A DNA stretch of 43,275 nucleotides, taken from NCBI GenBank assembly GCA_036523395.1, contig DATDEH010000084.1, positions 1 to 43,275 on the forward strand, written 5' to 3'. Of the stretch, positions 1 to 43,275 are shown in pieces. Source of the DNA: Candidatus Limnocylindria bacterium (GTDB lineage: Bacteria > Chloroflexota > Limnocylindria > P2-11E). The stretch's first letter is position 1. Every line of letters begins with the position of its first letter. Made by a program: the position numbers and the translations under genes. The notes beneath the pieces were generated by a model. It made no database searches. It was given only the letters and a program-made list of their open reading frames with translations, and was not told the origin of the DNA.

Positions 1-1066
<1,066 letters not shown>

Positions 1067-1102
1067 AGTCACTTCCTTAGCCGGCACGCCGAGCAGGTCT
1101 TC

Positions 1103-1999
1103 TCACTTCTTGACCGCGTGACCGCCGAATTGATTGCGCAACGCGGCCGCAACCTTCATCGCGTACGAGTCCTCTTGTCGTGAGGTGAATCGCGCGAAGA
1201 GCGAGTGTGCAAGCACCGTTGCCGGCACGTCGTGGGCGATCGCTTCCTGGATCGTCCAGCGCCCTTCGCCTGAATCTGCGACCCACCCTTTGATGTTTGC
1301 CAGATCGGGGCCCTCCTGTTCGAACGCGCGCTCCGCGAGTTCGAGGAGCCACGACCGAACCACGCTGCCCTGCATCCACACGCTCGCGACGCGCTTCATG
1401 TCGATCTGGAATTCGCTCGCATGGATCAGCTCGAAGCCCTCGCCGTAGGCCTGCATCATCCCGTACTCGATCCCGTTGTGGACCATCTTGATGAAGTGGC
1501 CCGCGCCGCTCTTCCCGAAATGCGCCCACCCGTTCGGCGGCGCGAGCGTGTCGAGCGCAGGCTTCACGATGGCAACCGCGCGCGCTTCCCCGCCGACCAT
1601 CATGCAGTAGCCGACCTCGAGCCCCCAGATGCCTCCGGAGACTCCGATGTCGAGATAGTCAAGGCCGAGCGCCTTGTACTTCTCCGCGCGGCGCATCGAG
1701 TCACGGAAGTACGAGTTGCCGCCGTCGACCAGGACGTCGCCCTTCGTTGCGTATTTCGCGAACTCGTCGAGTGTGTGGTCGGTGACGTCGCCCGAGGGCA
1801 CCATCGACCAGAGGACGCGTGGCGGCTTCAGCTGCTTCGCCATCTCCTCGATCGAGTAGGCGCCCGCTGCGCCCTCGGCCTTCGCTTCATCGACCGGGCC
1901 CGGGCTGCGATTTCCCGCGACAACGCGGTGCCCGCCGCGGACGAGCCGCGTGACCATGTTGCCGCCCATGCGGCCCAGGCCGTAGAGCCCGATCTCCAT
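1103..1999 (-). CDS. gnd: 6-phosphogluconate dehydrogenase, decarboxylating, short form
   Basis: Converts 6-phosphogluconate to ribulose-5-phosphate, CO2 and NAD(P)H. The 298 residues fit the short (about 300 aa) Gnd class rather than the roughly 470 aa enterobacterial form. Visible motifs are the Rossmann fingerprint GLGRMGGNM at residues 8-16, the substrate loop GGNSYFRDS, DIGVSGGIWG, and the catalytic segment FIKMVHNGIEYGMMQAYGEG holding the family Lys and Glu. The C-terminus carries the RFTSRQED segment typical of this class. A GGGGGTGA ribosome-binding site precedes the ATG at 1999. It is transcribed divergently from transketolase and lies directly before zwf. Confidence 0.97.
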   Translation of the reverse strand: MEIGLYGLGRMGGNMVTRLVRGGHRVVAGNRSPGPVDEAKAEGAAGAYSIEEMAKQLKPPRVLWSMVPSGDVTDHTLDEFAKYATKGDVLVDGGNSYFRDSMRRAEKYKALGLDYLDIGVSGGIWGLEVGYCMMVGGEARAVAIVKPALDTLAPPNGWAHFGKSGAGHFIKMVHNGIEYGMMQAYGEGFELIHASEFQIDMKRVASVWMQGSVVRSWLLELAERAFEQEGPDLANIKGWVADSGEGRWTIQEAIAHDVPATVLAHSLFARFTSRQEDSYAMKVAAALRNQFGGHAVKK

Positions 2000-2053
2000 G
2001 CGTCACCCCCGTGGTGCGACCGAGGATATTCGGTCCGGAGGGTGTTCCTGCGG

Positions 2054-2059
2054 TACCGT
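2054..2059 (+). promoter_or_regulatory. Candidate -10 element of the transketolase gene
   Basis: TACCGT ends 7 bases before the preferred GTG start at 2067 and there is no ribosome-binding site. This is the spacing expected for a leaderless transcript. I see no clear -35 element. The call rests on the same arrangement recurring in front of other genes in this window. Confidence 0.3.
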
Positions 2060-2066
2060 GTGGGTC

Positions 2067-3926
2067 GTGACCACCGTGAGCGAGGCCGCAACGCGCCTCG
2101 ATCTGTACCGTTCGCTGGCTCGTCAACTGCGCGCCGACAGCATCCGCTGTTCGACGGCCGCCGGGTCGGGCCACCCGACATCATCGCTATCCGCGGCTGA
2201 CCTTGTGGCGGTGTTGCTCGCCGGCCATCTTCGCTACGACTTCGAGCGGCCGGACACGCTCGCGAACGATCACCTCATCTTTTCCAAGGGACACGCGTCG
2301 CCGCTGGTCTACGCGATGTTCCGCGCCGCCGGCGCGATCGATGATGCGGAGCTGATGACGTTCCGGAAGTTCGGCTCGCGCCTCGAGGGCCATCCCACGC
2401 CGATCCTTCCCTGGGTCGACGTCGCGACCGGCTCCCTCGGGCAGGGTCTGCCGATCGGCGTCGGCGTCGCGCTCGCCGGCAAGCGTCTCCTCAAGGCGCC
2501 GTTCCACGTCTGGGTCGTCGTGGGCGACAGCGAGTCGGCCGAGGGCTCGATCTGGGAGGCATTCGATCTCGCCGGTCATGAGGGCCTCGAGAACGTCACC
2601 GCGATCCTCGATATCAATCGCCTCGGGCAGCGTGGCCCGACCGAGCTCGAGTGGAATACGGAGGCGTACGCCACGCGCGTCCGGGCGTTCGGCTGGAACG
2701 CGATCGTGATCGACGGCCACGATCTCGCGCAGGTCGACGACGCGCTCGGTCGCGCCCGCGTGTCGGCGCGTCCGACGGCGATCGTCGCCCGCACGGTGAA
2801 GGGCAAAGGCGTCTCGTTCCTCGAGGACAAACCCGGCTGGCACGGCAAGGCTCTCGACGCGCAGCAGGCGAAACAGGCCCTCGCGGAGATCGGCGACGAG
2901 CCGTCGCGCGTGTTCGCGGTACCGAGCCCACCGGCCTGGCGACCCGCGCCGGTTCCCCCGCCAAAGGCGCCGGACCTGAAGCGCTACACCGACCCCATCG
3001 CGACGCGCAAGGCGTACGGCGAGGCGATCGCTGCGCTCGGCGCTGCGCGCGCGGACGTCGTCGCGCTGGACGCCGAGGTGAGCAACTCGACGCACGCGGA
3101 GGATTTCAAGAAGACCGCTCCCGATCGGTTCTTCGAGATGTACATCGCGGAGCAACGCATGGTCGCGGTCGCCGTGGGGATGCAGGTCGTGGGTTTCGTG
3201 CCGTTCGCGTCGACGTTCGCGGCGTTCCTCACGCGTGCGTATGACTTCATCCGCATGGCGGCGATCTCGCGCGCGGCCATCCGTCTCTCAGGCTCACACG
3301 CCGGCGTGTCGATCGGCGAGGACGGTCCCTCGCAGATGGCGCTCGAGGATCTCGCGATGATGCGCGCGGTGCACGGCAGCACCGTGCTGTATCCCTGCGA
3401 TGGCAATCAGACCGCGAAGCTCGTCGCGGCGATGGCGGACCTGCGGGGCATCTCGTATATCCGGACGACGCGCGCGAACACTCCGGTCCTGTATCGACCC
3501 GAGGAGGAGTTCCCGATCGGCGGAAGCCGCGTCGTGCGCGGCGGCGATGCGGACGATCGCGTCACGGTCGTCGCCGCCGGCATCACCGTGCACGAGAGCC
3601 TGAAGGCCGCGGACGAGCTGGCCAAGGGTGGCATCAAGATCCGGGTCATCGACGCGTACTCGGTGAAGCCGCTCGACGCGGGTGGCATCGCGAGGGCGGT
3701 GCGCGAGACTGGTGGAAGGCTTCTCATCGTCGAGGACCACTGGCCGGAGGGCGGCCTCGGCGACGCCGCCGTATCGGGCCTCGTCTCACTCGGGGTGAAG
3801 GACATCGTCCTGCGGCATCTCGCGGTGCGCGACATGCCAACGTCGGGAAAGCCTGCCGAGCTCCTCGAGGCCGCCGGGATCGCCGCACGCGACATCGCCG
3901 CGGCGGTGCGCGCTCTGCTCGACTGA
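2067..3926 (+). CDS. tkt: Transketolase
   Basis: Thiamine-diphosphate enzyme of the non-oxidative pentose phosphate pathway, moving two-carbon ketol units between sugar phosphates. About 619 residues on one chain. The N-terminal pyrophosphate domain has SGHPTSSLSAAD, FSKGHASPLVYAMF, GSLGQGLPIGVG and the ThDP/metal motif GDSESAEGSIWEA; the pyrimidine domain starts near DPIATRKAYGEA and contains AEQRMVAVAVGM with the catalytic Glu and GSHAGVSIGEDGPSQMALED; the C-terminal domain follows. GDSESAEG replaces the commoner GDGELxEG but keeps the pattern. An ATG at 1998 would overlap the divergent gnd start and add a low-complexity leader, so I prefer the GTG at 2067; GTG 2076 is also possible. The next gene starts 2 bases after the stop. 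Confidence 0.96.
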   Translation: MTTVSEAATRLDLYRSLARQLRADSIRCSTAAGSGHPTSSLSAADLVAVLLAGHLRYDFERPDTLANDHLIFSKGHASPLVYAMFRAAGAIDDAELMTFRKFGSRLEGHPTPILPWVDVATGSLGQGLPIGVGVALAGKRLLKAPFHVWVVVGDSESAEGSIWEAFDLAGHEGLENVTAILDINRLGQRGPTELEWNTEAYATRVRAFGWNAIVIDGHDLAQVDDALGRARVSARPTAIVARTVKGKGVSFLEDKPGWHGKALDAQQAKQALAEIGDEPSRVFAVPSPPAWRPAPVPPPKAPDLKRYTDPIATRKAYGEAIAALGAARADVVALDAEVSNSTHAEDFKKTAPDRFFEMYIAEQRMVAVAVGMQVVGFVPFASTFAAFLTRAYDFIRMAAISRAAIRLSGSHAGVSIGEDGPSQMALEDLAMMRAVHGSTVLYPCDGNQTAKLVAAMADLRGISYIRTTRANTPVLYRPEEEFPIGGSRVVRGGDADDRVTVVAAGITVHESLKAADELAKGGIKIRVIDAYSVKPLDAGGIARAVRETGGRLLIVEDHWPEGGLGDAAVSGLVSLGVKDIVLRHLAVRDMPTSGKPAELLEAAGIAARDIAAAVRALLD

Positions 3927-3928
3927 TC

Positions 3929-4948
3929 GTGGCCCGCAAGATATCGCTGACGGCGCTGTCCCTCGTCGCGATCGCTTCGGTGTGCCTCGTCGATCTCCTC
4001 ACCGGCCCCGACATCGGCTTCTCGCTCTTCTACCTCATCCCGGTCGTCGTGACGGCCTGGTACCTAGGCCGCGGTCCGGGTGTGGTCGTCGCGGTCTCGG
4101 GGGCCCTCGCCTGGCTCTTCGCGGACACGATGAACCGCGACGCCGTATCGCTCCCGGCCTCGACATGGAACGCATTCACGCGCTTGGTCATCTTCATCGC
4201 CATCGCGCTGCTGCTCGATCGGCAGCGTACGAATACCGCGCGTCTTGCCAGGATCGACCGCCAGCGCCAGGACTTCCTCCGCGTTCTCGACTACGAGCTG
4301 CCGCGGCCGATCGAGGCGATCGCCGAGCTCGCGAAGAAGCTCGACCGCAACACGCCGGCCCAGTCCGAGGAGCACAACACGGTGCAGGAGCTGCAGCGAC
4401 GCGCGCAGGAGCTGCAGTTCCTCGCGCGCGACTTCGTATCGCTCGGGAGACTGCAGAGCGAACGGCTGCTGCTGACTCGAAGACAGTCCGATCTCAATGA
4501 CATCGTTCGCGATGCCGTGCGCGCCATCGTGGACAAGCAACGCGTGATCATCACCCTCGGCGCGGAGGCGCCCATCGTCGATGCCGACGTCGATCGCCTG
4601 CGGCAGGCGATCGAGAGCGTGATCCGGAGCGCGCTGCAGCACTCGACCGAGTACGTGAACGTGGCCGTTCGGGTCGATGCGCAGTCCGCATGGGTCGATG
4701 TCAGTGACCGTTCGCGCGTGCCGCTGCGCGTCGACGATCGGGCTCTCTTCGAGGATCCCGAACGCGCTGACGACCCGCGCGCGGTCGCGGTGGCCGACCG
4801 CTTTCTCGGCCTCGAGCTCGCGCGGCTCCTCATGGAGGCGAACGGTGGATCGCTCGACATCGAGAGTCCGTCGACGCTCGGCTCGCTCGTCCGACTCCGT
4901 CTTCCGCGGACCACACGCCCGCCGATCATCCGTCCGGCGACCGCTTAG
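3929..4948 (+). CDS. Membrane sensor-kinase-like protein with degenerate catalytic motifs
   Basis: 339 residues, GTG start 2 bases after the transketolase stop. Residues 8-97 hold about four hydrophobic segments of the small integral-membrane sensor type (FSLFYLIPVVVTAWYLGR). Residues 110-175 look like a dimerisation/phosphoacceptor helix pair and 190-327 like a GHKL ATPase domain. The key residues are altered. Where kinases have SHELRTP, this has DYELPRP, with Tyr122 in place of the phosphoacceptor His. The N-box reads VIRSALQHS, with Ser234 where Asn is expected. The G1 motif is DRSR rather than DxGxG. Only the last motif (LGLELARLLMEANGGSLDIES) is well kept. I infer a pseudokinase or scaffold, not an active autokinase. 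Its position between transketolase and a sugar kinase suggests a link to carbon metabolism. Confidence 0.8.
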   Translation: MARKISLTALSLVAIASVCLVDLLTGPDIGFSLFYLIPVVVTAWYLGRGPGVVVAVSGALAWLFADTMNRDAVSLPASTWNAFTRLVIFIAIALLLDRQRTNTARLARIDRQRQDFLRVLDYELPRPIEAIAELAKKLDRNTPAQSEEHNTVQELQRRAQELQFLARDFVSLGRLQSERLLLTRRQSDLNDIVRDAVRAIVDKQRVIITLGAEAPIVDADVDRLRQAIESVIRSALQHSTEYVNVAVRVDAQSAWVDVSDRSRVPLRVDDRALFEDPERADDPRAVAVADRFLGLELARLLMEANGGSLDIESPSTLGSLVRLRLPRTTRPPIIRPATA

Positions 4949-4953
4949 TCGCG

Positions 4954-4959
4954 CATACT
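4954..4959 (+). promoter_or_regulatory. Candidate -10 element of the FGGY kinase gene
   Basis: CATACT ends 6 bases before the GTG start at 4966 and lies in the 17-base gap after the kinase-like gene. No ribosome-binding site is visible, so a leaderless internal promoter is plausible. Confidence 0.3.
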
Positions 4960-4965
4960 CGCGCC

Positions 4966-6462
4966 GTGCTGCGCGAGCCGCTCGCGATCCCGCTGCGCGA
5001 AGCGCGCGCGCCGCTCGTGCTCGCGCTCGATATCGGCACGTCGGGGCTGCGTGTCTTCCTCTTCGACGTGCGTGGACGGCCGATCGCTCCGTTCATCGCG
5101 CACGCCGACCGGCCGGTGCGGACCTCGGCCGATGGCGAGGCCACGGTGGATGCGGAGGAGCGCGTGGGCGCAGCGTTCCGCGCGATCGACACCGTCCTGT
5201 CGGGCGCCGGTCGCCGCGCCGGCGAGATCGCGGCCGTTGCCACATCGACGTTCTGGCACAGCCTCGTCGGTGTTGGCGCGGATGGCCGTCCGACAACACG
5301 AGTGCTCACCTGGGCAGACACGCGTGCACGGAGCGCGGCCGCGATGCTGCGCCGCGAAGTCGATCCGGTCGCGACGCATGCGCGCACCGGTTGCGTCCTC
5401 CACGCGTCGTATCTGCCAGCGAAGCTACGTTGGCTTCGTGAGAACGACGGAGATGCGTACGCACGCACGAAATGGTGGATGTCGCTCGGCGAGTACCTGT
5501 ATCTGCGGGTCCTCGGTGCGCGACGAGCCGGACACGGAATGGCCTCCGCTACCGGGCTCTACGACCAGCGCTCGCGCGGCTGGGATCGGCCGCTGCTTTC
5601 GCACCTCGTCGTCGGCGAGGAGACGCTGTCGCCGATCGACGACGCACCCCTTACGGCGATGCTCCCTGCCTTCGCACGACGGTGGCCCGCTCTGGCGAAC
5701 GCGAAGTGGGTGCCCGCAGTCGGCGACGGGGCGTGCTCGAACGTGGGAGCGGGAGCGGTCGGTCGCGACACCGCGTCGCTCTTCCTGGGGACGTCCGGCG
5801 CGATGCGCGTGGTCTACGCGACCGACGATCCGCCGACGATCCCAGGCGGATGGACGTACCACCTCGACGCTTCGCGAGTCGTTGCCGGCGGCGCGCTGTC
5901 GAACGGCGGCAACGTGCTTCGCTGGATCGCCGATGTGTTCCCGGGCGTCGATGTCCCTCGCGCCCTGCGGCGCGCGTCAGCGGACGGACCGCTCATCGCG
6001 CTTCCGCTGCTGGCCGGCGATCGCAGCCCGACGTGGAATGACGCGGCGCGCGCCGCGGTGGCCGGCATCGGTCTCGGAACGACCGCGGACGACGTCGTGC
6101 GCGCGATGGTCGAGGGCGTCGCGTATCGCGTGGCGCGGCTGTGGGACGTCACGAGCCGCGCGCTGCCGGGCATCGAACGAGTCATCGCGACGGGCGGCAC
6201 GCTGCTCGCGTTCCCATGGCTCATGCAGCTCTTCGCCGACGCCATCGATCGCCCGTTGCTCATGAGCGGGGCCGGAGAGGGTTCGGCGCGCGGCGCCGTG
6301 ATCGCCGCGCTCGAGCGGATCGGCGCGGTGCCCGACCTCGCCGCTGTGCGCTCGCCGCTCGGACGAACGTTCCGCCCGAGGCCTGCTGCGCACGCTCGAC
6401 TTCGCGCCGGAACGGAGCGTCAGCGGCAGTTGGAGGAGGCACTCGGCCCGCTGATGTCATGA
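4966..6462 (+). CDS. FGGY-family carbohydrate kinase, probably gluconokinase
   Basis: Phosphorylates a sugar or sugar acid with ATP. 498 residues, the usual FGGY length. The N-terminal actin-like lobe opens with LALDIGTSGLRVFLFD, followed by RTGCVLHASYLPAKLRW and SLGEYLYLRVLG. The second lobe has VPAVGDGACSNVGAGAVG, LFLGTSGAMR, the GGALSNGGNVLRW segment seen in gluconokinases, and IATGGTLLAFPWLMQLFADA near the C-terminus. Gluconokinase activity would make 6-phosphogluconate, the substrate of the neighbouring gnd, which favours that specificity over xylulokinase or glycerol kinase. Specificity remains inferred. GTG start. Confidence 0.88.
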   Translation: MLREPLAIPLREARAPLVLALDIGTSGLRVFLFDVRGRPIAPFIAHADRPVRTSADGEATVDAEERVGAAFRAIDTVLSGAGRRAGEIAAVATSTFWHSLVGVGADGRPTTRVLTWADTRARSAAAMLRREVDPVATHARTGCVLHASYLPAKLRWLRENDGDAYARTKWWMSLGEYLYLRVLGARRAGHGMASATGLYDQRSRGWDRPLLSHLVVGEETLSPIDDAPLTAMLPAFARRWPALANAKWVPAVGDGACSNVGAGAVGRDTASLFLGTSGAMRVVYATDDPPTIPGGWTYHLDASRVVAGGALSNGGNVLRWIADVFPGVDVPRALRRASADGPLIALPLLAGDRSPTWNDAARAAVAGIGLGTTADDVVRAMVEGVAYRVARLWDVTSRALPGIERVIATGGTLLAFPWLMQLFADAIDRPLLMSGAGEGSARGAVIAALERIGAVPDLAAVRSPLGRTFRPRPAAHARLRAGTERQRQLEEALGPLMS

Positions 6463-6496
6463 TTGACAGTGCCGTAGCTCAGAAGGGGAGAACACT

Positions 6497-7060
6497 TTGG
6501 AGATCCTGATCCCGCTCATCATCGTCGCGGTCATCGTCGTATTCGTCATCAGCCTCTACAACCGTCTGGTCACGATGCGCCAGCGCGTGCGCGAAGCGTG
6601 GGCCGACATCGACGTCCAGCTGAAGCGGCGCTGGGACCTGATCCCCAACTTGATCGAGACCGTGAAGGGATACGCCGCGCACGAGCGACAGACATTCGAT
6701 TCCGTAACGCAGGCGCGTGCCGCCGCGATCACAGCGGCGCAGTCCGGATCGCCCGAGCAGCGAGCACAGGCGGAGACCGCTCTCGGCGCCGCTCTGGTGA
6801 ATCTGCGCGCGGTCGCTGAGGCATACCCGCAACTCCAAGCGGTGCAGGAGTTCAAGGATCTCTCGGAGAACCTGAGGGACACCGAGGACAAGATCGCGTT
6901 CGCGCGCCGGTTCTACAACGGGAATGTCCGCGACTACAACACCGCGATCCAATCCGTGCCGACCAACATCCTCGCTGGGATGTTCGGCTTCACCGCCGAG
7001 CAGTATTTCGAGATGGCCGACCCGGCCCAGCGTGAAGTCCCGAAGGTGTCGTTCAGCTAG
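6497..7060 (+). CDS. lemA: LemA family protein
   Basis: 187 residues. One N-terminal membrane segment (residues 3-19) with a very short outside portion is followed by a long helical domain with the LemA signature: YNRLVTMRQRVREAW, DIDVQLKRRWDLIPNL, and later FARRFYNGNVRDYN. The start is a rare TTG at 6497, fixed by the strong AGAAGGGGAG site 6 bases upstream; no in-frame ATG or GTG comes before the conserved region. It lies 5 bases before htpX. lemA-htpX pairing is common in bacteria, and LemA is generally seen as a membrane partner in envelope stress; its biochemical role is not known. Confidence 0.95.
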   Translation: MEILIPLIIVAVIVVFVISLYNRLVTMRQRVREAWADIDVQLKRRWDLIPNLIETVKGYAAHERQTFDSVTQARAAAITAAQSGSPEQRAQAETALGAALVNLRAVAEAYPQLQAVQEFKDLSENLRDTEDKIAFARRFYNGNVRDYNTAIQSVPTNILAGMFGFTAEQYFEMADPAQREVPKVSFS

Positions 7061-7065
7061 CCGGA

Positions 7066-7980
7066 GTGGCCGCTCCGCAGTCCCGGCTCAACATCTACGA
7101 CGCCGCCGCCGCGAACCGCTGGCGCACCGTCGCGCTCATCACGGTGTTCACAGGCATCCTCATCGCCCTCGGCTACGTCGTCGGTGAGGTGTTCACGCCG
7201 GGAGGCGGCGTCGCGATGATCCCCGCGGCGCTCGGTCTCTCCGGCGTTTCCGCCACGGCGTCGTACTTCGCCGGCGACAAGCTCGTCCTCGCACAGAGTC
7301 AGGCACGTGAGCTGGCGCCCGGGGAGGAGCCGCAGCTGCGGAACGTTGTCGAGACCCTTTCGATCGGACTCGGCATCCCTCCACCGCGTATCTATGTGAT
7401 CGATGACACGGCGCCGAACGCGTTCGCCACGGGCCGCGACCCCAAGCACGCCTCCATCGCGGTGACGCGCGGGTTGATCGACAAGCTTGACCGCACTGAG
7501 CTGGAAGGCGTGATCGCACATGAGCTCTCGCACGTCGGCAATCACGACATTCGCGTGATGCTCCTTGTGACCGTCCTCGTGGGGACCATCGCGCTCCTTT
7601 CGGACTGGATGTTCCGATCCTTCGCGTGGGGTGGCGGACGCCGCGGTCGCGACCGTGGCGGCGGCGGGATCATCCTGATCATCGCGATCGCGCTCGCGAT
7701 CCTCACGCCGATCATCGCGACCTTGATCCAGCTCGCCGTCTCCAGGCAGCGCGAATACCTAGCCGACGCGTCAGGCGCGCTGCTCACGCGGTTTCCGCCG
7801 GGCCTCGCGAGCGCGCTGCGCAAGATCGCCGCGGACAAAGAGGCGCTCGAGGTGGCCAACAAGGCGACCGCATCCCTCTACTTCGCGAACCCCCTGAAGG
7901 ACGCGCCGCGCGCGATGGATGGGCTCTTCGATACGCACCCGCCGATCGCGGAGCGCATCCGCCGTCTCGAGGCGATGTGA
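7066..7980 (+). CDS. htpX: HtpX-type membrane zinc metalloprotease
   Basis: M48-family membrane endopeptidase that degrades misfolded membrane proteins. 304 residues. Two N-terminal hydrophobic segments (about 20-40 and 47-68) precede the catalytic domain. The zinc motif HELSH is at residues 152-156, with Glu153 catalytic, and the third ligand Glu is in QREYLADASGA near residue 228. Another hydrophobic pair lies at about 164-215 around a Gly/Arg-rich loop (WGGGRRGRDRGGGG). The C-terminus DTHPPIAERIRRLEAM is typical of the family. GTG start 5 bases after lemA. The last codons overlap the GTG of the next gene, so translation is probably coupled. Confidence 0.95.
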   Translation: MAAPQSRLNIYDAAAANRWRTVALITVFTGILIALGYVVGEVFTPGGGVAMIPAALGLSGVSATASYFAGDKLVLAQSQARELAPGEEPQLRNVVETLSIGLGIPPPRIYVIDDTAPNAFATGRDPKHASIAVTRGLIDKLDRTELEGVIAHELSHVGNHDIRVMLLVTVLVGTIALLSDWMFRSFAWGGGRRGRDRGGGGIILIIAIALAILTPIIATLIQLAVSRQREYLADASGALLTRFPPGLASALRKIAADKEALEVANKATASLYFANPLKDAPRAMDGLFDTHPPIAERIRRLEAM

Positions 7981-9107
7981 CGGCGACGACGCCGCCTGGC
8001 GACGGCGACTCGCCGAAGCCGCCGGAGTTCATCGGCCCGCAGGCACCCGATGGGCCGCGCGCTCCCGACGGGCCGCGCACGAGCAGCACTGCGCTCCCGC
8101 TCAGCTCCGCTGGGATCATCGCCGTTCTGCTCGTTGTCGCGGCGATCGGCGGAGGCCTCGCGGTCGGCACCATCGCGCGACCGAGTCCCTCGCCCCGTCC
8201 CACGCCAACTCCGTCGCCGGCTCCGACGCCGACACCTCAGCCGACGACCGACCCGGCCGTGTTTCGGCAGACGCTCTCGAGTGGCTGCGCGACGGAGCAG
8301 GGACTCTGGGTCGTCTCGAACGGCGGCGGGCTCGTTCGCTACAACGGAAAGGACTGGGTCCAAGTGGACGGCACGCTGCGCTCGCTCACCCAGACGTCGT
8401 GCGACGCGGGGACGTTGTACGCGGTCGGTCCGGTCGGTGCGGTGCTCATCCTCGACGACCGCGCGCGCCAGATCCAATCGTTCGACGTGACGCTCGAGGA
8501 TCTGCGGGGCGTTGCCGCGATGCCCGAAGGGGCGATGGTCGCGGGCACGCACGGAACGGTGCTGTTGCTGTCGGGCGGGGCCTGGCAGCCGTACGCACGC
8601 GGCCTCGAAGAGGACCTGAACGCGCTCGTCGTCTTCGAGCTGCAGTCTGCGTGGGCGGTGGGCTCGCAGGGCATCAGTTATCGCTTGGAAGCGGCGGGCT
8701 GGCGCTCGATACCGACGGGGGCCACGGTCGAGCTGCGAGCAGTGTCCGCAACGAGCCCGCAGAGCGCGATCGCTGCCGGCGACGAAGGGACCCTTCTCGT
8801 CTTCGACGGTTCGTGGAAGCAGGTGGAGACCGGAGTGACTGCGAACCTGCGCTCGATCGGGCGACTTGGCAGCGCCGAATGGATCGTGGGCGATGCCGGG
8901 ACCGTGCTCATCCTTGACGCGGCCGGAGGCGATCACACAGTGCCAGGCATCAGGCCGCCGACCAAGTTCGATCTCGGGACGACGTGTGATCTGCGCAACG
9001 TGTTCGTAAGCGGCCAAGACGTTTGGATCATCGGCGGCCGCGGTGGGGTGTCGGGAGTCTGGCGCATCCGCGGCGGCAAGGTCGCCGAGCGCTGGGGAGA
9101 GTGCTGA
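7977..9107 (+). CDS. Membrane-anchored beta-propeller protein (YCF48/photosystem-stability-factor-like repeats)
   Basis: 376 residues from the GTG that overlaps the htpX stop (GTGA). The longer reading into htpX in this frame is not the gene. Residues 1-40 are a Pro-rich cytoplasmic leader, about 43-64 one membrane helix (IIAVLLVVAAIGGGLAVG), and about 68-90 a Pro/Ser/Thr linker of alternating P residues. The rest is an exported domain of repeated 40-45 residue units with patterns such as LRGVAAMPEGAMVAGTHGTV, LNALVVFELQSAWAVGSQG, LRAVSATSPQSAIAAGDEGT and LRSIGRLGSAEWIVGDAGTV. That is a YCF48-like propeller with about six blades. Two Cys-containing blades (SGCATE, TSCDAG, TTCDLR) could be disulfide-linked outside the cell. 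Fold is likely; ligand unknown. Confidence 0.85.
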   Translation: MTATTPPGDGDSPKPPEFIGPQAPDGPRAPDGPRTSSTALPLSSAGIIAVLLVVAAIGGGLAVGTIARPSPSPRPTPTPSPAPTPTPQPTTDPAVFRQTLSSGCATEQGLWVVSNGGGLVRYNGKDWVQVDGTLRSLTQTSCDAGTLYAVGPVGAVLILDDRARQIQSFDVTLEDLRGVAAMPEGAMVAGTHGTVLLLSGGAWQPYARGLEEDLNALVVFELQSAWAVGSQGISYRLEAAGWRSIPTGATVELRAVSATSPQSAIAAGDEGTLLVFDGSWKQVETGVTANLRSIGRLGSAEWIVGDAGTVLILDAAGGDHTVPGIRPPTKFDLGTTCDLRNVFVSGQDVWIIGGRGGVSGVWRIRGGKVAERWGEC

Positions 9108-9191
9108 CGATCGTTGCCCGACTCTCGTTCGCGGGTGTGCTCGCGGTCTCGCCACATGGTCCGTCTGTCGCTCCTCACTCCGCGCCGCTCC

Positions 9192-9197
9192 TAAACT
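9192..9197 (+). promoter_or_regulatory. Candidate -10 element of the CoA-transferase operon
   Basis: TAAACT ends 6 bases before the ATG at 9204, with no ribosome-binding site between, consistent with a leaderless mRNA. The 96-base gap after the propeller gene contains nothing else that I recognise. Confidence 0.4.
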
Positions 9198-9203
9198 TCG
9201 CGG

Positions 9204-10400
9204 ATGCCTCAGCCTCCGCTGGATGGGATCCGTGTTCTCGAGGTCGGTAACTACATGGCGGGTCCGTTCTGTGGCATGCAACTCGCGGATCTCGGAGCCG
9301 ACGTCATCAAGATCGAAGATCCGCGCGGCGGCGACCTGTCGCGTCGGCTCGAGCCGATCGTGGACGGTGAGAGCGGCAACTTCGTGCGGCTCAACCGCGG
9401 CAAGCGGAGCGTCGCCCTCGACCTGAAGCAGGAGGCGGGCGCCGGCATCTTCCGCCGCCTTGCGGAGCGCGCCGACGTCATCGTCGAGAACCTGCGGCCG
9501 GGCACGATGCGCGACCTCGGCCTCGAGCCACAGGGCCTCCTCGACGCAAACCCTCGTCTCGTGTACGCGGCGGTGACCGGCTGGGGTCTCGATGGGCCAT
9601 ACGCCGATCGTCCGGCACTCGACATCATCATCCAGGCGATGAGCGGCCTCATGAGCGTCACCGGCGAGGAGGGCGGCGCGCCGGTCAAGGTCGGCGTGTC
9701 GATCTCCGACCTCGTCGCTGGCCTCTACGCGACCATCGCCATCCTCGCTGCGCTCAGCGTCCGTCAGCGCGACGGCCGCGGGCAGCTCGTCGACATCTCG
9801 ATGTACGAATCGTCGGTGTCGCTCGCGGTCTGGGAGGCCGGACAGTTCTTCACGACCGGCGAGATCCCTCGCGCCGCGGGCTCCGCGCACAAGCTCATCG
9901 GCCCGTACCAGGCGGTGCGTGCGGCCGACAGGCACTTCGTGCTCGGGGCGACCACCGCGCCGAACTGGCATGGGTTCTGTGCGGCGCTCGGGCTCGAGCG
10001 AATCGAGCGAGACCCGCGCTTCGCGGACGGGACGCTCCGCCGCCGCAACAAGGCAGAGCTCATCCCGCTCATCGAAGAGGTCACCGCCACGCGCCCGGCA
10101 GCGCATTGGCTTTCGGTGCTGCGAGCGGCGGGCGTTCCGTGTGGCGAGATCCAGGACTACAGCCAGGTCTTCACCGACCCGCACCTGAGGGAGCGCGGCT
10201 TCTTCGTCGATCTGCCTCACGCGAAACTCGGTACGGTGCGCGCGCTCGGGACGCCGCTGCGTCTGCGCTCTTCGCCGGCGCGCATCGAGCGCGCGGGCCC
10301 AATCCTGGGCCAACACTCGGCTGAGGTGCTGCGCGAGATCGGTCATTCCGAGGATGAGGTGCGCGCGTTCGTCGCGCGTGGCACCGTGGCGGCGGCATGA
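9204..10400 (+). CDS. Family III CoA-transferase (CaiB/BaiF/formyl-CoA transferase family)
   Basis: Transfers CoA between organic acids through an enzyme-bound aspartyl anhydride. 398 residues, the normal length. The N-terminus LDGIRVLEVGNYMAGPFCGM and LGADVIKIEDPRGGD are the family's CoA-binding start. The catalytic Asp falls at residue 169 in VGVSISDLVAGLYATI, the position used in formyl-CoA transferase. VNPRLVYA-like and GWGLDGPYADRPALD segments are also present. The stop overlaps the next gene (ATGA), a crotonase, so the pair probably handles one acyl-CoA pathway, as in carnitine or short branched acid metabolism. The substrates cannot be read from sequence. Confidence 0.93.
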   Translation: MPQPPLDGIRVLEVGNYMAGPFCGMQLADLGADVIKIEDPRGGDLSRRLEPIVDGESGNFVRLNRGKRSVALDLKQEAGAGIFRRLAERADVIVENLRPGTMRDLGLEPQGLLDANPRLVYAAVTGWGLDGPYADRPALDIIIQAMSGLMSVTGEEGGAPVKVGVSISDLVAGLYATIAILAALSVRQRDGRGQLVDISMYESSVSLAVWEAGQFFTTGEIPRAAGSAHKLIGPYQAVRAADRHFVLGATTAPNWHGFCAALGLERIERDPRFADGTLRRRNKAELIPLIEEVTATRPAAHWLSVLRAAGVPCGEIQDYSQVFTDPHLRERGFFVDLPHAKLGTVRALGTPLRLRSSPARIERAGPILGQHSAEVLREIGHSEDEVRAFVARGTVAAA

Positions 10401-11170
10401 GCGACGTGCTCGTCGAGCGCCGCGGCGACGTCGTGTGGCTCACCTTCAACCGGCCCGAGGCGCGCAACGCGATGACGTTCGCGATGTACGAGCGCATGGC
10501 CGAGGTCGCTCGCGAGGTCGACGCCGATCGTGCCGTGCGCGCGCTCGTGCTGACCGGTGCGGGCGGCGCGTTCGTCTCCGGCACCGACATTTCGCAGTTC
10601 AGCGGATTCGCGCGGGAGAGCGACGCTCTCGAGTACGAAGCGCGGATGGACGCTTGGATGAGCGCGCTGGAGCACGTGCGCGTTCCGACCATCGCCGCGC
10701 TTCGCGGCCCCGTCGTCGGTGGTGGCGCGGCGATCGCGGCGGCGTGCGATCTGCGCATCGCCGCGCCGTCCGCACGCTTCGGCGTGCCGGTCGCGCGCAC
10801 GCTCGGCAACTGCTTCTCCATGGCCAACCTCGTGCGGCTGTCGTCGCTCGTCGGCGTCGCGCGGGTGAAGGAGATCGTGTTCACGGCGCGCCTCCTCGAT
10901 GCGGAGGAGGCCCTCCACATCGGTCTCTACCACGAGGTCACGAAGGATGAGGACGCCCTCGTGTCACGGGTGGACGAGCTCGCGCGGACGATCGCTTCGC
11001 ATGCGCCACTCACGCTTCAGGCGTCGAAAGAGGCGCTACGTCGGATCCGCGACCGCATGCTTCCGGAAGAGAGCGCCGATCTCATCCTGCTCTGCTATAT
11101 GAGCCGCGACTTCCGCGAGGGCGTCCAAGCGTTCATTGAGAAGCGAAAGCCGGTCTGGACGGGCGAGTGA
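10397..11170 (+). CDS. Crotonase (enoyl-CoA hydratase/isomerase) family protein lacking both canonical Glu residues
   Basis: 257 residues with a crotonase fold. WLTFNRPEARNAMTFAM at the N-terminus, an oxyanion-hole segment (GGAFVSGTDISQF, residues 57-68) and RGPVVGGGAAIAAACDLRIA (103-122) are clear. In active hydratases the second oxyanion segment reads GGGxE; here residue 112 is Ala. The second catalytic Glu, in a LPExTLG context, is replaced by the segment PVARTLGNCF. The protein is therefore unlikely to be a standard syn-hydratase; isomerase, thioesterase, decarboxylase or CoA-ligand-binding roles fit better. Its start overlaps the CoA-transferase stop and its stop overlaps the next gene. 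Confidence 0.9.
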   Translation: MSDVLVERRGDVVWLTFNRPEARNAMTFAMYERMAEVAREVDADRAVRALVLTGAGGAFVSGTDISQFSGFARESDALEYEARMDAWMSALEHVRVPTIAALRGPVVGGGAAIAAACDLRIAAPSARFGVPVARTLGNCFSMANLVRLSSLVGVARVKEIVFTARLLDAEEALHIGLYHEVTKDEDALVSRVDELARTIASHAPLTLQASKEALRRIRDRMLPEESADLILLCYMSRDFREGVQAFIEKRKPVWTGE

Positions 11171-11727
11171 GTTACTTCCATGAGGTGCAGCCACTGCGGC
11201 AGCAGCGGCTCATCGCCGTCATCTTGAGCGTCGTTGCGGTCATCGTGCTCGTGTCGCTGCTGAGCTCGGGCGCAGGCACGTTGCGGACCGCGGTCGTCAC
11301 CTTGGGCGCGCTCGGTCTCGTCGCCGCGCTCCTTCTTGCTGCGAGCCTGGAAACGACCGTCGACCGCGAGGCGATCACGGTCGCCTTCCACTTCCTCTGG
11401 CCGAAGCGGCGGATCCCGCTGTCGGATGTACGGAAGGGGGAGGCGACGAAGTACAGCCCTCTTCTCGACTACGGCGGCTACGGGGTGCGGCTCGGCTTTC
11501 ATGGTCGGGCGTGGAGTGTGAGCGGCGATGAGGGTGTGCTGGTGGAGGCGAATGACGGCTCGCACGTCATGATCGGATCTCAGCGTCCGAAAGAGCTCGA
11601 GGCTGCGATCGAACGCGCGAAACAGCAGCAAGAGGGCCACCCCCCGGGGGCGGGCGCATTAACGCACGTCGCGCTGGAACGTGACGCGAAGGGGTCAATC
11701 CCGTTGCGGCTGGTTTTTGGGACTTGA
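11167..11727 (+). CDS. Two-helix membrane protein with a PH-like domain, unknown function
   Basis: 186 residues from the GTG overlapping the crotonase stop. Two adjacent hydrophobic helices (about 15-34 and 40-60) are followed by an all-beta-looking domain (TTVDREAITVAFHFLWPKRRIPLSDVRK, then GGYGVRLGFHGRAWSVSGDEGVLVE and a final helix PKELEAAIERAKQQ). This layout resembles bacterial PH-like (bPH2) membrane proteins. About 30 C-terminal residues are unlike the rest and may be a poorly conserved tail. The function is unknown, and the link to the CoA genes may only be shared transcription. Confidence 0.75.
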   Translation: MSYFHEVQPLRQQRLIAVILSVVAVIVLVSLLSSGAGTLRTAVVTLGALGLVAALLLAASLETTVDREAITVAFHFLWPKRRIPLSDVRKGEATKYSPLLDYGGYGVRLGFHGRAWSVSGDEGVLVEANDGSHVMIGSQRPKELEAAIERAKQQQEGHPPGAGALTHVALERDAKGSIPLRLVFGT

Positions 11728-11752
11728 CGCAGAGGAGCGCCCGAAATTGAAT
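11724..11752 (+). promoter_or_regulatory. Candidate promoter of the 79-aa membrane protein
   Basis: TTGACG (11724-11729) and TTGAAT (11747-11752) are separated by 17 bases, a good match to a housekeeping sigma promoter. The -10 ends 8 bases before the ATG at 11761, so the mRNA would be leaderless or nearly so. The -35 overlaps the stop codon of the preceding gene. Confidence 0.45.
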
Positions 11753-11760
11753 GCCACCAT

Positions 11761-12000
11761 ATGAATAACGCTACGTGGTCCAAAGCCTTCGCGTTCATTG
11801 GTCTGACCGTCATGGGGCTCGCGCTCGCGTACTACTCGACTTCGATCGCGACCGCAGGGGTCGCCGGCATCAAGCTTGGCACTGACAACGGTGATGTGCT
11901 CTCCGTCGGGAGCGCGGCGCTCATCGTCGGCATCGCCATGGCTGCCGTGTTCGCGTATCTCGCGGTCACGCAGATCCGCGGCATCAGCCGCAAGGCCTAG
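11761..12000 (+). CDS. Small two-helix membrane protein, unknown
   Basis: 79 residues with hydrophobic helices at about 8-27 and 47-71 joined by a short loop (IKLGTDNGD); the tail ISRKA is basic. Codon use matches the neighbours and it has its own promoter-like sequence. I do not recognise a family. It could be a membrane-stress or transporter accessory peptide, but nothing in the sequence decides this. Confidence 0.65.
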   Translation: MNNATWSKAFAFIGLTVMGLALAYYSTSIATAGVAGIKLGTDNGDVLSVGSAALIVGIAMAAVFAYLAVTQIRGISRKA

Positions 12001-12033
12001 CCCAAAGCCGCAGCCACGACCGCGCGCGCCCGC

Positions 12034-12756
12034 CTAGGAGTGTGGGTCAGCGTCGCGCTGCCAGATCGCGAGGTCGTGCGCGAACGTCACGCGCCACGGA
12101 TCGAGCTCCTGTAGACGCGCCACCCACGGCGCGTACTCCGGATGAGGTGATCCGGCGCGGTCCAGCATCCACGCGTACAGGGCACGCGCGTACTCCGCGG
12201 CGTCGGAGAACGCCTGGCCCGCGATGACGATGCGGCCTTCCTGGGTCTCGATGACGAACGACTGATGACCAGCGGTGTGACCGGGCGTCGGAATGATGTG
12301 AACACCGGGCGCGACCTCGGCTTCCTCACCGTCGAGCACCTCAAGGCGCGCGTCGGGAAAGGCGATCGTCCTCTCGGGCAGCGAGTAGTCGAGGGTCGTG
12401 CTTGCGGTGTCGCGCTCGACCCGTTGCACGAAGATGGGCACGCGAGGGAAGCGGAAGTTGTTGCCCGAATGGTCGATGTGCAGGTGACAGTTGGCGACGG
12501 CGCGCGTGTCCTCGGGCCGCAGCGACGCCTCATGCAGCACGTCATCGAATGGCCGGATGACGGGATGGAAGAGCTCCTCGGCCTTCGCATGGCCCGCCAC
12601 GAGTCCGGTGTCGAGCAGGATCGGGCCCGAAGGGTGGCGGACGAGGAACGCGTCCACGACGATCGCGGCACCCTGCAGGTGGGGCGCGCGCGGGAAGTCG
12701 AGCGGCACGGTGTAGTGCCCCATGTGCAGACGGATCACGTCGCGCGCGCGCAGCAT
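12034..12756 (-). CDS. MBL-fold hydrolase resembling N-acyl-homoserine lactonases
   Basis: 240 residues of the metallo-beta-lactamase fold. The metal motif HLHIDH is at residues 91-96 and the next ligand His160 is in PTPGHTAGH; His227 in FAHD is the last ligand. The bridging Asp usual in binuclear MBL enzymes is replaced by Gln181 (IVIAGQAF). Overall it resembles quorum-quenching lactonases (AttM/AiiA type), with LLDTG near residue 47. It starts 2 bases after the stop of the permease gene and is probably the last gene of that transport operon, so it may open a lactone or cleave an imported compound. The Asp to Gln change leaves catalytic activity uncertain. Confidence 0.85.
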   Translation of the reverse strand: MLRARDVIRLHMGHYTVPLDFPRAPHLQGAAIVVDAFLVRHPSGPILLDTGLVAGHAKAEELFHPVIRPFDDVLHEASLRPEDTRAVANCHLHIDHSGNNFRFPRVPIFVQRVERDTASTTLDYSLPERTIAFPDARLEVLDGEEAEVAPGVHIIPTPGHTAGHQSFVIETQEGRIVIAGQAFSDAAEYARALYAWMLDRAGSPHPEYAPWVARLQELDPWRVTFAHDLAIWQRDADPHS

Positions 12757-12758
12757 CG

Positions 12759-13703
12759 CTACCCCGTGCGTAGGCGCGGGTCCAGCGCATCCCGAAGCGA
12801 GTCACCGAACAGATTGAAGCCGAAGACCGCCATGCTGATCGCGACCCCAGGCGCGATCGCGAGCCACGGTGCCTGTTCGAGGAACTGCATGCCCGCGCCG
12901 CGGAGCATCAGTCCCCAGGATGCCGTGGGCTCGAACACGCCCAGGCCGAGGAACGACAGCGATGCCTCGAGGAGGATGGCCTGGCCCAGGAAGGCGGTGA
13001 GCATGATGAGATATGGGGCGAAGACGTTCGGCGCGATGTGCCGGAACATGATGCGGATCGCGCCCGCTCCGACCGAGCGCGTCGCCTCGATGTACGGCAT
13101 CTGCACGATGCTGAGGGCGCTCGAGCGCACCACGCGCGCCACTCGCGGGACGATCGGCACGGTGATGGCGGCGATGACGTTGGCGATCTTGTCCTCGCCC
13201 GTCCCGAGCGCCGCGACCACCGCGATCGCGATCACGATCAGGGGGAACGACAGGAGGACGTCCATGAGCCGCTGGATGATCTGGTCGGTGCGTCCACCGA
13301 GGTAGGCGCTCGCGACCCCGAGCACGAGGCCGAGCGTGCACCCGACGAGCGACGCGCTGAATCCGACCAGGAGCGCCGTCCGCGAGCCGAAGATGACCCG
13401 CGAGAAGACGTCGCGGCCGAAGTTGTCGGCGCCGAGGAGATGCTCAGGCGAGGGCGGCTTGAGCAGATCGGGGAAGTTGATCGCGGTCGGCTCGTACGGG
13501 GCGACCACGTCGGCGAACGCGGCAGCGAGGAGCATGATGATGATGAGGGCGGCCCCCGCGGTTCCCAGCGGCCGTCGACGGATGAAGTCGGCCCAGAAGC
13601 GGACGAACCGCCGCCGGCCCGTGGACTCGAAATAGCGGCGCTTCGCGATCTCCTCGGCGGACGACGTCGTGCCCGAGACGTTGCCGGGCTCGGTCTCGAT
13701 CAT
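12759..13703 (-). CDS. Peptide/nickel-type ABC transporter permease, DppC-like
   Basis: 314 residues with the DppC layout: a cytoplasmic N-terminal OppC-N segment (FESTGRRRFVRFWADFIRRRPLG), the first membrane helix at about 50-70, a periplasmic stretch ending with PPSPEHLLGADNFGRDVFSRVIFGSR, and a five-helix core. The ATPase-docking EAA loop reads PYIEATRSVGAGAIRIMFRHIAPN. The ATG immediately follows the TAG of the upstream permease, so the two are coupled. The substrate is unknown: family members carry peptides, nickel, sugars or opines. Confidence 0.94.
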   Translation of the reverse strand: MIETEPGNVSGTTSSAEEIAKRRYFESTGRRRFVRFWADFIRRRPLGTAGAALIIIMLLAAAFADVVAPYEPTAINFPDLLKPPSPEHLLGADNFGRDVFSRVIFGSRTALLVGFSASLVGCTLGLVLGVASAYLGGRTDQIIQRLMDVLLSFPLIVIAIAVVAALGTGEDKIANVIAAITVPIVPRVARVVRSSALSIVQMPYIEATRSVGAGAIRIMFRHIAPNVFAPYLIMLTAFLGQAILLEASLSFLGLGVFEPTASWGLMLRGAGMQFLEQAPWLAIAPGVAISMAVFGFNLFGDSLRDALDPRLRTG

Positions 13704-14651
13704 CTACGCGTATCGGATCCGCGGGTCGAGCACGACGTAGATCATGTCCACGACGAAGTTCACGATCACGAAGACCGCTGCCAGCAGCAGGACGAGCGCC
13801 TGGATCAGCGGGTAGTCGCGGTGCGCGACAGCGTCGACGAGGAGCTTGCCGATCCCGTTCAGGTTGAAGACCTGCTCTGTCACGACGAGGCCGCCGATGA
13901 GGAACGCGAACTCGAGGCTCACGACCGTCACGACCGGCAGCAGCGCGTTGCGGAGCGCGTGCCGGACCACGACGAGCGTCTCGCGCAGTCCCTTGGCGCG
14001 CGCGGTGCGGACGTAGTCTTCGCGCAGGACTTCCAGGACCGTCGAGCGCGTCATGCGCATGGAGACGGCTGAGTAGCGGTAACCCACCGCGATCGCGGGC
14101 AGGATGAGCCCGGCGAGGTTCGCGACCGGATCTTCGAAGAGTGGTGTGAAGACCACCGGAGGCGCCCAGCCCCACAGCGTCAGCGTGACGAGGACCATCA
14201 TGATCCCGATCCAGAAGCTGGGCATCGCGAGACCGCCGATGCTGAACACGCGGATCGCGTAGTCGACCCAGGTGTCCTGCTTCACCGCGGCGACGACGCC
14301 GAGGGGGATCGCGAGCGCGACGGCAAAGAGCGTCGCCAGGATGGCGAGCTCGATCGAGAGCGGCATGCGGACCTGCACCTCATCGACGACCGAATGCCCG
14401 GTCCACAGCGACTGCCCCAGGTCAAGGTGCGAGATGGAGGTCATCCAATCGACGAACTGCGCCCACATCGGCTTGTCGAGGCCGAGGATGTGGCGTTCTT
14501 GATCGATGATGTCCTGCGGGACGCTCGACCCGGCATAGCGGAGCGCGACGATATCGCCGGGCACGGCGCGCATGATCACGAAGGTGAGGATCGCGACCCC
14601 GATGAGGGTAGGGATCATCAGCAGGAGCCGCCCGACGATGTAGCGCCGCAT
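13704..14651 (-). CDS. Peptide/nickel-type ABC transporter permease, DppB-like
   Basis: 315 residues. It begins RRYIVGRLLLMIPTLIGVAILTFVIMRAVPGD, the standard first helix of DppB/OppB permeases, and has further helices at about 100-125, 135-160, 175-195, 240-265 and 285-305. The EAA loop is REDYVRTARAKGLRETLVVVRHALRNALLPVV. It lies 41 bases downstream of the binding-protein gene; that gap has a direct repeat (CGCTAGTG twice) but no clear terminator. It pairs with the DppC-like permease; no ATPase gene follows in this operon. Confidence 0.95.
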   Translation of the reverse strand: MRRYIVGRLLLMIPTLIGVAILTFVIMRAVPGDIVALRYAGSSVPQDIIDQERHILGLDKPMWAQFVDWMTSISHLDLGQSLWTGHSVVDEVQVRMPLSIELAILATLFAVALAIPLGVVAAVKQDTWVDYAIRVFSIGGLAMPSFWIGIMMVLVTLTLWGWAPPVVFTPLFEDPVANLAGLILPAIAVGYRYSAVSMRMTRSTVLEVLREDYVRTARAKGLRETLVVVRHALRNALLPVVTVVSLEFAFLIGGLVVTEQVFNLNGIGKLLVDAVAHRDYPLIQALVLLLAAVFVIVNFVVDMIYVVLDPRIRYA

Positions 14652-14692
14652 TCGCGCTAGTGTCGGGCGGCCCCCGCTAGTGCGCTAATCCG

Positions 14693-16345
14693 CTACTTCT
14701 TCGCCACCCAGACTGTTGTCAGGTCCTGGTTCGTGTAGTGGTTCGAGCCGATCTTCCAGCCGCGAACGACGCTCAAGTACGGAATGATCCGGTACCACCA
14801 AAGCACCGGGTACTGATAGGCCATCTCGTCCATCGCGTAGCGCTCGATGTCGCCGACGAGCTTGACGCGCTTGGCCGGGTCGGTCTCGCGGCTCTGCGCG
14901 TCGATCATCCCGTCGAGCTTGGTGTCGTCGTAGTACGCGAAGTTGAGTCCCTTACCGGCCTTGCTTGCGGACCAGAACTTGGCGAGCTGAAGGTCCGGCT
15001 CGTCGAGGAAGTCGCAGTTGAAGTCGAGCGCGACCTCGAACGTGCCTGCGCGGAGATCCGCTTGATATGCGGACGTCTCCTTGACGTCGTGTGTCGCCGT
15101 GATGCCGACCTGCTTCCATTGATCGATGAGGTAGACGGCGACGGGCTCGTACGGCGTCTGGATGTTGCGGTTGAGGAACTTGAACGAAAGATTCGGCACT
15201 CCGGCGTCGGCCAGCAGCTTCTTCGCCGCGTCCTTGTTCGCCTTGGCGTCCTTGCCGAAGCCGGCGATCTTCACCAGGTCGGTGTCGCTCTCGGCGAACG
15301 GACCCTTCGGGCGCATGAGCCCGCCGACGTCCTTCACGATCGTCGTCTTCGAGAGCGCCTCGCCGCCTCCCCAGCGGTCAACCGCGAGGGTCAGCGCGCG
15401 GCGCACGCGCGGGTCGTCGAACGGCTTCTTCGTCGTATTCGGCACGACGTAGTTCACGCAGATCCACGGCGCTTCTTGGATCGCGAGGTCATTCGGCAGC
15501 GAGCGCGACAGGTCGTCGCGCTGTGAGGGCGTGAACCCGCGGAACTCGATCATCGCCTGCTTGCTGCGGATCGCGGTCACGCCGGCGTTGGCGTCGGTGA
15601 TGATGAGCGCCTTGTAGGCGTCAAGGTACGGAAGCTTGGTGCCGTCCTTGTCCTTGCCGAAGTAGTCGGGGTTCTTCTTGCCTTTCCAGTCCTGGCCCTT
15701 GGTGTTGCCGTCGTAGAGGAAGGGACCGGTACCCATGATGTTCTTCTCGTAGAAGTGGATGTCGGCCTTGAGCTTCGCCGCGCTGTAGATGAAGTTCCAC
15801 GGCGATGCGAGGTTGGTCAGGAACGAGGCCGACGGGTACTTCAGCTTGAAGTCGACGGTGTATTTGTCCGTCGCGTTCACCGCGGATACGACCGCGTACG
15901 CGCCCGCGCGGGGCGAGAGCACGCCGGTCGGCGGGAAGATGATCTTGTCGTAGGTCGCCTTGATGTCCTCGGACGTCATTCCGGTCCCGTCGTGGAACTT
16001 GACGTCCTGGCGCAGCTTCACAGTGACCGTCATCTTGTCGGCGGAGACCGCGGGCTGTTCGGCGGCGACGTCCGGGATCACCTTGGTGAGGTCGTTCGGG
16101 TCGAATTTGTATAACAGGCTGTAGTGCGGCGCGATCGGATGTAGCAGCGCGAATGTCGTCTCGCGATGTCCGTCGAACGACGGCGGCTCCGCGTTCACGA
16201 TGAACGTGAGCGTGCCCCCGGATACCGGTTTCTCGCCTCCTGCGACAGAAGGCGCGACCGTTGTCGTCGGCGGTTTGGCCGCCTGGGTGCAGGCGGCGAG
16301 AACCAGAGCGAGAGCGATAACGGGCGCGATTCGCGAACGAAGCAC
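14693..16345 (-). CDS. Substrate-binding lipoprotein of a peptide-type ABC transporter (SBP family 5)
   Basis: About 550 residues. The GTG at 16345 was chosen because AAGGGGG lies 8 bases upstream and it gives a clean lipoprotein signal peptide: basic start, hydrophobic core, and lipobox LVLAAC with Cys19 as the lipidated residue. A longer frame to 16411 adds an unlikely leader. The mature protein starts with a Pro/Thr-rich spacer, then GGTLTFIVNAEPPSFDGHRE, typical of SBP_bac_5. KLRQDVKFHDGTGMTSEDIKATYDKI is the family signature, and DPRVRRALTLAVDR is present. It is the first gene of the transport operon. The ligand is not predictable. Confidence 0.93.
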   Translation of the reverse strand: MLRSRIAPVIALALVLAACTQAAKPPTTTVAPSVAGGEKPVSGGTLTFIVNAEPPSFDGHRETTFALLHPIAPHYSLLYKFDPNDLTKVIPDVAAEQPAVSADKMTVTVKLRQDVKFHDGTGMTSEDIKATYDKIIFPPTGVLSPRAGAYAVVSAVNATDKYTVDFKLKYPSASFLTNLASPWNFIYSAAKLKADIHFYEKNIMGTGPFLYDGNTKGQDWKGKKNPDYFGKDKDGTKLPYLDAYKALIITDANAGVTAIRSKQAMIEFRGFTPSQRDDLSRSLPNDLAIQEAPWICVNYVVPNTTKKPFDDPRVRRALTLAVDRWGGGEALSKTTIVKDVGGLMRPKGPFAESDTDLVKIAGFGKDAKANKDAAKKLLADAGVPNLSFKFLNRNIQTPYEPVAVYLIDQWKQVGITATHDVKETSAYQADLRAGTFEVALDFNCDFLDEPDLQLAKFWSASKAGKGLNFAYYDDTKLDGMIDAQSRETDPAKRVKLVGDIERYAMDEMAYQYPVLWWYRIIPYLSVVRGWKIGSNHYTNQDLTTVWVAKK

Positions 16346-16414
16346 GGCTTCCACCCCCTTGGCGCGGAAATGTACTGTGCGTGGCGGAAAGACGGTACCG
16401 CGAAGCGACACGGA

Positions 16415-17542
16415 CTACGAGACTCGTACCGCCGCCTGGCGCCCCTGGATCACCTCTTCGTAGACGCCGACGAGCTGAGCGGTGACATGCGACCAGTCGA
16501 ATTCGGGCGCGCGCCTCGCGCCCGCCTCTCCAAGTCGTACGCGCAGAGCAGGGTCGCAGATGAGGCGCTCCAGCGCCGCCGCGATGGCCTCGGGATCCTT
16601 TGGTTCGACCAAGAGCCCGGAAACATTCCGCTGTACGACACGCTTGTAGCCGTGGATGTCGCTCGCCACGACCGGCAGGCCTGCGGCCATCGCCTCGAGC
16701 AGCACGATGCCGAACGACTCCTGTCCGGTCGACGGAGCGCAGAAGATGTCGGCGGTCTTGTAGAAGCGCGCCTTGTCGATGTCGTCGACGCGGCCGGCGA
16801 ACAGCACGTCCTGCAGATGGTTGTCGTGCACGAATCGTCGTAGCTTCCCGAGCTGCGGCCCCCAGTTACAGATGATCAGTCGCGTGTCCGGATACCTGGG
16901 TTTGAGCTTCGCATACGCCTGCAACAGATACATCGCGCCCTTGCGCGGCTCGAGCCTTCCGACGAAGAGGATGTTCGCCTTGCCGTCCCTGAACTCTGGG
17001 AACGGCCGCGCATTCGCGTAGAAGTCGACGTCGACGCCGTTCGGGATGATCCGGTAGTTGCCCGGGAAGTACGCCGAGATGAAATGCCGAGCGGCGCTCG
17101 ACACGCAGATCTTCTCGTCGAGCTTGTTCATGTAGCGGTCGAGCGCGATGCGGCCGGCCCAGTACGACACGGAGAACCCGCCGAAGGCGTGGAATGTCGC
17201 GACGTGGGGGCACTTCGCGGAATCGAGGATCTGGAACGAGAGGAACGGCACGAACGGCTCGTGGTGATGGATGATGTCGAACTTCTCGCGTTCCAGCATG
17301 CGCGATACGAGCCACTCGAGGCGCAGTGAAAGCGTCACGCGACCGATGCTTCCGTTGAAAGGGACTGCGATCGCCTGACCCACCTGGATCACGTCGCGCG
17401 CGGGCGGGTCGTCGCCCCACGGCGCGGTGATGATGCGCACCTCATGTCCCATGTCGCGGAGGCGCTCGTAGGTCTCGCGGATGTGCGCGTTCGCGCCACC
17501 GGGCCGCGGATACGCATACGGGGACACGATCCCGATCTTCAT
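16415..17542 (-). CDS. pimA: PimA-like phosphatidylinositol alpha-mannosyltransferase (GT4)
   Basis: GT-B glycosyltransferase expected to transfer mannose from GDP-mannose to phosphatidylinositol at the inner membrane face. 375 residues. The N-terminal domain has IGIVSPYAYPRPGGANAH, VPFNGSIGRV and DIIHHHEPFVPFLSF; the C-terminal domain has ILFVGRLEPRKG and CAPSTGQESFGIVLLEAMAAG with the family E(x7)E motif. These segments match what I recall of mycobacterial PimA (IPYNGSVARL, HLHEPNAPSLS, CAPNTGGESFGIVL) better than other GT4 enzymes. Start: the ATG at 17542 overlaps the PHP gene stop (ATGA); the longer frame to 17599 is not real. It closes the phosphatidylinositol cluster. Another hexose acceptor remains possible. 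Confidence 0.88.
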   Translation of the reverse strand: MKIGIVSPYAYPRPGGANAHIRETYERLRDMGHEVRIITAPWGDDPPARDVIQVGQAIAVPFNGSIGRVTLSLRLEWLVSRMLEREKFDIIHHHEPFVPFLSFQILDSAKCPHVATFHAFGGFSVSYWAGRIALDRYMNKLDEKICVSSAARHFISAYFPGNYRIIPNGVDVDFYANARPFPEFRDGKANILFVGRLEPRKGAMYLLQAYAKLKPRYPDTRLIICNWGPQLGKLRRFVHDNHLQDVLFAGRVDDIDKARFYKTADIFCAPSTGQESFGIVLLEAMAAGLPVVASDIHGYKRVVQRNVSGLLVEPKDPEAIAAALERLICDPALRVRLGEAGARRAPEFDWSHVTAQLVGVYEEVIQGRQAAVRVS

Positions 17543-18261
17543 TTTTTCCGGATCCGTCTCCTCGCGCGCTTCACTGGATCGCGCACCATCGAACGCCACT
17601 GCTGCAAGGCGACCCCGTCCAGATGCTCGCCGAGCGTCCAGTGTCGTCCGTCCGGCCGCGTCGCGCGATCGGCGATGGCCCGCCGCAGGGCGGCACTGTC
17701 TGTTCCAGCGAACTCGGTCCAGGTCGTACCGACCAGGTTCGCGTGGTGGGCGTCGCTCGAACCGGTCTCGGCGACGTGCAGCACCTTCTCGTTGAGCCAG
17801 ACCGAGCGCGCGGCTCGGACCCGGCCCGCGTAGGACGGATTGCGCGTCTCGATCCCGTCGATATGCACGAGCGGATCGGCCGCGGCGGCCAGCGCGCGGA
17901 GTGCCCCCTCACCGACCGAGAACGTGAGGTAGGAGAGCGGGTGCGGCACGATCGCCACGCCACCGGCGTGATGGATGCGCGACACCGTGTCGGCGACCGA
18001 GGCGAACATCTGGATCTCCTCTTCGATCCAGAGCGCGAGCAGGTGACCCGAGCGCGTCGTGACCTCGACGCCCGGGACGATCTCCACCGGGCTCGACCGG
18101 CGTGCCGCGATGTCGCGCAGCAGGAAGGCGCCGCGGATGTCGTCGTGGTCGGTGAGCGCGATGATGTCGAGGCCCGCGCGCTCCGCCGCGTCGAGGATCG
18201 CCTCCGGCGATGCGAGTCCATCACCAAGGTCGGAGTGCAGCTGGAGGTCAGCGCGTCCCAC
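17539..18261 (-). CDS. PHP-domain metal-dependent phosphoesterase
   Basis: 240 residues of the PHP fold (trpH/RnmV-like). Metal-site motifs are in order: LHSD near residue 8, LTDHDD near 35, PGVEVTT near 66, HPLSY near 110 and GSSDAHH near 175. The GTG at 18261 overlaps the acyltransferase end by 14 bases, and the ATGA overlap with the mannosyltransferase follows; the longer frame upstream is an artefact. PHP proteins hydrolyse phosphomonoesters or phosphodiesters, some acting on nucleotides. Embedded in a phosphatidylinositol cluster, it could dephosphorylate phosphatidylinositol phosphate or inositol phosphate; this is inference from context only. Confidence 0.9.
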   Translation of the reverse strand: MGRADLQLHSDLGDGLASPEAILDAAERAGLDIIALTDHDDIRGAFLLRDIAARRSSPVEIVPGVEVTTRSGHLLALWIEEEIQMFASVADTVSRIHHAGGVAIVPHPLSYLTFSVGEGALRALAAAADPLVHIDGIETRNPSYAGRVRAARSVWLNEKVLHVAETGSSDAHHANLVGTTWTEFAGTDSAALRRAIADRATRPDGRHWTLGEHLDGVALQQWRSMVRDPVKRARRRIRKK

Positions 18262-19093
18262 GCCAGAAGTCCTCGAACACGGTCCACTGCTCTGGAGCGC
18301 TCCGAACGTAGCGCTCGAGCACGCGCGCGAATCGCTGCACGCCCTCGCGAACGTCGGCGGAGCGGTCTCCCGTATTCGGGATCTCGAGCGGTGGCTCGAA
18401 CCGCGCTGTGAGCACGCCGTCGCCGCGCCCGGCGAACGACGGCACGAGCGGCGCGCCGGTGCGCATCGACAGCACGACCGCCGCGGACGGCAAGAGCGCC
18501 GGCCGTCCGAAGAACTCGACCCGCTCGCCAACGCCGGTGACCGCGCGGTCCGCGAGGATGCCCAGCACTTTGCCCTCGCGGAGGAAGCGGAAGATGCCCA
18601 GCGCCGAGTCCGTATTGATGAGCTGCAGGCCGGCGCCGCCGCGCGCTCGGTTCACTGAGCGCTGGAATTCAGACGTCGCGACCTCTACGGGCAGCGCGAC
18701 CGGGTATCCGTGCGCGAGCACGATCTGTCCCACGAAAGATACCGGCCCCAGGTGAGCGCTGGCCAGGATCACGCCTTTTCCCTGTTCGTACGCGTGGGAC
18801 ACATGTTCCCAACCATCGGCCCGCACCTCGGCAAGGAGCTTCTTCGGATCCGTACTCGGGATCGAGAAGATCTCGACATAGTTGCGCGCCTGCTCGACGA
18901 ACACGCGACGCACAGCGCCGTTGCCGCTCCGTCCCGGTGAGATGACGGCGAGGTTGCCGCGGACCGCGCGCCTCGCGCCGGGCGCCGCGAGAAAGGCAAG
19001 CGTGCCGATGACCTCGGCGAACGGGCCGACGACCCCCCTCGGCATGAGGGGCAGGGTGCGCTCCGCCGCGCGGGAGAGCGCTCCCGTCAGCAT
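18248..19093 (-). CDS. LpxL/PatA-type lysophospholipid acyltransferase with altered active-site motif
   Basis: 281 residues from the ATG at 19093, 2 bases after the stop of the other acyltransferase. The fold matches the LpxL/HtrB/PatA family: an N-terminal amphipathic/hydrophobic region (VVGPFAEVIGTLAFLAA), RGNLAVI, the motif region GVILASAHLGPVSF, then VLGILADRAVTGVGERVEFFGRPALLPSAAVVL, typical of the family. The family needs H(x4)D/E; here His114 is followed by Ser119. It may therefore be weakly active, use another carboxylate or act as a partner of the intact paralogue. In mycobacteria PatA acylates the mannose of PIM. Confidence 0.88.
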   Translation of the reverse strand: MLTGALSRAAERTLPLMPRGVVGPFAEVIGTLAFLAAPGARRAVRGNLAVISPGRSGNGAVRRVFVEQARNYVEIFSIPSTDPKKLLAEVRADGWEHVSHAYEQGKGVILASAHLGPVSFVGQIVLAHGYPVALPVEVATSEFQRSVNRARGGAGLQLINTDSALGIFRFLREGKVLGILADRAVTGVGERVEFFGRPALLPSAAVVLSMRTGAPLVPSFAGRGDGVLTARFEPPLEIPNTGDRSADVREGVQRFARVLERYVRSAPEQWTVFEDFWRGTR

Positions 19094-19095
19094 CG

Positions 19096-20007
19096 CTACG
19101 TCGCGGCGTCCAGTTGCGCCGGCCACATCGGGCGGAAGATGTACCACTGGTCGGGCTCGGGTCGCATGAGCCCCTCGAGCGCGTGCACGATCGCCTGCGT
19201 CGCGCGTTCGAGGTCGCTCGCGGCTTGTTTCGTCCGCGCGACGAAGATCGGTGGCACGGCCACACCTTTGAATGAATTGTCGCGGCCACGCGTCACCGCC
19301 GCGACGATGATCGGCGCCCCGGATACGCGGGCGAGCGCGGCGGCGATGGTCGGGAACGCGGTGCGCACCCCGAAGAACGTCGCCTCGACGTTGTCGAGCT
19401 CATGGGCGCGCGGTCCGAGATCCATCATGAAACCGACCATCTCGTTCCGGCGCAGCGCGGCGAGCACGCGGCGCGTCGCACCCTCGGGTGGAAGGATGAC
19501 GACGTTCTTGTGCTCGCGGTTCGTCACGAGGAAGTCCATGAGCCGCGTGTTCTCCAGCTCGTCAGCGACGACGGTGAGCGGGATCTCCTGTGCGATGCGC
19601 GCGCCACCGATCTCGAAGTTGCCGAAGTGGGCCGAGACGAAGATGATCCCGCGCCCGTGGTCGCGAGCTGCTTGCAGATGAGCCTGCGACGTCGGATCGA
19701 TCTTCACGAGCTCGTGCAGCTCGGCGTGACCCATCGATGGGAACCGCATGATCTCGGTGAGGTACTTGCCGAAGTTGCGGAACGCGCGTCGGGATACCTG
19801 GGCCACCTCGCGGTCCCCGGCCGGTCGCCCCAGGACGACGGCGAAGTTGCTCTTGGTGATCTCGCGTCTGCGGCGCCAGAGGAGGTAGGCGAACTCGCCG
19901 CCGACCACGGCGCCCGAGTACACGAGTCGAGCCGGAAGGTGCTGCACCAGGGTGGCAGCGACGCGCCAGGACCAGTAGAGGCCATCGAAGGGAACGCGCA
20001 GCCGCAC
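19096..20007 (-). CDS. LpxL/PatA-type acyltransferase, intact H(x4)E motif
   Basis: 303 residues. The GTG at 20007 begins inside the inositol-phosphate synthase stop (TAGTG), so the two are translationally coupled; the longer upstream frame is an artefact. The first 50 residues hold a hydrophobic helix and WRRRREITKSNFAVVLG. The catalytic motif is intact: SAHFGNFEIGG with His127 and Glu132. GFMMDLGPRAHELDNVEATFFGVRTAFPTIAAALA is the usual downstream block, and the C-terminus PDQWYIFRPMWP matches the family end. It probably transfers an acyl chain from acyl-CoA or acyl-ACP to a mannosylated phosphatidylinositol, as PatA does; a link to other glycolipids cannot be ruled out. Confidence 0.9.
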   Translation of the reverse strand: MRLRVPFDGLYWSWRVAATLVQHLPARLVYSGAVVGGEFAYLLWRRRREITKSNFAVVLGRPAGDREVAQVSRRAFRNFGKYLTEIMRFPSMGHAELHELVKIDPTSQAHLQAARDHGRGIIFVSAHFGNFEIGGARIAQEIPLTVVADELENTRLMDFLVTNREHKNVVILPPEGATRRVLAALRRNEMVGFMMDLGPRAHELDNVEATFFGVRTAFPTIAAALARVSGAPIIVAAVTRGRDNSFKGVAVPPIFVARTKQAASDLERATQAIVHALEGLMRPEPDQWYIFRPMWPAQLDAAT

Positions 20008-21143
20008 TAGGCCTTTCCCGACAGCGTCGTCTGGTCGGTGCCCTTGATGTACGACTCGACACCCTCGCGCGCCTTGTCGTCGTGGATCTGACGCGGCGGC
20101 GACTTCATGAAGTACGCCGACGGCGCCACGATCGTGCCGCCGAGGCCGCGGTCGAGCGCGAGCTTGCAGCAGCGGATCGCGTCGATCACGACGCCCGCGC
20201 TGTTCGGCGAGTCCCACACCTCGAGCTTGACCTCGACGTTGAGTGGCACGTCGCCGAAGGTCGTGCCTTCCATGCGGATGTAGCACCACTTCCGGTCGAG
20301 CAGCCATGGCACGTAGTCGGACGGACCAACGTGGACATCATCTGGGTCCAGAGGGTAGTCGAGCATGCTTGTCACCGCGTTCGTCTTGCTGATCTTTTTC
20401 GATTCGAGACGCTCGCGCTCGAGCATGTTCAGGAAGTCGGTGTTCCCGCCGAAGTTCAGCTGGTACGTTCGATCGAGACGCACCCCGCGGTCCATGAAGA
20501 GTCGAGTGAGCACGCGGTGCGTGATGGTCGCGCCGACCTGCGACTTGATGTCGTCGCCGATGATCGGTAGCCCCTTGGCTGCGAAGCGTTTCTGCCAGTA
20601 CGGCTCGCGGGCGATGAAGACCGGGATGCAGTTGATGTACGCGCAGCCCGCCTCGAGGACCTGCTCCACGTACCACTTCGTGGCCTCCTCGCTGCCGACG
20701 GGAAGGTAGGAGACGACCACGTCAGTCTTCGTGTCCCGCAGGATCTTCACGATGTCCGCCGTCTCGCCGGGCGCCTTGATGACCACTTTCGCCAGGTACT
20801 TGCCGATGCCGTCGTGCGTCATGCCCCGGCTGACCTTCACACCCGTCTTGGGGACGTCCGCGAACCGATACGTGTTGTTCGGCTTCGCGTAGATCGCATC
20901 GGCGAGGTCTTTGCCGACCTTGTTCTTGTCGACGTCGAATGCGGCGACGAACTCGACGTCTCGGATGTGATAGCCGGCGAGTTCGACGTGCATGATCCCG
21001 GGGATCGGGTCTCCGGACTTGGCGTTGCGGTAGTAGTGGACGCCCTGCACGAGCGAGCTCGCGCAGTTGCCGACTCCGATGATCGCGACGCGGATCTTGC
21101 GACCACCGGTGCGGCCGCCGGTCGTTCGTTTCTTTGCAGGCAT
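20007..21143 (-). CDS. ino1: Myo-inositol-1-phosphate (inositol-3-phosphate) synthase
   Basis: NAD-dependent isomerisation of glucose-6-phosphate to inositol phosphate, the first committed step of inositol lipid synthesis. 378 residues, the short actinobacterial/archaeal type. The Rossmann motif [16 protein letters not shown] is at about residues 19-34. [43 protein letters not shown] and [17 protein letters not shown] are diagnostic of the family, and the active-site Lys residues lie in GDDIKSQ and ESKKISK. The N-terminus is a short basic tail ([15 protein letters not shown]). It lies 8 bases after the phosphatidyltransferase gene. Confidence 0.97.
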
Positions 21144-21151
21144 CTGTTATT

Positions 21152-21802
21152 TCAACCTTTCTTTTCATCGAGCACTGTCGCCATATGGGCGATGCGCTGG
21201 ATGACGGTGACGGTCGCGAGGAACGCGGCGACCAGAACGGCCGCTGCGAAGAGCTGAGGGTTGCCGGTGGCGGCCCAGGCCGCCACGCCGAAGAGATAGA
21301 TCGCGATACGCGCCTCACGCGGCGCGAGGCCTACGCTCGCCCGTACGCCGAGCGACTCGGCCTTGGCGCGGATGTAGCTCACCACGAAGGACGCGACGAG
21401 CAGCAGGAGGCCGCCCCAGAACAGGATGTCCGCCGTGCCGAGCGACACGAAGAAGGGATCTAACGGTTCGAACATCGAGGCCCCAAGCTGGACCGCAGCG
21501 ATCGCGAGCGCCGCGTCGGAGAGACGGTCGAGCGTCGAGTCAAGGAACGCGCCGAAGGGGGTGCCACCGCCGGCCGCGCGCGCGATCTGACCGTCGAGCG
21601 TGTCGCTGAGCGTCCCGACGAGCAAGACCCCGAGCGCGGGCCAGGGCTGGCCGGTCGACAGCAGCGCGGCGCCAGCGACCGTGATGAGGAAGCCCAGCAC
21701 CGTGACCGCGTTGGCGCTGACCCCGAGCGCATGCAACCAGCGCGCGACGGGCGCGATGCCGCCACGCGTCGTCTTCGCGAGACGATCCGGGACGATGCTC
21801 AC
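21152..21802 (-). CDS. CDP-alcohol phosphatidyltransferase, probable phosphatidylinositol(-phosphate) synthase
   Basis: 216 residues, the normal size. The CDP-binding motif is complete: Asp67, Asp70, Gly71, Ala74, Arg75, Gly84, Asp88 and Asp92 occupy every family position. About six membrane helices follow. The GGGTPFGAFLDSTLDRLSDA stretch, SYIRAKAE and the final VIQRI resemble mycobacterial PgsA1 (phosphatidylinositol-phosphate synthase) more than glycerophosphate PgsA, and inositol-phosphate synthase is next door. I infer that it condenses CDP-diacylglycerol with inositol phosphate. The GTG at 21802 overlaps the regulator stop (GTGA); a longer frame to 21940 is the shadow of the regulator. 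Confidence 0.88.
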   Translation of the reverse strand: MSIVPDRLAKTTRGGIAPVARWLHALGVSANAVTVLGFLITVAGAALLSTGQPWPALGVLLVGTLSDTLDGQIARAAGGGTPFGAFLDSTLDRLSDAALAIAAVQLGASMFEPLDPFFVSLGTADILFWGGLLLLVASFVVSYIRAKAESLGVRASVGLAPREARIAIYLFGVAAWAATGNPQLFAAAVLVAAFLATVTVIQRIAHMATVLDEKKG

Positions 21803-22095
21803 GACACTCGGTTCATGAGCGCGCGGAAGCTGCGCTCCTGCATTTGCGTGAAGTGCTGTCGATCGAAGGAGCAGCGCACCTCCCGACCAACGCGCTCGGT
21901 CCGCACGATGCCGGCTCGCGTGAGGCGCCGGAGGTGCCACGACATGAGCGGCGCGCTGATCCGCAGACGGCGTACGAGCTCGGAGACCGGGAACTCACCT
22001 TCGGTCGCAAGGATCTGCACGACCCGCAGGCGCGTGACATCACCGAGCGCGCGATGGAATGCCTTGAGCTCGCGAAGGTACGACTGACTGAGCAT
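21799..22095 (-). CDS. ArsR-family winged-helix regulator heading the inositol-lipid operon
   Basis: 98 residues. The helix-turn-helix runs through ALGDVTRLRVVQILATEGEFPVSELVRRLRISAPLMSWHLRRLTRAGIV, followed by the beta-wing RTERVGREVRCSFD. There are no CxC or other ArsR metal-binding cysteines apart from one Cys in the wing, so a metal sensor is unlikely. GGGGAG lies just before the ATG. Its stop overlaps the phosphatidyltransferase start, making it the first gene of the cluster, and an AT-rich near-palindrome lies upstream. It probably autoregulates the operon; the signal is unknown. Confidence 0.9.
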   Translation of the reverse strand: MLSQSYLRELKAFHRALGDVTRLRVVQILATEGEFPVSELVRRLRISAPLMSWHLRRLTRAGIVRTERVGREVRCSFDRQHFTQMQERSFRALMNRVS

Positions 22096-22138
22096 CGCTC
22101 CCCTTCATGGACGCCACGATGACCGCCCGCTACGCATC

Positions 22139-22154
22139 TTAAACAAAAGTTGAA
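22139..22154. promoter_or_regulatory. Near-palindromic AT-rich site, candidate ArsR operator
   Basis: TTAAAC-AAAA-GTTGAA is a 6+6 inverted repeat with one mismatch and a 4-base centre. It lies 44 bases upstream of the regulator ATG at 22095, in a short AT-rich patch that stands out from the GC-rich surroundings. The size and symmetry suit a dimeric winged-helix repressor. Confidence 0.45.
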
Positions 22155-22161
22155 GTGTCGC

Positions 22162-22548
22162 CTAGGGGGCATGCTCCGCGCGCGCGGAGGGCTCTGTCGT
22201 GAGGAACCCCTGGGCGAATGCCGCTCCAAGCGGCCATCCTGCGAGGCGCATGAGCACGAGGAACCACGACAGGACGATCGTGCCGCGTACGTGCCCGGCC
22301 ACGCTGTCGAAGCGCGGGTCGTTGAGCGCACCGACGCCGCCGACGGTCCCAGCCACGAGCGCGATGATGATGGGAAAGGTCATGTAGGTACCGAGGAAGG
22401 CGATGGAGCGGTAGTCGGCTCCGGCCCGCGCAGCGTGCGCTCCGCCGGCCAGCGGCCCGGCGAGGATGAGGGGCAGTGAGAGCAGAGCGGTGCCCAGCTC
22501 AGTGTCGCCGAGCACCTGGGCCAGGAAGGGCGCCGGCCAGTCCGCCAA
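22162..22548 (-). CDS. Small membrane protein; possibly the second part of a frameshifted gene
   Basis: 128 residues with about three hydrophobic helices (ALLSLPLILAGPLAGG, FLGTYMTFPIIIALVAGTVGG, GTIVLSWFLVLMRLAGWPLG). The ATG at 22548 overlaps the previous gene by 50 bases; an internal GTG at 22515 would reduce this. The join reads naturally as one protein if a base is skipped (LLVGG followed by ADWPAPFLAQVLGD), so this and the gene upstream may be one approximately 235-residue membrane protein broken by a +1 shift. No family recognised. Confidence 0.6.
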   Translation of the reverse strand: MADWPAPFLAQVLGDTELGTALLSLPLILAGPLAGGAHAARAGADYRSIAFLGTYMTFPIIIALVAGTVGGVGALNDPRFDSVAGHVRGTIVLSWFLVLMRLAGWPLGAAFAQGFLTTEPSARAEHAP

Positions 22549-22867
22549 CGAGCAGCCCGAGCGCGAGCGGCGTGAAAAGGAACGCGTCAGTGGTGCCGTC
22601 AGTGGGAGTGCGTCCGGTGAATGCCACCCCGAGGAACCGGTTGATCACGAGCGCCGCGTGAGCGGCGAGGCCGAGCAGCGCGAGCCTGACGAGCTCGCGG
22701 CGCGCTCCGAGCCCAACAGCGGCGACGATGACCGCGGCGGCCACGCCCACCACGAGGGACTCGCCGCTGGGATCGAACCGCACGTTCACGAGACGGAGGA
22801 GACGGCCGATGATCGAGACGGCGACATTCGTCAGCGCGCCGGCACCGATCGCGTACAGCAGCGTCAC
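22499..22867 (-). CDS. Small membrane protein next to a CsoR-like regulator
   Basis: 122 residues from the GTG that overlaps the regulator stop (GTGA). About four hydrophobic segments are visible (LLYAIGAGALTNVAVSIIG, VVGVAAAVIVAAVGLG, LALLGLAAHAALVINRFLG and FLFTPLALGLLVGGLAGAL). The final residues (PGPGARRH) are unlike a helix end and may be out of frame; see the following gene. It is co-translated with the regulator, so it may be the regulated membrane function, perhaps efflux or transport. Family not recognised. Confidence 0.65.
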   Translation of the reverse strand: MTLLYAIGAGALTNVAVSIIGRLLRLVNVRFDPSGESLVVGVAAAVIVAAVGLGARRELVRLALLGLAAHAALVINRFLGVAFTGRTPTDGTTDAFLFTPLALGLLVGGLAGALPGPGARRH

Positions 22868-23130
22868 TTGCGAGCGGTGCTGAAGATCTCCGCGAGCTCT
22901 TTGTTGGTCGTCTCCGAGCCTCCCTGACGGAACGCGTCGGCGACGCACGTCTCCGGGTGCCGCTCGAGCACGAGCGCGTCGACACGTTCCAGTGCCTTCT
23001 CGATCGCCATCGTCTGCTTGAGGACGTCGACGCGGTACTTGTCCTCTTCGACGATTCGCTCCACCGCCTTGTGGTGGCCGGTGCTCGAGCGAAGTCTCGC
23101 GCTGACGTCCTTGCGGCTCTCTTCATTCAC
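22864..23130 (-). CDS. CsoR/FrmR-family regulator with an altered metal site
   Basis: 88 residues with the all-helical DUF156 fold: [53 protein letters not shown]. Copper-sensing CsoR uses Cys-His-Cys. Here the first position (after EEDKY) is Arg33, while His58 and Cys62 remain. It therefore lacks the complete copper site and might sense another metal or electrophile such as formaldehyde or a persulfide. Its stop overlaps the membrane-protein start, and it is divergent from rarA across 49 bases. Confidence 0.88.
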
Positions 23131-23167
23131 GGCCGCATCGTACCCCCGGGTGGAGGGGGTCCGGTGT

Positions 23168-23173
23168 CAGAAT
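23168..23173 (+). promoter_or_regulatory. Candidate -10 element of rarA
   Basis: CAGAAT ends 6 bases before the ATG at 23180 with no ribosome-binding site, matching the leaderless arrangement seen elsewhere in the window. Confidence 0.33.
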
Positions 23174-23179
23174 CCGCTG

Positions 23180-24523
23180 ATGGCCTCCGCGCAACCGCTC
23201 GCCGCGCGCATGCGGCCGCGCGACCTCGGCGAGTTCGTCGGACAGCCGCACCTTGTGGGCGACGGCCGCATGCTGCGCCGCGCTATCGATGCCGGGCAGA
23301 TCCCTTCGATGATCCTGTGGGGCCCGCCCGGCACCGGAAAGACGACGCTCGCCGCGATCGCCGCGCAAAAGGCCAAGGCCCGATTCGTGGCGATCTCCGC
23401 TGTGTCCAGCGGCGTCGTTGAGTTGCGCAAGATCATCGAGGAATCGCGCAAGCTACGACAGCTGACCAACCAGGGCACCGTGCTGTTCATCGACGAGATC
23501 CATCGGTTCAACAAGGCGCAGCAGGATGTCGTTCTGCCGTACGTCGAGAATGGTGACGTCACCTTCCTTGGTGCCACGACCGAGAACCCGTCGTTCGAGG
23601 TCAATTCCGCGCTCCTGTCGCGCTCGCGCGTCTACGTCCTGCAGCCGCTCTCCGAAGAGGACGTGCGGACCATCGTTCGGCGCGCGATGCAGGACGAGCG
23701 CGGACTTGCTGGAAAGGTAGTGCTGACGCCGGATGCGGAGAACGCCCTTATCGCGGTCTCGAACGGCGACGCGCGGGTGGCGCTGAATGCGCTCGAGCTC
23801 GCGTTCGACGCGATCAAACCTGGCCCGGACGGAAAGCGCGCGATCGATCTGGCCGACGTCCGCGAGGCGATGCAGCGGCGCAGTCTGCTCTACGACCGCG
23901 CCGGCGACATGCACTACGACACCATCAGCGCGTTCATCAAGAGCGTGCGCGGCTCGGATCCCGACGCTGCGCTCTACTGGCTCATGCGGATGATCGACGC
24001 AGGTGAGGATCCGATGTTCATCGCTCGCCGGATCGTGATCCTCGCCGGCGAGGACATCGGGCTAGCTGATCCGCAGGCGCTGGTCATCGCGTCGGCGGCT
24101 CAGCAGGCGACGCATCTCATCGGGTTCCCCGAAGGATGGTTCCCGTTGGCGGAGGCGACGGTCTACCTCGCGCTCGCGCCGAAGTCGGATTCGCTGAAGC
24201 GCGGGCTCGGGGAGCTGCAGAAGGACCTCGCCGAGACCCGCGCCGATCCCGTGCCGCTGCACCTGCGCAACGCGCCTACGCCACTCATGTCGAAGCTGGG
24301 GTACGGGAAGGACTACAAGTACGCGCACGACTACGAGGACCACGTCGCACCGGACACGAGCTATCTGCCCGAGTCACTCGAAGGCCGTCGCTACTACGTG
24401 CCGACCGAGCTCGGAGCCGAGGCCAAGCTCAAGGCGCGGCTCGAGGACCTCCGCCGAAGCGTGCGAGGAAGAGACCCAGCTCGAACAGCAGGTACATCGG
24501 GACCGCGACCAGGAGCTGATTGA
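23180..24523 (+). CDS. rarA: Replication-associated recombination protein A (MgsA/RarA AAA+ ATPase)
   Basis: Clamp-loader-like AAA+ ATPase acting at stalled replication forks. 447 residues from the ATG at 23180; the frame open to 23018 is an artefact over the divergent regulator. [21 protein letters not shown] is the family start. Walker A is GPPGTGKTT (48-56) and Walker [17 protein letters not shown] near residue 95. [18 protein letters not shown] and [39 protein letters not shown] are diagnostic. The gene runs 95 bases into the tail-to-tail tatC gene; its last 30 residues are a nonconserved Arg-rich tail. Confidence 0.96.
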
Positions 24524-25151
24524 AAGGATCGGGGGTCGGCGTGATGATCGCGCCGATGATCAGGACGATCACGATGACGTAGCGACGCTGCTTCGCTAGC
24601 CACGCGCGGTTGAGGACATGAACGCGCACGAGCGCGTAGATGAGCACCGGCACCTCGAAGACGATGCCCATCCCGAGGATGAACGTGGTCACGAAGGAGA
24701 GGTACTCAGACGCGCGCAGCTGGTTCTCGATCACCGGGCTGCCGAAATTCACGAGGAACTTCAGCGAGCTCGGCAAGAGGCCGTAGTAACAGAAGAGCAT
24801 TCCCGCGACGAATAGCAGGAGCACGAACGGACCGGCCGTGAGGGCGAAGCGCCGCTCGTTGGGGTGCAGCGCCGGGTCGATGTACGCGTAGATCTCGAAC
24901 AGGATCACGGGCATCGCGAGCGCGATGCCGCTGAACAGCGCGACCCGCATGTACGTCGTGAAGTTCTCCGTCGGGCTCAGGGCAATGAGATGATCGACCC
25001 CCGCCGGGACCAGCAGGATCCTGATGATGTCGGTCGCGAAGAGGAACGAGATCGCCGTCGTCGCCACGACCGCGATGGACGCGACCATCAGGCGGTCGCG
25101 GAACTCTTTCAGATGCTGGACGAGGGACAGCTCCTTGTCGCGTTCGGACAT
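24429..25151 (-). CDS. tatC: Sec-independent translocase subunit TatC
   Basis: Core membrane component of twin-arginine protein export, binding signal peptides with TatA/TatB. 240 residues with six helices. The N-terminal [14 protein letters not shown] is the conserved cytoplasmic start, [39 protein letters not shown] the conserved loop and third helix, and [25 protein letters not shown] the end. The ATG at 25151 is chosen because it gives the conserved start; the longer frame to 25289 crosses the divergent tRNA gene. No tatA is in the window. It overlaps the 3' end of rarA by 95 bases. Confidence 0.96.
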
Positions 25152-25158
25152 CCGCGTC

Positions 25159-25164
25159 ACGCTA
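25159..25164 (-). promoter_or_regulatory. Candidate -10 element of tatC
   Basis: On the minus strand TAGCGT ends 7 bases before the ATG at 25151. It shares a 36-base gap with the start of the divergent tRNA-Arg gene. Confidence 0.3.
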
Positions 25165-25187
25165 GCGTAGGTACACTTGACCTGTTC

Positions 25188-25259
25188 GCCCCCGTAGCTC
25201 AGTGGATAGAGCGGCGGCCTCCGAAGCCGTAGACAGGCGTTCGATCCGCCTCGGGGGTA
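25188..25259 (+). tRNA. tRNA-Arg, anticodon CCG
   Basis: A complete cloverleaf of 72 bases without an encoded CCA. The acceptor stem is GCCCCCG with CGGGGGT (one G-T pair), the D arm GCTC-AGTGGATA-GAGC, and the anticodon stem GCGGC with GCCGT around loop CTCCGAA, giving anticodon CCG. The variable loop is AGAC and the T arm is AGGCG-TTCGATC-CGCCT. The CCG anticodon reads CGG arginine codons, which are common in GC-rich genes here. The 64-base stretch after it, up to the next ATG, contains a 7-base inverted repeat (25260-25266 with 25304-25310) and a ribosome-binding site. Confidence 0.96.
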
Positions 25260-25323
25260 CAGAAATCGCCCGCGGCACGCCTTCTGCACCCACTGGTTCT
25301 GATATTTCTGCGGAGGTGTTCAC

Positions 25324-25587
25324 ATGGGCCTAATTGCATTCCTTCTGATCGGGCTCGTCGCGGGCTTCATCGCTCGCGCGCTCGTGCCCGGTCCGGACCC
25401 AATGGGCTGGCTCGGGACGATGGTCCTGGGCATCGTCGGGTCTCTCGTCGGTGGAACGCTGGCAGCGCTGCTGTTCGGCGGGACCCTCGAGGTCTCAGCT
25501 GCCGGTCTCATCGGTTCGATCATCGGCTCGATCATCGTGCTGTTGATCTGGCGAGCGGTCGGCAGTCGCGCGACGACAACGGTCTAG
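25324..25587 (+). CDS. GlsB/YeaQ/YmgE-family (transglycosylase-associated) membrane protein
   Basis: 87 residues with three hydrophobic helices rich in Gly: LIAFLLIGLVAGFIARALVPGPDPMGWLGTMVLGIVGSLVGG, then LIGSIIGSIIVLLIWRAVG. The GPDPMGWL turn between helices is the family hallmark. The ATG has one of the best ribosome-binding sites in the window (GGAGGTG at 25312-25318). Family members are often induced by stress; the molecular role is unknown. Confidence 0.93.
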   Translation: MGLIAFLLIGLVAGFIARALVPGPDPMGWLGTMVLGIVGSLVGGTLAALLFGGTLEVSAAGLIGSIIGSIIVLLIWRAVGSRATTTV

Positions 25588-25589
25588 AC

Positions 25590-25784
25590 CTAGTGACCCG
25601 GCTGCGGCCCCGATGCGGGTCGCAGCTGGGTCACGGGCACCCAGTACTGGCCGAAGCGGTTCCTGACCAGCCACTCCTCACCCGTTGTCGAACCACGGAC
25701 CAGCTCGCCCTCTTGCCACATGTCCGCGACGGGAGATCTGTAGAGCACCTGCGCGCCTTTCCGTAGCTCAAGAGTTGCCATCAA
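25590..25784 (-). CDS. Small SH3-like protein, unknown
   Basis: 64 residues: ELRKGAQVLYRSPVADMWQEGELVRG, EEWLVRNRFGQYWVPVTQLRP. Alternating short strands with conserved-looking Tyr/Trp suggest a small SH3 or Tudor-like barrel; this is fold intuition, not a match. It starts 13 bases after the ATPase gene stop and tail-to-tail with the GlsB-like gene, so it is probably expressed with the ATPase. A second ATG at 25781 would also serve. Confidence 0.55.
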   Translation of the reverse strand: MMATLELRKGAQVLYRSPVADMWQEGELVRGSTTGEEWLVRNRFGQYWVPVTQLRPASGPQPGH

Positions 25785-25797
25785 CGTTTCGGTGCTC

Positions 25798-26997
25798 TCA
25801 ACGCTTGGGAACGATAGCGGCTTCGGTTCCCGCCACCCGTCGCACGTATTCGCCGAACATCGGCTCGACGAATTCGTAGCGCCCGCGGCCGAGGCGTGTC
25901 ACGAGTCCACGAGCCCGCAGCGATTCGAGCGCGCGTAGGACTTCGGGGCGCGGCACCGGGGGCGTCGTATCCGACCCGAACAGCACCGCGCCCTGCGCGA
26001 CGCGCGTCGCGACCAGCTGAAGGTACTTCTGCTGTCCCAGCTCCGACCAGTGCAGCGCAAATGGCCGTTCTAGCTCGCGAAGTGCCTGTTCGTACGCGAT
26101 CGCGAGAAGGTCCGCCGTGACGACGCGCTGCGCAGCGTCACGCATCAGGTAATAGAGCGCGGCGCAGACCTGCATCGTATCCTGCGGATGTCCTCCGGTG
26201 GCGTCGAGCAGGCGATCGACGCTCGTGTCGTCGATGGCGATCTTCTTCTCGGCGAACTTCTCGCGCAGGTATGTCAGCCAGTCGTCTGGCGCGATGCCAA
26301 AGCGATGCCCGCCGGCCTCGGCGAGATCGATCGGGACCGCGAACCGGTAGAACGCCCGGCCCTTCTCGCTGAAGAGCTGTTCGAGGATCCCTTCCTCCGA
26401 GCCGAGGAACGCGTAGGCGACGCCCTTCTGGGCCTGGAAATGCGTCCGCATGACATCGAACACGCGCGGGCCGAGCCGCCCGGCGGCCTGGAACTCATCG
26501 AACGCGACGACCACGCGCTTGCCGGTCCGCGTCGCGAGCGCTCGCGGCAGGTCGAGCGCTCCCTCGAAGAAGCGCTGTGCGTTCTTTTCGCGCGCGAGCT
26601 GCAACGCCAGCTCGATGTGCTCGTACCTCACCTTGACCGACGGGCGCATCCCCGCCGCGACCGCCTTGGCCTGCTCGAAGCTCCGCTCGACGCCCGAGAC
26701 GTTCTCGAGCACCGCATCGATCAGCCGCTCGCCGAGGCCCCGGATATCCGTCGCTCCCAGGCAATCGACGTACGCGGTGAGCGCGCCTCGGCGCTTCAGT
26801 CGCCGAAGGACCTCGAGGATGATCGAGGTCTTGCCGATGCGCCGCGGCCCTGCCACGAGGACGTGATTGCCATCACCGAGGCGCTCGCCGAGACGACGGA
26901 TGTATGTCTCGCGCCCGACGAGGTCGGATGCGGGCACCGGCCCGCCGACCGGGAAGTGGGGCGGGGGAGCGCTCACGCGCCCGAACGGTCCTGGCAC
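25798..26997 (-). CDS. Archaeal-type/STAND-like ATPase with a C-terminal winged helix
   Basis: 399 residues. Walker A is GPRRIGKTS near residue 50, preceded by LVGRETYIRRLGERLGDGNHVLVA; Walker B is VVVAFDEFQ near 165. The sensor region FLGSEEGILEQLFSEKGRAFYRFA, the lid with LDATGGHPQDTMQVC and a final winged-helix-like domain (VLRALESLRARGLVTRLGRGRYEFVEPMFGEYVRRV) complete the ATPase_2 (PF01637-like) plan. Such proteins act as switches in regulation or defence, but most have no known function. The GTG at 26997 follows a leaderless-type -10 and a perfect palindrome. An immediate downstream partner is the SH3-like protein. Confidence 0.88.
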   Translation of the reverse strand: MPGPFGRVSAPPPHFPVGGPVPASDLVGRETYIRRLGERLGDGNHVLVAGPRRIGKTSIILEVLRRLKRRGALTAYVDCLGATDIRGLGERLIDAVLENVSGVERSFEQAKAVAAGMRPSVKVRYEHIELALQLAREKNAQRFFEGALDLPRALATRTGKRVVVAFDEFQAAGRLGPRVFDVMRTHFQAQKGVAYAFLGSEEGILEQLFSEKGRAFYRFAVPIDLAEAGGHRFGIAPDDWLTYLREKFAEKKIAIDDTSVDRLLDATGGHPQDTMQVCAALYYLMRDAAQRVVTADLLAIAYEQALRELERPFALHWSELGQQKYLQLVATRVAQGAVLFGSDTTPPVPRPEVLRALESLRARGLVTRLGRGRYEFVEPMFGEYVRRVAGTEAAIVPKR

Positions 26998-27003
26998 CTA
27001 CCG

Positions 27004-27009
27004 TGAATA
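27004..27009 (-). promoter_or_regulatory. Candidate -10 element of the ATPase gene
   Basis: On the minus strand TATTCA ends 6 bases before the GTG start at 26997, with no ribosome-binding site. It abuts the palindrome at 27009-27023. Confidence 0.35.
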
Positions 27010-27023
27010 TACATCGGATGTAT
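27009..27023. promoter_or_regulatory. Perfect 15-base palindrome, candidate operator
   Basis: ATACATC-G-GATGTAT is a perfect 7+7 inverted repeat. It lies upstream of the ATPase gene between the expected -10 and -35, where a bound dimer would block RNA polymerase. It could also act on the divergent gene at 27072. Confidence 0.5.
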
Positions 27024-27071
27024 CAATAGGAAGCACGCGATGCGTCAACGCGACTGTGGGAGCATCGACGT

Positions 27072-27506
27072 GTGGGCTTCTTCCGCCGGCTCTTGCGTCA
27101 GCCGGACCCCGAGGAACGACGGCGGCTGGAACGCGCCGCTGCCGACATCGATCGCGAGCTCGCCGCGAATCTCGAGCTGACGTCGATGTTCGATCAGACC
27201 CACCAGGCGGTGGTGCTGGAGAACGGCGAATTCATCCGACACCGCGCGACGATCGAGGTCGGCCTGAAGACCGCGTACGGGATGCTGAATGATCTCTATG
27301 CCCGCGTCCCCGACGCCGAGTCGGCGATGGAACGGCGCGGTCCCGCGAACACCCTCCGTGACGACGATCGCATGCTCATCGAGACGTGGGAGGGCGATGC
27401 TCGCGCAGCCCAGCGTCGGCTTCGGGAAGCGCTTGCGGCGCCGCAAATGTCGCCACTGGCAGCGCTGCTGAAGCGTTTGCGTGGGGTGCTGCCGAGCAGG
27501 CGGTGA
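27072..27506 (+). CDS. Hypothetical charged helical protein
   Basis: 144 residues, GTG start. Mostly Arg/Glu/Ala-rich helices: RRLLRQPDPEERRRLERAAADIDRELA, a middle segment FDQTHQAVVLENGEFIRHRATIEVGLKTAYGMLNDLYARVPDAESAM, and a basic tail LKRLRGVLPSRR. No membrane segment and no motif that I recognise. It is divergent from the ATPase gene and 45 bases upstream of the penicillin-binding protein. Codon use is like that of its neighbours, so it is likely real. Confidence 0.65.
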   Translation: MGFFRRLLRQPDPEERRRLERAAADIDRELAANLELTSMFDQTHQAVVLENGEFIRHRATIEVGLKTAYGMLNDLYARVPDAESAMERRGPANTLRDDDRMLIETWEGDARAAQRRLREALAAPQMSPLAALLKRLRGVLPSRR

Positions 27507-27539
27507 GCGCCCTGCTAATGGCACGAACCGTGCATTCGT

Positions 27540-27545
27540 TACAAC
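27540..27545 (+). promoter_or_regulatory. Candidate -10 element of the PBP gene
   Basis: TACAAC ends 6 bases before the ATG at 27552 with no ribosome-binding site, in the 45-base gap after the hypothetical gene. Confidence 0.33.
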
Positions 27546-27551
27546 TTGCGC

Positions 27552-29909
27552 ATGGCAGTAACCGGCCGGTCCACCCTGGGACGCTCTTACCGCTCGTACC
27601 GCTTCCCACTGAGGAAGGGCGGGCGCCTGTCGCGCCGCCCGGGCGGCGGGCAGCGCCTGGGACCGCTCGCCGGCGGCATCGGCGCTTTCTTCCTGGCGAT
27701 GCTCGCAATGGGGGGCGTCGCGGCGGCCGCGGTCTTCGGCTATTTCTCGGCTGATCTCCCGTCCGCTCAGGACCTCGTCAATGTCCCCGTCCCCCTCACA
27801 ACGAAGATCTACGACCGCTCGGGAGAGCATCTTCTCTACACGCTCGAGGATGAGCGTCGCGAGCTGGTCAGCCTCGACGCCGTCCCGCAGAAGATGCAGG
27901 AAGCGACGATCGCCATCGAGGACAAGTCGTTCTGGACGAATCCCGGCGTCGACATCGGTGGGATCGTCCGCGCGCTGAACGCGAACGCGTCGAGCGGGAC
28001 GATCTCTCAAGGTGGCTCGACGATCACGCAGCAGCTCATCAAGACGCGGCTGCTGAGCGACGAGCCGACCTTCACCCGCAAGATCAAAGAGGCGATCCTC
28101 GCGATCGAGGCCACGCGCACCTTCAGCAAGAAGCAGATCCTCGAGATGTACCTGAACCAGATCTATTACGGCAATCAGGCGTATGGGGTCGAGGCGGCGT
28201 CGAAGACCTACTTCGATCAGCCTGACCTCATGAAGCTCACGATCGGTCAGATGGCGATGCTCGCCGGACTCGCGCAGCGTCCGTCGGACTACGACCCGGT
28301 TCAGAACCCGGACGCCGCGAAGGCACGGCGCGGGCAGGTGCTCGACGCGATGGTCGATAGCAACTACATCACCCTCAGCGAGGCCGACGCGGCAAAGGCC
28401 GAGCCGATCGTCGTGAAGGCGGCGACGACATCGCTCTACGCGGCGCACTTCACATTCCGGGTCCGGGAGCAGATCATCCGCGAGCTGGGCGAGAAGGCCG
28501 CGTATCGCGGCGGCTATACCGTCTTCACGACGCTCGACTGGAACATGCAGCAGCTCGCCGAGAAGGAAGTCCGCGATCACGTCGACTCCCTCAAGGGCTT
28601 CAACGTGAACAACGCCGCGCTCATCACGATGGATCCGACGACCGGCGAGGTCCTCGCCTACGTCGGGAGCTACGACTACTACGGCAACACACCGAAGATG
28701 CAGGGTGACTACGACCACGCCGGCATCGCGTACCGGCAGCCCGGTTCGACGTTCAAGCTGTTCACGTATCTCACTGGCATGCTCAAAGCAGGCATGACCG
28801 CATCGACGCGGCTCTATGACATCGGGTGGCAGATGGGCGACGGCAGCGGGTCCGTGTACAAGCCCCAGGATGCGACGAAGGAGCAGCACGGCCCGACGAC
28901 GATGCGTCAGGCGCTCCGCGAGTCGCTCAACCTACCCGCGCTCCAGGTCACGCGGACGGTCGGTGTCGATGCGATCATCGACACGGTCCATCAGCTCGGC
29001 ATCGATCGCGACTGGGACCGCACGCAGCTCGGACTTTCGTTCGGCATCGGCGCCGGCGAGATGCGCCTCATCGACATGGCCAGCGCCTACCAGGTCGTCG
29101 CGAACATGGGCGTGCGCGTGGAGCCGACGATGATCTACAAGATCCTCGATCCAAGTGGCAAGGTCGTACGGGACTGGTCGAAGGCCGAGGGAAAGCAGGT
29201 CATCGATCCGCGACAGGCGTGGATCCTGGCCGACATCCTGAAGGACAACACCAACCCGCAGGGCTCGTTCGTCTTCGGGCCGTGGACGAACATCGGGCGC
29301 ACCGCCGCGCTGAAGACCGGAACGACGGACAACCTCCAGGACGTCCTCGCCATCGGATGGGTGCCGCAGCGGCTCACGGCGATCTGGATGGGTAACTCGG
29401 ACAACTCCGAGATGCGTGGGATCTCGTCCGCGCTCGGCCCGGGCATTCTTTGGCGCGACTACATGAAAACGGTCGTCGGCGGTCTGCCGGCCACCTGGTA
29501 CGACAAGCCCGCGGGCATCGTCGACCGTGTCGTATGCGTGAACCCATCGCTTATGGGTGGCAACGGCTCCGGCGTTCTGCCAGGACCGAACTGTCCCGCC
29601 AGCTACCGCTTCACCGAGCATTACGTCGAGGGCACCGAGCCTAAGACGAACGACGCTGATTTCTACACCTCGTGCGGCATCCGCCTCGTCGCGCCGTTCG
29701 CCGATTGGCAGCCGTACTACAACTCGTGGGCCTCGGGCGCTGTCTCGGGTTCGTACAGCTACGGCCGCTTCAGCTGGACGATCTGTGGGTTCGCGGCGAA
29801 ACCGTCGGCGAGTCCATCCGGTGGGCCGTCGAACCCGAACTTCACGCCGCCACCTGTCGGCCGCACGCCGATCCCGACACCGCAACCTAGACCCACCAAG
29901 CGGCCGTAG
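27552..29909 (+). CDS. Class A penicillin-binding protein (GT51 transglycosylase plus transpeptidase)
   Basis: Bifunctional enzyme that polymerises and crosslinks peptidoglycan. 785 residues from the ATG at 27552 (a TTG at 27546 is also open). Basic cytoplasmic tail, one membrane helix at about 40-66, then GT51: catalytic Glu123 in IEDKSFW and QGGSTITQQLIK near 153. The transpeptidase has all three motifs: Ser399-x-x-Lys402 (STFK), Ser458-Leu-Asn460 and Lys588-Thr-Gly-Thr. The last 60 residues carry four Cys after the catalytic core and a Pro/Ser-rich tail. Its presence shows that this lineage makes peptidoglycan. Confidence 0.96.
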   Translation: MAVTGRSTLGRSYRSYRFPLRKGGRLSRRPGGGQRLGPLAGGIGAFFLAMLAMGGVAAAAVFGYFSADLPSAQDLVNVPVPLTTKIYDRSGEHLLYTLEDERRELVSLDAVPQKMQEATIAIEDKSFWTNPGVDIGGIVRALNANASSGTISQGGSTITQQLIKTRLLSDEPTFTRKIKEAILAIEATRTFSKKQILEMYLNQIYYGNQAYGVEAASKTYFDQPDLMKLTIGQMAMLAGLAQRPSDYDPVQNPDAAKARRGQVLDAMVDSNYITLSEADAAKAEPIVVKAATTSLYAAHFTFRVREQIIRELGEKAAYRGGYTVFTTLDWNMQQLAEKEVRDHVDSLKGFNVNNAALITMDPTTGEVLAYVGSYDYYGNTPKMQGDYDHAGIAYRQPGSTFKLFTYLTGMLKAGMTASTRLYDIGWQMGDGSGSVYKPQDATKEQHGPTTMRQALRESLNLPALQVTRTVGVDAIIDTVHQLGIDRDWDRTQLGLSFGIGAGEMRLIDMASAYQVVANMGVRVEPTMIYKILDPSGKVVRDWSKAEGKQVIDPRQAWILADILKDNTNPQGSFVFGPWTNIGRTAALKTGTTDNLQDVLAIGWVPQRLTAIWMGNSDNSEMRGISSALGPGILWRDYMKTVVGGLPATWYDKPAGIVDRVVCVNPSLMGGNGSGVLPGPNCPASYRFTEHYVEGTEPKTNDADFYTSCGIRLVAPFADWQPYYNSWASGAVSGSYSYGRFSWTICGFAAKPSASPSGGPSNPNFTPPPVGRTPIPTPQPRPTKRP

Positions 29910-29948
29910 TCGACCTGCGCGCCGCGGGTCATCGTGTCGTCTCGCACA

Positions 29949-29954
29949 TAGACT
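29949..29954 (+). promoter_or_regulatory. Candidate -10 element of the polyprenyl synthase gene
   Basis: TAGACT ends 6 bases before the ATG at 29961; no ribosome-binding site lies between. This is one of the clearest leaderless-type examples in the window. Confidence 0.4.
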
Positions 29955-29960
29955 CAACTC

Positions 29961-30941
29961 ATGGGAGCGGTGTCGAGCGCGGCCTTCTATGCGCCTGTTG
30001 AAGGTGAGCTCCAGGAACTCGAGCGCCGGCTTCTGGCTGTGGGTCGGGGCGGACATCCGACGTTCCAGGCCGCGGTCGAGCACGTCTTCCAGACACCGGG
30101 AAAGCTTCTCCGACCGACGCTGGTGTTCCTGTCGGCGCGCTTCGGGACGCGCGACGATCGTGAGACGGTGCTCAACCTCGCCGAGTCGCTCGAGCTCGTG
30201 CACACCGCGTCGCTTGTCCATGACGACATCGTCGATCGCGCCGATGTCCGCAGAAATATCCCGACCGTGAACGCGATGTGGGACGGCGATGTCGCGCTCA
30301 TCGTCGGCGACTACCTTTTCGCGAAGGCGTACGCGCTCGCGGCCGTCCTGCCGAAGCCCGAGGTGATAGCGATCGTCGCGCAGACGGTGTTCGCGCTATG
30401 CGACGGCGAGCTGAACGAGGTCACGTCGCCTCCGACGATGCCGACCGAGGCGCAGTACCTCGAGCGCATCGAGCTCAAGACCGCGTCGCTGTACGCCGCG
30501 TGCTGCCAGGGTGCCGCGCTGCTGACCGAGGCGGATCCAGAGCATGTGGCGGCGCTCGGCGCGTTCGGCACGAATCTCGGGCTCGCCTTCCAGATGACCG
30601 ACGACATCCTCGATCTCGTCGGTGACGAGGCTGAATTCGGCAAAGCCGTTGGGCGCGATCTCGAGGAGGGCATGGCGACGCTGCCGATGATCTATGCGGC
30701 TGCGGAGTCCGGTGGCGAGGACGGCGAGCTCGCGCGTCGCATTGTCGCGCCCGGCAAGTCACGCGGCGAAGTGGTCGAGCTCCTGCGGATCATCCGCGCC
30801 AGCAGCGGGCCTGAGCGCGCGCGTGCGCGTGCCCTCGCGTTCCACGACGCCGCGCTCCGCGCGCTCGACGGTCTGCCGGCGCGTGGCGAGCGTGAAGCGC
30901 TGCGAACGGTCGCCGACTTCGTCGTCAGCCGCGTGCGGTGA
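29961..30941 (+). CDS. Polyprenyl (all-trans) diphosphate synthase
   Basis: Elongates isoprenoid diphosphates for quinone tails or lipid carriers. 326 residues. First aspartate-rich motif DDIVD at residues 88-92 (LVHDDIVDRADVRRN), second DDILD at 214-218 (FQMTDDILDLVGD), and a G-K-LLRP substrate site near 47-52. Small side chains before the first motif suggest a long-chain (hepta- to decaprenyl) product, but product length needs a test. GTGA overlap with the next gene. Confidence 0.95.
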   Translation: MGAVSSAAFYAPVEGELQELERRLLAVGRGGHPTFQAAVEHVFQTPGKLLRPTLVFLSARFGTRDDRETVLNLAESLELVHTASLVHDDIVDRADVRRNIPTVNAMWDGDVALIVGDYLFAKAYALAAVLPKPEVIAIVAQTVFALCDGELNEVTSPPTMPTEAQYLERIELKTASLYAACCQGAALLTEADPEHVAALGAFGTNLGLAFQMTDDILDLVGDEAEFGKAVGRDLEEGMATLPMIYAAAESGGEDGELARRIVAPGKSRGEVVELLRIIRASSGPERARARALAFHDAALRALDGLPARGEREALRTVADFVVSRVR

Positions 30942-31399
30942 GTCCAGTACCGAAACCCGCGCTCGCGGAGATGCGCGACCGCCTATTCGAAGAGGTCGAG
31001 CGCGTGCTCGGCGCGGCAGAGGGTCTGGACGCGACGCAGCTGTCATGGACACCGAAGACGAAGGGAGCCAACAGCCTGCTCGTGCTCGCCGCGCACACCG
31101 TTGGAGCCGCCGAACGCCACGTGGTCCGCACCGTCGGCGGTGGTGAGGTGAGCGGGACGCGTGAGGAGGAGTTCGCGGCGCGAGGAGACCTTTCGCCGAT
31201 CCGCGCGCACTGGGACACCGTGCGTCGGAAGATCGTCGAGACGATCGACAATTTGCCACCCGGACGCCTCGATGACGAGGTCCCGAAGCCGTCGCGCCTG
31301 CGCACGATTCACGGAGTGCTCGTGCACGCGGTGGCGCACGCCGCCGAGCACGCCGGACAAGCGGAATTGACGCGCGATCTCGTCAAGGAGCGCGGCTAG
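30938..31399 (+). CDS. DinB-like four-helix metal-binding protein
   Basis: 153 residues of the DinB/DUF664 fold. The metal-site histidines are His53 (LAAHTVGAAERH), His134 and His138 (HAVAHAAEHAGQAELTRDL), the family's three-His arrangement. Family members are metal-dependent and some are thiol-dependent S-transferases or damage-induced proteins. The GTG overlaps the prenyl synthase stop. Specific function unknown. Confidence 0.88.
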   Translation: MSPVPKPALAEMRDRLFEEVERVLGAAEGLDATQLSWTPKTKGANSLLVLAAHTVGAAERHVVRTVGGGEVSGTREEEFAARGDLSPIRAHWDTVRRKIVETIDNLPPGRLDDEVPKPSRLRTIHGVLVHAVAHAAEHAGQAELTRDLVKERG

Positions 31400-31416
31400 A
31401 GGTCGGAAGCGCCCGC

Positions 31417-31436
31417 GCCGCGGGTCCTGCCGCGGC
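31417..31436. terminator. GC-rich hairpin in the 92-base convergent gap
   Basis: GCCGCGG and CCGCGGC form a 7-base perfect stem with a 6-base loop. It lies between the tail-to-tail DinB-like and ricT genes, where a terminator is expected. No U-run follows, so this is a weak call. Confidence 0.3.
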
Positions 31437-31491
31437 TCGAGGTTCTCGCTCGCCGCGTCACCCACGGCCCTAGCCCCCGACCGCGCCGCCG

Positions 31492-32499
31492 CTAGCTCGC
31501 TGGCGGACTCCCGCGGTCGCGTCCGCCCCGCCGTCCGCGGCGGCGGCGCTTTCGCTTTGCTCCGCCGTCTTGGACTGGCGTAGGCCGCTCTTGTCGCAGG
31601 ACTTCGTCGCCGCCGTACGACCCAACGCCGCGCGTGTGCGCGGTGACCGGATCGAACGTCACGCCGAGCTCCGTGGCGGTGTACTCCGCGCGGCCGCCGT
31701 CCATGAGTCCGACCACGATGGACTCCTTGACGACGTTGACGCCCTGTGTCGTCGCGCACCCCGACGTGCCGCACGAACCGCTGACACAGGTGGGAATGTG
31801 GAAGGTCTCGCCGAGCTTCGGGAGCTTGCCCTTCACCTCTTGATAGGTCTCGAGCTCGTAGATGAGGCAGCACTTGAGACGGCCGCACACGCCTGTGAGC
31901 TTCGACTGATTGAGCGGAAGGTCCTGCTCCTTCGCCATCCGGATCGAGATGTTGGAGAACTTGTCGAGCCAGCTCGAGCAGCAGAGCTCGCGGCCACACG
32001 TGCCGACACCTGTCATCACCTTCGTCTCGTCGCGTGCGCCGAGGCGACGCAGCTCGACGCGAGTTCCGAAGTGCGCCGCGAAGGCGTCACTCAGCTCCGC
32101 GAGGTCGCCGTCGGCGGGCCCGCGCCCCGACGGGTCGATCGAGTAGAAGATCGTCAGCGCCGATCCGTCGAACTGCCAGTCCGTCCCGAGGATCTTCATC
32201 GGGAGCGATCTCGCGCGGGCCATCTCGGCCGCGACGAGCGCCGCGTCGGCATCCATGCGCTCGCGCTTGTTGATCTCGAGCACGTCGCCGACCGTCGCTT
32301 TGCGCACAACGGTGCCGAGTGGCGGGTCGATCTGCACGAGGGGCGAGTCGGTCGGCAGGATCTGGACGCGGGCGGCGTCAACGCCGAGCTCGGTGCGCAC
32401 GATGATCCAGTCGTTGACGCGGTAGTCGACCACCGGTCCGGGGTCGAAGAAGTACATGCGTCCGGCCTTCATGAATCGAGCGCCGACGACGGTACGCAT
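31492..32499 (-). CDS. ricT: RicT/PSP1-domain protein (YaaT-like)
   Basis: 335 residues from the ATG overlapping the holB stop (TGATG). The PSP1 domain contains CGREL-CC (Cys168, 173, 174) and CGRLK-CC (Cys205, 210, 211). In Bacillus, RicT is part of the RicAFT complex that carries iron-sulfur clusters and influences RNase Y processing. A further Cys triplet (238, 243, 248) and a strongly basic tail (KRKRRRRGRRGGRDRG) that may contact RNA are seen here. holB-ricT adjacency matches Bacillus. Confidence 0.92.
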   Translation of the reverse strand: MRTVVGARFMKAGRMYFFDPGPVVDYRVNDWIIVRTELGVDAARVQILPTDSPLVQIDPPLGTVVRKATVGDVLEINKRERMDADAALVAAEMARARSLPMKILGTDWQFDGSALTIFYSIDPSGRGPADGDLAELSDAFAAHFGTRVELRRLGARDETKVMTGVGTCGRELCCSSWLDKFSNISIRMAKEQDLPLNQSKLTGVCGRLKCCLIYELETYQEVKGKLPKLGETFHIPTCVSGSCGTSGCATTQGVNVVKESIVVGLMDGGRAEYTATELGVTFDPVTAHTRGVGSYGGDEVLRQERPTPVQDGGAKRKRRRRGRRGGRDRGSPPAS

Positions 32500-33533
32500 C
32501 AGGCAGCCTCCGCGAAAGTCTCGTCGTACGGGAGTCGCAGCGCGAAGAGCTCGAGCAGCATGCGCGCGCTGACCGTCGTCTCGACGACGTCGCGGCGCCA
32601 TCGCTCCATCCGCTGCGCGAGGTCCACGAGGTCGCGTGTCGTGACCTTCGCCGCGAGACGGCGGCTCTCGTCAGCGCGATCTGGCCGCATCGCGCGATCG
32701 GCCACGCCGGTCGCGGCGACGGCGGCATCTCGGACGAGCTCGCTCCAGTTCACAAGACGCGTTTCGATGAGCTCGCCGCGCTTCTGGGAATCGCGCTCGT
32801 CCGCGAGTGCCGCGGCCCATGCGAAGCGCTCGGTCAGCCTGCTTCCAACAAGACGGTAGAACTCGGCCTCGGACTGTGTGCGCGCCGCGCGCGCGCTCTC
32901 GTCCGTCGCGAGTGCGAAGGCGATGCCGGGCTTCCCGGCCGCCGGTGCGGCGAAGCGGGCCGCGTCCTGGCCGAACCGCGCGACCAACGCGCGTTCGATG
33001 TCCAGACGAGCGACCGAACGGAACGGCAGCGGCTGCAGGCGCGACCGGATCGTCTCGAGGAGCCGGGAAGGTGTCGGGGTGATCAGCAGAAGCACGGCGT
33101 GTGGCGGCGGCTCTTCGAGGGTCTTGAGGAGCGCGACCTCGGCGTGCTCGGACAGGTCGGCGGCGTCGTCGATGATCACGAAGCGTTTTCGCCCCTCGAG
33201 CGGACGCAGCGCCAGGTCCTGCTGCATCTCGCGGATCTGCTCGATCGTTATGTTCTTGCGGTCGTCGCGCTTCGCTTGATCCACGAGTCGTGTGACCTCG
33301 CGGACGTCCGGATGCAGACCGCGCTCGATCTTCCGGCAGGCGACGCAAACACCGCATCCGCCCGGCACCGCCGGCTGCGTCGCGCAGTTCAATGTTTGCG
33401 CCAACCGCAGTGCCAGCGTGTGCTTCCCGATCGACCGCGGACCGCTGAGCTCGTATCCATGGGCCACGTCGCCGCGGACCGCTCGCTCGCCAAGCCTGGC
33501 GAGCAGGCGACGCTGCCCGATCACATCTCGCAC
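32499..33533 (-). CDS. holB: DNA polymerase III delta-prime subunit
   Basis: Clamp-loader subunit. 344 residues. P-loop-like GPRSIGKHT near residue 31, the zinc site Cys50, Cys60, Cys63, Cys66, and KTLEEPPPHAVLLLITPTPSRLLETIRSRLQPL with the SRC-like region. It starts 21 bases after the glycosyltransferase stop and is coupled to ricT. Confidence 0.95.
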   Translation of the reverse strand: MRDVIGQRRLLARLGERAVRGDVAHGYELSGPRSIGKHTLALRLAQTLNCATQPAVPGGCGVCVACRKIERGLHPDVREVTRLVDQAKRDDRKNITIEQIREMQQDLALRPLEGRKRFVIIDDAADLSEHAEVALLKTLEEPPPHAVLLLITPTPSRLLETIRSRLQPLPFRSVARLDIERALVARFGQDAARFAAPAAGKPGIAFALATDESARAARTQSEAEFYRLVGSRLTERFAWAAALADERDSQKRGELIETRLVNWSELVRDAAVAATGVADRAMRPDRADESRRLAAKVTTRDLVDLAQRMERWRRDVVETTVSARMLLELFALRLPYDETFAEAA

Positions 33534-33554
33534 GGGACGCCAGGATTGTATGGG

Positions 33555-34694
33555 TTACGTCCGCGCGCGCCGCCCGTCGCGCACCTCCACCGCCGCCGCG
33601 TACGCGACCTCCGTCCGCCGCGCGACCGCCGGCCATGAGAATTCGCGAGATACGCGTTCTCGTCCCGCCGTTCCCATCTCGCGAGCTCGCTCGGGATCGC
33701 GGAGCAGCGCGAGGATCGCGTCGGCGATCGCGCGCGGCTCGTTCTTCAGATGCAGACCGTCGACTCCTTCGCGGACGACCTCGCGCAGCGGCGCGATGTC
33801 GCCCGCGATCACCGGGAGGCCGGCGCTCCAGGCCTCGAGGTAGCTCTGGCCGAACGTCTCGTGGTCCGATGGCATCGCGAAGATCGTTGCGCGCGCGAAC
33901 GCCTCTGCCTTCTCGCCCTCGGTCGCGATCCCGCGATCGATCCAGCGCGCGTCATGAAGGCCTCGGTCCAGGAACGCGTTCCACGCCGCCTGTCCGATCG
34001 TGACGAAGCGCGCGTCCGGTCGCTCCGCCCATACAAGCGGCGCCGCCGCGCGCAGCGCGTGATAACCCTTGTAGCGCTCGCGTCGCCCAACGAAGAGGAT
34101 CGTCGCATCTTCGCGCCTCGTCTCGGGCAGTGCGTGCAGGTTCGGCCCGACGCCTGTGACGTGCACCTGGCCGACACCGCGCTCGCGGTACCAGCCGGCT
34201 TCCCACTCCGTCAGCGCGATGACGGCGTCATCACGGCGGTAACGCGCTATGTCGCCGCGGCCGGCGCCGGAGAACGGCTGCCCAGGGTGGACGAGCGGCG
34301 TCTCAACGAACGCGGCGCCGACGGCCCGTGCCGCGCGCTCGAGGGGCCCCGCCCACTCGCGCGCGATCGAATGCACCAAGTCCGCTCCGGCCACGACGCG
34401 ACGCAGATCCTCCGCATCGACCAGCGCGGTGGGGAACAGTCCGTCGATGGCCGCTCCAACGCGACCGCCGCGCGCCGGGAGGAACACGAAGTGCGCTCCA
34501 TTCGAGTGGATCGTCACCGGTCCGGGCGGCGCCGCGAGCGTTTCGCGCGGCACGCCGGGTCGCGTCCAGGCCGGCCGCAGACCGACGAGGGTCACGTCGT
34601 GGCCGAGCGCTCGCAGCTCGCGATCAAGGGAACGCGCGAGGGCCTCGGATCCACCGATCGTCGAGAGGAGCTTCTTCGCGATGACGATGCGCAC
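33555..34694 (-). CDS. GT4-family glycosyltransferase, second of a tandem pair
   Basis: About 379 residues from the GTG at 34694 (VRIVIAKKLLSTIGGSEALAR); the long upstream frame is an artefact. GT-B fold: N-terminal TIGGSEALARSLDRELRALGHDV, donor domain [19 protein letters not shown] and MPSDHETFGQSYLEAWSAGLPVIAGDIAPLREVV with the family Glu residues. It resembles the gene just upstream ([28 protein letters not shown]), so the two are paralogues. The acceptor is unknown; envelope glycolipids or polysaccharides are likely. Confidence 0.9.
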   Translation of the reverse strand: MRIVIAKKLLSTIGGSEALARSLDRELRALGHDVTLVGLRPAWTRPGVPRETLAAPPGPVTIHSNGAHFVFLPARGGRVGAAIDGLFPTALVDAEDLRRVVAGADLVHSIAREWAGPLERAARAVGAAFVETPLVHPGQPFSGAGRGDIARYRRDDAVIALTEWEAGWYRERGVGQVHVTGVGPNLHALPETRREDATILFVGRRERYKGYHALRAAAPLVWAERPDARFVTIGQAAWNAFLDRGLHDARWIDRGIATEGEKAEAFARATIFAMPSDHETFGQSYLEAWSAGLPVIAGDIAPLREVVREGVDGLHLKNEPRAIADAILALLRDPERAREMGTAGRERVSREFSWPAVARRTEVAYAAAVEVRDGRRART

Positions 34695-34704
34695 GCGTGG
34701 AAGG

Positions 34705-35847
34705 CTAGGCGAGCGCCTCGTCTGCCGGCAGATGAGCACCGACGGCGCGGCGATGCGCGTCTTCGACACGGTCCATGACGCGATCCCAATCCCACCGCTC
34801 GTGCAGCTTCGCGTTGCCTGCGCGGCCCATCGCAGCGCGCAGCGCCGGATCATCGAGCAGACGCGTCACCGCGCTCGCGATGTCGGCGACCTTCTGCGCG
34901 ACGAGCAGACCGTCGACGCCGTCCGCGATCACCTCGCGGAGCGGCGGGATGTCGCCACCGATGACCGGTTTCTCGTGCAGCCACGCCTCGAGATAGCCGA
35001 TGCCGAACGTCTCGTGGACCGATGGCATCGCGTACAGGTCGCACGCGTCGAGCGCGGCCGACTTCTCCGCCGCGCCGGCGCGCTCGATCTCGATGATCCG
35101 GTCATCGGTATAGCGCGCGAACTCGTCGACCATCGCGCCGTAAAAGCCGGGCACGCCGATGAAGACGAACCGCGCTTCGTTGTGGCGCTGCCACACGAGC
35201 TCCGCAGCGTCGAGCAGGTGGATGTATCCCTTGTAGCGCTCGCGTCGCCCGATGTAGAGGATCACGGGCGCGTCCGCTGGGATCCGATGACGCGCGCGGA
35301 ATCCGACGCCATCGTGAGAACGCAGCGCGTTCGCGCCCGTGCCCGTCGTGATCACGCGATACGGATCGACACCCAGCCCACCGAACCAGGCGCGCTCCCA
35401 TTCGGTCATCGTCGTGATGACCGATGCACGCCGATAGCGCAGGAAGTCAGCGGGCGTGTCGCCGCCATGGAACTGGCCGGGATGCGCCAGCGGGGTCAGG
35501 ACGATCGGAAGGTCGAGCTCGTCCGCGACATTGAGCGAGCTGTCAAGGTACTCGCGGCTGACGTTGTGGACGAGGTCGCGATCCTCGGCGTAGCGCTCGA
35601 GCTCCTCGATGCGCATGAGGTCCACGAGTGTGGACGCGTCGGCGACGTGCCCGAGGAAGCCACCGCGCGGTTTCACCTGGATGACATCGACACCGCGGTC
35701 CTCGAAGCGAGGCCGGTCGTCGAACGCTTGACCGCAGACAACGCGAACGTCGTGACCGCGCGCGGCAAGACGCGTGGCCCACTGGTAGGTGAGGCTTTCC
35801 GATCCACCCATCGGTGCGTACGTGCGTTTCGTGAAGAGGACCTTCAT
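34705..35847 (-). CDS. GT4-family glycosyltransferase, first of a tandem pair
   Basis: 380 residues from the ATG at 35847 ([18 protein letters not shown]). N-terminal domain with [10 protein letters not shown], central [13 protein letters not shown] and [19 protein letters not shown], donor domain [22 protein letters not shown] and [33 protein letters not shown]. The gene lies 10 bases before its paralogue and 40 bases after an HNH nuclease gene. Substrate unknown. Confidence 0.92.
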
Positions 35848-35887
35848 GCGAAGACGCTCCCGTGCAAAGTCGCTGCCGCCCCGCCGG

Positions 35888-36421
35888 TCAGGATGCGGCC
35901 GCGGTCTCGTCCATACCGATGAACTTCGCCCATGCGCGCTCGCCCGCACGAACATACGACGAGTACAGGTAGGTCGGCGTGGCCGGTGGCCGCTTCGGCT
36001 GGCGGAGGAGCGTCATATGCGACTCCGACAGCGTGCGCCCGCCCTTGCGGTGGTTGCAGCCGCGGCACGCGGCAACGACGTTGTCCCAGGTGTGCTGCCC
36101 GCCACGATGACGCGGCATCACGTGATCCAGCGTGAGGTCGTTCCCTCGCTTGCCGCAGTACTGGCAGGTGTGGTCGTCGCGCTGGAGGATCTCCTTGCGC
36201 GTGAGCTTCACGACCGGACGCGGCCGCTTGATGTGATAGACGAGGCGGATCACCGAGGGCGATTGGAAGCTGAGGCGCTCGCTCGTCACGATGTGACCGT
36301 TCTGCTCGATGACCGTGGCCTTCTGTTTCGAGAGCAGGACGACGGCACGCCGCACGTTGCACACGTTCAGCGGCTGAAAGTCGAGGTTGAGCACCAGTAC
36401 GTTCGCGTCGACGACCGCCAT
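35888..36421 (-). CDS. HNH endonuclease
   Basis: 177 residues. Zinc Cys86, Cys89, Cys119 and Cys122 frame the HNH core: [33 protein letters not shown], with Asp99-His100, Asn114 and Asn123. The N-terminal 80 residues ([25 protein letters not shown]) are typical of this widespread chromosomal HNH subfamily. It is not flanked by mobile-element signs. A leaderless-type -10 precedes it. Biological role unknown; a housekeeping or stress role is more likely than a homing role. Confidence 0.92.
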
Positions 36422-36427
36422 GTTCCG

Positions 36428-36433
36428 ATTCTA
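36428..36433 (-). promoter_or_regulatory. Candidate -10 element of the HNH gene
   Basis: On the minus strand TAGAAT ends 6 bases before the ATG at 36421 with no ribosome-binding site; a strong leaderless-type -10. Confidence 0.4.
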
Positions 36434-36445
36434 CGGGCAGGGCGT

Positions 36446-36451
36446 TACGAT
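36446..36451 (+). promoter_or_regulatory. Candidate -10 element of pdxS
   Basis: TACGAT ends 9 bases before the ATG at 36461, in the same 39-base gap as the divergent HNH promoter. The predicted leader is at most a few bases. Confidence 0.33.
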
Positions 36452-36460
36452 TGCGTACAC

Positions 36461-37373
<913 letters not shown>

Positions 37374-37375
<2 letters not shown>

Positions 37376-37388
37376 CGCCTTCGGCGTT
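37374..37388. other. Small hairpin after pdxS
   Basis: AACGCC-TTC-GGCGTT is a perfect 6-base stem with a stable TTCG-type loop. It begins at the pdxS stop. No U-run follows, so it may act as an mRNA stabiliser or attenuator between pdxS and pdxT. Confidence 0.4.
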
Positions 37389-37447
37389 CTGACTTCGCTC
37401 GTCTCCGTGCGTGAGCAAGCTCCCGCACTCCGCCTCGCTAGTCAGTA

Positions 37448-37460
37448 AGGGCTCCGCCCT
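37448..37460. other. Small hairpin before pdxT
   Basis: AGGGC-TCC-GCCCT is a perfect 5-base stem with a 3-base loop, ending 4 bases before the pdxT GTG at 37465. It occupies the place where a ribosome-binding site would be. Confidence 0.35.
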
Positions 37461-37464
37461 CGCC

Positions 37465-38040
37465 GTGGCTCGCGTCGGCGTCCTCGGCCTCCAGGGCGAC
37501 TTCAGCGAGCACCTCAGCACCTTGCGAGGCATCGGCGCCGAGGGCGTCGACGTGCGCAGGCCGGAACAGCTCGACGACATCGAGGCCCTCATCATCCCCG
37601 GCGGCGAGAGCACGACGATCGGCAAGCTCGCCGATAAGTACGGGATCATCCCGAAACTTCGCGAGCGCGCGAAGGACGGCATGCCTGTCTGGGGCACCTG
37701 CGCCGGCGCGATCTTCCTCGCGAAGGATGTGCCGGGTCATCCGCATCCGCTCGCGGAGCTCATGGACATCACGGTCGAGCGCAACGCGTTCGGTCGGCAG
37801 ATCGACTCGTTCGAAGCGGATCTCGACGTGAAGGGCATGTCGGGCGGTCCGTTCCACGCCGTCTTCATCCGTGCGCCGAAGATCACGCGCATCGGTTCAG
37901 GCGTCGAGGTGCTCGCCCGGCTTGAAGACGGCACCGTGGTCGCGGCACGCGACGGCAATGTGCTCGCGACGTCTTTCCACCCTGAGCTCACGCACGATGA
38001 GCGCTTCCACCGTCTCTTCCTGTCGCTCGGGAAGCGCTGA
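37465..38040 (+). CDS. pdxT: Pyridoxal 5'-phosphate synthase glutaminase subunit PdxT
   Basis: Glutaminase that supplies ammonia to PdxS. 191 residues from the GTG at 37465 (VARVGVLGLQGDFSEH), the normal size; the longer frame to 37411 is less likely. GGESTTIGK, the nucleophile Cys in GTCAGAI and the His-Glu pair in FHPELT form the class I amidotransferase triad. Confidence 0.96.
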   Translation: MARVGVLGLQGDFSEHLSTLRGIGAEGVDVRRPEQLDDIEALIIPGGESTTIGKLADKYGIIPKLRERAKDGMPVWGTCAGAIFLAKDVPGHPHPLAELMDITVERNAFGRQIDSFEADLDVKGMSGGPFHAVFIRAPKITRIGSGVEVLARLEDGTVVAARDGNVLATSFHPELTHDERFHRLFLSLGKR

Positions 38041-38046
38041 AGCCGG

Positions 38047-39033
38047 GTGCCCGCGCGCGCGGCAACGCCATTCGACATGCGTCGTATCTCGGCGCTGCTG
38101 GAGTCCGCGCTGCGGACTCGCGAGGGTATCGTCGCGTCGGCGCTGCCGGTACCGCTCGCTGGCGGCGCGGTCGGTGGGTGGCGCGGTCTGATGGGTGGAC
38201 TGTTCGGTCTGGGCGGGCGCCTCCGCATCTACCTGGAGGAATACCGTGGCCAGTTGCGGAGCACCGCGCTCGTATACGACGGTCAGCGACCGGAATGGGT
38301 CGTTCTCGTGCTAGCGGCGCTCCCGGAGCCCGGCGGAACCGATAGCGCGTTCCGCCTCCTGTCGGGGATCAGCGCTTCGGCCGCGCGCTCGGGGATGCAG
38401 CGTCTCTTCGCGGCCGTGCCCGACGAAGCGCGTCCGCGCGAGACGTTCTTCCAGGCCGGCTTTTACTCGTACACACGCGAAACCTGGTACGCGGCCGCGC
38501 GCGCGGCGCTGCTGGCGCCCTCGCAGCGCATGCGCGCCCGACCGGCGACGTCCGTCGACGCCCACGACCTGTTCCGCTTCTACGCCATGACGACGCCGCA
38601 CGCCGTGCAGCGCGCCGAGCAGCTCTCGATGCGTGACTTCGACGTCGGCCGGCGCGGCGGCGCGTACGACCCGCCGCATCTCATCGGAGGCAATCCGCTG
38701 GCGATGAGCCTTCGCATGGCGCTCATCGACCACGAGCAATCGAAGCCGTACGCCGTCGCGCTCGCGTTCGCCGGAATGGAGCGCCATCCCAACGTGCTCA
38801 AGGTGCGCACCGACGCGGGCGACGTCGACATGGCGCGCGATCTCGTTCGCGCCGCGGTGCGGACGCTGCCACCGGGCAGGCCGGTCACATCACCGGTGCG
38901 TTCGTACGAGGAGCACGTGGCGCGCGCGCTCTTATCCGAGGGCTTCCGCGACGCGGCGACGGCGATGCTCTTCGTGAAAGAGCTCGCCGTCCGCGTCGAA
39001 GAGCCGGCGCTTGCGCCGGCGGTGGTGCGCTAG
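38047..39033 (+). CDS. GNAT-like protein of unknown substrate
   Basis: 328 residues, GTG start 6 bases after the pdxT stop. The N-terminal half (RLRIYLEEYRGQLRSTALVYDGQRPEWVVLVLAALP, then AARSGMQRLFAAVPDEARPRETFFQAGFYSYTRETWY) looks like a GNAT fold. The second half (DAHDLFRFYAMTTPHAVQRAEQL, and EEHVARALLSEGFRDAATAMLFVKELAV) looks like another. The acetyl-CoA loop is not sharp in either, so enzymatic activity is uncertain. Unknown function. Confidence 0.75.
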   Translation: MPARAATPFDMRRISALLESALRTREGIVASALPVPLAGGAVGGWRGLMGGLFGLGGRLRIYLEEYRGQLRSTALVYDGQRPEWVVLVLAALPEPGGTDSAFRLLSGISASAARSGMQRLFAAVPDEARPRETFFQAGFYSYTRETWYAAARAALLAPSQRMRARPATSVDAHDLFRFYAMTTPHAVQRAEQLSMRDFDVGRRGGAYDPPHLIGGNPLAMSLRMALIDHEQSKPYAVALAFAGMERHPNVLKVRTDAGDVDMARDLVRAAVRTLPPGRPVTSPVRSYEEHVARALLSEGFRDAATAMLFVKELAVRVEEPALAPAVVR

Positions 39034-39040
39034 TACCGAG

Positions 39041-39303
39041 CTAGGTGATCACAGGCGCCCGCGGCAAGTTGAATTCCATCCGCTCGCCGGTGGGAAGGAT
39101 CCGAAGGATGATCGGAATGTCGGCGGGACGTGGCGTCAGGCTGTCGCCGTCGGCACGACGCATCGGTCGCATGTGTTCGGCGTCGTAGCTCGCTTCTTTC
39201 GGAGCGCCTCGCACAGTTGCAGGACCCCATCGCGATCGCTCACGTCCAGCGTTACAGGCGCCCGCTCCCCACCTGCCTCACCGGCCGGATGCCAAGGCGG
39301 CAT
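39041..39303 (-). pseudogene. Small ORF interrupted by a -1 shift
   Basis: On the minus strand a frame from the ATG at 39303 (MPPWHPAGEAGGERAP, then VTLDVSDRDGVLQLCEALRK) reads protein-like until CGA-AAG-AAG. Moving back one base continues it as EASYDAEHMRPMRRADGDS and PADIPIILRILPTGERMEF to a stop at 39041. The 263 bases are not a multiple of 3. The two halves join to about 88 residues. Causes: a decayed gene, a sequencing indel or true frameshifting at A-AAG. No family recognised. Apart from this, the 288-base gap holds only the promoter of the next gene. Confidence 0.45.
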
Positions 39304-39306
39304 CGA

Positions 39307-39312
39307 TATGCT
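39307..39312 (+). promoter_or_regulatory. Candidate -10 element of the R3H-AAA gene
   Basis: TATGCT ends 9 bases before the ATG at 39322. No clear ribosome-binding site is present. Confidence 0.3.
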
Positions 39313-39321
39313 CTTTAGTGA

Positions 39322-40839
39322 ATGCAGCAGAGCGACGAGCTCGAGGCGCTGCTCCGGGGACTTGCACCCGACCTGGCGCAGCGCGTGCGCGCGCTGGACG
39401 GACTCGAGGGTCTCCTCGAGATCGTGATGGATCTCGGTCGTCCCCCTGAAGCGCGCTTCGTGGGCCGCGAAGAAATGTTGTCGCAGCGCGAGGTGTCCGC
39501 CGAGGATCTCGCGTATGTCATCTCGCACATCGGGCAGTTCGGCGGCGACAACCGCGCCGGTATCGAGCGGACCCTGCACCGCATCAGCGCGCTGCGGAAC
39601 CGCGCCGGGAAGGTCGTCGGCCTGACGCTCCGAGTTGGCCGCGCCGTCTACGGCACCGTCGAGATCATCCGCGACATCGTTGAGTCAGGACGCAGCATCC
39701 TTCTTCTCGGCCGGCCCGGCGTCGGCAAGACGACGATGCTCCGCGAGGTCGCGCGCGTCCTCGCTGACGACCTGGCGAAGCGCGTCGTCATCGTCGATAC
39801 GTCGAACGAGATCGCCGGCGACGGCGACATCCCGCACCCGGGCATCGGCCGCGCGAGGCGCATGCAGGTACCGACACCGTCGCTGCAGCACGCGGTCATG
39901 ATCGAAGCGGTCGAGAACCACATGCCCGAGGTCGTCGTCATCGACGAGATCGGGACGGAGCAGGAAGCCGCAGCGGCGCGCACGATCGCCGAGCGCGGCG
40001 TGCAGCTCATCGCGACAGCGCACGGCAACACGCTCGAGAACCTGATGCTCAACCCGACGCTCACGGACCTCGTCGGTGGGATCCAAACAGTCACGTTGTC
40101 GGACGAGGAAGCGCGGCGCCGCGGAACGCAGAAATCCGTGCTCGAGCGAAAGGCACCGCCAACGTTCCAGGTGCTCGTCGAGATCCAGGCCTATCAGCGC
40201 GTCGCCATCTACAACGACGTGTCGCAGACCGTCGACGCGATCCTCCTCGGGATGCCGGTCGCGCCGGAGATTCGCGAGCGCACCGAGGGTGGCGAGATCG
40301 CGCGCAGGACGCAGGCACCCACGCGCGCTCCGGCGGACGCGGTCGAGCGTCGCAGCACGCCGCGCTTGCCACTGGACGACGGGATGCGCGAGACGATCAA
40401 GGTGTATCCCTTCGGCCTGTCGTGGACGCGCGTCGAGGACGCGGCGCGCGGCCTCGGGATGCCGGTCGCCATCGTTCGCGAACCCGAGGATGCCGACGTG
40501 GTCTTGACCCTGAAGAACTACTACCGCCGCAAGACGCCGCGTCTCCGTAATGCCGAGTCCGCCGGCATCCCGATCTACATCGCGCGCAGTAACTCGTCGA
40601 GCCAGATCGCGAGCGCCCTCGCGAGCGTCATCGACCTGCGCCGCGGTCCGGAGGACCAGGCGCTCGAGGAGGCTCGCGAGGCGATCGAGGCGGTCGCGGG
40701 CGGGCAGAGCGACGAGATAGAGCTCTCGCCACAGAACGCCTATGTGCGGCGGCTGCAGCACGAGCTCGCGGAGCGCGCGAGCCTCTCGTCGCGATCGACC
40801 GGCCATGAACCCGTGCGCCGCGTGCAGATCTATCGGTGA
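39322..40839 (+). CDS. AAA ATPase with C-terminal R3H domain (Ycf45/SpoIIIAA-like)
   Basis: 505 residues. N-terminal helical region, then an ATPase core like Ycf45 and stage III sporulation protein AA: Walker A GRPGVGKTT near residue 131, Walker B VVVIDEIGTEQEA near 210, and TIAERGVQLIATAHGN. A central spacer (300-360) is Arg/Thr/Pro-rich. The C-terminus has a second small domain (RETIKVYPFGLSWTRVEDAARGLG) and an R3H motif in YVRRLQHELAERA that suggests single-stranded nucleic acid binding. The stop overlaps tmk (GTGA). Role unknown. Confidence 0.9.
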   Translation: MQQSDELEALLRGLAPDLAQRVRALDGLEGLLEIVMDLGRPPEARFVGREEMLSQREVSAEDLAYVISHIGQFGGDNRAGIERTLHRISALRNRAGKVVGLTLRVGRAVYGTVEIIRDIVESGRSILLLGRPGVGKTTMLREVARVLADDLAKRVVIVDTSNEIAGDGDIPHPGIGRARRMQVPTPSLQHAVMIEAVENHMPEVVVIDEIGTEQEAAAARTIAERGVQLIATAHGNTLENLMLNPTLTDLVGGIQTVTLSDEEARRRGTQKSVLERKAPPTFQVLVEIQAYQRVAIYNDVSQTVDAILLGMPVAPEIRERTEGGEIARRTQAPTRAPADAVERRSTPRLPLDDGMRETIKVYPFGLSWTRVEDAARGLGMPVAIVREPEDADVVLTLKNYYRRKTPRLRNAESAGIPIYIARSNSSSQIASALASVIDLRRGPEDQALEEAREAIEAVAGGQSDEIELSPQNAYVRRLQHELAERASLSSRSTGHEPVRRVQIYR

Positions 40840-41474
40840 AGCGCGGCCTCTTTCTCTCCTTCGAAGGTGGCGAGGGTTCTGGGAAATCGCTGCAGGCGGG
40901 CCGCCTTGCGGAGGCACTGACCGAACGAGGCCGCGACGTCGTTCTCACGCGCGAGCCCGGCGGGACCGCGGCCGGTGAGCGCATCCGCGACATCCTCCTG
41001 CACGCCCGCGAGATCCCGCTCAGCCCGGAGGCGCAGGCGCTCCTGTTCAGCAGCGCGCGTGCGCAGCTCGTGCGCGAGGTCATCCGCCCGGCCCTCGACG
41101 CGGGGAAGATCGTCATCGCCGACCGGTTCTTCGACTCGACCGTCGTGTATCAGGGCTACGGCCAGGGAGTCTCGCTGCAGGCGATCCGCGAGGTGACGGC
41201 GGTCGCGGTCGGTACGCTGGTGCCGGACCGCACTTTTCTCCTCGACGTGCCGGTCGAGGTCGGGCTCGCGCGCTCCGGCTGGCGCGCGGAGGCGCGGTGG
41301 GACCGGTTCGAGGCCGACGCGACCGAGCTCCACCTCCGCGTCCGCGACGCGTATCTCCGCCTCGCCGCAGCCGAGCCGCGACGCTTCGTCGTCATTGCGG
41401 CCGATCGCGATGAGGCCGCCGTGGCTGGCGACATCCGGCGCGAGGTGGACGCGCTGCTCGGCGCTCCGGCGTAG
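40836..41474 (+). CDS. tmk: Thymidylate kinase
   Basis: Phosphorylates dTMP to dTDP. 212 residues. P-loop FEGGEGSGKS at residues 9-18, TREPGGTAAGERIRDILL, and DRFFDSTVVYQGYGQG (the DRY/DRF site). The LID region is short and Arg-bearing (RSGWRAEARWDRFE). GTG start overlapping the R3H-ATPase stop. tmk then darA matches the Bacillus order. Confidence 0.96.
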   Translation: MKRGLFLSFEGGEGSGKSLQAGRLAEALTERGRDVVLTREPGGTAAGERIRDILLHAREIPLSPEAQALLFSSARAQLVREVIRPALDAGKIVIADRFFDSTVVYQGYGQGVSLQAIREVTAVAVGTLVPDRTFLLDVPVEVGLARSGWRAEARWDRFEADATELHLRVRDAYLRLAAAEPRRFVVIAADRDEAAVAGDIRREVDALLGAPA

Positions 41475-41488
41475 CTGGAGGGCGAGGG

Positions 41489-41494
41489 TATAGT
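41489..41494 (+). promoter_or_regulatory. Candidate -10 element of darA
   Basis: TATAGT, close to the consensus, ends 9 bases before the ATG at 41504, in the 29-base gap after tmk. No ribosome-binding site is visible. Confidence 0.38.
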
Positions 41495-41503
41495 CCCGCC
41501 GGG

Positions 41504-41833
41504 ATGAAGCTCGTGGTCGCGATCGTTCACCCTGAGGACGCCGGTGCGCTCGTCGATGCCCTGACCGACAAGGAGTACCGGGTAACGCGCCTTCATTCGC
41601 AGGGCGGTTTCCTCAAGACGAGCAACGCGTCGATCCTCGTCGGCGTCGAGGAGGCGCAGGTCGAGGACGTCATCGCGACGATCCGGGAGACCTGCCACGC
41701 CCGGTCGCAGCACATCAGCCCGATGCCGCCGATCATGGAGCCGGGCGAGTTCTACATGCCTTACCCCGTGGAGGTCACCTTCGGGGGAGCGACCGTCTTC
41801 GTCCTCGACGTGGCCCGCTACGAACGCCTCTAG
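41504..41833 (+). CDS. darA: Cyclic-di-AMP receptor protein (DarA/PstA, YaaQ family)
   Basis: 109 residues, a PII-like fold: MKLVVAIVHPEDAGALVDALTDKEYRVTRLHSQGGFLKTSNASILVGVEE is the family's T-loop-free start, with GGFLKTSN the ligand loop; GGATVFVLDV is the last strand. In Bacillus and Staphylococcus the protein binds c-di-AMP. That suggests c-di-AMP signalling here, although no diadenylate cyclase is in the window. Confidence 0.94.
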   Translation: MKLVVAIVHPEDAGALVDALTDKEYRVTRLHSQGGFLKTSNASILVGVEEAQVEDVIATIRETCHARSQHISPMPPIMEPGEFYMPYPVEVTFGGATVFVLDVARYERL

Positions 41834-41848
41834 TCGCGCAGGTCGGTC

Positions 41849-41882
41849 GCGATGGTCAATGCCGACCGACGCGATAGTCAAT
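41849..41882 (+). repeat. Short direct repeat GCGATRGTCAAT, two copies
   Basis: GCGATGGTCAAT (41849-41860) and GCGATAGTCAAT (41871-41882) are 22 bases apart and differ at one base; a related GGTCATT follows at 41889. They lie in the 206-base gap between darA and the convergent LuxR gene; the rest of that gap shows nothing else that I recognise. Two helical turns of spacing would suit a regulator, or they may be remnants. Confidence 0.4.
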
Positions 41883-42039
41883 CGAGGTTGGTCATTGTTG
41901 GGGATGTGAGCTAGGCCGGGCCGCATGCAGGCTGCCGCACGATGCCCGAAGCGTTCGTTCTGGTGCTGGTTCGTGGTCGGCGGCGCGCTGTCGAGGTCGT
42001 TCGACCGGTCCTGGTCTAGGCCGCTAGCACGGGACGGCG

Positions 42040-43275
42040 TTACAGCTCGCGCGATTTCTCCAGTCGGACGGCGGCCTCGGCGCGGTTCGACGCGCCGAGC
42101 TTGGCGCGCGCATTCGCGAGATGACGCGCGACGGTGTGCGGGCTGAGGTACAGGCGTTCCGCGATCTGGCGATTCGTGAGGCCGTCCGCCGCCAGCGACA
42201 ACACCTCGACCTCGCGTTCGCTCAGGGTCATGGTCGGCCCTGCGTGCGAAGACAGTTTCGCGGCGGAGCGGCCCACGTCGTCGTTGCGCTTCGCGAGCCG
42301 CGCGAGGATGTCCCGCGCTTGCATCGTGCCGACGAGCCCGAGGACGTCGACGGCCGCAGTGCGCGCGGCGCTCGCCACGTTTGGGTCGTCCAGGTGGCGC
42401 ATGACGACCTCCGTCGTGACCGCGGGCCTGCCCGCCGTGAGCGCGAGCTCGAGGATCGATCGGCCGCGCTCGCCGGTGACCGTCATCGCTAGCGCCGCAT
42501 CCGCCGCGACATCTGGCGGAGTGAGGATCGGCTGCCGCCATGCGGTGATGTCGAGGAGCCGATGGAGGCGGCCCGCCGTCGAGCCCTGCGGCTCGATCGC
42601 GAGCATCCACACCAAGGCACTGATCTGCAGCCACACGTTGCCTGCGCGCCGAGCAAGGTGCTCGGCTTCGCGGAAGGCGTCGTAGTTCCGCTCGGCGTAG
42701 CCCGAGAGGAACACGGGCAGGCCTCGGAGACCGGGCGTGCCGCGTCGCGCCTTTGCGAGAAGTCCCGCAAGCTCGGTATCTCGACTGCGCCGTCCCGCGC
42801 GAAGCTCACTGGCCACGATCCATGAGATGCCTTGCAGCTCGGCGCGGGGCGCCGCCAGCCGCACCGCGATGCGCTCTGCGACGTGTGCCGCCCACCCGAG
42901 TGAGTCGTCATCTCGCAGCGCGAGGAACGGCATGAGATAGAAGAGCATCTCCCAGACGCCCAGTGGCGACGGCCCCGTCGGGCGGCACGCATGCGCAGGA
43001 AACGCGAGCTCGAACTCATGCTTTTCGCCCATGCCGAGCCGAACCAGCTTCGCTAGATCGTGTGCGACGACGCGTAGCGGCTCCCCCTCGTCGCCCAGGC
43101 GCTGCGATTCGTGCGCGAGCGCGTGCGCAACCTCGAGCCGTCCGCCCTGCGCCTCGCCGATGGCCAATTCAAGCGTGTCGTGCAACCGCCGGTAGCGGAG
43201 GTGCCTACCGATCGGGATGTCGTCCCGCTTGAAAAGTAGATCTGGGTAGTAGTTCGCGATGCGCTGCGCCCAGTG
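42040..43275 (-). CDS. LuxR-family transcriptional regulator, N-terminus off the window
   Basis: The frame is open to the right edge, so about 411 residues are visible and the start lies outside. Its last 60 residues are a LuxR/GerE helix-turn-helix: LSEREVEVLSLAADGLTNRQIAERLYLSPHTVARHLANARAKLG. The long upstream part is helical and repetitive (HEAT/TPR-like; AARTAAVDVLGLVGTMQARDILARLAKR), as in large LuxR regulators such as MalT-type or AAA-linked ones. No receiver domain is visible. The signal is unknown; the missing part could hold an ATPase or a sensor domain. Confidence 0.88.
   Translation of the reverse strand, partial: HWAQRIANYYPDLLFKRDDIPIGRHLRYRRLHDTLELAIGEAQGGRLEVAHALAHESQRLGDEGEPLRVVAHDLAKLVRLGMGEKHEFELAFPAHACRPTGPSPLGVWEMLFYLMPFLALRDDDSLGWAAHVAERIAVRLAAPRAELQGISWIVASELRAGRRSRDTELAGLLAKARRGTPGLRGLPVFLSGYAERNYDAFREAEHLARRAGNVWLQISALVWMLAIEPQGSTAGRLHRLLDITAWRQPILTPPDVAADAALAMTVTGERGRSILELALTAGRPAVTTEVVMRHLDDPNVASAARTAAVDVLGLVGTMQARDILARLAKRNDDVGRSAAKLSSHAGPTMTLSEREVEVLSLAADGLTNRQIAERLYLSPHTVARHLANARAKLGASNRAEAAVRLEKSREL

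Follow-up and report, generated by a model that had tools for sequence, protein, structure and literature searches.

The gene between transketolase and an FGGY sugar kinase in the 43,275-nucleotide stretch of DNA analyzed here (the window, which is contig C84 of genome G000) encodes a real pseudo-histidine kinase that is under selection. It is a protein of a known kind in an unusual place, the transketolase (tkt) operon of a soil Chloroflexota.

Domain architecture and catalytic residues

The protein (P0001; 3929..4948, + strand; GTG start, 339 aa) consists of a DUF4118 membrane domain (residues 9-109; 3953..4255, +; Pfam PF13493, 34.5 bits, cut-off 28.4), a DHp region, and a HATPase_c (CA) domain that lacks the ATP-binding signature (residues 220-328; 4586..4912, +; PF02518), in this order. 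Hydrophobic stretches are found within residues 1-47 and 77-96. The HATPase_c fold is still recognizable by sequence (31.5 bits, cut-off 26.4), and the HisKA match falls below the Pfam cut-off (13.5 bits compared with 26.9). A reading of the sequence alone had suggested that the membrane sensor and the histidine kinase fold are retained, and the two domains above their cut-offs bear this out. Predicted structures (two sets of four sequences each) have mean pLDDT values of 52.5 and 52.7, too low for reading the pocket; the order of their secondary structure elements is compatible with a membrane part made of helices, then a DHp hairpin, then an alpha/beta domain.

Catalytic residues were placed by phmmer comparison with solved sensor histidine kinases (5uht and relatives) and by alignment with the relatives described below. 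In the phmmer alignments, D-Y122-E-L-P-R-P pairs with S-H-E-L-R-T-P, R233-S234 with N-N of the N-box, and D260-R261-S262 with D-N-G of the G1 box. The phosphoacceptor His position of catalytic HisKA-type kinases is occupied by Tyr122 (codon TAC, 4292..4294, +). Among the residues that serve ATP-Mg, the N-box Asn is replaced by Ser234 (4628..4630, +; residue table and phmmer alignment), and the G1 box, D-x-G-x-G in 18 intact relatives, is lost, with D260-R-S-R-V264 in its place (4706..4720, +). The G2 box, G-x-G-L-G-L in the same 18 relatives, is lost in part (D290-R-F-L-G-L295; 4796..4813, +). For Tyr122, Ser234, and the lost G1 box, the alignment agrees with the sequence-only reading down to the residue numbers. 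The phosphatase motif residue (T or N four positions after His) is missing as well, an uninformative absence because 17 of the 18 intact relatives also lack it.

The closest named records are soil metagenome-assembled genomes labelled Chloroflexi bacterium, CF_39 and CF_64, whose orthologues are 87% (L056:6001-7020, in G004) and 86% (L057:5992-7017, in G002) identical to the window protein. Both share the N-box and G1 alterations of the window protein exactly and lack the N-box Asn. The proposed replacement of the phosphoacceptor His by Tyr122 stands for the window protein but not as a conserved feature: of the two tkt-adjacent orthologues, L057 has Tyr (TAC) and L056 has the canonical His (CAC), so position 122 is free to change. 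A recent mutation or sequencing error at Tyr122 is ruled out by the Tyr of L057, which comes from a separate assembly. The two Tyr-containing rows are not sisters in the phylogenetic tree, and a tree that unites them passes the AU test (p-AU 0.373), so the history may comprise a single H-to-Y change, two such changes, or a reversal. Judging from these alignments, the defining feature of the protein is the loss of the ATP site, not Tyr122.

A clade of dead kinases in one Chloroflexota order

We aligned 31 rows that came from 29 genomes of the order and from one Acidobacteria record (L058), after dropping L027 and L028 (doubles of L056 and L057), a frameshifted copy from G006 (L124), and the genome's other kinases. 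In the maximum-likelihood tree, a single branch with 100/99 support, recovered in 100% of 200 bootstrap trees, splits 13 rows, the window protein among them, from 18; the tree is unrooted and contains several long rows, and the branching order within the 13 is unsettled. According to the residue table, the N-box Asn and the first and second G1 glycines (the places of G262 and G264) are each present in 0/13 clade members and in 18/18 intact relatives. The G1 Asp (D260) is kept in 4/13 and the middle G2 glycine (the place of G292) in 2/13, compared with 18/18 for both among the relatives, and the lid and G2 stretch (290-294) is gapped in six clade members. At the phosphoacceptor position, four of the 13 members have H, two have Y, and seven have R; all 18 relatives have H. 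With 11 of them belonging to a single genus (g5), these 18 rows are not independent witnesses. Residues that are conserved in the clade and missing from the intact relatives are P127 and F164 (13/13) and P125, Q176, and E296 (10/13 each); E123 is kept in 12 of 13 members.

Because the ATP-site residues are gone from all 13 members while His survives in four, which are spread across the tkt-linked group, G003, and G006/G012, loss of the pocket looks older. The H, Y, and R states at position 122 need at least four changes on the tree. Under parsimony on this unrooted tree, the simplest account would be that the ATP site was lost first and that the phosphoacceptor His drifted afterwards.

The 13 members are spread over 10 of the 29 genomes of the order. 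The clade's own profile retrieves them at E-values no worse than 1e-101 and its next hit in the order at 2.4e-69, a gap that is partly built in because the profile contains the same 13 sequences; about a dozen weaker places in the order (1e-22 to 1e-54) lie outside the 13/18 classification. Among 400 genomes sampled evenly across the phylum, with up to five candidates scored per genome, a match at 1e-30 or better was found in at least seven, all in the host's order. Of the 12 clade members scanned, 5 had no Pfam match at the thresholds applied, so pseudokinases of this sort are easily missed.

No common partner gene emerges across the clade neighborhoods. L041 and L043 adjoin a ZIP transporter and an Mrp/ParA-like gene, L049 and L050 a DUF885 gene (in L075, together with a luciferase-like gene), L054 an aminotransferase and a C39-like protein, and L036 a PBP gene and a 129-aa receiver, and an M23-peptidase-type gene is located near L052 and L055.

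Arg-type clade members in G004 (L075:6057-7448, -) and G002 (L076:5477-6868, +) are fused to an N-terminal DUF1232 domain (PF06803; 43.1 and 44.5 bits, respectively). In the dead-kinase copy from G006 (L124:about 4100-5142, +), the membrane part and DHp-CA lie in different frames, which reflects either a broken gene or an assembly error. The window's genome encodes another DUF4118 protein with kinase similarity (G000:C72:7147-8637, -; L006, L084; DUF4118, 103.3 bits), a possible intact counterpart of the window pseudokinase.

Pentose phosphate setting and age of the tkt link

The gene directly follows tkt (transketolase; 1998..3926, +; NCBIfam NF004559, 932 bits, cut-off 488), which possibly starts at 2058, given that relatives match from about residue 20-30. 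Divergent from tkt are gnd (6-phosphogluconate dehydrogenase family; 1103..1999, -; PF03446 and PF00393) and zwf (glucose-6-phosphate dehydrogenase, cut by the contig end; 2..1066, -; PF00479 and PF02781). On the other side lies the FGGY sugar kinase gene (4966..6462, +), for which the best NCBIfam models are gluconokinase (191.8 bits) and xylulokinase (161.1 bits), both under their cut-offs, followed by LemA and an HtpX-like M48 peptidase. With zwf, gnd, tkt, and the FGGY kinase gene surrounding the pseudokinase gene, the description of this locus as a pentose phosphate operon is fair. The spacing given for it is also right: two bases separate the tkt stop (3926) from the GTG (3929), and 17 bases separate the stop of the gene (4948) from the FGGY start (4966). 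The tkt junction measures two bases in L056 as well and is an ATGA overlap in L057, where an opcA-like gene comes after zwf. The lack of a nearby response regulator extends to the whole 43-kb contig: all 63 receiver (PF00072) matches listed for the genome lie on other contigs. A scan of positions 1000-9300 was uninformative, with no promoter-like sites and one terminator-like site, inside FGGY and below shuffles.

Elsewhere in the window, a glycosyltransferase, two lipid-A-type acyltransferase-family proteins, inositol-1-phosphate synthase, and a CDP-alcohol phosphatidyltransferase are encoded in a row (16415-21940, -), which we take to resemble a phosphatidylinositol mannoside-like pathway. 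A LuxR-type (GerE) regulator cut by the contig end (42040-43275, -) has no receiver domain in the part present.

The gene order tkt, pseudokinase, FGGY is the same in the window, L056, and L057, and its recurrence in two more genomes, together with the purifying selection described below, makes the observation more than chance. A tkt gene was found in 26 of the 29 genomes of the order at an E-value of 1e-150 or better, with gnd divergent from it in 22 of the 26, and the stretch behind tkt could be assessed in 25 (G023, which ends 35 bases on, was left out). There, the pseudokinase follows tkt in 3 genomes, FGGY directly in 5, FGGY after 677 bases in 1, and LemA directly in 13; in 3 genomes, none of the three was found within 1.5 kb. 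Among the five genomes of the genus, the gene is present at the tkt locus in three, and tkt is directly followed by FGGY in G001 and by LemA in G003. The tkt link is limited and recent because the pseudokinase follows tkt in only 3 of the 25 assessable genomes; thus, the gene entered, or was lost around, a pre-existing tkt-FGGY pair, and the link is confined to part of one genus. The view of the protein as a noncatalytic sensor tied to sugar metabolism is borne out as regards the loss of catalysis and the tight gene packing, but the tie is young and local.

The stretch between the PBP and ornithine-cyclodeaminase genes contains an intact DUF4118 kinase and a single-domain receiver in G008 (L083:5107-6554, -), a dead kinase and a single-domain receiver, receiver first, in G003 (L066:6024-7462, -), and neither kinase nor receiver in G000, G002, and G004 (L121, L122, and L123). 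A move of the gene from this locus to the tkt operon was considered and rejected. The window protein is 35-38% identical to the G003 protein, compared with 72-76% identity for tkt and the flanking genes. A tree with the window and G003 proteins as one clade, picked after the tree had been seen, was rejected (p-AU 0.0066), and relocation is also disfavored by the order of kinase and receiver, which differs between L083 and L066.

Selection on the gene and its domains

Values of dN/dS were obtained by the NG86 method for the window gene, L056, and L057 (the trio) and are given for the pairs window/L056, window/L057, and L056/L057, in this order. The whole gene yields 0.135, 0.130, and 0.083, next to 0.121, 0.094, and 0.086 for tkt and 0.149, 0.119, and 0.143 for FGGY, and its reading frame has stayed open in the three genomes, between which dS is about 0.4-0.65. 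Rather than decaying, the gene is under purifying selection.

The values are 0.061, 0.039, and 0.052 for the CA domain, 0.141, 0.158, and 0.192 for DHp, and 0.207, 0.246, and 0.044 for the membrane part. In both comparisons that involve the window gene, constraint is strongest on the dead ATPase domain, with Fisher p-values of 0.035 and 0.0038 for the amino-acid differences in the transmembrane part against those in CA; L056/L057 is the exception, with the membrane part slightly lower than CA (0.044 vs 0.052). For the other dead pairs, CA and DHp are at 0.085 and 0.200 (L052/L053) and at 0.052 and 0.036 (L049/L050), DHp being the lowest domain in the latter pair. In seven intact pairs, dN/dS of DHp ranges from 0.031 to 0.124 and is lower than that of CA in five. 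CA is lower than DHp in four of five dead pairs compared with two of seven intact pairs, which are few and not independent; this is suggestive of a shift of constraint from DHp to CA in the dead kinases. By its features, with the histidine kinase fold kept, the catalytic residues lost, and the gene under selection, the protein classifies as a pseudo-histidine kinase.

Comparison with known kinases and pseudokinases

A contrast is offered by the intact DUF4118 kinases of the same order (rows within L029-L040, L042, and L044-L048) and the one from the Acidobacteria metagenome-assembled genome (L058), which have the same domain order and are 30-36% identical to the window protein. All 18 keep His, the N-box Asn, D-x-G-x-G, and G-x-G-x-G; the window protein does not. 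Nor is it a KdpD, as DUF4118 starts at residue 9, Pfam finds no N-terminal KdpD domain, and the NCBIfam KdpD model scores 42 bits against a cut-off of 1123.

A noncatalytic sensor is not unusual as such, contrary to what had been supposed, the kind being already known from DivL, RetS, and RocA. When the clade profile was compared with solved structures, DivL (4q20, E 1.1e-14) and RetS (6dk8, E 9.4e-14; 6dk7) were within the ten best. DivL orthologues have a PAS-containing sensor and a DivK/CckA setting; by Pfam domain content, the N-terminal half of the window protein is DUF4118. Caulobacter DivL is described as having Tyr at the His position and no kinase or phosphatase activity, binding ATP weakly, and working with DivK and CckA, with a CA domain reported to be dispensable (PMC4211667). 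The window protein resembles DivL in its Tyr at the phosphoacceptor position and in the kept fold. It differs from DivL in the variability of this Tyr within its clade, in an ATP site that, judging by sequence, is lost altogether, in its DUF4118 sensor, in the absence of a nearby receiver, and in a CA domain that is under the strongest constraint when the window gene is compared with its orthologues.

Pseudomonas RetS, a degenerate HATPase without G-boxes, is reported to inhibit GacS (PMC5992135). Loss of the G-boxes and kinship with membrane sensor kinases are shared features; however, RetS, as described there, keeps an H-box with HExxT and receiver domains, whereas in the window's clade the His is variable and both the T and the receiver are absent. 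RocA of group A Streptococcus is described as a membrane pseudokinase that interacts with CovS and functions without its CA domain when overexpressed (PMC7028121, PMC6193603). By these descriptions, not by sequence, it is similar in having several transmembrane helices and no catalytic residues and in modulating a separate sensor kinase, but its sensor and phylum are different.

Among the HisKA domains sampled in a 2025 minireview, His is stated to be missing in 0.9% (722 of 76,471; PMC12632262). Our literature search, to which subscription papers were mostly inaccessible, returned no paper that was, by title and abstract, on Chloroflexi histidine-kinase pseudokinases, and the papers that it matched for DUF4118 mention the domain once each. 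Pseudoenzymes in two-component systems have reportedly been reviewed by Collins and Childers (2021).

Proposed mode of action and alternatives

Since a family of dead kinases has been kept intact by evolution, the protein probably works by touching other proteins instead of transferring phosphate. The explanation that we favor, with due reserve, is a membrane-anchored pseudo-histidine kinase of the DivL, RetS, and RocA type that contacts a two-component partner encoded elsewhere. With the ATP-Mg residues lost, the protein would neither bind ATP productively nor autophosphorylate; it would dimerize through the DHp helices and act by protein-protein contact, with the CA domain serving as a binding surface. 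As with the three precedents, the likeliest partner would be an active histidine kinase or else a receiver, with its gene at another place in the genome. The window's genome has the 63 listed receiver matches and 26 places with kinase-like similarity to the pseudokinase, of which one is the gene itself, one is a separate DUF4118 piece, and 24 are others. With the gene lodged between tkt and the sugar kinase, the amount of protein would track pentose phosphate gene expression.

The precedents may not carry over because the CA domain, dispensable in DivL and RocA, is the best-conserved part here in two of the three trio pairs. For the same reason, a direct metabolic role is kept as the main rival, although we consider it unlikely. 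Here, the dead CA domain would bind transketolase, the FGGY kinase, or a sugar phosphate without a two-component partner and so link enzymes of the pentose phosphate pathway with the membrane or a signal. The position of the gene, with tight junctions behind tkt in three genomes (two bases, two bases, and overlapping), the contig devoid of receivers, and the constraint on CA rather than DHp in the window's two comparisons, set against lower DHp values in most intact pairs, are consistent with such a role. Of the 25 assessable genomes, however, only 3 have the arrangement, and 5 have tkt next to FGGY with no pseudokinase between them; other clade members lie beside ZIP transporter, Mrp/ParA-like, DUF885, luciferase-like, M23 peptidase, or aminotransferase genes, and the one in G003 adjoins a single-domain receiver. 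It is similarly doubtful that, in this genus, the tkt-sugar kinase operon took up a dead histidine kinase whose CA domain came to bind a sugar phosphate or an enzyme of the pentose phosphate pathway, so that flux would be set by a membrane signal through contact, without phosphotransfer.

Phosphorylation in trans, in which the ATP-incapable protein would have its DHp phosphorylated by an active kinase in a heterodimer, on His where this is kept, fits the His of four clade members, L056 included, and the Glu at 123 in 12 of 13. We consider it improbable given the Tyr or Arg at that position in the window protein, L057, and seven others and the weaker constraint on DHp than on CA in the trio. 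Still less credible is an unusual active kinase with another mode of ATP binding and Tyr or a different residue as the acceptor: D260 of G1 and one G2 glycine (G294) are left in the trio and the CA domain is strongly conserved, but the N-box Asn and both G1 glycines are gone from all 13 members, six lack the lid and G2 stretch, and position 122 varies as H, Y, or R. Decay of a gene inserted into the operon and carried by its neighbors, which the lost catalytic residues, the absence of the gene from the tkt locus in two of the five genus genomes, and the frameshifted G006 copy elsewhere might suggest, is highly improbable, being contradicted by the open frame in three genomes at appreciable dS and by dN/dS of 0.083-0.135.

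Implications

Bacterial pseudo-histidine kinases are known mostly as single cases; here, they form a small clade in one Chloroflexota order, to which intact relatives in the same genomes provide a ready contrast. In this clade, the ATP site appears to have been lost before the phosphoacceptor, and selection still acts on the dead domain. If its location in the operon matters for function, the protein would couple sensing to the pentose phosphate pathway through contact alone; if a two-component receptor has in fact been rewired onto central metabolism, the move of constraint from DHp to CA would be a mark left by the rewiring.
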